Source of the DNA: a virus
Virus record (IMG/VR): IMGVR_UViG_3300023179_000264
Location: 1-37,482 of that record
Length of the DNA: 37,482 nt
Reading direction: 5' to 3' (one strand)
Part shown: piece by piece, positions 1 through 37,482 of the stretch
Layout: each line of letters begins with the position of its first letter
Numbering within the stretch: position 1 is the stretch's first letter
The notes under the pieces: generated by a model
The model's database searches: none
What the model was told of the DNA's origin: nothing
Seen by the model: the letters and a program-made list of their open reading frames with translations, nothing else
Program-made: the position numbers and the translations under genes

Positions 1-971
1 CCGGAGCCGCCTGAAGAGCCTGGTCTGGAAGCTGGGTCTGCACTGGCGTTATAACCCCCACCGCCCCCACCACTTCCGGTATTGGTAGTTCCTGCTGTTG
101 AGGCGCTACTAGTACCGCCGCCGCCATTCCCGCCGCCCCCCGCCCCACCTGTTCCGGCAGACCTTGGCGCTGGGCCTCGGCTATCTCCACCACCACCACC
201 GCCGCCAGCATAAGTTACAGAAGAACCCGTTATAGTGGAAGAAGTGCCTGCCCCACCATTGCCTCCTGCGGAAGTTGTTCCATTTACACCAGATGCGGAA
301 GCGCCGCCCCCACCGCCTCCGACACCATAAGAACCAGAGAAAATAGCATTCCCTCCGTTGTTTCCTTGACCTGGAGCAGATGGAGCGCCGTTCCCTCCTG
401 CTGAGGATGCGGCAGGTGTGTTTCCTGTACCGCCTGGGCCGTTTGAACTGTTTGATCCACCGCCGCCGCCTGACCCTCCATTAGCACCACTATCTTGTCC
501 GGCAAGCAACCCACCACCGCCACCACCGCCATAAGACTTAAATGTATTTGTTCCAGCTCCAGACGGGCTTTCTGTAATTGGAGACCCAGCAATAGACGAA
601 TCGCCGCCAGATGTTCCTCTACCAGTTCCGCTTCCAGCACCGCCACCACCTACGGTAATTGTGTAATCAGTTCCTCCGCTAACAGATAACCCAGTCCCCG
701 TTCTAAACCCACCAGCACCGCCGCCACCAGCTTGAAAATAACCACCGCCCCCACCACCCGCAACCACAAGATAGTCAACACTTGTAACACCAGTAGGGCA
801 AGTCCAAGTAGACGTAGCGGTAAAGGTTTGGACGACGGTGTAGACGCCTGCTATAGGCCAGATGCCTTGTTGTTTGGCGATAAGCTGTTCCATCAAGGAC
901 CAGACGCCTTTAGCCGAAGATGTAGTCGGTATGTTTGCTGGGCCGATAATCCCGCCGTTACCTCGTGGCAT
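1..971 (-). CDS. Glycine-rich tail fibre/adhesin protein, 3' end cut by the window edge
   Basis: The frame is open from an ATG at 971 to position 1 with no stop, so at least 323 residues are present and the C-terminus is missing. Residues 1-40 start with MPRGNGGIIGPAN and end at GIWP. A bridging motif, WTCPTGVTSVDYLVV (56-70), leads into a long Gly/Ser/Thr-rich region with runs of four to six glycines. The same bridge-plus-glycine architecture occurs in the genes at 4671, 33797 and 36769, so this is probably a receptor-binding or fibre-tip protein. A GGAG ribosome site lies 8 bases before the ATG, and the upstream gene ends 8 bases away. The last visible residues, SGGSG, match the point just before the C-terminal IVIIKI strand of the right-end paralogue. 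The glycine-rich adhesin function is inferred from architecture. Confidence 0.8.
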   Translation of the reverse strand, partial: MPRGNGGIIGPANIPTTSSAKGVWSLMEQLIAKQQGIWPIAGVYTVVQTFTATSTWTCPTGVTSVDYLVVAGGGGGGYFQAGGGGAGGFRTGTGLSVSGGTDYTITVGGGGAGSGTGRGTSGGDSSIAGSPITESPSGAGTNTFKSYGGGGGGGLLAGQDSGANGGSGGGGGSNSSNGPGGTGNTPAASSAGGNGAPSAPGQGNNGGNAIFSGSYGVGGGGGGASASGVNGTTSAGGNGGAGTSSTITGSSVTYAGGGGGGGDSRGPAPRSAGTGGAGGGGNGGGGTSSASTAGTTNTGSGGGGGGYNASADPASRPGSSGGS

Positions 972-979
972 AACGACTC

Positions 980-1354
980 CTAGCTAATGTCTTCGTAACT
1001 ACAAACGATCTTCAGATCGGACGCTGTGCCTGCCGTAGCACCCAGTGATGTGTTTTCCTCTAGGTAAATATAAGCATCTTTATCAATAACCACTAACGTA
1101 GCATCAGCAGGGACACTTACTGTCGAAGCGATCTGTGTTGCTGTACCACCTAGCGCAGCGGCAGAGTAATAATTGATTGTGATTTCAGCGTTTGAAGTGC
1201 CATCCACATTAGACACGTAGAGGCTATTGACCTTAAGAACCTTACCAGAGGATGCAGCGTTACTGAGAATTGATGTTGCAGAAGTGGAAGATAAATCAAC
1301 CGTGACAGTCTTCCCAGTAATCGTGGTCGGTGAAACTAAATTAGGTGCAGCCAT
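980..1354 (-). CDS. Small virion-associated tail protein, beta-rich
   Basis: This 124-residue protein starts MAAPNLVSPTTITGKT and is rich in Thr, Ser and Val. The run VNSLYVSNVDGTSNAEITI and the segment VPADATLVVIDKD resemble a small structural protein often seen in aquatic phages. That protein appears to be a beta-sandwich decoration or tail accessory protein. No catalytic motif is visible. It sits in a run of same-strand tail-fibre genes, 3 bases from its upstream neighbour and 8 bases from the downstream fibre gene. The exact role is unknown; virion location is inferred from context and composition. Confidence 0.75.
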   Translation of the reverse strand: MAAPNLVSPTTITGKTVTVDLSSTSATSILSNAASSGKVLKVNSLYVSNVDGTSNAEITINYYSAAALGGTATQIASTVSVPADATLVVIDKDAYIYLEENTSLGATAGTASDLKIVCSYEDIS

Positions 1355-1357
1355 TTG

Positions 1358-1783
1358 TTATCCCCAAATCATTGCAGTCATCACGGGACTTGGCCCGCCC
1401 CCGCCACCGGTTGCAGCAATCGTCGTCGTGCCATTTCCCGCCGTAATTGAAATGCCTGTGCCAGCAGTTAGACCATAAACTGATCGCCCTGCTGGATAGG
1501 TCACAAAGACGTTCTTAGTCCCTGCGCCAAAATTGACTAAGCTGCCTGAGTTGCTGGACGATAGAACCGTGGTTCTGGCTAACGTCGTTCCTGAAGCGGT
1601 GTACGTACCAATGCCTACTTCCCAGTTGGACCCAGACTGGTCGGCTATGGTGTAAAAGGTCGTGTTCCCGTTGCCTATAACGGAAAACGATCGAAACCCC
1701 GTAACCGCACCGGCTAATGTTACTGTGCCAGTGCCTGTGGTTGCAGTAGTTTCCTGTACACGGTCGGCAACAACGAAAGCCAT
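1358..1783 (-). CDS. Tail fibre-type structural protein
   Basis: The product has 141 residues and begins MAFVVADRVQETTATTGTGT. This opening is common in phage tail-associated proteins and is followed by beta-strand-rich repeats of Thr, Gly and Val. The segment GLTAGTGISITAGNGTTTIA near residue 105 is a short fibre-type repeat that is also present in the protein at 4671-5465. A Gly5 run precedes the C-terminus. It follows the 1785 gene by one base. Probable role: a fibre or baseplate accessory protein, inferred from composition and position. Confidence 0.75.
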   Translation of the reverse strand: MAFVVADRVQETTATTGTGTVTLAGAVTGFRSFSVIGNGNTTFYTIADQSGSNWEVGIGTYTASGTTLARTTVLSSSNSGSLVNFGAGTKNVFVTYPAGRSVYGLTAGTGISITAGNGTTTIAATGGGGGPSPVMTAMIWG

Positions 1784-1784
1784 A

Positions 1785-2354
1785 TCATGCCGCCGCTAAA
1801 CTAAATGTGTAGGTGACTTGCAATGTATCGCCACTTGTCACGGAACGATCGCCGCCTGTGAAGTCCGCGGCAGAAAATAGCGTCCCAGATGTTCCTGAAG
1901 CCGCGCTACATAGAAATGCACCGGCAATAGTTGCAGTGGCATTGATACTAAATGATGCTTTGCTGGCAGAGTTTGTAACCACCGAAGGATTGGCGGTTGT
2001 TGCGGCAGCAAATGTGGCCGTTGGTCTAGAACCTGAATAAGCAGTGCTTTCCGTCCATCCAGCGTGAGAAGCAAGCGTATCGCTAGCCGCAAACGTTGTT
2101 CCGCTACCTGGGCCTGTAATCAAGCCAACAAACCACGATGTGATTCGCGCGGTTGTGCCATCCAAAGAAGTCCCTGCCATATACTGAAGGCCGGTATTAA
2201 CAACAAGGTTAGGAGCCTCGTCTGACCACTTTAAGCGACCGTCTTTGTCAAAACAACTGACAAAATACTTACCTAAAGCGATAAGATTTTCTCCAGACTG
2301 CGAGCGACAAATTAAGTCGCTAGAGACAATATCAACAGATTTTGCGATTTCCAT
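1785..2354 (-). CDS. Tail-associated structural protein
   Basis: This protein has 189 residues. The N-terminal third carries the motif FDKDGRLKWSDEAPNLVVNTGLQYM (split here for clarity: FDKDGRLKW, then SDEAPNLVVNTGL). This motif recurs in uncharacterised phage structural proteins from environmental genomes. The remainder is Ala/Thr/Ser-rich with predicted beta character and no recognisable enzyme motif. It lies in the late tail-fibre cluster, 12 bases after the collagen-like gene. Function is unknown beyond probable virion structure. Confidence 0.75.
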   Translation of the reverse strand: MEIAKSVDIVSSDLICRSQSGENLIALGKYFVSCFDKDGRLKWSDEAPNLVVNTGLQYMAGTSLDGTTARITSWFVGLITGPGSGTTFAASDTLASHAGWTESTAYSGSRPTATFAAATTANPSVVTNSASKASFSINATATIAGAFLCSAASGTSGTLFSAADFTGGDRSVTSGDTLQVTYTFSLAAA

Positions 2355-2366
2355 AGTAAGTCCTTC

Positions 2367-3050
2367 TTAAGTTTGAGTAGCCACGGCAATTACATCCCAG
2401 CACACACTGTCTGTATTGTAAATGCAACCAACATAAGTCACTTTATTTGCTACTGTTGTTGCCGGTAACAAAGTGCTTATTTCTCGATAAATAGCATTCC
2501 AAGTCAAAGCTCTAGGAATTCCATTGTCAAGAATTCTGAAAATCAATTTGTCGCCATTTTGCGGCGATCCGATTGGAGCCAAGACAGATAGGCTTGATGC
2601 TAATGCCGTGATGACATATTGGTCATATGCTGCAATCGAAGGCGTAATTGTGCTTGCAGTAGAAATATTGTTTACTCTCGGATCAATTCGTTTACTTGTT
2701 AAAGTTGCCGCCCCGTCGCTTGTGACCATCCCGCCAGTGTTATTTAAATTTACCTGAAGCGCAGTCAGAACATTGGCCCCTAACGCTCCAGATGAAGTCC
2801 ACTCAGTCGAAGAAACAAAATAAGGTATGCCACCTGTTGTGCCAGATACGGACAAAACAGGGCTAGAAGTCGGGTTTGCAACAGAAACAATACCGCCCGT
2901 CCAACTAACACTTCCCACGCCGCCAACCGGCCCAGTTGGACCCGTAGGACCACCAGCAGGCCCAGCCGGTCCTGTAGGTCCAATAACCCCTTGGTCGATT
3001 GTCAGCGTAATCTGATTGCCAGACGTAACGACTGAGTTAACGCCACTCAA
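2367..3050 (-). CDS. Collagen-like tail fibre protein
   Basis: The 227-residue protein has a short collagen-like segment at residues 24-43 with GPT, GPA and GPV triplets and one GGP interruption. A Ser/Gly-rich repeat region follows, and a globular C-terminal half ends in a CWDVIAVATQT tail. Short collagen triplets are common in phage fibres and help trimerise them. The start is a TTG at 3050 that overlaps the upstream stop as TTGA, with a GGGGTG ribosome site about 6 bases before it. The Thr residues in the GPT triplets are of interest because a glycosyltransferase gene lies one gene upstream. Fibre function is inferred from the repeat and context. Confidence 0.8.
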   Translation of the reverse strand: MSGVNSVVTSGNQITLTIDQGVIGPTGPAGPAGGPTGPTGPVGGVGSVSWTGGIVSVANPTSSPVLSVSGTTGGIPYFVSSTEWTSSGALGANVLTALQVNLNNTGGMVTSDGAATLTSKRIDPRVNNISTASTITPSIAAYDQYVITALASSLSVLAPIGSPQNGDKLIFRILDNGIPRALTWNAIYREISTLLPATTVANKVTYVGCIYNTDSVCWDVIAVATQT

Positions 3051-3529
3051 TTAGTCACCCCATCAGATCTAATCAAAAACAGCAAGAAAATAATCATATC
3101 CTGAGCAGGCGTAGCTCCGCTTGCAGGAATGGCTATCTTAATGTTGCCGGAGAACCCGACCGGATTTGTGGCGTTGATATCAAGCTCTGGATCATTTGAA
3201 ACAACTGCCCATGCAGATTCATCAATAACTAAAGTAAACGAGCCACCCGCAAGATTTTGATTGGCAATCGTCAGATTTACAGGGCTTGGAGGGGGACTGT
3301 AATCCGCTATATCAAACGTCAATCCATAGCGCGAATCTCTGACATTGGAAAGTTGTCTTCGTAAGATTTGGCTTGTGATTGTAGAACCCGTGAGATTTAA
3401 TGGGGTCCCGTCAGAATTAGAAAGCGAGACATTCCAAAACGTCTTTTGGTTGTAAACAAGCTCGCCAGCAATAATTTGGTTGTTGAATCCGCTGACTTGT
3501 GTCAACGTATTCTTATTGAAGACCGCCAC
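3047..3529 (-). CDS. Putative baseplate/fibre accessory protein
   Basis: This 160-residue protein uses a GTG start at 3529 with a GAGGG ribosome site 6 bases before it. The N-terminal part has a beta-sandwich look, with segments such as FNNQIIAGELVYNQKTFWNVSL and DGTPLNLTGSTI. These resemble BppU-like or immunoglobulin-like phage baseplate domains, but the resemblance is weak. The C-terminus is hydrophobic (MIIFLLFLI). It overlaps the collagen-like gene by 4 bases, which suggests coupled translation. About 68 bases separate it from the glycosyltransferase; I see only its own ribosome site in that gap. Confidence 0.7.
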   Translation of the reverse strand: MAVFNKNTLTQVSGFNNQIIAGELVYNQKTFWNVSLSNSDGTPLNLTGSTITSQILRRQLSNVRDSRYGLTFDIADYSPPPSPVNLTIANQNLAGGSFTLVIDESAWAVVSNDPELDINATNPVGFSGNIKIAIPASGATPAQDMIIFLLFLIRSDGVTN

Positions 3530-3597
3530 GTTTCCCTCACTCGGTAAATTAACGTTCGCTAAAAACTCTCAGCAGAACGATGGCTATCTTGTCCTTT

Positions 3598-4668
3598 TCA
3601 GGATTCTAACACTGCTTCTTGATAAAAAGCTAGATTGCTTTTCAACCGCTGGTCATCCGGAGATAATTTCACCGCTTGCTGCCCATAACGAATCGCATCA
3701 TCTTTCAAGCCTAAATGATGAGCAGAGATTGCCGCCAAATCATAAGGTTTCGAGGTCCAAACGTCAGGGTCGCACGTATAAACCAATTCACGATCCACAA
3801 TACTAAGTGCCATTGTAGCGGCATGGTGGCATTCTTTCCACAAATGTTTAGCGTAACAAGACATCGCAAAATCAACCCAAGGCTCCCTAGTGCCTGGAGC
3901 TTCAGCAATGGCCATGCGATACCACTTTAGAGCTTGCCAGTAATTTTGTTTTGCGTCGTAAGATTTACCTAAAAGCCTCATCGCGTAACATCGTTCATTC
4001 GCCCAGGTCGCTTCCGGCATCTTCAAATAAGCGTTTAAAGCCTCTATGGCCTCATCCCAAAGACTGTAAAAGGTGAGCTCTCGGGCAAAGTAAAAAGCGT
4101 TTCTAGGGCATCTAGGGTCCTCTTTAACAGCCATTCTGAGGAGATCTAGATATTGCCCTCGCGACTTTGTAGGATCGGGGTGATGAGAGACTAAGAGTTT
4201 GTCGGTGTAAGCGTAGACTTCTTTGATTCGGAAATCGGGTTTTGGGTATTCATGCACCGGATGATGCCAACGATATCCATTTCTATGATGGATCTTTTCA
4301 TAGTAGAAAAGAATGTCATGCCCCCAATTGAATTTATATCTCAATCGAGTCGTTTCGGGCCTCCAGACGCTTTCTATTTCATCGCGCCAGCCCTGCTCTA
4401 AAACTTCATCTAAGTCTAGCGAAATACAGACATCGTAATCGCCTGGGATAAGACACAAAGCAGTGTCTCGCGCCATATCAAAACGCCACGGCTTAACAGA
4501 TATATTGTAGACGGTAGCGCCGCATTCTCTGGCTAGGCTTGCAGTGTTGTCTGTCGACCCAGTATCGGCTATCAGAATAAGGTCAGCATCTTTCGCTGAA
4601 TCGCAGAATCGTTTGACAAATTGCTCTTCGTTTTTAGAGATCGCATAAACGCAAATTTTCAGTGGCAT
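3598..4668 (-). CDS. Family 2-type glycosyltransferase with C-terminal TPR repeats
   Basis: The N-terminal 180 residues of this 356-residue protein are a GT-A fold glycosyltransferase. They contain a nucleotide-sugar binding stretch, ADTGSTDNT (34-42), and a metal-binding DLDE (85-88) in place of the canonical DxD. Residues about 190-350 carry helical TPR-like repeats, for example YFARELTFYSLWDEAIEAL and WQALKWYRMAIAEAPG. The family transfers sugars from nucleotide donors, and TPRs usually bind the acceptor protein. The gene sits between two tail-fibre genes, 2 bases after the upstream one, so it is a late gene. It probably glycosylates a virion or host-surface protein rather than DNA; this is inference. 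Confidence 0.88.
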   Translation of the reverse strand: MPLKICVYAISKNEEQFVKRFCDSAKDADLILIADTGSTDNTASLARECGATVYNISVKPWRFDMARDTALCLIPGDYDVCISLDLDEVLEQGWRDEIESVWRPETTRLRYKFNWGHDILFYYEKIHHRNGYRWHHPVHEYPKPDFRIKEVYAYTDKLLVSHHPDPTKSRGQYLDLLRMAVKEDPRCPRNAFYFARELTFYSLWDEAIEALNAYLKMPEATWANERCYAMRLLGKSYDAKQNYWQALKWYRMAIAEAPGTREPWVDFAMSCYAKHLWKECHHAATMALSIVDRELVYTCDPDVWTSKPYDLAAISAHHLGLKDDAIRYGQQAVKLSPDDQRLKSNLAFYQEAVLES

Positions 4669-4670
4669 AT

Positions 4671-5465
4671 CTAACCGATGTATTCAATATAAATCACACC
4701 GCCAACGCCGCCAAGGCTTGTATATCCAGCAGCGCCGGGAGCAAATCCTGAGGTTACAACCCAAGTGGTAGCAGATGTAGATCCAGACTGTCGATAAGCA
4801 TTCCCAAAAAAAGGCGGGATTGCAAGCCAAAATGTTGTCAAAGAAAATGCGGTCGTGTTGACAAAAACGCCATTAGATCCACTCCCAGAAACCCCATAAC
4901 CACCGCCTACAACACCGCCTGTGCCACCCGTGGCAGAACAAATACCTGTCAAACTACTTGCGCCACCTGTTCCTCCGGTTGATGTTGTGCTGCCTACCCC
5001 ACCAGCGCCCACAGAATAGTTATAGCCAGATCCTGGTGTAACTGTATATATACCCGATGCCGCACCTCCAACACCACCAGGAGATACTTCTCCATCTATG
5101 CCGCCCGCGCCACCACCACCGCCTCCTGCAATAATCGTCACTTTTATTCGTGTTACGTTATTGGGGCAAGTCCATGTTCCCGATCCTGACGTATACAAAG
5201 CATATTGAAGCTGTCCTAATGAAGACGATGCAATGGTTATAGCTCCATCTCCACTGGTTACAGCAATTCCGGTTCCAGCAGTAATTGTTGCTTTAGTCAA
5301 CCCACCGCTTGAATTGCCAATCAAAATTTGCCCGTTGCTATATGTTGTTTGGCCTGTGCCGCCGGATGAAACCGGAACCGTTCCGCTAAGAGCAGTTGTA
5401 ACATCAATTTGACCGGACGTATTAACTCTGTTTGCTAATTGCGAAAGATTGTAGGCTTGTGTCAT
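4671..5465 (-). CDS. Glycine-rich tail fibre protein
   Basis: This 264-residue fibre protein starts MTQAYNLSQLANRVNTSGQI. Residues 25-80 hold the common phage fibre module GTVPVSSGGTGQTTYSNGQ followed by TAGTGIAVTSGDGAITIA. The WTCPNNVTRIKVTIIAGGGG bridge (98-117) leads into a glycine-rich domain like those in the genes at both window ends. The C-terminus is GGVGGVIYIEYIG, comparable to the terminal beta strand of the paralogues. The ATG overlaps the stop of the J-like gene in an ATGA. Probable function is receptor binding or side-fibre formation, based on architecture. Confidence 0.82.
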   Translation of the reverse strand: MTQAYNLSQLANRVNTSGQIDVTTALSGTVPVSSGGTGQTTYSNGQILIGNSSGGLTKATITAGTGIAVTSGDGAITIASSSLGQLQYALYTSGSGTWTCPNNVTRIKVTIIAGGGGGGAGGIDGEVSPGGVGGAASGIYTVTPGSGYNYSVGAGGVGSTTSTGGTGGASSLTGICSATGGTGGVVGGGYGVSGSGSNGVFVNTTAFSLTTFWLAIPPFFGNAYRQSGSTSATTWVVTSGFAPGAAGYTSLGGVGGVIYIEYIG

Positions 5466-7279
5466 ACCGCACCTGTTCTTGAAAAGGTTTGCTGGAGAAG
5501 AATATTAAGAATTGTTGTCGGGCTAACTGTTAACGTATATGTATTTGTTGCTGTTGAGTAATCTGTGTTTTGCAACAACAAAACTCCATTATTGTAAAGA
5601 TTGAATGCGTTTATATCGTATTGGAATGCGTATGTGGACTGCCCAATTACTGTGTTAGCAATTATGTTTACTGGATATCCGTTGGGAACCGATAAATTAT
5701 TTGCAGACCATTGAATAATAGTTAGCTTACCTGTCGTGACATTTGGAAAATCGGTAATTGTTTGATCGACAATATTATAATCTTGTTCATTAACAACAGT
5801 CCCATTTAAAAACAACAATTCGTAACCACTGACCAATGTAAATCCAGAGGCTGTATATTGGCTTGCGCTTGTTAAATTCGCCACGTTTCTTGTAAATGAA
5901 GCATATACGCCCGTAGAAGCGTTTGTGCTTTTGAATGAAACGATGCTAATAATATCGCCCACCGTCGCTCCTACAGACAGCGTAACCGTTCCCGTAGATC
6001 CTCCCGTGTCTGAATATTCCGAGGTGTCTAGCAATAGACCATTTTGAAACACAAGACACTGCCCAGAAATATATCCAGCAGCTCTCGTAACAGAAAAGAC
6101 CGTCTGTCCTGATGTGGCCGTAAATGATTGCTTAGTAAAGTAAAAATTATCAGGAACTTCAAATCCTACAACTCTGCCGTAAATATCTACCGTCAATGTA
6201 GCAACACTGCTTGTGATTGTGCTTGCCCCACCGAAATCTAAAAACTGTTTTAGCGAACCAATGATTCGTCCGTCTGATGTATTGGTTACAGTAATTTCTC
6301 CAGCATTAGCGCCAACCGTAGACGTACCGGTTTTTAATACTTGTCCTGTGGCTTTGTCTAAATCAATAATGTTCGTGCCATCTACAAGCGCAGACCAAAC
6401 CGTAGGATCAAAAATAGCTGTTTGTGTCGGAACAAATGCCCCTGATCCAGCAGCATAATTAGCAAGTCCTGTATCAAAACTAAATTTCCTTCCAGTTCGA
6501 TTGGAATAGCACACATAATATGATGATCCAAATGCAGGATCTGCTAGATACCAAGTGTAATCCGCTGCTATTAAACTGGCAGTTGCTGTATCTTGATTCC
6601 TAAGGCCAAAGTACAATCTGTTTCTTGGGTTTAATGAAAAGTTGCTTCCAGTGTTGCTATCTCCATAAGCCACAGCGACATATCTTTCTGTATATTGAAA
6701 TGTTGTCGGCCTCCAGCGGAATATAGAGCTTGCAGCGCTAAACTTTGATGCGCCCAAGCTATTTACCATCCTCGTAAAGAAATACCAATTGCCTGCCGGT
6801 ATATTGGTCAATGAGATTGCTGGCAGCGCTGTGCTTGGCAACCAAGGAGTTCCATTGCTTTGGATTTCACTGGTTGCCGCAAAAATCAATTGTTCGGTTG
6901 TAGGATTTGCAAATGCCGAATACCACACTTCAGCATATTGCGTTATCCCCGACGATGCTGTTGTTACCTGTACCACAAACAATGGATTAGAAATGGTTGG
7001 ATACTCTGCGGAAATCACTGGGGCATAAAGCGTCCCAAAAAACAACGGGTCACCTATTCCTGTATTTGGCGCAGGCGAAAACTGCGTAATTGCAACATCA
7101 TCATAAATTGTTGGGTTAAACTCTTGCAACAGTAATTTAACGCTGATTGATCCATCATCACCAAAACTTTCTGTGACTTTTGAGCATCTAAACAATTTAG
7201 CTACCCAGCCATAATTGACGTTGGTGATCGTCACAATATCACCGGCTTCTAACTGCAACCAGAAAAGCCGATTGAGCAT
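5462..7279 (-). CDS. C-terminal part of a split J-like tail hub/tip protein
   Basis: The open frame gives 605 residues from an ATG at 7279. Its first residues continue the J-like fold exactly where the upstream frame ends: FWLQLEAGDIVTIT is the usual segment after the conserved RxDL motif of J-type hub proteins. The rest contains fibronectin-like and beta-rich repeats with a Gly/Ser/Thr bias. The ribosome site is poor, with GAGG about 13 bases before the ATG. A -1 shift at the T4 run 7263-7266 would fuse both frames into about 1045 residues, close to the usual size of lambda J-like proteins. This may therefore be one gene broken by an indel or joined by recoding, not two genes. Confidence 0.75.
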   Translation of the reverse strand: MLNRLFWLQLEAGDIVTITNVNYGWVAKLFRCSKVTESFGDDGSISVKLLLQEFNPTIYDDVAITQFSPAPNTGIGDPLFFGTLYAPVISAEYPTISNPLFVVQVTTASSGITQYAEVWYSAFANPTTEQLIFAATSEIQSNGTPWLPSTALPAISLTNIPAGNWYFFTRMVNSLGASKFSAASSIFRWRPTTFQYTERYVAVAYGDSNTGSNFSLNPRNRLYFGLRNQDTATASLIAADYTWYLADPAFGSSYYVCYSNRTGRKFSFDTGLANYAAGSGAFVPTQTAIFDPTVWSALVDGTNIIDLDKATGQVLKTGTSTVGANAGEITVTNTSDGRIIGSLKQFLDFGGASTITSSVATLTVDIYGRVVGFEVPDNFYFTKQSFTATSGQTVFSVTRAAGYISGQCLVFQNGLLLDTSEYSDTGGSTGTVTLSVGATVGDIISIVSFKSTNASTGVYASFTRNVANLTSASQYTASGFTLVSGYELLFLNGTVVNEQDYNIVDQTITDFPNVTTGKLTIIQWSANNLSVPNGYPVNIIANTVIGQSTYAFQYDINAFNLYNNGVLLLQNTDYSTATNTYTLTVSPTTILNILLQQTFSRTGAV

Positions 7280-8598
7280 TCAACTTGAAGATCCTCTCGC
7301 GCAGCCTTTAAAAACCTATTTGTTAAATATTGCGCTCTTACACTATCGTTAACCAACGGCAAAGATAAAGATTCTTTGTTGACCGGTTCATTTTGGAATA
7401 ACAACGACGGATCAATTTGCGCCAGATCAAATGTTGCGGAATTAAAAGCATCTTGGTTGACTTTATCTGGAAATTTAACCTCAATAACATTAAACGAAGA
7501 CGAAAGATCTGTTGGCGTAATTTGTATGCCCGAAATAATATTAGAGTCATCTAAAGCCATTGCAATTGAATACGATGGGGTTTGTGTAATAACGCCCCAT
7601 TGTGCATAGATTTCGTTATATCGCAGCAGGCAATCACAGCATGCCGCCATATTTTGCAGATTGGTCATAATCGGTTGTGTCGTTTCTATTACCCCGTCAA
7701 ATCTAAACCTTGTCTGCGTTGTTGATACACCGGCATACGTTGTATATGTAAACGATTGATCGCAATAATTATTAAGTGTTGTCAGGCTTGCCGTATTGAT
7801 TTGAGAAACAGGCAATGCCGCCCCATATCTCGTGTTAATAAGATAATCATAAAAGCAATCTCCTGGGCGATATCGAGAATTGATAACCTTAAATTTGGTT
7901 TGCTGAATACCAGTGATTCCTGCCTCTGCGTTGTAATTTAATTTGACAATCGCAAACGCACAATTTGTCATCAGGTTTGTTGCTGGCCATTGCCAAGTCA
8001 ACCCCGCTGATTGCATGAGCTGAATAGCAGATATTCCAGAGTTTGCCGGTTGCGTAGATCCGTTGCGATAAAGATAAATGGATATCAATCCAGCAACTTC
8101 TGTATTTACTTCAGATGTTGATTCATCTGTAAGCGAGGCCACTGTAAAACCATCACCTTGAAATGTTACTAATTTGCCACCAAAATAAATATTGCCAAAG
8201 GTAATTGTGTCCGGAGTTTGCCCAGCATTTGTGCTTGTAACCTCACATAGCGCTAAAGCATAATAAAGCGTTTGGTTGTCATTGGTTATACTTAAATCAA
8301 TAACTGTTCCGCCAACCCAAGCCTCCCCGTAAACCACGGGAATTTTATTGTCCGTAGCCGGAGGGATTTGTTGCCTATTACCAGGGTTTGGAGAATCGCC
8401 GCTAAGTTGTTGTTGCGAATTATCGTTTCGTAACGACTTAGAAATAATCGTTGAAACAATAAGATTTATTGCAAACGCAACAACTGATGCCGCAATTGTT
8501 CCAGCAGTGAGCCCTAAAACCCCAACAGCTATGATTGTCCCAACTGCCCAAACTGGAGTTGTAAATAACAAAGCGGATAATGCAAGAATGATTTTCAT
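7249..8598 (-). CDS. N-terminal part of a J-like tail hub/tip protein
   Basis: This is a 449-residue frame when started at the ATG at 8598, which forms a TGATG junction with the GNAT gene. A TTG at 8610 is a less likely start. Residues 1-18 look like a signal peptide (MKIILALSALLFTTPVWA), followed by a second hydrophobic stretch to about residue 55. The body matches phage tail-tip J-like proteins: IPVVYGEAWVGGTVID, the small disulfide-capable CDCLLRYN, and the final KAAREDLQVEC segment. J-like proteins cap the tail tube and contact the receptor. The frame stops about 10 codons after that motif, whereas homologous architecture continues in the -1 frame of the next gene. Confidence 0.82.
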   Translation of the reverse strand: MKIILALSALLFTTPVWAVGTIIAVGVLGLTAGTIAASVVAFAINLIVSTIISKSLRNDNSQQQLSGDSPNPGNRQQIPPATDNKIPVVYGEAWVGGTVIDLSITNDNQTLYYALALCEVTSTNAGQTPDTITFGNIYFGGKLVTFQGDGFTVASLTDESTSEVNTEVAGLISIYLYRNGSTQPANSGISAIQLMQSAGLTWQWPATNLMTNCAFAIVKLNYNAEAGITGIQQTKFKVINSRYRPGDCFYDYLINTRYGAALPVSQINTASLTTLNNYCDQSFTYTTYAGVSTTQTRFRFDGVIETTQPIMTNLQNMAACCDCLLRYNEIYAQWGVITQTPSYSIAMALDDSNIISGIQITPTDLSSSFNVIEVKFPDKVNQDAFNSATFDLAQIDPSLLFQNEPVNKESLSLPLVNDSVRAQYLTNRFLKAAREDLQVECSIGFSGCS

Positions 8599-9029
8599 CA
8601 CTGAATCCAATTTATATCTTTGACTCGAAATCCATATCTTGCATATTTAAAATCTGGGCTGCTATCTAATTTTGTCATTGTAAAATATTGGATTCTTCCA
8701 GAGTTCTTTAACTCTTTGCCATATTCCAAATAGGCTTTAAATAGCTTGAAACCAATCCTTGAGCCGCGATATTGTGGTCGTACATACCACGCTATCTCGT
8801 GAAGAATTAAAACCTCGTGATCCCATATAGATGGCGCAATCAGGCTTGCCAACAAACCTTTGTCTGGCTCGTAAAAGATTGCTCCTGCTCCTGCGAAAAT
8901 TTGATCTAAAAGCCTGTTTACATTTGTTGTGTTTGTTGCTGCTGATATCTCAACAAAATCCGCTGAATCTCTAAATTCCACCATCATCTTGATAATTTCT
9001 TTCCTATCAAAATGATTGGCCTGTCTCAT
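8598..9029 (-). CDS. GNAT-family N-acetyltransferase
   Basis: This 143-residue protein has the acetyl-CoA binding motif A as RPQYRGSRIGFKLF (84-97). The R/Q-x-x-G-x-G/A signature is seen as YRGSRIG, preceded by the strand HEIAWYV (77-83). The family transfers an acetyl group from acetyl-CoA to an amine on a protein or small molecule. The gene is flanked by minor tail genes and is coupled on both sides: ATGA with the gene above, TGATG with the J-like gene below. It is therefore expressed late. GNAT genes near tail genes are known in other phages, but the substrate is unknown. Confidence 0.85.
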   Translation of the reverse strand: MRQANHFDRKEIIKMMVEFRDSADFVEISAATNTTNVNRLLDQIFAGAGAIFYEPDKGLLASLIAPSIWDHEVLILHEIAWYVRPQYRGSRIGFKLFKAYLEYGKELKNSGRIQYFTMTKLDSSPDFKYARYGFRVKDINWIQ

Positions 9030-9619
9030 GCTGTTTTCCCAAATTGATAATTGATGGTTGATATGAATGAAACTCGATTCATACTGGTATCGCTTGGCGC
9101 AAAGAATTGCCAGGAATTGTTATTTGTATATCGCCCCGCAACCCGATTTTGCAAAATCAATTGAATTGATGATGCTGACATTGAAATTACACCGACAAAT
9201 TCTCTTGCTTCTTCTAGCCATTGCTCAGAAATAGAAAATGACGAAATGTATCCGTTGAAAAACTGATATAAGCCTCCAGAACCGCCAGTGGTTAATAAGT
9301 TGCCATCAATATCAAAAAACCCTTTCCATGCTTCTACTTGAGCGCCCTTAATTTGTTGACCAAGAACAAAACCAAGCATGGCTGTGTCAATTCCCACAAT
9401 CGTAAATGTTGTTTCATTAGCGGTACTTTTTATGTCTCTTGTTGCGTCTCCAACCTTAATCAATAAACCTAGAGCAGAAAATGGCTGGGCATCGACTGCA
9501 GCCACAGTAAGAGCTGATGCCGTGGTGGCCATCCTATATGTTCCGCTTGCGCTTGTGATACGCACAAAATCCGCATATCTAATATTATTTGTATTTTGTA
9601 CTGGCGGGATATTGTTCAT
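9026..9619 (-). CDS. Minor tail protein, tail-tip assembly (gpL-like position)
   Basis: The 197-residue product has a beta-rich N-terminal domain with NIRYADFVRITSASGTYRM and then GDATRDIKSTANETTFTIVGI (in two adjoining blocks). A C-terminal region with NRVAGRYTNNNSWQFFAPSD follows. This pattern is known from uncharacterised tail proteins that sit between the distal tail protein and the J-like hub. By synteny it corresponds to the lambda gpL position. It overlaps both neighbours by 4 bases. Assignment is from position and composition, with no single diagnostic motif. Confidence 0.72.
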   Translation of the reverse strand: MNNIPPVQNTNNIRYADFVRITSASGTYRMATTASALTVAAVDAQPFSALGLLIKVGDATRDIKSTANETTFTIVGIDTAMLGFVLGQQIKGAQVEAWKGFFDIDGNLLTTGGSGGLYQFFNGYISSFSISEQWLEEAREFVGVISMSASSIQLILQNRVAGRYTNNNSWQFFAPSDTSMNRVSFISTINYQFGKTA

Positions 9620-10296
9620 AACACGCTTTCAAATGCAGAAAACGCGCCTGACCATTGAATGAATGAATCATTGGTCATAGGAATTAACGTATAAGTCGGG
9701 TAATCACGCAAAATGACAGGAAAGGTTGTTCCTGTATACGTCGAACCACCTAGCGTGATTGTTGTTCCATATTGACCAATTACACATTGCACTGTGCTTG
9801 CTAGCGTTGCGATTAGATTTCTGTGAACCGGAATGGTTACAGTAGAACCGCCCCCGCGCTGCACATCCGCAGTTGCAATGTACGCATATCGCCCAACTTG
9901 GCAAAAATCACCGGCTCGAACAATATATGCCGAAGACGAAATAGAAGGTAGACTTCCAAGAACAAGATTTTTTGCCGCCGAAGATGTTTGCCACGCACAA
10001 GCTGTAATTTGTCCTGAAGTCATATCACCCTGATATTTGATGTAATTTGTCCATCCCGTAGAAGCAAAATTTAGATATTGCTCCAAGGCTTTATCGGGAA
10101 TTCTTAACGTATTCAGCAAGCCGCGATTTTGCGAATACAGCAAATAATTCATTGGCTTTAGCTGAAATGAAAATGGGACTACAGTAATAATTTCGGATGT
10201 GGAAATTCTTTGATTGCGAGATACCATTTGCCCAACAAAACGCTGATCGTTAATGCTTATAGACTCAGAAATTGACAAAATTGTTGTCAAACTCAT
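9616..10296 (-). CDS. Minor/distal tail protein (gpM-like position)
   Basis: This 226-residue protein directly follows the tape-measure gene, with a 2-base gap. It is beta-rich with no cysteine cluster: RFVGQMVSRNQRISTSEII and FSFQLKPMNYLL near the start, GDFCQVGRYAYIATADV near the middle. A protein in this place in siphovirus tail modules is usually the distal tail protein or an equivalent tail-tip ring. Its stop overlaps the next start as ATGA. The role is inferred from synteny rather than from a recognised domain. Confidence 0.72.
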   Translation of the reverse strand: MSLTTILSISESISINDQRFVGQMVSRNQRISTSEIITVVPFSFQLKPMNYLLYSQNRGLLNTLRIPDKALEQYLNFASTGWTNYIKYQGDMTSGQITACAWQTSSAAKNLVLGSLPSISSSAYIVRAGDFCQVGRYAYIATADVQRGGGSTVTIPVHRNLIATLASTVQCVIGQYGTTITLGGSTYTGTTFPVILRDYPTYTLIPMTNDSFIQWSGAFSAFESVL

Positions 10297-10298
10297 AA

Positions 10299-12296
10299 TT
10301 ACCTCGACTGCGGAATTGATCGCGTAGCAGATTGATTAGCAGCCCAAATGGACATTTTATTTTTTGCGATAAATTGAGCTGCGGATTGAGTGTCAATCGC
10401 TTGCATATTGGCTATGTAAGGACCGTTGTAATTCACTGTTTGCCCTGATCCCATCATCATATTGTTAGGCACTATCGTGCCGCTCGCATTTGGCACAAAT
10501 AGCTCTGGACCTTTCTCCCCAACAACGTATGCCTCGTTCCCTTGAACGGGACCACCTTCGGCTAAAAATCCGCCAATATCCATGTTTCCAAATGACGATC
10601 CAGTGCCAAAACCGCCGCCAGTAAATGCTCCAGTAATTGAACCAATTAAGCCATTAAGCATTCCACCACCGGCTTTAGGCATCATCAAATCAAACAATTG
10701 GTTGAATTGTTTTGTCGCCATGCGTTTAAAAATATCTAGCAGCACAGTCTTGAACGCATCCATTGCCGACTTGCCAGAGGTAAACGCATCAACAATTGAG
10801 CCACCTAAGCTCTTAAATCCATCTCTAAGGTCATCTAGGATGTCTATGAGCGGATCATATTTTTTTTGCAAGTCCTCAGAATATTTCCGCAAAATCTTTT
10901 CATGCTCTTGCGAAGTAATTAAACCTTCTGAGAATGCCCTGTTTATCTCATCTACTTTGTCACGATAAACTTCTAGCGGCGTTCTTGCCGCCTCAAGCTC
11001 TTTTCTAAATTGTTGGTATCGCTTTTCTCCAGCCTCTGCTGCTTTGCGCTCGGCCTCTTCTTGTTTTTCTAACGCAAATATCGCACGTTTTGAATCGTCG
11101 TCCATTGCCTTTCGGAATGCTTTAGTAGCTTCTTCTTCTTCTTTTAATTGTCTCTCTTCTTCTTTTATCCTTTTTTTCAATGAGTTTTTTAAATCCTCTT
11201 CTTCTTTTTTCAAGTCAATAATTTGCTTGGCTTTTTTTACGCCCTCTGCGCCGCCTTGTTTAGCAGCTTCAAACAATAATGCCGCATCTTCCCCTTCTTT
11301 TAGCCTTCTGATCTGCTGATCCAAACCGTCTAAATATTCCCGCCTGCGCTTTGCTTCGCTTTCTGCAAGCCGTTTTGCTTCGCCCTCTTCTTTCTTTTGA
11401 GTCTCAGTTTTTGCGGTATTGGCTTCGGTAATTTTAGTAATCGTCTCTAATAATTGCCTTCGTAGCTTTTGACCTTCTTCTGTCGCTTCTCTTGTTTGCA
11501 ATGACAACGCAGAAACAAACGACGTCAATTCTTCAAATGTCTTTTTACCTTCTTGAAACTCACGCAAAGTCTTAAATAATTGTTTTGCCTCATCATTTGA
11601 TACGCCAAGGTCTTTTGATAATTTTTCCACCGGCGAATCACGAAACAAATTGAATATCTCTGGTAATGCTAGCTTCCAGGTCGGCGCATATTCATTGATT
11701 AGCGATTGCGTAAATTTCTTCATCTGAAGATCAAGTTCGATCTTCGCAATAGCTTTTAATTGCTCATAAAGTTCTTTTAATGCTGGGGCAGCATCTTTGT
11801 GATAAGACTCCGCAATTCCAGTTAATGATTGTCCTGCCTTGTTATTTGCTGCAATAAAATCATTAGCCGCGGAAGTTGCGTCTTTTGTTGCATCCTCAAG
11901 ACTTTTGATATTGCCGTTAAGTATATTAAATGCAGCAATCGCAACAGGAATACCGACCGCGGCAATAGCGCCCAGCACCACACCCATAGTGCCAAAACCA
12001 GACAACAATTGTGGAAGTTGCTGCGCAAGCGCTTGTGTTGCGGACGTTCCCGCTGAAACCTGAACCGAGAAATCCTGTACCTGATAACCTACATTTCTTA
12101 GGTTATATTGAAAGTTCTTTTGTGCATCGGCAGCATCATTGATTGCAGACGAATAACCTTTTGTTTGAGTGCTATTGGATGCCAGGCTTTGCCCAAGCTC
12201 TTGAGCTTTTTTCTTGGCCTCGTCCGCGCCCTTTTTGAACTCTGCGCTGTCAAGTCCTAAACCAACTTGCAGGCCCGCGATCATCTTACCGGCCAC
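10299..12296 (-). CDS. Tail tape-measure protein
   Basis: This protein has 665 residues. Residues 100-125 form a strong hydrophobic segment (GVVLGAIAAVGIPVAIAAF). A long Lys/Glu-rich coiled coil follows, including KRIKEEERQLKEEEE. The C-terminus carries GGFLAEGGPVQGNEAYVVGE followed by KGPELFVP, a hallmark of tape-measure C-termini. Tape-measure proteins set tail length and enter the cell during ejection. At about 0.15 nm per residue this suggests a tail near 100 nm, which is only a rule of thumb. A GTG start at 12296 has an AGGGGG ribosome site 7 bases before it; an ATG at 12284 is the alternative. It overlaps the T-type chaperone frame by 11 bases. Confidence 0.92.
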   Translation of the reverse strand: MAGKMIAGLQVGLGLDSAEFKKGADEAKKKAQELGQSLASNSTQTKGYSSAINDAADAQKNFQYNLRNVGYQVQDFSVQVSAGTSATQALAQQLPQLLSGFGTMGVVLGAIAAVGIPVAIAAFNILNGNIKSLEDATKDATSAANDFIAANNKAGQSLTGIAESYHKDAAPALKELYEQLKAIAKIELDLQMKKFTQSLINEYAPTWKLALPEIFNLFRDSPVEKLSKDLGVSNDEAKQLFKTLREFQEGKKTFEELTSFVSALSLQTREATEEGQKLRRQLLETITKITEANTAKTETQKKEEGEAKRLAESEAKRRREYLDGLDQQIRRLKEGEDAALLFEAAKQGGAEGVKKAKQIIDLKKEEEDLKNSLKKRIKEEERQLKEEEEATKAFRKAMDDDSKRAIFALEKQEEAERKAAEAGEKRYQQFRKELEAARTPLEVYRDKVDEINRAFSEGLITSQEHEKILRKYSEDLQKKYDPLIDILDDLRDGFKSLGGSIVDAFTSGKSAMDAFKTVLLDIFKRMATKQFNQLFDLMMPKAGGGMLNGLIGSITGAFTGGGFGTGSSFGNMDIGGFLAEGGPVQGNEAYVVGEKGPELFVPNASGTIVPNNMMMGSGQTVNYNGPYIANMQAIDTQSAAQFIAKNKMSIWAANQSATRSIPQSR

Positions 12297-12660
12297 GATT
12301 TCCCCCTAAAATGTCCAAAAATTCCTTTCGGAATCCTGGCAATGATGTCCACGCCAAGAAATCTCGCTCTTGTCTTGTCATGTTCTCAGGAGGTACAAAA
12401 TACTCCTCCAAATGCGGGAAAAAATCTTGCGGTTTGAATGTTTTTCCATGTTTGGAAAATGATGCCGCCAAATTCCAAACAATTGTCATCAAGTGCGATA
12501 TCAGCATCAGGTTTTGCCTGCCGCCTATCATACCATCGCGCCACATCAATTCTAACTCTCGAACGGTCGATACATCAAGCCTATCAAACGCTTCAGGACT
12601 CAATCCGTTAAATATGGAAGCAGCTCTGACTTGCCTATATATCGACCCAATCAGTTTTTT
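12286..12660 (-). CDS. GT extension of the tail-assembly chaperone, reached by -1 frameshift
   Basis: This frame is the -1 frame of the chaperone gene above it. It is open without a stop from the slippery site at 12654-12660 down to TAA at 12286. Read from the shift, it adds about 122 residues beginning LIGSIYRQVRAASIFNG, which would make a fusion of about 275 residues. A TTG at 12603 could be taken as an independent start but has no good ribosome site and would drop 17 residues of open frame. In many siphoviruses the G protein and the longer GT fusion chaperone the tape measure, and the T part recruits tail-tube subunits. The placement directly upstream of the tape measure matches this. Confidence 0.85.
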   Translation of the reverse strand, partial: KKLIGSIYRQVRAASIFNGLSPEAFDRLDVSTVRELELMWRDGMIGGRQNLMLISHLMTIVWNLAASFSKHGKTFKPQDFFPHLEEYFVPPENMTRQERDFLAWTSLPGFRKEFLDILGGNRGR

Positions 12661-13112
12661 CTTGTGGCCTCATAATTTGGATCTACAGCTTGCTGAATTA
12701 AATCAACAAGGTTTTTAATATCTACTTCCGAAAGAGTTTCGGATATATCTTCATAAGAAAGCGCAAACAAATCTTCGCCCTCTTTAAATCCCACTAACGA
12801 AATCATCGCAATTTCACGCATCTTGGCAATTGCTTTGTATCGCGCAGCAGTTTTCATGCTAGAGCCCTGAACCAACACATCATCACCTTTAATTTCTACG
12901 CCCTCATCAGTGGGCTTTAGAAAGTCCCAAAGCGATTTAATAATTTCTTGGTACTCTGCATCTATCAGCTCGTCTGAGGGTCGCCTAAGCCTGTCTGTGA
13001 GGCTTTGCATTTCATTCCTAGTAGGTACATACACTTCTAGGTCATGACCGTTAAACGTTATCGTTTTGTATTTTGTGCGCTTGAACCCACCAAGCCTTTC
13101 GTATAGTTTCAT
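12651..13112 (-). CDS. Tail-assembly chaperone (G-like)
   Basis: The 153-residue protein is helical and acidic toward its C-terminus. It includes ITFNGHDLEVYVPTRNEMQ near the start and LSYEDISETLSEVDIKNLV near the end. It occupies the position of lambda gpG, between a gp10-like tail completion protein and the tape measure. The last codons are AGA AAA AAC TGA, which carry an A AAA AAC slippery heptamer just before the stop, so a fraction of ribosomes should continue in the -1 frame. Its ATG overlaps the upstream stop in an ATGA. The functional call rests on synteny plus the frameshift signature. Confidence 0.85.
   Translation of the reverse strand: MKLYERLGGFKRTKYKTITFNGHDLEVYVPTRNEMQSLTDRLRRPSDELIDAEYQEIIKSLWDFLKPTDEGVEIKGDDVLVQGSSMKTAARYKAIAKMREIAMISLVGFKEGEDLFALSYEDISETLSEVDIKNLVDLIQQAVDPNYEATRKN
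12654..12660 (-). promoter_or_regulatory. Programmed -1 ribosomal frameshift slippery site (A AAA AAC)
   Basis: On the minus strand, the sequence in the frame of the chaperone gene is A AAA AAC, immediately followed by the TGA stop at 12651-12653. This is a canonical X XXY YYZ heptamer. A -1 slip places both tRNAs on AAA codons and continues into a frame that stays open for over 120 codons. The stop codon just after the site should favour pausing. I see no obvious strong downstream stem-loop, so pausing signals other than the stop are uncertain. Confidence 0.85.
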
Positions 13113-13576
13113 CTTCTTGCCCTTTGTTTAGCTGCCCAACTATCAACTTGATTTTTTAAATCTTTAGACAAAATTTCCAACATATTAGGAATCATTGTCT
13201 TGAATGATCTTCGTATAAATGGTCTAGCAGGATGTTCTGCCGTTCCAAATTCCAGTGCTTCTGTTGCAGGCCTATACTGACCTTTATCATCGTAATATTT
13301 AACACCAACATCAACATATCCAAATGCAACCGTATTGGCGTTTAAATATTTTCTTTTTTTGTCTTTAGCCGTTGCTACCTTAGATCCAACTCTTACCGTT
13401 GTTTTCAACTTTCCCGTATCAATTGGCGCAGCGGCTTTGATTGAATCTCTGGCTGGCATAACTGCTTTTCTTAATGCCGGAACTAAAGATCTCTTGGCCA
13501 TAGTCGAGCCAAATTCAGCCTGCAAAGCAAGCAATGCCTGCTCTACATCTTTCATGCCTTTGACTTCAAACTGCAT
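13109..13576 (-). CDS. HK97 gp10-like tail completion/neck protein
   Basis: The protein has 155 residues from the ATG at 13576; a TTG at 13585 is possible but no ribosome site supports it. It starts MQFEVKGMKDVEQALLAL, then has AAPIDTGKLKTTVRVG and a C-terminal ALEFGTAEHPARPFIRRSF. That last block is characteristic of HK97 gp10-like proteins, which join or complete the tail. The Pro-Ala-Arg-Pro-Phe block is the most diagnostic part. Here the gene sits after the major tail protein rather than before it. Its stop overlaps the chaperone start by 4 bases. Confidence 0.85.
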   Translation of the reverse strand: MQFEVKGMKDVEQALLALQAEFGSTMAKRSLVPALRKAVMPARDSIKAAAPIDTGKLKTTVRVGSKVATAKDKKRKYLNANTVAFGYVDVGVKYYDDKGQYRPATEALEFGTAEHPARPFIRRSFKTMIPNMLEILSKDLKNQVDSWAAKQRARR

Positions 13577-13787
13577 TTGCAACAATGCGCCGGAAAATCA
13601 AATCATTTAGCCTTGTGACGTAATCCACAATTTCTTCTGGTGTCATATCCGGCGCGTGAGCTTCAGCTATTCGATGGCACAGTGCAATATTTACAATGCG
13701 CTGCTGAGGATAGCCAAACCAGTTTTTGGCTCCAGTCTCAGCTTGTGCCACCAAATACCCTAGCAAATCCTCACTCGCTCGCTGCAT
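13566..13787 (-). CDS. Small protein of the tail module, function unknown
   Basis: This is a 73-residue mostly helical protein containing DLLGYLVAQAETGAKNWFG and then DMTPEEIVDYVTRLNDLIFRRIV. I do not recognise a family. It overlaps the gene above by 17 bases and the gp10-like gene below by about 11 bases, so it belongs to the tightly packed late operon. Its position between the tail tube and chaperone genes suggests a role in tail assembly, but this is inference only. Confidence 0.65.
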   Translation of the reverse strand: MQRASEDLLGYLVAQAETGAKNWFGYPQQRIVNIALCHRIAEAHAPDMTPEEIVDYVTRLNDLIFRRIVANAV

Positions 13788-13950
13788 AAAGCCTCATAAC
13801 ACTTAGACAAATTGCATCAGCATCTTCGGCCTCCGATAAGGCGGCATCCACTTCTTGAAGGGTAAAGGAATGGCCTTTCGCGTATTGATGTAGGTCGCCA
13901 TAAAAGCCCACCATGCCTTCAAGAAACTCAGACATTGTTTGACCAGCCAT
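13771..13950 (-). CDS. Small acidic protein of the tail module
   Basis: Starting at the ATG at 13950, this 59-residue protein begins MAGQTMSEFLEGMVGFYGD and is acidic in its second half (EVDAALSEAEDADAI). An AGGGG ribosome site lies about 9 bases upstream. The longer frame to 14013 would run back through the tail-tube gene and is not needed. The start lies inside the last 23 bases of the tail-tube gene, which implies translational coupling. No family is recognised. Confidence 0.65.
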   Translation of the reverse strand: MAGQTMSEFLEGMVGFYGDLHQYAKGHSFTLQEVDAALSEAEDADAICLSVMRLYAASE

Positions 13951-14422
13951 ATTGATTGCCCCTTGGATGAATCGTAAATGTGACCTTGGCTTCAGCGCCA
14001 GGAGCAGGATCAATCGTCCACTGGCTTACACGCCCGTTAAACGCGTAATAAACAATGTTTGTACCATCCGTTGCTGCAATAACAAATGTCCGATCAATCG
14101 TCCCATTGTACGCATCGCCACGAAGAAGCAACAGAACTGTATCTGACGGGTTCCATGCCGCGACAACTGTCATTGAAGTTGGTGCAGATTGCACTGGAAT
14201 CTTGTCAGATTGACGCGAACCAGCAACAGAAAAGTTTGCAACTGCATCATCTTGGCCAAATGACGGAATTGCCTCCACCGGCACTAAATTGGCAGCCACT
14301 GCAATTGCAGAAACGCTTGCAACAACCGCAAGATTTGCAGTTGTCAATGGGGTCGGCGTCGCAGTTGGTTGGCAATACAGCGAGGCTGAAAAGCCGGGTA
14401 ATACTTTAGTTGGAAGAGCCAT
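13928..14422 (-). CDS. Major tail tube protein
   Basis: This 164-residue protein begins MALPTKVLPGFSASLYCQP. It has the look of an Ig-like tail tube subunit: alternating hydrophobic strands, an ASTP-rich loop region near residues 40-60, and VTFTIHPRGNQYGWSNNV at the end. It lies between the tail terminator-type gene and the chaperone region, the standard place for the tube gene. The size suits a siphovirus tube protein. The assignment comes from position and beta-rich composition, so it is strong but not motif-based. Confidence 0.8.
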   Translation of the reverse strand: MALPTKVLPGFSASLYCQPTATPTPLTTANLAVVASVSAIAVAANLVPVEAIPSFGQDDAVANFSVAGSRQSDKIPVQSAPTSMTVVAAWNPSDTVLLLLRGDAYNGTIDRTFVIAATDGTNIVYYAFNGRVSQWTIDPAPGAEAKVTFTIHPRGNQYGWSNNV

Positions 14423-14430
14423 TTTTCACC

Positions 14431-14835
14431 TCACGAAGGAATGTCTAAAGTGCAATCAAGAACAATTTGATGTAACTTACTGTCATTATCGTATGTATGG
14501 AAAAGCCAATCAACATCGACTTTTGCAACAAAAAATAAACTTCCAAATGTCCCTTGGTAGCCATGCAAAGCATCTATAATCTGTTGCGCTTTGGCATAAC
14601 AATTCGCCATTACTTGTGCAAATACCGTAGCTTGAAATACTGGAGTATCAATTCCTTTTACAGACTGCGGTCCGGTATATACGGGCTGATGCACGTCCCT
14701 AAGTTGCCATGTCACAAACGTTGGTTCTGTCGCAAAATTTCTGTTAAATACCGCATAAACTGGGGTCGGCGTTACTACACTAACCAATTGCGCTTGTATT
14801 GCCTGAGCATAAACAACCGCTGAATTCTGGCCCAT
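14431..14835 (-). CDS. Tail terminator/completion protein
   Basis: The 134-residue product contains GQNSAVVYAQAIQAQLVSVV at the N-terminus and VDWLFHTYDNDSKLHQIVLDCTLDIPS at the C-terminus (written here in two parts: VDWLFHTYDNDSKL and HQIVLDCTLDIPS). Proteins of this size just upstream of the tube gene are usually tail terminators (gpU/gp17-like), and the C-terminal strand pattern before a final LDI is typical. It starts 1 base after the head-closure gene ends and stops 8 bases before the tube gene. Function is inferred from synteny. Confidence 0.75.
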   Translation of the reverse strand: MGQNSAVVYAQAIQAQLVSVVTPTPVYAVFNRNFATEPTFVTWQLRDVHQPVYTGPQSVKGIDTPVFQATVFAQVMANCYAKAQQIIDALHGYQGTFGSLFFVAKVDVDWLFHTYDNDSKLHQIVLDCTLDIPS

Positions 14836-14836
14836 G

Positions 14837-15178
14837 CTATACCGCCGCGCTCGGTTCGTTGCGATAACATCTTAATGTTACCCATTGCCGATCATCGTGC
14901 TCAAAAATCTCGGCTATTCTCCATGACTTTTGACGAAACGTCACGCTGTATGCTTCTTGAGCGTCCGAAATTGTCCGAATATTTGGCGTGTAATTACAAA
15001 CAAACTCTATCATATTGTCGTATTGCCTAAATCGTTCCAATGTCCTAATGTTATTGTGAACTGATTTGGTTTTTACTCGCGTTTTAAACCAAAGCGTCTC
15101 TACCGTCGTTTGCTCACCTAAATTTGTGACTGTAAACGACAGGTTATTGATGCTTATCTCATCGACGCGTAAAACCAT
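14837..15178 (-). CDS. Head-tail joining/head-closure protein
   Basis: With the ATG at 15178 (TGATG junction with the connector gene) the product has 113 residues; a GTG one codon earlier is the alternative. It is a small beta-barrel-like protein: VDEISINNLSFTVTNLGEQT near the start and SWRIAEIFEHDDRQWVTLRC near the end. The segment EHDDRQWVTLRC resembles the conserved end of SPP1 gp16/HK97 gp7-type joining proteins. It lies between the gp6-like connector and the tail terminator, as expected for head closure. Confidence 0.78.
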   Translation of the reverse strand: MVLRVDEISINNLSFTVTNLGEQTTVETLWFKTRVKTKSVHNNIRTLERFRQYDNMIEFVCNYTPNIRTISDAQEAYSVTFRQKSWRIAEIFEHDDRQWVTLRCYRNEPSAAV

Positions 15179-15822
15179 CACATCACCAAAGGCTTGTAAG
15201 GTCTAAGCAACTGGTCAATCGCCCACGGAATCTGCTTTAGATTTTCTGCCGACGTTGCAGAGCGGTTGTTGTACAGGTGAGTGAGCAGCATGAGACCGGC
15301 TTGCTTGACTACAGGATACTGACCAATGACCGAGCCTTGTAACGTGTACTGACAAAGCATAGGAGCGGTCATGTAAGTGTTGATGTTATTGGGAACCTCA
15401 AACAAAACCACCTTATTACCCGTCGGGTCATAATAATAATTTGTGCTTGTAATTGTCGTAAGCACAGGTGGATTTACATCTGTGTAGTATTTCACCCAAT
15501 TGATTGTGACACCATTCTGTGAGACTTCAGGAAGATCAAGACTTACAGGAGCTGCCATAAGCCCCGAAATCATGTAAGAGGCTTGATAGGTCACATTGAA
15601 CACCGGAACGCCCAGATAGTCTTCTATCGCCATTCTAGCGGCAAGTTCTAATTGCGCCAGATAATCGTCTTGGCTTTCATCCTGAAATAAATTCAACTGG
15701 TTGGTGATTTCGTCGTAAGTAAGCCATTGCGTAACCGGATCTCGATTACTTTGGATTACTTTTGAGTAGTTGAACGGGTTTCTAGAACCCGCTCCGAAGT
15801 TACCTTGCAGTTGAGATGGCAT
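15178..15822 (-). CDS. Head-tail connector (HK97 gp6-like)
   Basis: This 214-residue protein has the typical gp6-type helical start WLTYDEITNQLNLFQDES and ARMAIEDYLG, and a later helical stretch AGLMLLTHLYNNRSATS. These adaptor proteins form the ring beneath the portal. The gene follows the second capsid gene by 1 base and overlaps the head-closure gene. Length and motif order fit the PF05135-like connector family. Confidence 0.85.
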   Translation of the reverse strand: MPSQLQGNFGAGSRNPFNYSKVIQSNRDPVTQWLTYDEITNQLNLFQDESQDDYLAQLELAARMAIEDYLGVPVFNVTYQASYMISGLMAAPVSLDLPEVSQNGVTINWVKYYTDVNPPVLTTITSTNYYYDPTGNKVVLFEVPNNINTYMTAPMLCQYTLQGSVIGQYPVVKQAGLMLLTHLYNNRSATSAENLKQIPWAIDQLLRPYKPLVM

Positions 15823-15823
15823 C

Positions 15824-16852
15824 TTAGGTTCCGATCAATCGAACGCCAGCAGTCACATCACGAACGGTTGAAACCATCCGCTTTTCAGCATAAATCGTAA
15901 TCGTCCCAGGCTGGGTCTGCTCCATTCTCTGAAGCGTCATCTCTGAATGATCCACAATCCACATAAATCGCGGCCAGTTTGCAAGATAGATTGGAATTGC
16001 GCCGATTGCGGGAGCATCCAAATAAGGATTAGCAATCACCGGCCAGCCCATAATGTTTACGCCTGGGCCTTCATCCTTTTCGCCCGTCTCCACAAGCGCA
16101 TACGAATTGCCGCCATGCGTATATTCTCGCAATGTCGCAATCGCCGTGGGGTGCATCATCCAAGCAGTTCCTGGCATTCTCCAAAATTGCCCAGGAAGAG
16201 CGCTGGCAACATCTACAAGGCTTTCCCATTCAATACCACCCGAATGCGAATAACCGACTGTATTAAGAGTGTGTATACCGGCTGTAATGGCCGTTCCTGA
16301 CGTTCCATAAGCTGCAGATGATCCTGCCGTTCCAAGATACATCTTCAAGCCTCTAAGGCCGTTTGTCGCGCCTGTAGAGGTCGTTGTTGAGCCTGCCTGA
16401 TCGTTGTTGATTGCCATGGATGCCGCTTCAATCTGGCTAAATTCCATTGCAAGATCTTCGACAAGAGCCGCATCTAATCCGTTGATGTCATCCATTGCCG
16501 CTGCGCGAATTGGCATCTGAGCGGAAATAACACGCATCGGAAGCTGCCAGATACTAGTGGCGATGTTGGGCGAGCCTGAATTGGCGTTGACCGCGTAGCC
16601 CCACGGGTTGGTGGAGTTAGCAGCGTTACCCGTTTTGACAACAAACTGAATATCTGAGTCTGCCGTCATTGTCTGATTGGCAAACACTCGAAATGGGTTC
16701 CAGTAACGAAGGGATGCAAATACATCCTCGTTATATACGCGACCACCAACCCCGCTGCCTGAGCCGGTTAGGGCTGAGGCTTCCGCGAGGTTGACAGTGC
16801 TTTTGCCCTGTTGAAGAGCCTCTTTCAAGCCTTCCAAAATCACTTGTTTCAT
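15824..16852 (-). CDS. Second HK97-fold capsid protein, lacking the N-terminal delta region
   Basis: From the ATG at 16852, which has a GGAGAG ribosome site 5 bases before it, the product has 342 residues. It is a clear paralogue of the capsid protein upstream. Shared blocks include EASALTGSG (24-32 here, 107-115 there), FVVKTGNA, ATSIWQ, QMPIRAAAMDDINGLD versus QFPIRTAALDDIDGLE, and a shared C-terminal TVRDVTAGVR/SVRDPNAGVR. It lacks the ~105-residue N-terminal region that the other protein has, so it resembles a mature-length core. It could be a minor vertex protein, a second shell component or a decoration. It is an intact gene with no stops. Confidence 0.88.
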   Translation of the reverse strand: MKQVILEGLKEALQQGKSTVNLAEASALTGSGSGVGGRVYNEDVFASLRYWNPFRVFANQTMTADSDIQFVVKTGNAANSTNPWGYAVNANSGSPNIATSIWQLPMRVISAQMPIRAAAMDDINGLDAALVEDLAMEFSQIEAASMAINNDQAGSTTTSTGATNGLRGLKMYLGTAGSSAAYGTSGTAITAGIHTLNTVGYSHSGGIEWESLVDVASALPGQFWRMPGTAWMMHPTAIATLREYTHGGNSYALVETGEKDEGPGVNIMGWPVIANPYLDAPAIGAIPIYLANWPRFMWIVDHSEMTLQRMEQTQPGTITIYAEKRMVSTVRDVTAGVRLIGT

Positions 16853-16855
16853 AAT

Positions 16856-16886
16856 CTCTCCAAAGGGGAGAGGGCTTGCGCCCTCT
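16856..16886 (-). promoter_or_regulatory. Two alternative hairpins between the capsid genes, one covering the ribosome site
   Basis: Hairpin A (minus-strand RNA) is GAGGGC-GCAA-GCCCTC, a 6-bp stem extended by one A-U pair (positions 16869-16886), with a tetraloop. Hairpin B pairs CTCTCC (from 16867-16872) with GGAGAG (from 16856-16861), and GGAGAG is the ribosome site of the second capsid gene. Positions 16869-16872 belong to both stems, so A and B are mutually exclusive. No U-run follows either, so an intrinsic terminator is unlikely. This could tune the ratio of the two capsid proteins or protect the first message end; both are inferences. Confidence 0.55.
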
Positions 16887-16890
16887 TTTA

Positions 16891-18240
16891 TCAAGCAGCC
16901 GTACCAGTCGAACGATAACGAACGCCAGCGTTAGGATCGCGCACCGAAGTAGCCGCGCGAGTCTCGCCGTAGAACGTAATCGAACCTGGGAGGGTCTGAT
17001 CGTAGCGACGGAGAACCATCGAAAGACGCATCACCATTGTGTGGAACTGCTGCCAATCCGCAAAGTACATCGGATAGTAGGAGGTCGTTCCTGCTGCTCC
17101 GGCGGTGGGTTGGCTGGGGTTGTCAACATACTTATTAACAACGACCTTAAACCCAAGCAATTCACCTACGATGCCATCAGTCCGAGAAAGACCGTCGATG
17201 TAGATCGGACGCAGCTGCGAATCGACCAAACCACGGATTCCTTGAAGAAGAATCGGGTTAATCATAAACGCTGCTGTCGGTGTCCAATACTGCTGTGGCA
17301 GGCTGTAAATGAAGTTCACAACGTCTTTGTAAACGATGTTGTTAGCCGCGACCGTGTTGGCGTTTGTGGTCAACTGATCGTAAGTAGCAAGGTTATGCAA
17401 ACCGTTACTGGTTGCAGTTCCCGAGGTTCCGAACGAAGCCGTCGAGCATGAGCCGCCCGTGTAGGAAGCATTTGCGCCAGCGTACTGATCCAAACCGCGC
17501 AAACCGTCAGCGCCGCCCGTCGTTACCGAGGTTCCGGTTCCCGACTGATCGTTATTCTGGATCGCCGAGGTTGCCATTGCCTGCTGGAACTCCATCAACA
17601 TATCGTCAACGACATTGGGCTCCAAGCCGTCAATGTCATCAAGCGCCGCCGTTCTGATTGGGAACTGAGCATTCAAGTCCTTAAGAATGACTTGCCAGAT
17701 GCTCGTGGCTTCAGTCGTGGATGCGCCGTTGTTTTGAACGGTGTAGCCCCACTGTGCGCCTGCATTACCTGTCTTGACGCGGAACTGATAAGCCGACCCA
17801 TCAGTTGCGACGATGCGCGACAAACCTAGCAACGGGTTTCCAAGACGCTTTGCAGCGAATACAGGATCGTAAGCGGTGCGGCCACCAACGTCGTAACCTG
17901 AGCCTGTAAGAGCCGAGGCTTCGTTGATGTAGGCTTCACACTGATCGACAGATTCAAAAATCTTGATCTCGCGCTCAATGTTGTTCCCAGCCTTTACATA
18001 TTCCTTAAGCACATCACGGAAGCGACGATTTGCTTCGCCACGGACAGTCTTGTGAATAGGACGAATGATAGAAGGAGCGGCAACTTTTGCCTCTAAAGCG
18101 GCAATCTTTGCTTCGGTTTCGGTTTTAACAGCCTCGACAGCCTCAGCAACTTTTGCCTCGACAGCCTGTGCGGTTTCTGCCAGCTTGGCAGCGCTAGATG
18201 CTTCGATTGCATCCAGTTTTTCAATTACCTTTTCCAACAT
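16891..18240 (-). CDS. Major capsid protein (HK97 fold) with N-terminal delta/scaffold region
   Basis: This 449-residue protein has an N-terminal coiled-coil-rich delta region (about 1-55, Ala/Glu/Lys-rich) and a linker to about 105. The HK97-fold core then starts at NEASALTGSG and includes FRVKTGNAG, SIWQVILKDLNAQFPIRTAA and a C-terminal SVRDPNAGVRY. The delta region is normally removed by the prohead protease encoded immediately upstream. The gap to the protease is 11 bases. The gene is followed by a shorter capsid paralogue. Capsid identity is well supported by synteny and by the fold-typical blocks. Confidence 0.92.
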   Translation of the reverse strand: MLEKVIEKLDAIEASSAAKLAETAQAVEAKVAEAVEAVKTETEAKIAALEAKVAAPSIIRPIHKTVRGEANRRFRDVLKEYVKAGNNIEREIKIFESVDQCEAYINEASALTGSGYDVGGRTAYDPVFAAKRLGNPLLGLSRIVATDGSAYQFRVKTGNAGAQWGYTVQNNGASTTEATSIWQVILKDLNAQFPIRTAALDDIDGLEPNVVDDMLMEFQQAMATSAIQNNDQSGTGTSVTTGGADGLRGLDQYAGANASYTGGSCSTASFGTSGTATSNGLHNLATYDQLTTNANTVAANNIVYKDVVNFIYSLPQQYWTPTAAFMINPILLQGIRGLVDSQLRPIYIDGLSRTDGIVGELLGFKVVVNKYVDNPSQPTAGAAGTTSYYPMYFADWQQFHTMVMRLSMVLRRYDQTLPGSITFYGETRAATSVRDPNAGVRYRSTGTAA

Positions 18241-18251
18241 TTTGAAATCTC

Positions 18252-19013
18252 CTAACGGGTTGAAATAGCTTTCAGCAACTCGCGGTATTCGAGCGCTTTC
18301 AGCAACTCCGCCGCATCAGACTCACTCTGAGTGGCAGTTTGTTGATCGCCCACAGCATCACGCTGTTCCAAAATGGCTTTCAACACACCGGACGCGGCGG
18401 TCGCATCCCGGCGAGATAGCCCTGCATCACGCAAAGCCTTCTCAATCGTTCTCGGATTGGGTTTCGATCCCATCCAGTATTCAAGTCTACTGATCTCAGC
18501 CTTCGGATTATTCGGCTGCATCACGATGGAAACCTCGGCTAGACCACCTTTGACGATCTGGAAATAACCATCGTCCGATTCTGTGGGCTCGCCATTTTCG
18601 TCGACCATCTGATATTCATCAGCATAAGCACCAACAGATACACCGCCGACCATCCGTGGGCTTTCGCGCATGATTGTATATAAATCAGATCCTGCTGTGG
18701 TATTTAGGAAAATCTTTCCAGTTCCGGTCATACCTTCTTCGTTAATATCAAACTTCGACCATTCACCGACAGGCATCATATCGCTTGAATGTTGAAAGTA
18801 CATCGGCAGCGGTCTGCCTGACTCTTGCCACATTTCGTGCCAGTTTTGAAAAGCCTCTGGCTTATAAAAGAACCGTCGACCGTCTGCGCCTTCTCTTGCG
18901 CCCCAGGTTGTAAGCGTGGCTTCTATTTCGCCCGTGGGCTCGCCCATTGCCTCGTCGGCTTTTCTGCCTAACTCAACTTTGGCTTCGTAGAAAAAAGTGA
19001 CATTTTTAGCCAT
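18252..19013 (-). CDS. HK97-family prohead maturation protease
   Basis: In this 253-residue protein the likely catalytic His is H75 in FQHSSDMMPVGEW (73-85). The Ser nucleophile is S126 in GGVSVGAY, and E160 in GGLAEVSIVMQPNNP completes the triad region. The C-terminal ~70 residues are helical and Ala/Asp/Glu-rich (DAVGDQQTATQSESDAAELL) and may interact with the scaffold. These proteases (U35 type) cut the capsid delta domain during head maturation. The ATG at 19013 has a GGGAG ribosome site; the gene overlaps a tiny upstream frame by 8 bases. Confidence 0.92.
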   Translation of the reverse strand: MAKNVTFFYEAKVELGRKADEAMGEPTGEIEATLTTWGAREGADGRRFFYKPEAFQNWHEMWQESGRPLPMYFQHSSDMMPVGEWSKFDINEEGMTGTGKIFLNTTAGSDLYTIMRESPRMVGGVSVGAYADEYQMVDENGEPTESDDGYFQIVKGGLAEVSIVMQPNNPKAEISRLEYWMGSKPNPRTIEKALRDAGLSRRDATAASGVLKAILEQRDAVGDQQTATQSESDAAELLKALEYRELLKAISTR

Positions 19014-19113
19014 TTATCGGCTCCCTTTCCTTAATCTTTCCATCTACCAACTTAGGTTTTGGCTTTCTCTTGTCTGCCGCGGCTTTGAGCTTCTCTAATA
19101 AATCCTTAAGCAT
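19006..19113 (-). CDS. Possible 35-residue basic protein between portal and protease
   Basis: An ATG at 19113 lies inside the last codons of the portal gene. It opens a 35-residue Lys-rich frame (MLKDLLEKLKAAADKRK then PKPKLVDGKIKEREPING) that ends 8 bases inside the protease start. The longer frame back to 19308 overlaps the portal and is probably a shadow. The short frame neatly fills the 92-base gap, which supports it, but the ribosome site is weak (GGA). It could be a small scaffold-like peptide or not translated at all. Confidence 0.4.
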   Translation of the reverse strand: MLKDLLEKLKAAADKRKPKPKLVDGKIKEREPING

Positions 19114-20500
19114 TTCCGGCTCTGCCTGTCTTACTGACCACCTTAAGGTTTCCACCACCTCCAGTGTCTTGCGGAGAACTGCCGGGAATAACGCTATCGC
19201 CACCAGCGGCAAGCAGCAGATCATCAGCACCATCGAGAGAATTAAGTCCCAGATATTCACGCGCTTCATTCTGCGTAAGAATCCCATTCTTAACTCCTGC
19301 AACCACATAATTCATTTGGTCTAATGGCGCACCTTTTAGGAAATCTTGCGTCTGAAACTGAATATGTAGATTTGGATAACCTTTAAGCAAAGCTAATTTT
19401 AACCTTTGCTCAATATTGGTAATAAACGGCATCATCGTCGATTTATAAAACTCGTCCAGCATCGTTTGTGTGTTGTTGTACTTAGATTCTCCGACTCCGA
19501 TCATCGCAGGAGGAACACCAAACAATCCACAAATCCTTGTCATGGTTTGCTTCTTAAGTTCTCTAGCGTCCACATCTTGAAGGGTTAAAGGCTTGATTGC
19601 TTCGTAAGTCATGCCCTGATCTAACAGCATGGATTGCCCTGGTTTGCTTTGATCCGAGGGCTGGCTGTTGAGCATGTTTGTCCACGCTTCTTTAAGACGG
19701 GATGCAATCTCTTTAAACTTTGAATCTGGAATAACTTGCTCGGTGCGGAACAAACCAGAGGGTTTTGCGCCGTTTAGCATAATGAAATTGGAGTAAAGGT
19801 CAATGTCCTGATCTAGCGAAACTAATTCCACAGCTTGCAAGCGGTTAAACGAACTTGAGCCTTGCCATGGCTCAGACTTTGTGTGCATCACTTGGAAATA
19901 CTTAAGCGGTTCGTCTTTGTTAAATCCGTAAGATGAACTGGTAAGCGTGTAAAACGGATAGCGCGTCTCCGAGATCCTCGGCACGATTAGCGTCGAATCT
20001 AAGACGTATATTTCTAAAGGTATCTGTGTTGGATCTTCTGCATTCTTGCGCCAAAGCAAAACAAATGTTTCGCCCGCAAGCTCATGCCACATTGTGAACT
20101 GATACCAAAACTCATATTGGCTTTGGAAATTATTAGGATTTGCAAGAAGATTAAGAATGCTAGATGCGCGGCTTTTTTCGCGCTCAGGCACACTAGGATC
20201 GGTCTGTGTGTCTACAAACGTGCCGTCTGGTTGCTTAGACATAATCTTGATCGGAAGCTGCGCTAAAGACCTTGCTTTTGCTCCCACGCAAGCCATAACC
20301 GTCGAGTTTCTCGCAAGTGTCGTTATATCAACACTTCTGCCAGCCTCGTTTACTGCTGAAGTTGTGACATATAAAAGCTGATTAGAACCGTAGCCCTGCC
20401 CCTTGCCGCGGAGCATGACATTGTTTCCGAGAACAGTATTCCCGAATAAAGAGTTACTTTCTGCCTTTGTTTTACGCTTAAATACGTCGAATAAGCCCAT
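19106..20500 (-). CDS. Portal protein (HK97 type)
   Basis: Starting from the ATG at 20500, which has a GAGG ribosome site 8 bases before it, the product has 464 residues. A TTG at 20512 is possible but overlaps the terminase stop. It starts MGLFDVFKRKTK, has the phage portal core around TLARNSTVMACVGAKARSLA and PNNFQSQYEFWYQ, and the helical region ending GLNSLDGADDLLLAAGG. The HK97-type portal forms the dodecameric vertex through which DNA enters. Size and order directly after the large terminase fit the family. It belongs to the late packaging-head block. Confidence 0.92.
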   Translation of the reverse strand: MGLFDVFKRKTKAESNSLFGNTVLGNNVMLRGKGQGYGSNQLLYVTTSAVNEAGRSVDITTLARNSTVMACVGAKARSLAQLPIKIMSKQPDGTFVDTQTDPSVPEREKSRASSILNLLANPNNFQSQYEFWYQFTMWHELAGETFVLLWRKNAEDPTQIPLEIYVLDSTLIVPRISETRYPFYTLTSSSYGFNKDEPLKYFQVMHTKSEPWQGSSSFNRLQAVELVSLDQDIDLYSNFIMLNGAKPSGLFRTEQVIPDSKFKEIASRLKEAWTNMLNSQPSDQSKPGQSMLLDQGMTYEAIKPLTLQDVDARELKKQTMTRICGLFGVPPAMIGVGESKYNNTQTMLDEFYKSTMMPFITNIEQRLKLALLKGYPNLHIQFQTQDFLKGAPLDQMNYVVAGVKNGILTQNEAREYLGLNSLDGADDLLLAAGGDSVIPGSSPQDTGGGGNLKVVSKTGRAGNA

Positions 20501-20508
20501 TTTTATCC

Positions 20509-22167
20509 TCAAAAGACTCTGAATCCGTACGATTCAGACGGCATCGGATTGTCCAGACTACAGTGCATCGCAATAATCAGCGCAATAATGCCGTCAACCT
20601 TAGCGTGACGATCCACACCGGCTTTCTTGACCTTAATGTTGCCCTGAACGTCTGTAAACACTTCGCAATTGCCCAATTGATGTCCTAAGAATGGGTTGCC
20701 ATCGTGTTTAATCTTGTGGCCTAGTATAAGTCGCTCGACATGCTTAGACGGGTTAGAAAGCACCGCCATTCCTTGACCGACTTTCTTTACCGGCATTCCG
20801 ACTTCGTAAAGTCTAGCTACTAAAGCCGCTGCATTGTATGCGTCATAGCCAACTTCTTTTATGTCGTATTTCTGGCTTTGCCCAATAATATACGCTGAAA
20901 TTTCTCTATCGTCCATCACATTGCCTTCAGTGATGTGCAATATCCCCGAATTGATCGCCTGCCTGAAAATATCCTGATAATGAGTCGGCAATAACTCAAA
21001 GCCATCTTCGGGAAGAAAGAACTTCCATTCGGCTTCGTAATCGTCCTCGGCAAATCTTTTTAGCGTGCAAACTGCGTTTAAATCTCGAGTTGCCGCTAGG
21101 TCAAAACCAATAAATACCGCTTCGGGTTCTCTTTCTGTCAGTCCTACGGATTCATCCCAGTGTGTACGGTCTACCCAGGCTGTCTCGGCTGAAACATAAA
21201 CATTAAGCGTTTTGCAGAGAAACTCGTTAAGCGCAGCGGGTTTAATCTTTGCTTCTTCGCATCGCGCAACAATCGCATCGTGACTAACAGAAATATTGTG
21301 CATGGGATTAGCTTTTGCCCACGTCTTTTCGTCGCGCCAATCATCGCCAGCATCCAGAGAATAAAGAAGTCCAAACCACCGCGGGTTGTCAGGTACATCC
21401 TGATGAAGAATGTGTTCCATCACCTGGAAGTCCTCGAAAAACTTTGTGTCTCTCGTGAAACTCGCAGTTGTGATGTATAGACGCAACGGATTCAGTCGAG
21501 ATACCATCCCTGAATGCAATACCTCAATCGCATTCCTGTCTACAATCTGGCTCGCTTCGTCAATAATCGTGCAAGAAGGGTTGAGCCCGTCTCCAGTCTT
21601 TTTAGTGTCTCTGGAGAGAGCTTTCATCATACTTTGGCTGTCGCCAGACTTCGTGATTGTGAATTTGCCGGTAACAAAAAAGTTACCAAGCTCTTTCGGC
21701 ATTGTCTCGACGAAGCCCTTGGCAGTCGTAAAAACAATTGAAGCCTGATCGCGGTTTGTAGCCAGCGTGTAGACTTCTGCTCCCGCCTCCCCAAACCCTA
21801 GCTCATAAAGTGCAATTAAGGCCGTTAAAGTCGATTTACCAGCCTTTCTAGGGATATAAACGATGACATCCTGCACCATTCGCTTTTGACGGTCTTTTTT
21901 GCTTCTGAATCCGTATATGGCGCAAGCAATTAAAATTTGAAATGGCTCAAGCGTGACAGAATGCCCTGCCCACTGGCCTTTGACATGCTTACATAAAGCG
22001 GTAAATTGTAAGAAATGGTTGACGGGATTTGGATCAAATACCCATTCCCATTCTTTATTTTCTAGATGATTTAAGAAACGCTGGCAGGCAAGCCGTACAT
22101 TTCGGCAAGCGTCTATTTCACCCTTTGCTACGCTGACCGCGTACTCAATTCCATCTTCTAGTTTCAT
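20509..22167 (-). CDS. Terminase large subunit, HK97-type
   Basis: In this 552-residue protein the ATPase part has Walker A PRKAGKST (106-113), Walker B CTIIDEAS (199-206) and the segment LNPLRLYITTAS (225-236). The nuclease part has FDLAATRDL (355-363), VGYDAYN (439-445) and an acidic residue in DRHAKVDGII (519-528). These are the expected RNase-H-fold positions. Terminases of this type (PF03354-like) drive DNA into the head. They often belong to phages that package from cohesive ends, though this cannot be proved from the protein alone. Its start overlaps the small subunit stop by 4 bases. Confidence 0.95.
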   Translation of the reverse strand: MKLEDGIEYAVSVAKGEIDACRNVRLACQRFLNHLENKEWEWVFDPNPVNHFLQFTALCKHVKGQWAGHSVTLEPFQILIACAIYGFRSKKDRQKRMVQDVIVYIPRKAGKSTLTALIALYELGFGEAGAEVYTLATNRDQASIVFTTAKGFVETMPKELGNFFVTGKFTITKSGDSQSMMKALSRDTKKTGDGLNPSCTIIDEASQIVDRNAIEVLHSGMVSRLNPLRLYITTASFTRDTKFFEDFQVMEHILHQDVPDNPRWFGLLYSLDAGDDWRDEKTWAKANPMHNISVSHDAIVARCEEAKIKPAALNEFLCKTLNVYVSAETAWVDRTHWDESVGLTEREPEAVFIGFDLAATRDLNAVCTLKRFAEDDYEAEWKFFLPEDGFELLPTHYQDIFRQAINSGILHITEGNVMDDREISAYIIGQSQKYDIKEVGYDAYNAAALVARLYEVGMPVKKVGQGMAVLSNPSKHVERLILGHKIKHDGNPFLGHQLGNCEVFTDVQGNIKVKKAGVDRHAKVDGIIALIIAMHCSLDNPMPSESYGFRVF

Positions 22168-22637
22168 GTTCCGAACTTGGGCCCTTTCAGGAAGTCGTTT
22201 ATTTTCGTGTTGTCATCAAGTTTATTAGCCGCCAGCCTAGATTTAGGTGTTAGCCCCAACTCAGACATAAGTTTAATCGCATTTTCCATCGCCTTATTTG
22301 CAAGGCTGATGTAAGGATTAGGCGCAAATGTTTTACCAGCGTTCGTTTCGACAATAAGCGGGTGAGTATCTATCGCAGCTCTTGCGTCAATGTAAATCTG
22401 AAGCTGATCGGCAAGCATCATCAGCGTATGTCGGTCTTGCTCTGAGCCGATTCCATACACGCTGAACAAATACTCAGCCGTCTCTTTGACAAACTTTTCC
22501 CGCGTAAACGATTTGGGATTGTTCGCCCATTCAGCAAAAGGAATCCTGCGCTTTACATCTTCTGGCAGGAATACACCTTCCTTTTTTCCTTTGGTTCCGT
22601 GGATTCGGTGGATCTCAACTGGAATTCTTGCGGTCAT
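22164..22637 (-). CDS. Terminase small subunit (P27-like)
   Basis: From the ATG at 22637, which has a GGAG ribosome site 9 bases before it, the product has 157 residues. A TTG at 22688 would place the start inside a palindrome and is less likely. The C-terminal half contains the helical P27-type segment NPYISLANKAMENAIKLMSE followed by LGLTPKSRL. Small terminases recognise the packaging start and regulate the large subunit. It overlaps the large subunit by 4 bases and follows a palindrome-rich noncoding stretch that could be its DNA target. Confidence 0.88.
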   Translation of the reverse strand: MTARIPVEIHRIHGTKGKKEGVFLPEDVKRRIPFAEWANNPKSFTREKFVKETAEYLFSVYGIGSEQDRHTLMMLADQLQIYIDARAAIDTHPLIVETNAGKTFAPNPYISLANKAMENAIKLMSELGLTPKSRLAANKLDDNTKINDFLKGPKFGT

Positions 22638-22796
22638 GACGGTTTTCTCCTTTGCGTCTAATGTGCGCTTTTTTGCGTAGCTACGCAAGGGGAATTCCCT
22701 GTTTTGGTTAACCCCCCCTAAACACCGACTTTGCAGAAAGTTGGGCGCGCGCTTGCGCTTCCGTCGCGTCGATTTTTTTTAACTTATTCTTAAAGA
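22638..22796 (-). other. Noncoding, palindrome-rich spacer between HNH nuclease and TerS; candidate cos/packaging site
   Basis: This 159-base spacer is one of the longest noncoding stretches in the late region. It holds three perfect palindromes close together: TTGCGTAGCTACGCAA (22673-22688), GGGAATTCCC (22690-22699) and GGTTAACC (22706-22713). A seven-C run, a GCGCGCGC (22745-22752) and an eight-T run follow. It lies between an HNH nuclease and the small terminase, where cos-phages of this class often carry their packaging site. I see no convincing promoter here. The cos role is inference. Confidence 0.5.
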
Positions 22797-23180
22797 TTAT
22801 AGAGGGATGATCTCGCCGCGGATGTAATCGTGCGCTTCGCCCTTCTTTTCAAGCCCTGTTTTGATGGAGTGGCACTCATGACAGAGGCTTTGAAACCGAT
22901 TGCCCATCCATTTATTCCTGTCTTGCTTGTGCGGAATGATGTGGTCAACGTGATGGGCTGGCGCGATCTTTCCTAATGACTGGCATCGAGCGCATAGGGG
23001 GTGCTTAGATAGCTGAATCTGCCTAAACTGTTTCCACTGCTTGGTGTTGTACAGTTTATTAAATGCTTTACGCTCTTCTGTTAGTGCGCCACCGTGATTG
23101 GTGCAGAAGGTCGAGCCATTAACCTTTGGCTGATTGCAACCTAACTCTCGACAGGTTGTTTGCTTTGGTGTTCTCGGCAT
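22797..23180 (-). CDS. HNH endonuclease with N-terminal zinc finger
   Basis: This 127-residue protein has an N-terminal cysteine finger (C10, C15, C26, H29). An HNH domain follows with CARC (63-66), HHVDHIIP (76-83), N94 and CHECH (100-104), giving the beta-beta-alpha metal fold. HNH proteins next to the terminase genes assist packaging-site cutting in HK97-like phages (HK97 gp74 type). An AGGA ribosome site lies 8 bases upstream. It overlaps the small gene upstream by 62 bases in another frame. Gene order HNH, spacer, TerS supports a packaging role. Confidence 0.92.
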   Translation of the reverse strand: MPRTPKQTTCRELGCNQPKVNGSTFCTNHGGALTEERKAFNKLYNTKQWKQFRQIQLSKHPLCARCQSLGKIAPAHHVDHIIPHKQDRNKWMGNRFQSLCHECHSIKTGLEKKGEAHDYIRGEIIPL

Positions 23181-23292
23181 CTTTATATCCTGATGCGTAT
23201 GCTGCTCTTGCTGCTGCTTGAGCTTTCTGTAGTGTAGGGAATGGCCCCTTACTTCCCCAGAACCATCCCTTTGTTGTCTTGCGGTAGGGCAT
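23119..23292 (-). CDS. Small phage protein with KGWFWGSKGPFPT motif
   Basis: This 57-residue gene starts with ATG at 23292, overlapping the upstream stop as TAATG, and begins MPYRKTTKGWFWGSKGPF. A helical Ala-rich stretch (KAQAAARAAYASGY) follows. This aromatic motif plus AYASGY is seen in short proteins of other phages, often beside HNH or packaging genes, but its function is unknown to me. Its last 62 bases overlap the HNH start in a different frame. It is positively charged and small, suggesting a nucleic-acid or capsid contact, which is speculative. Confidence 0.7.
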   Translation of the reverse strand: MPYRKTTKGWFWGSKGPFPTLQKAQAAARAAYASGYKDAENTKANNLSRVRLQSAKG

Positions 23293-23693
23293 TACTTTAG
23301 GAATCTGAGCTTGTAGAGTGTTGATTGCATGAGCGCAACGATCTCGTCGATACTGTTTTGTATGGCTGAGTCATCACCCATCGAGCTTCGGTAAACCCTG
23401 ACATACTCAAGCATAAATTCCAGTTCCGCTATAGCCGTATCTGCTGGCGCTCGATATTCCACAGGGTAATTCAGGATTACAGCCTCGAGCCCTTGCCATT
23501 GCTCGACCACTGAATCGACAAGATCTCCCAGGTCATCGTAGAAGTGTCCTAAAGCCTTGTGCTCGGCATAGGACTTAGACTGCAAATGTAGGATGTGTGC
23601 GTTGGTTACTCCGTGGAGTAAACACATAATAAATTGACCTGGGGTCTTAGCCGGTTTTTCTGACCTAAGCGCTTCCAAGAAATGCTTTTTCAT
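23292..23693 (-). CDS. DUF5856-like helical protein, first gene of the late leftward block
   Basis: From the ATG at 23693, just beyond an intrinsic terminator, the product has 133 residues and starts MKKHFLEALRSEKPAKTPGQ. The upstream TTG at 23738 would require translation through the terminator hairpin and is rejected. The helices contain MCLLHGVTNAHILHLQSKS and HKALGHFYDDLGDLVDSVVEQ, in the style of DUF5856, an all-helical ferritin-like fold family with unknown function. An AGG precedes the start by 9 bases. The stop couples to the next gene (TAATG). Confidence 0.68.
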   Translation of the reverse strand: MKKHFLEALRSEKPAKTPGQFIMCLLHGVTNAHILHLQSKSYAEHKALGHFYDDLGDLVDSVVEQWQGLEAVILNYPVEYRAPADTAIAELEFMLEYVRVYRSSMGDDSAIQNSIDEIVALMQSTLYKLRFLK

Positions 23694-23703
23694 TGGTCTG
23701 CCT

Positions 23704-23728
23704 AAAAAAATGCCCTCGGGGAGAGGGC
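23704..23728 (-). terminator. Intrinsic terminator ending the early leftward operon
   Basis: The minus-strand RNA has a 6-bp stem, GCCCTC and GAGGGC, with loop TCCCC, followed by A and seven Ts. It lies 33 bases after the stop of the gene at 23762 and 11 bases before the ATG of the late gene at 23693. It thus separates the early small-gene operon from the packaging and head genes. If the late genes are transcribed from the early promoter, antitermination would be needed; otherwise a late promoter must lie beyond. Confidence 0.85.
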
Positions 23729-23761
23729 TAACCAACAAGGAGTAAAAGTATTGTATTCCTC

Positions 23762-23947
23762 TTATAGACTGGAATCAAGACTGTTTCTGAAGTCCTCGGA
23801 CAGCTTCAACAGTCGTTCGCTTTGATACTCCAGTTCTTTTGTCAACTGCTCAATATGCTCCAGTTGGATGCTTATTTTGTCCCATCCCGTTAAATCTTGC
23901 GTCAGTGAATTTATGTAAGTTTGTTGCGCTAATTTATTCAGATCCAT
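23762..23947 (-). CDS. Small coiled-coil protein, last early leftward gene
   Basis: With the ATG at 23947 and an AAGGATA ribosome site, the product has 61 residues. It begins MDLNKLAQQTYINSL and has a long heptad-like helix, ISIQLEHIEQLTKELEYQSE. No family is recognised. About 55 noncoding bases separate it from the gene at 24018. It is the final gene before the terminator. A coiled coil suggests dimerisation; the role is unknown. Confidence 0.6.
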   Translation of the reverse strand: MDLNKLAQQTYINSLTQDLTGWDKISIQLEHIEQLTKELEYQSERLLKLSEDFRNSLDSSL

Positions 23948-24017
23948 TTTGTATCCTTTCAATTTTTCGATTGATATACCAGACTTGTGTAATGCTTTGG
24001 ATGATTTACGTTATCTG

Positions 24018-24263
24018 TCATAACAAAGCCTTTATGTGATTGGGTATCTTAGGCAATGGAGCCCATGCAATAAATCGGTCAGACCAAAAGCCAATTACGC
24101 AAACACCGCCAGGATTTAATAACAACATCTTTTTACCTAACGGAGGTTGTTTATCTTCTGGAGTCATCCACACTGCATCGCCAGCAATATACGCTTTCAT
24201 ACTTGCGGGACAACTCCTCCCCTGATTGCATTGTTGATTGCATGGTGGGCATCTATCTGTCAT
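24018..24263 (-). CDS. DUF551-like small early protein with N-terminal Cys cluster
   Basis: From the ATG at 24263, which overlaps the upstream stop as ATGA, the product has 81 residues. The first 18 residues hold four cysteines (C5, C8, C12, C18), a probable metal site. The rest matches the DUF551 pattern: VWMTPEDKQPPLGKKMLLL, then FWSDRFIAWAPLPKIP. Such proteins are common in phage early regions and have no assigned function. Coupling supports this start over the TTG at 24293. Confidence 0.72.
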   Translation of the reverse strand: MTDRCPPCNQQCNQGRSCPASMKAYIAGDAVWMTPEDKQPPLGKKMLLLNPGGVCVIGFWSDRFIAWAPLPKIPNHIKALL

Positions 24264-24466
24264 GCCGCGTTTTTTGAACATAATCTCGGCCAAAGATAAC
24301 TTGCAGATTGAAATGCACCGTGTTCTAACAAAGTCGCGCTACTTACCTCTTTCCCCCCAGGTAAAACAAAAACATCTTCTTTAATATAGTGCGGCACAAT
24401 CATAATCCCGTCCAAGTAAAACACTTGCACCCAATCTTTTTCTTGCTTGGCTTCCTGTTTAATCAT
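24260..24466 (-). CDS. Small early protein, function unknown
   Basis: This 68-residue gene has an AAGGATA ribosome site and starts MIKQEAKQEKDWVQVFYLDG. The middle (PHYIKEDVFVLPGGKEVSSA) looks like a small beta domain. It overlaps the mini NrdR-like gene by 8 bases and the DUF551-like gene by 4. I do not recognise the family. The tight packing and conserved coupling support it being translated. Confidence 0.62.
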   Translation of the reverse strand: MIKQEAKQEKDWVQVFYLDGIMIVPHYIKEDVFVLPGGKEVSSATLLEHGAFQSASYLWPRLCSKNAA

Positions 24467-24638
24467 TTTTTATCCTTGGTGAAAATTCTGTTGTCGTAAA
24501 TCTTGTTTTGCATTTCAAACATTCTCTTCTGCGCTCGACATAATATCTTTGCTTGTTCTCCTCGAAATAAGCTCTGCTGTCAATTACTTTCGTGTTAAAG
24601 CTATTTCTATTTTTGTCTACGCAATACGGGCATTTCAT
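24459..24638 (-). CDS. Mini NrdR-like zinc-ribbon protein without ATP-cone
   Basis: This 59-residue gene starts at the ATG at 24638, which overlaps the upstream stop as ATGA. The start is MKCPYC (Cys3, Cys6), then KVIDSR (17-22), then a RRREC-LKC block (36-43, Cys40 and Cys43) and TRFTT. This is the order of the N-terminal zinc ribbon of NrdR, the repressor of ribonucleotide reductase genes. NrdR normally has a further ATP-cone domain of about 90 residues, which is absent. A phage-encoded free zinc ribbon could bind NrdR boxes or antagonise host NrdR; both ideas are inference. Confidence 0.75.
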   Translation of the reverse strand: MKCPYCVDKNRNSFNTKVIDSRAYFEENKQRYYVERRRECLKCKTRFTTTEFSPRIKND

Positions 24639-24961
24639 TTTATTGACCTGTAGTATTTAGCCCATGCACCTTTACGCCCTTTTTCATGCTTAAACATTAT
24701 TGCGCTGTTTACTAATCTTTGATTAACCAGTGCTTTTACATGCTTTCTTGCTCCCTCGGTTGTGCAATTAAACCGTTTTGCAAGCTGACGTAACGAATGC
24801 GGCTCACTCAAAACTTCCAAATATATCTTCTGCGTAGTGGTTAATGGCTTTGGAATTCCAGCATAAAGTGCAAGCCCAGCCTGTAAAACCTTTGCCGGAT
24901 CAGTCGGTTTTACAACAATGTGACCAGCAAACATGCCAGTGACGTAAGCAATAGGTTTCAT
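24635..24961 (-). CDS. Winged-helix DNA-binding protein
   Basis: This 108-residue protein has a C-terminal winged-helix region at about residues 40-100. It shows a helix-turn-helix in TTTQKIYLEVLSEPHSLRQL then AKRFNCTTEGARKHVKALVN, and a wing near KGRKGAWAKYY. The N-terminal 35 residues contain AYVTGMFAGHIVVKP. Such proteins usually regulate transcription, but the operator is unknown. It overlaps the mini NrdR-like gene and its upstream neighbour in ATGA units. It may regulate the early operon. Confidence 0.72.
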   Translation of the reverse strand: MKPIAYVTGMFAGHIVVKPTDPAKVLQAGLALYAGIPKPLTTTQKIYLEVLSEPHSLRQLAKRFNCTTEGARKHVKALVNQRLVNSAIMFKHEKGRKGAWAKYYRSIK

Positions 24962-25191
24962 GGCTCACTCTTTTCTCTGATTGCTTTAGCAATTGTGTGT
25001 CCAATTAGCCCGTCCTCTATCTGTTCTGGGATTAGGATTTCAACGACCTTCGCGCACGCCTCGCGCTCTGCTGCTGCGACAAGTGCGGCAAAGCGTTCAA
25101 GTTCTTTCAGATGAACCACGCGCCCGGTGTCGTATTCATAGGGCAAGTTAGCCTCTTTCGCCATTTTGATAATGTCATCTCTATCCAGCAT
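24958..25191 (-). CDS. Small early phage protein, FAALVAAAEREAC family (copy 1)
   Basis: With the ATG at 25191 and a GGAGGGG ribosome site 4-5 bases away, the product has 77 residues starting MLDRDDIIKMAKEANLP. The core LERFAALVAAAEREACAKVVE is nearly shared with the gene at 25381, so the two are paralogues. The motif is common in small proteins of proteobacterial phages, function unknown. The longer frame to 25233 is less likely because of the strong ribosome site here. Confidence 0.7.
   Translation of the reverse strand: MLDRDDIIKMAKEANLPYEYDTGRVVHLKELERFAALVAAAEREACAKVVEILIPEQIEDGLIGHTIAKAIREKSEP
25073..25092. repeat. 20-base direct repeat, copy 1 (copy 2 at 25487-25506)
   Basis: The 20 bases GCTGCGACAAGTGCGGCAAA occur identically here and at 25487-25506. 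They lie in matching codons of the two paralogous small genes (the FAALVAA region). This is evidence of recent tandem duplication or gene conversion rather than a separate element. Confidence 0.85.
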
Positions 25192-25384
25192 TCTTCCCCT
25201 CCGGTTCGTGTGTACATGCGTTTTCGTAGTCAAGAACGTCCTGCAACCGATAGCGAATCAATCCACCCAACTTCATGTATCGGACTCCTTTCTTGAAAGA
25301 CCGATCACGTTCCAGTGTTGCCTCGCTGATCTTCCATCGAGTAGCAAGCTCCACTTGCGTTATGAATTGCTCATTTGTTGTCAT
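25181..25384 (-). CDS. Excisionase/AlpA-like helix-turn-helix protein
   Basis: This 67-residue protein has a MerR/AlpA-type HTH: QVELATRWKISEATLERDRS (10-29), then GVRYMKLGGLIRYRLQDVLDYE. It resembles excisionases and phage HTH_17 proteins that bind DNA. There is no integrase in the window, so excision is unlikely and a regulatory role is more probable. It overlaps genes on both sides by 4 to 11 bases. Confidence 0.75.
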   Translation of the reverse strand: MTTNEQFITQVELATRWKISEATLERDRSFKKGVRYMKLGGLIRYRLQDVLDYENACTHEPEGKNAG

Positions 25385-25608
25385 TGCTCACCCCTTGCTC
25401 TGATGGCTGAGGCAAGTGCATACCCTTCGTCGCTCCATGCGCCTGTGTATTGCTCAACAACCCTCGCACACGCCTCTCTTTCTATGGCTGCGACAAGTGC
25501 GGCAAAATTCTCAAGTGCCTCTTGTGATGGATACATCACCGGTTTGTTAGTCATCATTGGAGCAACCCCGGCCCTCATTGCCATCTTGATTATTTCGTCT
25601 GGTGTCAT
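25381..25608 (-). CDS. Small early phage protein, FAALVAAAEREAC family (copy 2)
   Basis: This 75-residue protein starts MTPDEIIKMAMRAGVAP and has LENFAALVAAIEREACARVVE, matching the 24958 gene (LERFAALVAAAEREACAKVVE). The stop overlaps the HTH gene and the start overlaps the 25605 gene, both by 4 bases. Two copies separated by a single HTH gene suggest local duplication. Function unknown. Confidence 0.7.
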   Translation of the reverse strand: MTPDEIIKMAMRAGVAPMMTNKPVMYPSQEALENFAALVAAIEREACARVVEQYTGAWSDEGYALASAIRARGEQ

Positions 25609-26090
25609 GTGTTCTTCTCCTTCAACTTGGCTTCAATGGCACGGGCAAAAGCCAGCACCTTGTTTTTGCCCATCACGGGTCGTGGCACATCATTAGTCCA
25701 TAAGCACAACGCATCCTCATCCGTCAGCCCAACCCATTCATGCTTGCGAGGTGCATGAACCATCCGGTCACCTTCCCATACAGCACCGCATACACATGTC
25801 AAGTCATGCTGCGGCGGTGCTAGATAAAGCGGGAAAACGTCGCTGTGATCTTTAAATTCTTCGTCAACCTGATTCACTCCATCGTGATAACCAAATGGTT
25901 CCTGCCTCTCTGAATATGCAATGACTTCACGCAAATCGTTGATCGCTTCCTCTGCAACCTTTTGCGGATAGACCGTAATTACTGGCCCTCCATTTTTAGG
26001 CTTTCTGACCTGCCATTTAGCCAATGGGTCTAGGAACCTCTCGATGGTCTCTAGTGCGGTTAAAGCTCGTTTCATTGCTTTGATGCTCAT
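25605..26090 (-). CDS. Early protein with Cys pair and shared C-terminal IEAKLKEKN tail
   Basis: The 161-residue product has a helical N-terminus (MKRALTALETIERFLDPLAK) and a middle EPFGYHDGVNQVDEEF. A CVCG pair follows (around residue 100). The C-terminus is LAFARAIEAKLKEKN, followed by T. The same tail ends the next gene upstream (ANYIEAKLKEKNQ), which marks a modular family seen in proteobacterial phages. Function unknown. It overlaps both neighbours in ATGA units. Confidence 0.68.
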   Translation of the reverse strand: MSIKAMKRALTALETIERFLDPLAKWQVRKPKNGGPVITVYPQKVAEEAINDLREVIAYSERQEPFGYHDGVNQVDEEFKDHSDVFPLYLAPPQHDLTCVCGAVWEGDRMVHAPRKHEWVGLTDEDALCLWTNDVPRPVMGKNKVLAFARAIEAKLKEKNT

Positions 26091-26290
26091 TGATTCTTTT
26101 CCTTTAATTTAGCTTCGATGTAATTAGCAAACGCTTTGCACCAACCTTCTGGGTCATCATTCCAATCTTGATTAGTCTCGTATTCAACGTGGCAAAACGC
26201 ATCGTGAATGTCATCTGATGTCAACGCAACCCACGGCTTGCGCTCGTATAAGGGCTTTGCAAGGTTTGCTACTAGTTCTTGATGGTTCAA
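26087..26290 (-). CDS. Small early protein ending in the same IEAKLKEKN tail
   Basis: This 67-residue protein begins MNHQELVANLAKPLYERKP and ends CKAFANYIEAKLKEKNQ, nearly the same C-terminal tail as the gene at 25605. It is acidic in the middle (NQDWNDDPEGW). The two genes therefore probably share a duplicated 3' module. No catalytic motif is seen. It is coupled to its neighbours by 4-base overlaps. Confidence 0.67.
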   Translation of the reverse strand: MNHQELVANLAKPLYERKPWVALTSDDIHDAFCHVEYETNQDWNDDPEGWCKAFANYIEAKLKEKNQ

Positions 26291-26421
26291 AACGGAGCCT
26301 CCTCCAAGGTTTTTAGAATGTCTTTCTTAGTCACTTTCTTCTTCTTTACCCATTTGTTTTTAACTAGGGTCTGCCGAAACGGCCAATTAGGATGTTTGGC
26401 TAGCTCTTTCGTTGGTTCCAT
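26287..26421 (-). CDS. Small lysine-rich early protein
   Basis: The ATG at 26421 has a strong GGAGG ribosome site 4 bases away and gives 44 residues: MEPTKELAKHPNWPFRQTLV then KNKWVKKKKVTKKDILKTLE. ATG 26442 and the longer frame to 26526 overlap the helicase and lack a ribosome site. The high Lys content suggests nucleic-acid binding, but no family is recognised. Confidence 0.6.
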   Translation of the reverse strand: MEPTKELAKHPNWPFRQTLVKNKWVKKKKVTKKDILKTLEEAPF

Positions 26422-26474
26422 ATCGCCTCCGTAAAATTGCATTTTCGTAACACTATTTTTTGCTGGCAAAGTGT

Positions 26475-27395
26475 TTACTGATATGCGGCGGGTTTGGGCT
26501 GATAATCGGTAGGCAATCCACCGCAATCCTGGACGTATTGCTGGCTCTTTTTGTCAAACCAAAGTTTTGCAACGCCCTCCCATTCACCGTTTCTTTGCTT
26601 CTCAAAACTTAGGAAGGCATCAGGGATGGAATGATCGACAAAGCCGTGAGCCTCAAAATCGCGCTCCTTCGATTTATTTCTGTGCATGAGGATTACATTG
26701 TCCACCTGATCTGCGACGCTTCCAGACCCCTTTAAATCGTTTTTAGAGGGGGTTTTGTTATCGTCGCTTTGTTTCCTGATGTGATGGACAAGATGCACGT
26801 GGCTATTTTGATCTCTGGCAAGAGAGCACAACTGATCCGTAAAGTCTTTTTGAGAGTCGTAATCCGTCTCACCGCGGGTACACTTCATCAGGCTATCAAT
26901 AAAATAATGCTGGCAACCAAGTATTGTTTTTGCGTAAACCCCAACACCTAGAACTTGAGTAGGGCTTACAGTCCCCTGCACGTCATAGAACCAAAGTCGG
27001 TCTTTGACCCATTCCTTGAATTGCTCGTGGGCTTGTAAGGTAGGAAATGACATCCGCGACCATTGGCGAATCATCCGTTGTAGGGTTCTTGCTGGCTTCA
27101 TTTCAAAAGACGCAATCACAACCTTTTGATTTTGGCTTATCAGGTGAATTGCGATCTGACCAGCAATCAAACTCTTTCCAGATCCATTTTGACCGGCGAG
27201 CACCGTAACCTCTCCTGGTCTGTAAAGAAATTTGTCTTGCAGCTTTTCCCAGGGCAGAACAATGTCAACTTGCTCCACCGGATTTCGCATTTCCTGAATA
27301 AGTTCTTCTAAACAATCCTCAGCCGCACGAACCTTGACAGATGCTTCCATCTGCTCATACCAGCTTTTGTAGTCAATGTTTTCCAGGATGTTCAT
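26475..27395 (-). CDS. DnaB-like replicative helicase ATPase
   Basis: In this 306-residue protein the Walker A motif is GQNGSGKS (68-75). The Walker B region is HYFIDS (163-168), followed by HLVHHIRK (201-208) and LKGSGSVADQVDNVI (221-235). This is the RecA-like core of DnaB/Twinkle helicases. No primase or long N-terminal domain is present, so it is shorter than DnaB. It is probably loaded by the DUF1376 protein encoded two genes upstream. The start overlaps the gene at 27392 by 4 bases. Confidence 0.9.
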   Translation of the reverse strand: MNILENIDYKSWYEQMEASVKVRAAEDCLEELIQEMRNPVEQVDIVLPWEKLQDKFLYRPGEVTVLAGQNGSGKSLIAGQIAIHLISQNQKVVIASFEMKPARTLQRMIRQWSRMSFPTLQAHEQFKEWVKDRLWFYDVQGTVSPTQVLGVGVYAKTILGCQHYFIDSLMKCTRGETDYDSQKDFTDQLCSLARDQNSHVHLVHHIRKQSDDNKTPSKNDLKGSGSVADQVDNVILMHRNKSKERDFEAHGFVDHSIPDAFLSFEKQRNGEWEGVAKLWFDKKSQQYVQDCGGLPTDYQPKPAAYQ

Positions 27396-27679
27396 GCGTC
27401 CACCTCAGAATCCCAGACCAAGCCTGGGGCGTAATGACAAACCACTCGCGCGGGGGCATATTTTTTTATTGCTTGCAGGACAACATAAGCCTCGTCGGGA
27501 TCTTCTGCTGTCAAGAAAACCCTTAGCTGCCTCACAAAACGAAAATCGCGGTCTTTGGGATCAATAACCACAACCGGATACTCCGGGTCATCGTCTGGCT
27601 TTCCAACAAAGTCGATAAAAACGGCTTTAGGTGGTTTGCCTGCAAACTGTAGGCTATTTACGAAGTCGTGGCCTTTCAT
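27392..27679 (-). CDS. Small protein between replication initiator and helicase, function unknown
   Basis: This 95-residue protein has KAVFIDFVGKPDDDPEYPVV and a helical DPDEAYVVLQAIKKYAPARV. I do not recognise a family. It is coupled on both sides by 4-base overlaps, so it is coordinately made with the replication genes and may assist helicase loading. This is context only. Confidence 0.65.
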   Translation of the reverse strand: MKGHDFVNSLQFAGKPPKAVFIDFVGKPDDDPEYPVVVIDPKDRDFRFVRQLRVFLTAEDPDEAYVVLQAIKKYAPARVVCHYAPGLVWDSEVDA

Positions 27680-28359
27680 AAACTTGCCCTATCGCCGTAA
27701 GCAGATGCTGTTGGTTGAGCGACTTTCTTTGTCACCCATTCTGCCTTGAATGAAACCCACGTCCTTTCGCAAATTTCTTCTAAAGCGGCTTCTAATGTAA
27801 GACCTGCTTTTTTAGACTCCCTCAAAATGGCATTCCACGCTCTTTCGGTTAAAGGTGCTTTTTTGCTTTTCCTTAGCTCAAGAAAATCATCCCAAAGTTT
27901 CTCAGGAATGTTCTCTGGCTTAACGACAACAAACTTGTTTTTCTTTTGGTTATTGGTTATTGGTTTATGGTTATTGGTTGGTTGAACGGTCGTTGAACGG
28001 TCGTTGGGCTCTTGTTTAACGTCCGCTAGTGTCTTGTTTAGCGCACGTTTAGCAGCCGATGCTTTGCCTGCCTTAGAAGCAAATTCAAGTTGCTGGCGAT
28101 AGTTCTGTATCTCTTTATCGCATCGTTTGTGATGCCATCCCGCGGTGCTAGAGATGAAAAATAAATCAAGAAGTCCTTTAATAAGATCTTCTTTGCCCCT
28201 TGCGTTTACACGCATTGAAAGCTCGGTAAGAGAGTTCGGAATGGGCTCTTCGGTGTCGTAGTAGATCCAGATCATCTTCATGTAGATGCCAACTTCTTCG
28301 TTGGTCAAAAATGAAGTGTCTTTAATAAAGTCACCAATATGGTGCTGGTAGTAGTGCAT
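27676..28359 (-). CDS. DUF1376-type replication initiator/helicase-loader-like protein
   Basis: The N-terminus MHYYQHHIGDFIKDT is typical of DUF1376 and favours the ATG at 28359 over upstream starts to 28386. The domain runs to about residue 90 (CDKEI). A C-terminal helical region ENIPEKLWDDFLELRKSKK, followed by PLTERAWNAILRESKKAG, resembles a DnaT-like DNA-binding end. Such proteins assist phage replication initiation and helicase loading. It is the first leftward gene after the divergent promoters and is followed by the helicase. The product has 227 residues. Confidence 0.85.
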   Translation of the reverse strand: MHYYQHHIGDFIKDTSFLTNEEVGIYMKMIWIYYDTEEPIPNSLTELSMRVNARGKEDLIKGLLDLFFISSTAGWHHKRCDKEIQNYRQQLEFASKAGKASAAKRALNKTLADVKQEPNDRSTTVQPTNNHKPITNNQKKNKFVVVKPENIPEKLWDDFLELRKSKKAPLTERAWNAILRESKKAGLTLEAALEEICERTWVSFKAEWVTKKVAQPTASAYGDRASL

Positions 28360-28502
28360 AGCAAACCCCATCAAGGTAATCATCACAAGAGGTGCATTTG
28401 GCAGGCAGGTGATGAGGCTGCTTTTCGGGAGCTACCCTAGCCAATGCGATCAACCAGCTAAAAGTCTAAACAAAGTTCCTTATCCCTGCAAGTCACACTA
28501 AA

Positions 28503-28531
28503 ATTCTAAAATTTGTGATATAACGCGGCAA
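28503..28531 (-). promoter_or_regulatory. Leftward early promoter, -35 TTGCCG / 17 bp / -10 TAGAAT
   Basis: On the minus strand TTGCCG (28526-28531) and TAGAAT (28503-28508) are exactly 17 bases apart. Both elements match sigma70 consensus in four of six positions or better. Transcription would start near 28497 and reach the DUF1376 gene at 28359. It overlaps the rightward extended -10 promoter, so RNA polymerase can use only one direction at a time. This is a computed reading of the sequence only; activity is inferred. Confidence 0.65.
28516..28524 (+). promoter_or_regulatory. Rightward extended -10 promoter (TGATATAAC)
   Basis: The sequence TG-A-TATAAC at 28516-28524 has the TGn extension directly before a strong -10. 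No good -35 is found 17 bases upstream, which is usual for extended -10 promoters. The start point would be near 28531, about 17 bases before the phosphoesterase ATG at 28548. It lies inside the leftward promoter's spacer. Confidence 0.6.
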
Positions 28532-28547
28532 CCTTTTAGGGGATGTC

Positions 28548-29507
28548 ATGAATGCCTTATGCACCGATGAAGAATTTATCGATCTTTGGCTGAAGCTGGG
28601 CAGTCCTGCTGCGGTTGCTCGAGCCCTAAACACGAACGTCCGAACCGTATACAACCGTCGAAATATGGTGTCCCAACGGCACAACATTCCCCTAGAAACA
28701 ACCAATGACGGTCGATTGAACCAAGCCGTGATTACGCATTCCTACGACAGGATGAAAAGCGTAGCTGACATCACGGGTCGCGTAGTTGTGTTTAGCGATG
28801 CGCATTTTCAACCCAACCAAACCTCTGTAGCTTTCAAAGCGCTTCTAAAGGTCATCAAGATGACAAAGCCGCAGATGATCGTGGCTAACGGCGACCTGTT
28901 AGATGGAGCAACGATTTCCAAATATGGCGCGGAAGATTGGACAGAGCGTCCAACATTGCAACAGGAGCTAGAGTCTGTTCAATATCACATGGATGCCATT
29001 CACAAAGCATGTAAAGGGCTTGGCACGATCTTGCACCGCACCATTGGGAACCACTGCATCAGATTCGACAAGCGGCTGGCAAATGCTGCGCCTGAATTCC
29101 GTGGAATCAAAGGTACGTCATTAGTGGATCACATTCAGGAATGGTCTGTAAGCTGGGCTGTTCTTGTCAATGAAAACACGATGATTAAACACAGGATGCA
29201 ACATTCTGGAATTCACAGCGGCTACAACAATGTTTTGAAATCAGGTCTCAATAGCGTCACAGGGCATACGCATCTTTTAGAGGTTAAGCCTTGGGGAGAC
29301 TATTCCGGCAGGCGATACGGTGTATCTACGGGCATGTTGGCAGATCCTGATTCATCAGCATTCCGCTATGTGGAGCAAAATCCTGTACCTTGGTGTAGTG
29401 GTTTTGTCGTTTTGACGTTTGATAATAGTGGTCGATTGCTTCCACCAGAATTGGTGGAAGTGGTCGAGGGTGTTCCTTATTTTCGTGGCCAACAAATTGA
29501 GGTGTGA
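28548..29507 (+). CDS. Calcineurin-like metallophosphoesterase with N-terminal HTH
   Basis: The 319-residue protein carries an HTH-like segment (LGSPAAVARALNTNVRTVYN, about 18-37) before the metallophosphoesterase core. Metal-binding motifs are SDAH (83-86), GDLLD (115-119), GNH (167-169) and GHTH (239-242), all present. Family members cleave phosphodiesters, including DNA ends and 5'-phosphates, so a role in phage DNA processing is plausible. The HTH fusion suggests DNA recognition. It is the first rightward early gene, 17 bases after the predicted start point. Confidence 0.88.
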   Translation: MNALCTDEEFIDLWLKLGSPAAVARALNTNVRTVYNRRNMVSQRHNIPLETTNDGRLNQAVITHSYDRMKSVADITGRVVVFSDAHFQPNQTSVAFKALLKVIKMTKPQMIVANGDLLDGATISKYGAEDWTERPTLQQELESVQYHMDAIHKACKGLGTILHRTIGNHCIRFDKRLANAAPEFRGIKGTSLVDHIQEWSVSWAVLVNENTMIKHRMQHSGIHSGYNNVLKSGLNSVTGHTHLLEVKPWGDYSGRRYGVSTGMLADPDSSAFRYVEQNPVPWCSGFVVLTFDNSGRLLPPELVEVVEGVPYFRGQQIEV

Positions 29508-29508
29508 A

Positions 29509-29658
29509 ATGGAAGATTTCGTTACTATCAGCATGTCTGAAGATGAGTTTGACGCAGTTGTGGAATGGCTTGGCAATGAGTCAATCAACTCTGGCTTAGG
29601 CGATTTGTATGCTCGCTTGCTTGCAGCAGTTGAAGCAGCAGACGCAGACGAAGCCTAA
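29509..29658 (+). CDS. Small acidic early protein
   Basis: A GAGG ribosome site precedes an ATG at 29509 and gives 49 residues: MEDFVTISMSEDEFDAVVEW then LARLLAAVEAADADEA-like acidic helix. It follows the phosphoesterase stop by one base, so it is coupled. It ends tail-to-tail with the leftward gene at 29655. No family is recognised. The upstream in-frame sequence is the phosphoesterase gene in another frame and is not part of it. Confidence 0.6.
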   Translation: MEDFVTISMSEDEFDAVVEWLGNESINSGLGDLYARLLAAVEAADADEA

Positions 29659-29969
29659 AACTCTACGATCCTACAAGCCCACCCTGACTGTAGTTTACGC
29701 CAGCCGTGGGCTTCAATTTTCCATCCAGCTCGTATGATTGCAGGCAAGAACTCGCAATCTTCTATCTTCTTTACCCTGGCGTTAAGATTGTTGCCTGACG
29801 TTGTTTGAACTAAAAGGGTCTCAGAATCCCTGATGGCTATGATGTCGCCAATCGTAAAAAGGTCGATTCTGATCCGAGCATGAGGATTCCATCGCTCGAC
29901 AATTTGGCAAAGATAACCCTTATCCCTCAACATTTCTAAGCTACGTTGCGTTGGTGATTTGCCGCTCAT
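29655..29969 (-). CDS. Nuclease-like phage protein (PD-(D/E)XK-type fold suspected)
   Basis: This 104-residue leftward gene lies between rightward genes. It has KSPTQRSLEMLRDKGYL, then RIRIDLFTIGDIIAI and TLLVQTTSGNN. The order D-x(n)-LLVQTT resembles a PD-(D/E)XK-type resolvase or VRR-NUC core, with Q-T in place of E-x-K. The key Lys is not visible in its usual place, so catalysis is uncertain. A dyad at 29994-30020 lies just upstream. It overlaps the acidic gene's stop by 3 bases. Confidence 0.6.
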   Translation of the reverse strand: MSGKSPTQRSLEMLRDKGYLCQIVERWNPHARIRIDLFTIGDIIAIRDSETLLVQTTSGNNLNARVKKIEDCEFLPAIIRAGWKIEAHGWRKLQSGWACRIVEF

Positions 29970-29993
29970 CGTGTAGAACCCACCTTTTGTCTG

Positions 29994-30020
29994 CTTGCCG
30001 TAGCGTATTGTTGCGGTAAG
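29994..30020. promoter_or_regulatory. Imperfect dyad, possible operator between divergent genes
   Basis: The half-site CTTGCCG (29994-30000) is mirrored by CGGTAAG (30014-30020) with additional matching inside, giving an imperfect 27-base dyad. It sits between the leftward nuclease-like gene (ATG at 29969) and rightward genes from 30046, and is followed by an AT-rich TATATA run at 30021-30026. No clear -35/-10 pair with good spacing is seen. A regulatory role is inferred. Confidence 0.4.
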
Positions 30021-30045
30021 TATATAGTTGTTTTTTGAGGTAAAT

Positions 30046-30249
30046 ATGAACTACGACTATTTTTTAGACAGGAAATTATATGAACACCAAGAAGGATTGG
30101 ATCGTTGCAATTGCTTTCGGAATCATTTATGGGACGATGATGTTCTTTTTTATACGATAGGAGAATGCTGTGCAAAAAGTATACGAAAGTATAAGCAAAG
30201 TGATGGCAACGATAGCGAAAGCTGGGATTGCGAAGGGCAGAATCAATGA
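30046..30249 (+). CDS. Possible small early protein overlapping a membrane peptide and ERF
   Basis: An ATG at 30046 has a GAGG ribosome site 5-6 bases before it. It opens 67 residues, MNYDYFLDRKLYEHQEGL and onward, ending inside the ERF gene. The later part has an unusual Cys/Asp/Ser composition, which suggests it could be a shadow. Only the strong start signal supports it. It competes with a 26-residue frame at 30080. Confidence 0.3.
   Translation: MNYDYFLDRKLYEHQEGLDRCNCFRNHLWDDDVLFYTIGECCAKSIRKYKQSDGNDSESWDCEGQNQ
30080..30160 (+). CDS. Possible 26-residue single-pass membrane peptide
   Basis: An ATG at 30080 with AGGAAATTAT before it gives 26 residues: a basic start (MNTKKDW), then IVAIAFGIIYGTMMFFF and a final IR. 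It is a convincing single transmembrane segment. The stop at 30160 lies 9 bases before the ERF GTG. Small membrane peptides are common in phage early regions, but at this length chance cannot be excluded. Confidence 0.45.
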   Translation: MNTKKDWIVAIAFGIIYGTMMFFFIR

Positions 30250-30766
30250 ATCACAGAAATATACCTTTAGAGGTATAGACGATGTTTACAACGCTATGGC
30301 TCCCATTCTTGCGGAGCATAAGTTATGCGTTCTTCCCAGGGTCACCAGCAGAGACGTAACCGAGCGCGTCAACAAACACGGCACTGCTTTGTTTTATGTC
30401 ACTGTTGAAATGGAGTTTGCTTTAGTCTCCGGCGAAGATGGCTCTAGCCACGTTATAAGCACAATTGGCGAGGCCATGGACTCCGGTGATAAGGCAACTA
30501 ATAAAGCCATGTCAGCGGCTTACAAGTACGCTCTCATGCAGGCATTTTGTATTCCTACAGAGGGTGACAATGACTCCGAAAATCAGACGCATGAGGTTGT
30601 GAAAAACGATCTTGAGATTGATTTGGGAAAGATTGCTAAAGCCACCAAAGATACTCTGAAACAAGAGTTTTCTGCTGCTGTAAAAAAGCACAAAGAGTCG
30701 GTAGAAAGCATAAAAGCCATTGAAGCCGCTAAAGACATCCGTAAAAAGGAGCTTGGCATCCAGTGA
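30170..30766 (+). CDS. ERF-family single-strand annealing recombinase
   Basis: This 198-residue protein uses a GTG start with an AGGAG site 7 bases before it. ERF-family blocks are YTFRGIDDVYNAMAPILAEH (31-50) and GEAMDSGDKATNKAMSAAYK (100-119), followed by QAFCIPTE. The C-terminus is Lys/Glu-rich. ERF proteins anneal complementary single strands, working with a 5'-3' exonuclease; here a YqaJ-like nuclease and an SSB are encoded just downstream. The stop overlaps the next start as GTGA. Confidence 0.92.
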   Translation: MQKVYESISKVMATIAKAGIAKGRINESQKYTFRGIDDVYNAMAPILAEHKLCVLPRVTSRDVTERVNKHGTALFYVTVEMEFALVSGEDGSSHVISTIGEAMDSGDKATNKAMSAAYKYALMQAFCIPTEGDNDSENQTHEVVKNDLEIDLGKIAKATKDTLKQEFSAAVKKHKESVESIKAIEAAKDIRKKELGIQ

Positions 30767-31086
30767 AAGATCCTCACAAAGCGGTTGATTACATCCTAAA
30801 ACACGCGCAACAGTTTGCAGATGCCAAAGCTCAGCGAGTCTATTTAGAAGAGTTCAGGAAGTCTAAAAAAGCAATTTTGATGAAGGGCTCATTAGAATCA
30901 GCATTGGGGGCGCAAGCGCGTGACGCTTACGCTCATCCTGATTACTTGCAGTTATTAAAAGCTCTTGAAGCCGCGGTTCAGATTGAAGAGAAGTTACGCT
31001 GGGATCTGATCGCTGCTCAGGCAAGAATCGAGATCTGGAGATCGGAGCAGGCAAATTTAAGGGCAGACATTAGGAACACTGCATGA
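30763..31086 (+). CDS. Helical protein of the recombination operon, function unknown
   Basis: This 107-residue protein begins at a GTG overlapping the ERF stop (GTGA) and is nearly all helical: MKDPHKAVDYILKHAQQFAD then LRWDLIAAQARIEIWRSEQ. The tight coupling to ERF on one side and the YbcO-like gene on the other suggests a recombination accessory or an antagonist of host nuclease. I recognise no conserved family. Confidence 0.65.
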   Translation: MKDPHKAVDYILKHAQQFADAKAQRVYLEEFRKSKKAILMKGSLESALGAQARDAYAHPDYLQLLKALEAAVQIEEKLRWDLIAAQARIEIWRSEQANLRADIRNTA

Positions 31087-31379
31087 ATTGGAGATCTATA
31101 AAACTCTTAGAGGCTTGCAGGGAACTACCTTGTACGCTGTGCGGAGCAGAAGATGGGACGATTGTTGCAGCTCACAGCAATCAACAGCGAGACGGCAAAG
31201 GAACGGGCATAAAGGCTCACGACTACAGGGTTGCTGCGCTATGTTTTTCTTGCCATGCCGCAATTGACCAAGGTCACAAAATGAACAAGGAGGAAAAACA
31301 GCAAACCTGGGAAAAAGCTCACAGAAAAACAATTGGATTTTTATTTGAAAAAGGTAAATTAAATGTCATCCGTAAATAA
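31083..31379 (+). CDS. YbcO/DUF1364-like zinc nuclease-type protein
   Basis: The 98-residue protein has CTLC (17-20), AAHSNQQ (29-35), a conserved GTG at 40-42 and [11 protein letters not shown] (54-64). It therefore has an HNH-like zinc/His arrangement typical of DUF1364 proteins such as E. coli YbcO, considered RecA-related nucleases. It starts by a 4-base overlap with the preceding gene and overlaps the SSB gene start. A role in recombination or Holliday-structure processing is probable. Confidence 0.8.
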
Positions 31380-31731
31380 AGTCATTCTTGTTGGCAACGT
31401 TGGAAAAGATCCTGAAACAAGATTTTCTGAATCAGGAACTGCGATTGCTAACCTCACAATAGCAACAACAAACAGGTTCAAAAACAAACAAGGTCAAAAT
31501 CAGGAAGAAACAGAATGGCATCGTGTCGTTGCCTACGGAAAACTAGCCGAGATCATCGAGAAGTATGTTCAGAAGGGAAAGCCTTTGTATTTAGAGGGAA
31601 GGCTTCAGACTAGAAAATGGACAGACAAACAAGGTGTAGATAGATACACCACCGAGATTGTGGCCGAGCAAATGCAGATGCTTGGTCAAAAAGAATCTAA
31701 AAAGACTGATGACGATGACATCGCATTTTGA
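31363..31731 (+). CDS. ssb: Single-stranded DNA-binding protein
   Basis: This 122-residue OB-fold protein begins [20 protein letters not shown], has [20 protein letters not shown] and [17 protein letters not shown], and ends with the acidic tip DDDDIAF. The tip matches the bacterial SSB C-terminus (usually DDDIPF), which recruits partner proteins. It is shorter than E. coli SSB because the linker is short. An AAGG site precedes the start. It overlaps the downstream exonuclease start. Confidence 0.93.
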
Positions 31732-32314
31732 ACAGGGCTCGGATGCCTGGAGGCTTGCAAGGCTAGGGAAGGTGACAGCTTCCCGTGTTTCAGATGCAAG
31801 GGCTAAAAAGGGGACCGCGGCTCGATCTGGATATATAGCTGACATCATTGCCGAGCGTCTTACAAACAATCCAGCCGAGAGTTTTTCAAACTCTTATATG
31901 GAATGGGGAACAACAAACGAACCGCTTGCAAGAGCCGCTTATCAGATCTTTACAGGAAACTGGGTAGAGCAAACAGGCTTAGTAGACCATCCAACCATCC
32001 CTAACTTTGCTGCTAGCCCAGACGGGTTGATTGGAGACGATGGGCTGATAGAGATCAAGTGCCCCAAGACCTCGACGCATATCTCTTATCTGACAGCTAA
32101 AGAGGTTCCGTCCGGCTATAAGCATCAGATGCTTGCCCAGATGGCTTGTACGGGTCGCAGGTGGGTCGATTTTGTTTCGTTTGACCCTAGATTGCCCGAG
32201 AAGCTGCAGCTCTTTGTAGCGCGTTTTGAGCCGCCTGAAAAGGATGTAAAAAGCCTAGAAGATGATGTTGTCGCTTTTTTAAATGAAGTAACCCAACAAA
32301 TGGAGAGACTATGA
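31709..32314 (+). CDS. YqaJ-like viral recombinase exonuclease
   Basis: This protein has 201 residues if started at the ATG at 31709 (ATG 31715 is equally possible; no clear ribosome site). Family blocks are [12 protein letters not shown] (18-29), [14 protein letters not shown] (65-78), the catalytic stretch FAASPDGL with D105, EIK (115-117) and [14 protein letters not shown]. YqaJ nucleases degrade one strand 5'-3' to expose ssDNA for annealing, matching ERF. Start and stop overlap both neighbours. Confidence 0.9.
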
Positions 32315-32493
32315 ACTGGAAAAAACTCATTGAAAGCCAACGATCCCCACGAACTTTTAGACCTGTGGAAGACATCTGGAGAGAACACGGCTGGAAGCCA
32401 CCCTCCACAGAGTGTCCCGACACCATCGAAAAACACCAAGCCTTTAGAGCGTGGTCAATGGCTGGAGATCATCAAAGCGGTGAAATCCAGTGA
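32311..32493 (+). CDS. Small early protein, ATGA-coupled to the exonuclease
   Basis: The ATG at 32311 overlaps the exonuclease stop in an ATGA. The 60-residue product is [20 protein letters not shown] then DIWREHGWKPPSTECPDTIE and a short tail. The aromatic WREHGW region looks protein-like. It overlaps the next frame by more than 160 bases. Function unknown. The coupling makes this the better supported of the two overlapping frames. Confidence 0.6.
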   Translation: MNWKKLIESQRSPRTFRPVEDIWREHGWKPPSTECPDTIEKHQAFRAWSMAGDHQSGEIQ

Positions 32494-32725
32494 TCGACAG
32501 GAAATTGCGGAGGCTTATAAAGCTGCTCTTCCGTATGTCATCCAGGATTGGGCTCACTGGCTTTTATCGAAGCCTCGTCCGCAGCGGCTTCCGTTGATCG
32601 AAAAAATAGCTAAACATCACGGAGAAGACATCGGGGAGATGGTGAAGCAACGACTTACCGAGCTACACCGCGAGTCTTCTCGAAACTCCTCATGCCTGCA
32701 ATCCCTAGCATCCCGCTCAAAATAA
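32330..32725 (+). CDS. Last rightward early gene, start uncertain
   Basis: The C-terminal 80 residues (EIIKAVKSSDRQEIAEAYKA then WAHWLLSKPRPQRLPLIEKI) look like a genuine helical protein. The start is unclear: a TTG at 32330 gives 131 residues, while a GTG at 32480 would leave 81. The first part overlaps a better-supported frame at 32311. The 3' end runs 71 bases into the convergent holin gene. No family recognised. Confidence 0.5.
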   Translation: MKANDPHELLDLWKTSGENTAGSHPPQSVPTPSKNTKPLERGQWLEIIKAVKSSDRQEIAEAYKAALPYVIQDWAHWLLSKPRPQRLPLIEKIAKHHGEDIGEMVKQRLTELHRESSRNSSCLQSLASRSK

Positions 32726-33068
32726 CCCACAAAGCCTCCGTGTCTAACATTGGAGGCGGGGTTACCTGTTTAGGCACATAATCTCCGGCTTGCAACCATG
32801 TCCATGCCCAGACTAAAAGCGGGTAGAGAAGAAACTGGTAAGCCATCGCGCCTGCACCAACCCACCCGATAGCGGGTCGCCAGCCAGCAACAAAGAGATT
32901 CTGATTTGCTGCCTCGACCTTGTTGACTTCCGTCTGACCGAGGTCGATAGCTTGATCTATTCTTTTCGCCTCAAGCTCAAGCTCCATTCGTTCTTTGTCT
33001 GACGTATGAAGATCTCCAATGACCTTACCGACAGATTCAACGACAGATGAAATACCAAGAATGTTCAC
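32655..33068 (-). CDS. 3TM-type holin
   Basis: This 137-residue protein begins with a helical charged region HTSDKERMELELEAK (21-35). It then has hydrophobic segments around residues 63-90 (AGWRPAIGWVGAGAMAYQ, then LLYPLLVWAWTW) and 111-125 (ALWVILSGMLGIAGMR). The GWRPAIGW and LWxxLxGMLGxAGxRSFEK elements fit the GTA_holin_3TM family. Holins form the membrane lesion that releases the endolysin. The GTG start overlaps the endolysin stop as GTGA. It converges with the early rightward operon. Confidence 0.88.
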   Translation of the reverse strand: MNILGISSVVESVGKVIGDLHTSDKERMELELEAKRIDQAIDLGQTEVNKVEAANQNLFVAGWRPAIGWVGAGAMAYQFLLYPLLVWAWTWLQAGDYVPKQVTPPPMLDTEALWVILSGMLGIAGMRSFEKTRGVAR

Positions 33069-33556
33069 AGCTTAAGTGCTCGATTGAGCCAACCTAAAAG
33101 AAACTTAATTTGGCTTCGATCCCGCATCACGATATCTCTGTATCTCGCAATCTTTGCAAGCGCATAGGAGGCCACAAAAAGCTCCGGATCTATTCGGTTA
33201 AGTGCTTCTACAGACCGTATACCAATAACGCCGTCTGGAGCTGTTTTCACGCATATCTGAGCAAGTTTGGAAGCTACGGAAACGCCAGCGTTGACAGCAA
33301 AGTTGAAGATAGATGAAGCGACAATAGGATTTAGTTTGTCGCCCTGTATCGCATTCCAATAGTTGACTCTGTAAAAGTCACGAACCATTTGCGTTGGTGG
33401 TGTTTCACCGCGATCTACAAATTCCCACCCAGGCCAATTCGGGTTTTTATTTCTTGCAATCCCTGCATAGGTTTGACCTCCGGTGTCACCTGCTATTTTG
33501 TGCAAGATGTAACCGCCCTCGTCTTGGATCATCTTGTCGTAGGCTGTTTCAAACAT
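33065..33556 (-). CDS. GH108-type endolysin (N-acetylmuramidase) with PG-binding end
   Basis: The 163-residue protein shows the GH108 motif DEGGY (12-16, with catalytic Glu13), then AGDTGGQTYAGIARNKNP (22-39) and FYRVNYWNAIQGDKL. The C-terminal region ending FLLGWLNRALKL fits the partner PG_binding_3 domain. No signal peptide is present, so release requires the holin encoded next to it. It overlaps the small membrane gene as TAATG. Confidence 0.92.
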   Translation of the reverse strand: MFETAYDKMIQDEGGYILHKIAGDTGGQTYAGIARNKNPNWPGWEFVDRGETPPTQMVRDFYRVNYWNAIQGDKLNPIVASSIFNFAVNAGVSVASKLAQICVKTAPDGVIGIRSVEALNRIDPELFVASYALAKIARYRDIVMRDRSQIKFLLGWLNRALKL

Positions 33557-33789
33557 TACTTGTCCTGTTTGTTGTCTAGTTTGTCAAATATCTTGGAGAG
33601 CATGATTTTTATTTCATGGATGTCATTTTCATAATCTTTTTTTAACACATAGTCATGCGGTAAATTCTTTTCTATGTCTCGCAAATCGCGTTGCATGTCT
33701 TTTACGGCTTCCCAAACAACTCGGAAGATCCAGCCAAACGCGGCTGAAATCGCGCCGAATAAGATATTGATGAGAGTTTGTGAGTCCAT
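33556..33789 (-). CDS. Small membrane/coiled-coil protein of the lysis cluster
   Basis: With the ATG at 33789 the product has 77 residues. One transmembrane segment at about residues 5-22 (TLINILFGAISAAFGWIF) is followed by charged coiled-coil helices (VKDMQRDLRDIEKNLP and IHEIKIMLSKIFDKLDNKQ). Similar proteins are found beside endolysins in other phages and could be an accessory lysis or i-spanin-like protein; there is no lipobox for an o-spanin. The longer frame to 33861 overlaps the fibre gene and is less likely. Confidence 0.68.
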   Translation of the reverse strand: MDSQTLINILFGAISAAFGWIFRVVWEAVKDMQRDLRDIEKNLPHDYVLKKDYENDIHEIKIMLSKIFDKLDNKQDK

Positions 33790-33796
33790 ATTCAAC

Positions 33797-35557
33797 TTAA
33801 ACAAAGAATAACAAGAAACTTTGGGACGGAGTTGAACCATCTGTTGTCGTAAAAGAAACAATCGTGCAGGATTCTATAGTCACTGTATCAAACACACAAA
33901 TTGTAATAATTTGGTCGCTAGCTATGCAAGACTCTGAAACGCTTGCAAGAATAAACTTTTCTTCGGACTGCTGATCCTGAGCAATTGCGCCTTCTGCAAC
34001 AGAAGAAAAGAAAGTTCTTGATCCCTGCGTAATGACGGAGGCAATTGCGGAATCACTTACATCAACTTGCAAATTAGCATTGCTATTACCAACATCGCTA
34101 ATAAATGCAGATTCAGATATGACTTCAAGCAGTGAATGCAGCGTTTCTATTGAATCACTTGCTATGGATGATTCCAAAACAAACACAACAGCAATTTGAT
34201 TGCCATTTGAAGAAACATTACCTGTTGCATTTTCTGAAATTTCTGCCTGAAATATTACGTTTGATTCAGACGCGTCCAAACCTGTTGCATTTTCTGAAAC
34301 TGCTGAACCAAACGTTAGATCGCCCTGCGTTTGATCTGAACCCGTAGCCGCTTCAGAAACAATTGTTGCTTGACTGGCATTCGCCAAAATATTGTCTGAA
34401 GCTATTGCTGTTTCTGCTTGTTCCGCGTTGCTAAAAGTTAATGCTTGAAAAGCATCTGTAGCAGTAGCGGTTTCAGTTAAAAGCGGATATAAATCCGTCT
34501 CACCAAATATTACAGACCCAGATCCTGAAATGATCGTGTAGGTGTTAAATCCACCAGATGTTACTAGCGAATAGGTAACACCAGAAAATGACGCTGTATA
34601 AGTATCTCTGATGCGTAATACAACGACACCAGAGCCACCCGTTCTTCCATTTACCCCTACTCCGCTTTCACCACCAGCGCCGCCGCCCGTATTTGGTTCG
34701 CCATCTTCGCCTGTTTGTGATGTACCCTGACCATCACCTCCACCGCCAACGCCTCCGGCACCAGCTACCCCATTGTTTGCACCGCCACCACCACCGCCAT
34801 AATAATTACCGGTAATAGCAGACAAAACGCCCGGACCACCTGCGCCCCCTGTAGTAAAAGGCGTATTTGCAGAACCACCAGCGCCTCCCGCGCCGCCACC
34901 ACCGCCACCTCTATACGTGCTTGGTGAGCTACCTCCCCCGGAACCACCTACGTAGCCCTGTGTTGCAGCACCGCCTGCGCCCACATAAACGCAGCCACCA
35001 CCGCCACTAGCGCCGGACCCGCCACTCTGGAAGTTAGGAGCCGACGCTCCAAGCCCACCACCTCGACCACCACCAAAAGCAATGATTGATGCAAACTGAG
35101 ATTGCCCACCAGCCGTAGCCGCCGTTGATGGGCTGTAGATCATGCCCGACCCACCCACACCGACAGTAACCGTGTAGGAAGTATTTAATTGATATGTTGA
35201 AACAAATGTGGCCTCAAGTACCCCGCCAGCACCGCCGCCTCCACCACCTCCACCACCAGAGCCACCGCTTCCTGATCCACCGCCGCCACCAACAACAAGA
35301 TAGCTAAGAACAAACCCTACTTCTCCTACCGTAGCATCCGAACCGGATGCGCTTTCTGACACCGAAACGTCAATGACGTTATTGCCTTGGATGGCATCAC
35401 TTGCAGTGGATGTTTCTGATACGGCAGCTTGTGCCGAAAGTATGGACGCTAGGCTATCTGAACCCGTTGCGGATTCTTGGACCTCCGCATTGATCGGCCC
35501 TGTAACACCACTGATCGCCGAAAATGGCGCAGTTGAGAATGGATCAAAGCCGAACAC
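33797..35557 (-). CDS. Large tail fibre protein with SExAxxSD repeats and inserted glycine-rich domain
   Basis: This 586-residue protein uses a GTG start with AGGA 8 bases before it. About 13 copies of a motif like VSESATGSD occur (near residues 26-75, then about 365-570), about 20 residues apart. Between them a glycine-rich domain runs from SYLVVGGGGGSG (about 85) to GGSGVVVLRIRDTY (about 315). Thus a paralogue of the glycine-rich domains at the window ends is inserted in a repeat array. Likely a tail fibre or tip adhesin. The repeats are probably beta-solenoid or Ig-like strands, which is inference. Confidence 0.85.
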   Translation of the reverse strand: MFGFDPFSTAPFSAISGVTGPINAEVQESATGSDSLASILSAQAAVSETSTASDAIQGNNVIDVSVSESASGSDATVGEVGFVLSYLVVGGGGGSGSGGSGGGGGGGGGAGGVLEATFVSTYQLNTSYTVTVGVGGSGMIYSPSTAATAGGQSQFASIIAFGGGRGGGLGASAPNFQSGGSGASGGGGCVYVGAGGAATQGYVGGSGGGSSPSTYRGGGGGGAGGAGGSANTPFTTGGAGGPGVLSAITGNYYGGGGGGANNGVAGAGGVGGGGDGQGTSQTGEDGEPNTGGGAGGESGVGVNGRTGGSGVVVLRIRDTYTASFSGVTYSLVTSGGFNTYTIISGSGSVIFGETDLYPLLTETATATDAFQALTFSNAEQAETAIASDNILANASQATIVSEAATGSDQTQGDLTFGSAVSENATGLDASESNVIFQAEISENATGNVSSNGNQIAVVFVLESSIASDSIETLHSLLEVISESAFISDVGNSNANLQVDVSDSAIASVITQGSRTFFSSVAEGAIAQDQQSEEKFILASVSESCIASDQIITICVFDTVTIESCTIVSFTTTDGSTPSQSFLLFFV

Positions 35558-35561
35558 ATTG

Positions 35562-35927
35562 TTATCCTAGAATCTCAATCCAGTTAGTTGTCGCCTCATC
35601 CCACGAATACATCTTGCCGTCTGTTGGCATTGGCGTGGGTGCTTCCCATTGTGCCGTGTTTTCATTTAACAGCCAACTAGCAAAGGGTTTAGGCGGGATG
35701 AAGGCGTCAAGTTGCGTATCGTATGTGTAACCAATCCCTGCGTAGTTTTTTCTGATGTTCCCGTTATAGCTCGTCTGCTTCCACGTTCCACCGAGGATCT
35801 TCTCTAAGTGTGCAGCGCCGATGTGTTCTTTCTCGACACCGAAAGCATCTGCCATATCTTTGTTGTCAACAACGACGACCTGAGTAACAACATTGTTCTC
35901 GTCGATTTTCGCGTAATGGCCCATCAT
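35562..35927 (-). CDS. Conserved virion-associated protein (GTWKQTSYNGNIRKNYAGIGY type)
   Basis: This 121-residue protein starts MMGHYAKIDENNVVTQVVVV and carries KILGGTWKQTSYNGNIRKNY followed by AGIGYTYD. It then has the tail FIPPKPFASWLLNENTAQWE and GKMYSWDEATTNWIEIL. This arrangement is known in structural proteins of marine and freshwater phages. It may contact the fibre. The start overlaps the upstream stop by 4 bases. Confidence 0.8.
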   Translation of the reverse strand: MMGHYAKIDENNVVTQVVVVDNKDMADAFGVEKEHIGAAHLEKILGGTWKQTSYNGNIRKNYAGIGYTYDTQLDAFIPPKPFASWLLNENTAQWEAPTPMPTDGKMYSWDEATTNWIEILG

Positions 35928-36526
35928 GCCTCCAATTTCAATCCGGTTAAATCCATTTCTTCCCCGACAACTCCGACAGGGAAGGTATTAAAACTAAGTG
36001 AGATTCTTGTGTCCTCGCCTTTGACTTCAGGAACCATGTGCGTCAGCGACGAAGGAAAGAGAATCAGCCTGCCTGCATAAGCCTCAAACCACCAGCTCTC
36101 ACTGTTATACGGGTTCCACTGGTCGGGCGGGAATTTGATCTGCTGCCAGCCATCCTTGTAGAAGTAAATCCGATCATCAGGGTTGGTCTGCACATAAAAC
36201 ACACCTGAGATATAACTATTAGGATGAGCGTGTTTGTGGTGGTACTGGCCCTGTTCTGAGTAGTTGCACCAGCTTTGTGTCACACGTAGTGTTACATTGT
36301 GCTTAGGGTTGACTGTGGACTTGAAGTATTCCGAGACAGCATCTTCAATGAATGAGCGCAGGGACGTTAGAGCTGGATCACGCAAGACAAAGTTATTCGT
36401 GCTTGTTGTGTTGCCCATATTAGGTCTTGTCTGTAACTCACGGATGAAGAACAACTCCTCATCTGACAAGGGGCGACCTAGCTCAGCAAAGCCTACAGGG
36501 ATGGGGAATAAGTTATGCAACTGCAC
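35924..36526 (-). CDS. 2OG-Fe(II) oxygenase
   Basis: With the GTG at 36526 (GAGG about 9 bases before it) the product has 200 residues; a TTG at 36532 is the alternative. Iron ligands are likely H99 and H101 in HHKHAHPNSYISGVFYV, and H163 in FPSSLTHMVPEV, with R174 in DTRISLSFN for 2-oxoglutarate. This matches the 2OG-FeII_Oxy_5-type family of phage proteins. Such enzymes hydroxylate proteins or nucleic acids; the substrate is unknown. It is embedded among tail genes, so the target may be a virion protein. It overlaps the next gene by 4 bases. Confidence 0.85.
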   Translation of the reverse strand: MQLHNLFPIPVGFAELGRPLSDEELFFIRELQTRPNMGNTTSTNNFVLRDPALTSLRSFIEDAVSEYFKSTVNPKHNVTLRVTQSWCNYSEQGQYHHKHAHPNSYISGVFYVQTNPDDRIYFYKDGWQQIKFPPDQWNPYNSESWWFEAYAGRLILFPSSLTHMVPEVKGEDTRISLSFNTFPVGVVGEEMDLTGLKLEA

Positions 36527-36767
36527 GTTCAAATTCCTCTTTGGCTATGCCCATCTCTTTGAGTTGCTCGTCGGTGTAAATCGTAGGGATGCTGTCCTCA
36601 AACTCTCTGATCTTGTCGATGACCCAGTAGACCTCTTCAATACTCGGACAAGGCCGTGGATCATCCCAGCGTGTAAAGACGTTGTTAGAGATTTCCCACT
36701 TCGCCCCAGGACGTAATAGGTGCATTGCTGTGTCTATTCCTAGGAAGCGATATGTTTTAGTAGTCAT
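36513..36767 (-). CDS. Conserved small tail-region protein (DDPRPCPSxEEV type)
   Basis: This 84-residue protein begins MTTKTYRFLGIDTAMHLLRP and has WDDPRPCPSIEEVYWVIDKI and REFEDSIPTIYTDEQLKEMG. The same motif occurs in small proteins that sit next to 2OG oxygenases or fibre genes in aquatic phages. No enzymatic motif is seen. The start is 1 base after the stop of the glycine-rich gene; it overlaps the 2OG oxygenase start by about 14 bases. Confidence 0.72.
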   Translation of the reverse strand: MTTKTYRFLGIDTAMHLLRPGAKWEISNNVFTRWDDPRPCPSIEEVYWVIDKIREFEDSIPTIYTDEQLKEMGIAKEEFERAVA

Positions 36768-36768
36768 G

Positions 36769-37482
36769 TTATTGGTTGATTTTGATGATTACGATACCGG
36801 AGCCGCCTGCCGCTCCATCTCGTGTTGCGTTATTTCCAGAACTGCCGCCGCCGCCGCCACCTGTGTTAGCAGTTCCTGCTGTAGCAGGCGTTAGAGGTGA
36901 TTGATCGTTTCCACCTGCGCCGCCACCGCCCAAACCACCATCAGTTACTCCTGCCCCATTCCTACCACCACCACCGCCGCCTGCATAAGTTACAGATGAT
37001 CCAGAAATAGAAGATGCCGTTCCATCTCCTCCAAAACCTGCGCCATCAGTGTTTCCAGCTTCTCCTGCTCCACCGCCACCACCACCAGCAAATGGAGCGG
37101 AACTTGCTCCAACGCCACCATTACTTCCTTGACTGGGTGATGTATTTGGCGTATTACCTGTGCCTCCAGCGGCTCCACCACCACTTATTCCGGTTCCTCC
37201 ACCACCAGAACCACCATTAGCACCTGCTGTTCCGGGATTTCCACCACCGCCACCGCCACCGCCAGTTGATGTAATCGTGCTGAATACTGAATCTACCCCG
37301 CTACTACCCGTTGAAGATGTTCCTCCTGCACCACCTCCTCCAACAGTAACAGTGTAATCAGTGCCTGCCGTAACGGATAAGGCGGTTCCTGTTCTAAACC
37401 CACCTGCGCCGCCACCGCCGCTATTTGTTGCTGCATTTATACCTCTACCCCCACCCCCACCCCCACCAACCACAAGGTCGAC
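36769..37482 (-). CDS. Glycine-rich tail fibre/adhesin protein, 5' end cut by the window edge
   Basis: The frame runs into the right edge with no start within the window; reading from 37482 gives VDLVVGGGGGGGRGINA and about 237 residues to the stop at 36769. The C-terminus GGSGIVIIKINQ is the complete end that the left-end gene lacks. Repeats and codons are paralogous to the left-end gene (LSVTAGTDYTVTVGGGGAGG here, LSVSGGTDYTITVGGGGAGS there). A GTG at 37473 is only an internal codon. It is therefore a tandem paralogue that the contig break has separated from its N-terminus. Confidence 0.82.
   Translation of the reverse strand, partial: VDLVVGGGGGGGRGINAATNSGGGGAGGFRTGTALSVTAGTDYTVTVGGGGAGGTSSTGSSGVDSVFSTITSTGGGGGGGGNPGTAGANGGSGGGGTGISGGGAAGGTGNTPNTSPSQGSNGGVGASSAPFAGGGGGGAGEAGNTDGAGFGGDGTASSISGSSVTYAGGGGGGRNGAGVTDGGLGGGGAGGNDQSPLTPATAGTANTGGGGGGSSGNNATRDGAAGGSGIVIIKINQ

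Follow-up and report, generated by a model that had tools for sequence, protein, structure and literature searches.

The window, meaning the whole stretch of DNA analyzed here, is a 37,482-base virus record from a tailed phage with a genome of approximately 38 kb. On its minus strand the genes follow the order TerS-TerL-portal-protease-MCP1-MCP2-connector, which is that of a standard head operon. The terminase small subunit (22164..22688; PHROG 83, E 2.2e-16) and large subunit (20509..22167; PF03354, PF20441, PHROG 9) are followed by the portal protein (19106..20512; PF04860, E 4.6e-57) and, upstream of MCP1, by a prohead protease of the Peptidase_S78 type (18252..19013; PF04586, E 6e-10; PHROG head maturation protease). 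Next come the major capsid protein, MCP1 (16891..18240; 449 aa, HK97 fold), and a second capsid-fold protein, MCP2 (15824..16852; 342 aa). The space between the two holds a stem-loop, AGAGGGC-GCAA-GCCCTCT (16869..16886), placed between the MCP1 stop codon and the ribosome-binding site of MCP2, for which the probable Shine-Dalgarno sequence, GGAGAG, was read from the sequence at 16856..16861. Only 1 base separates the MCP2 stop from the gene for the head-tail adaptor (connector; Ad1/gp6-like; 15178..15822; PHROG 40, E 1.3e-9; PF05135, E 3.6e-4), and these two genes are therefore probably co-expressed. Elsewhere on the minus strand of the window, a 2OG-Fe(II) oxygenase gene (35924-36532; PF13759, PHROG 81) is flanked by two Gly_rich_2-domain genes (33797-35557 and 36769-37473).

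The original prediction described the capsid genes as two intact paralogs of the HK97 fold, and our analyses bear this out. Both minus-strand genes run uninterrupted from an ATG to a stop codon, and the proteins share 38% identity over 359 aligned positions by BLASTP (E 5e-68), with a profile-profile comparison extending over 313 columns (E 8.9e-85). All of the sequence blocks that had been listed as shared were found in both. Each protein matched Phage_capsid (PF05065) far above the curated cut-off (E 1.8e-19 for MCP1, 5.3e-19 for MCP2), and each matched a PHROG major head protein, in the case of MCP1 PHROG 10 (E 9.8e-26). By sequence, the nearest solved relative of MCP1 is the capsid protein of the Rhodobacter capsulatus gene transfer agent (RcGTA; E 2.6e-6), while MCP2 matched no solved structure at E 0.01. 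An AF2 model of MCP2 of moderate confidence (pLDDT 68, pTM 0.70) gave the RcGTA capsid (6tb9) and the HK97 prohead as its best Foldseek matches in the PDB, with E values of 1e-15 to 1e-12 and TM scores by query of about 0.55-0.62. The MCP2 core retains E-loop-like, spine-helix, P-domain and A-domain motifs.

The two proteins differ most at their N-termini. MCP2 had been described as about 105 residues shorter at this end; it is indeed shortened there, and is 107 aa shorter overall, but the N-terminal share is only about 83 residues, as the motif EASALTGSG begins at residue 107 in MCP1 and at residue 24 in MCP2. The remaining difference consists of three internal loops and a C-terminal tail present in MCP1 and absent from MCP2, and the MCP1-only signature loops are fixed between the two clades. 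In all 27 diverse members of the group that were aligned, MCP1 begins with a charged, alanine-rich, delta-like segment of about 100 residues (approximately residues 1-105 in the window's MCP1), and in 27 of 27 this segment is missing from MCP2, as had been proposed for the window. Residues 2-53 of MCP1 form a long helix in an AF2 model, a low-confidence one (pLDDT 45) from which the helicity is taken, and the segment is consistent with a delta domain. Together with the prohead protease gene upstream, it would provide a putative HK97-type scaffold in MCP1; MCP2, lacking the segment in 27 members, is therefore not a self-scaffolding MCP of the HK97 type. MCP2 does not simply start where a mature capsid protein would. 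Its core is preceded by a conserved leader of its own, about 23 residues long with the pattern E-[KR]-I-L-x-G-I-K-x-A-L-x-x-G, which meets the shared core at EAS-x-[LI]-TGSG. Judging from these sequences it is plausible that MCP2 has no need of protease maturation, as originally suggested; alternatively, its conserved N-terminus could itself be cleaved.

We surveyed IMG/VR for conserved pairs in relatives, starting from MCP1 or MCP2 proteins taken from several branches of the family, and found the pair wherever it would be visible. MCP2 was kept in every relative with sufficient flanking sequence, across at least 175 distinct junction sequences, and in the final survey the pair was present at 69 of 73 loci. 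The apparent exceptions were mostly contigs ending less than 200 bases from the gene. In another (L344), MCP1 is followed by an HNH gene and then the beginning of MCP2, and in L172, which is also contig L343, the MCP2 frame is interrupted (5821-6752), through either a real mutation or an assembly error; this is the only broken copy among the relatives. Contig collections are biased toward metagenomes, and the genome collection contributed four contigs only, all metagenome bins, each of which had the pair. The same pair occurs in a cultured phage of Methylophilaceae, P19250A (KX815270), at 55-57% identity and in identical gene order, where it is annotated as "gene transfer agent capsid protein" (P19250A_0005) and "hypothetical protein" (P19250A_0006). 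Methylophilales phage Venkman has been placed in the same genus-level cluster as P19250A, with similar synteny (PMC8163748). We considered Venkman (MT375522, L202) as a second cultured member and rejected it on account of its different head module: its record has one capsid gene and a separate scaffolding gene, and its capsid, portal and tail tube genes all differ from those of P19250A. No single-capsid outgroup was close enough for comparison, identities beyond the group being 22-34%, mostly over partial alignments. Our literature searches, made in an incomplete library of open papers, turned up no description of two such genes in any small tailed phage; our own survey for duplicated capsid genes covered part of the phage groups.

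In a maximum-likelihood tree built from 28 pairs, every MCP1 fell on one side and every MCP2 on the other, with a support of 100/100. These two fully supported clades indicate a single old duplication that preceded the diversification of the group, and the tree showed no sign of later conversion between the genes. MCP2 is under purifying selection: within the window's clade the median pairwise dN/dS was 0.046 for MCP2 and 0.061 for MCP1, ratios that are approximate because dS is near 0.9. When clades are compared, MCP2 has changed faster than MCP1 (mean identity 62% vs 74%). The distance matrices of the two proteins are correlated (r 0.84), as shared ancestry alone could bring about.

The junction between the two genes has a conserved architecture. 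A G+C-rich stem-loop lies directly 3' of the MCP1 stop codon in almost every relative, with stem sequences that vary widely from clade to clade. It usually comes with a T-tract like that of an intrinsic terminator, as is the case in most of the divergent clades, and in 76 of 91 distinct gaps the natural sequence folded better than shuffled ones, with z below -2. Under a strict definition of a terminator (a stem of at least 7, at least 5 G-C pairs and a T-tract), with thresholds that were picked after the hairpins had been seen, 28 of the 56 representative loci had a match in the gap, and the sense strand elsewhere gave a single match in 525 kb. A looser pattern captured 42 of the 56 gaps but also 40 sites elsewhere, and thus lost its specificity. 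The stem-loop of the window has an MFE of -13.5 kcal/mol (z -2.25). Its clade retains the hairpin and lacks the T-tract; in this clade the element may therefore terminate transcription weakly, act in transcript processing or stability, or control translation. There is no such hairpin at the boundary between MCP2 and the connector gene. With a hairpin after MCP1 and none before the connector, the dose of MCP2 would be expected to equal that of the connector and tail genes and to lie below that of MCP1. We also noted that the GGAGAG of MCP2 is complementary to a CTCTCC that overlaps the hairpin's 3' arm (window 16850-16893, minus strand). An alternative structure could hide the Shine-Dalgarno sequence and act as a translational switch in this clade, a speculative idea based on base complementarity. 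The complementarity is kept in all available close relatives, in which neither side varies, so that the pairing draws no support from covariation. The intergenic hairpin had no match in Rfam, and a promoter scan gave counts at or below shuffle expectation.

Several relatives have genes inserted at this junction. Some of these resemble homing endonuclease genes: the same HNH gene lies precisely between MCP1 and MCP2 in two contigs (L225:2077-2443 and L344:4363-4689), and a GIY-YIG-like reading frame, identified by eye, is found there in a third (L305:4345-4978). MCP2 has been retained despite these insertions. In two further contigs (L231:4227-4573 and L234:4635-4986) a gene of 101 aa with no Pfam match lies between the hairpin and MCP2, and the hairpin after MCP1 is kept.

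The closest likeness to this arrangement is in phage T4, where adjacent paralogous HK97-fold capsid genes encode the hexon protein gp23 and the vertex protein gp24. Reading the T4 stretch directly, we found gene 23, a hairpin (AGGGAACC-TTCG-GGTTCCCT-TTTTT), segD and gene 24; a T-tract hairpin thus follows the major gene, and segD, a GIY-YIG homing endonuclease gene, sits between the pair much as the HNH and GIY-YIG-like genes do in L225, L344 and L305. Like a T4-type vertex protein, MCP2 is an MCP paralog encoded alongside the major gene. The T4 pair stems from a separate duplication, however, as the closest paralog of MCP2 is MCP1, and MCP2 is therefore at most an analogue of gp24 and not a member of its family; no T4-like record was among the matches listed when the phage collection was searched with the MCP1 and MCP2 proteins. 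T4, a myovirus of 169 kb, uses a separate scaffold, whereas the window represents a genome of about 38 kb with a long N-terminal segment on MCP1 only. T4 gp24 carries a propeptide that is cleaved (PMC5694885), and MCP2 has no comparable segment. Pentamers of gp24 occupy eleven of the twelve T4 vertices (PMC3012670). A terminator by itself is a common device, since in T7 the terminator Tphi comes straight after capsid gene 10, and it is the combination with a paralog that is T4-like. As T7 has its terminator without a paralog, all that can be read from the hairpin is that MCP2, like the connector and tail genes, is on the side of lower expression. HK97 gp5 and the RcGTA capsid (Rcc01687) resemble the window's system in their fold, in a head operon with an S78 protease and in the delta-type N-terminus shared with MCP1; they differ from the window, with its two capsid genes, in that a single gene provides both hexons and pentons in HK97 and in RcGTA.

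The original prediction held that a functional second shell subunit was plausible. As regards a functional gene, this is supported by the universal pair and the purifying selection; as regards the shell, we infer from the sequences that MCP2 would be present in the virion, at a lower dose than MCP1 and perhaps in a penton position. That MCP2 is a shell subunit of some kind is very probable. The more specific reading, that it is a minor, delta-less subunit co-assembling with MCP1, most likely as the penton, we consider an evenly balanced call. In this model, MCP2 would have its origin in the early tandem duplication of an MCP gene. The delta-like scaffold segment is on MCP1, which would drive prohead assembly and make the hexamers. 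MCP2 probably joins the MCP1-built shell, rather than nucleating its own, because its E-loop, P-domain and A-domain are kept while the delta segment is absent, and it would occupy the vertices as pentamers, in the way of gp24 in T4. A genome of about 38 kb suggests a T=7 head, which would contain about 55 copies of MCP2 to 360 of MCP1; in most relatives the post-MCP1 terminator would account for at least part of this imbalance. We favor the penton because the loop differences between the two paralogs are fixed and because MCP2 has no self-scaffolding, is expected at a lower dose and has a precedent in T4. Against it counts the fact that phages of about 40 kb usually use one and the same protein for hexons and pentons (PMC13185644).

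Alternatively, MCP2 may take the place of MCP1 at numerous sites or at random, in hexamers as well, and tune the size, stability or surface of the shell. All lattice-contact motifs are kept in MCP2, and there is a precedent for a mixed lattice in the Family 2B encapsulin of Streptomyces lydicus, whose HK97-fold shell has two components and is tiled irregularly, and in which one of Sl-Enc1 and Sl-Enc2 makes no shells alone and joins mixed shells (PMC12407261). The terminator-like hairpin after MCP1 argues against similar doses of the two proteins and favors a minor subunit, hence a vertex over a near-equal mixture; the fixed, clade-specific loop differences likewise suggest a defined position, and we regard the mixed lattice as unlikely. 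The encapsulin resembles our pair in having two adjacent HK97-fold shell paralogs, but it is a bacterial T=1 nanocompartment with an E-loop insertion domain in both components and no portal, protease or DNA packaging. We rejected the possibility that MCP1 and MCP2 themselves constitute a Family 2B encapsulin, as they have no inserted domain and lie next to terminase, portal and protease genes.

The tight spacing of MCP2 against the connector gene, on the same expression side, would also fit a protein found only at the portal vertex or in a head-completion or collar structure. We consider such a special site rather improbable, since a full HK97-fold core with its E-loop region is what would be expected of a shell position, and we know of no HK97-fold protein that is confined to a collar. 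A non-structural role is conceivable too, in that a protein without a delta segment could cap, poison or time MCP1 assembly, acting as an assembly factor or controlling MCP1 polymerization before it leaves the prohead. This is very unlikely, as MCP2 is strongly conserved over its entire capsid fold, not on one surface, and early capsid assembly factors usually lie upstream of the MCP in the operon. If MCP2 were a redundant or decaying copy that does nothing by itself, this could account for the interrupted frame in one contig (L172/L343) and for the faster divergence of MCP2 between clades. The low dN/dS, the intact frame in essentially all relatives and the survival of MCP2 beside inserted endonuclease-like genes leave this reading barely credible, and we rejected degeneration as a general explanation; the suspicion that relatives might have one capsid gene and a decaying second is likewise contradicted by the universal pair, the one broken contig excepted.

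Taken as a whole, the analysis suggests that the shell of a 38-kb virus may be built from two kinds of subunit, as in T4. We propose tentatively, at a little under an even chance, that a widespread freshwater, siphovirus-like group with genomes of about 38 kb independently evolved a delta-less penton dedicated to that position, with one self-scaffolding subunit holding the assembly information of both proteins and a terminator after its gene setting the ratio of hexon to penton. The two-gene shell of the T4 style would then have originated a second time, in minimal form, within a size class thought to make do with one coat gene. According to a 2026 review, separate penton genes are rare, the standard case being T4, for which its large genome is the explanation given (PMC13185644); a group with 38-kb genomes that conserves a second gene for a capsid protein would contradict this argument from one-gene economy. 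The stem-loop after the MCP1 stop codon is a new observation of this work. Because the delta segment is absent from MCP2 in every member, the pair also offers a natural test of whether each subunit of an HK97-type prohead must carry its own scaffold or whether delta-less ones may fit in, and with P19250A cultured on its host IMCC19250 this question is directly testable.
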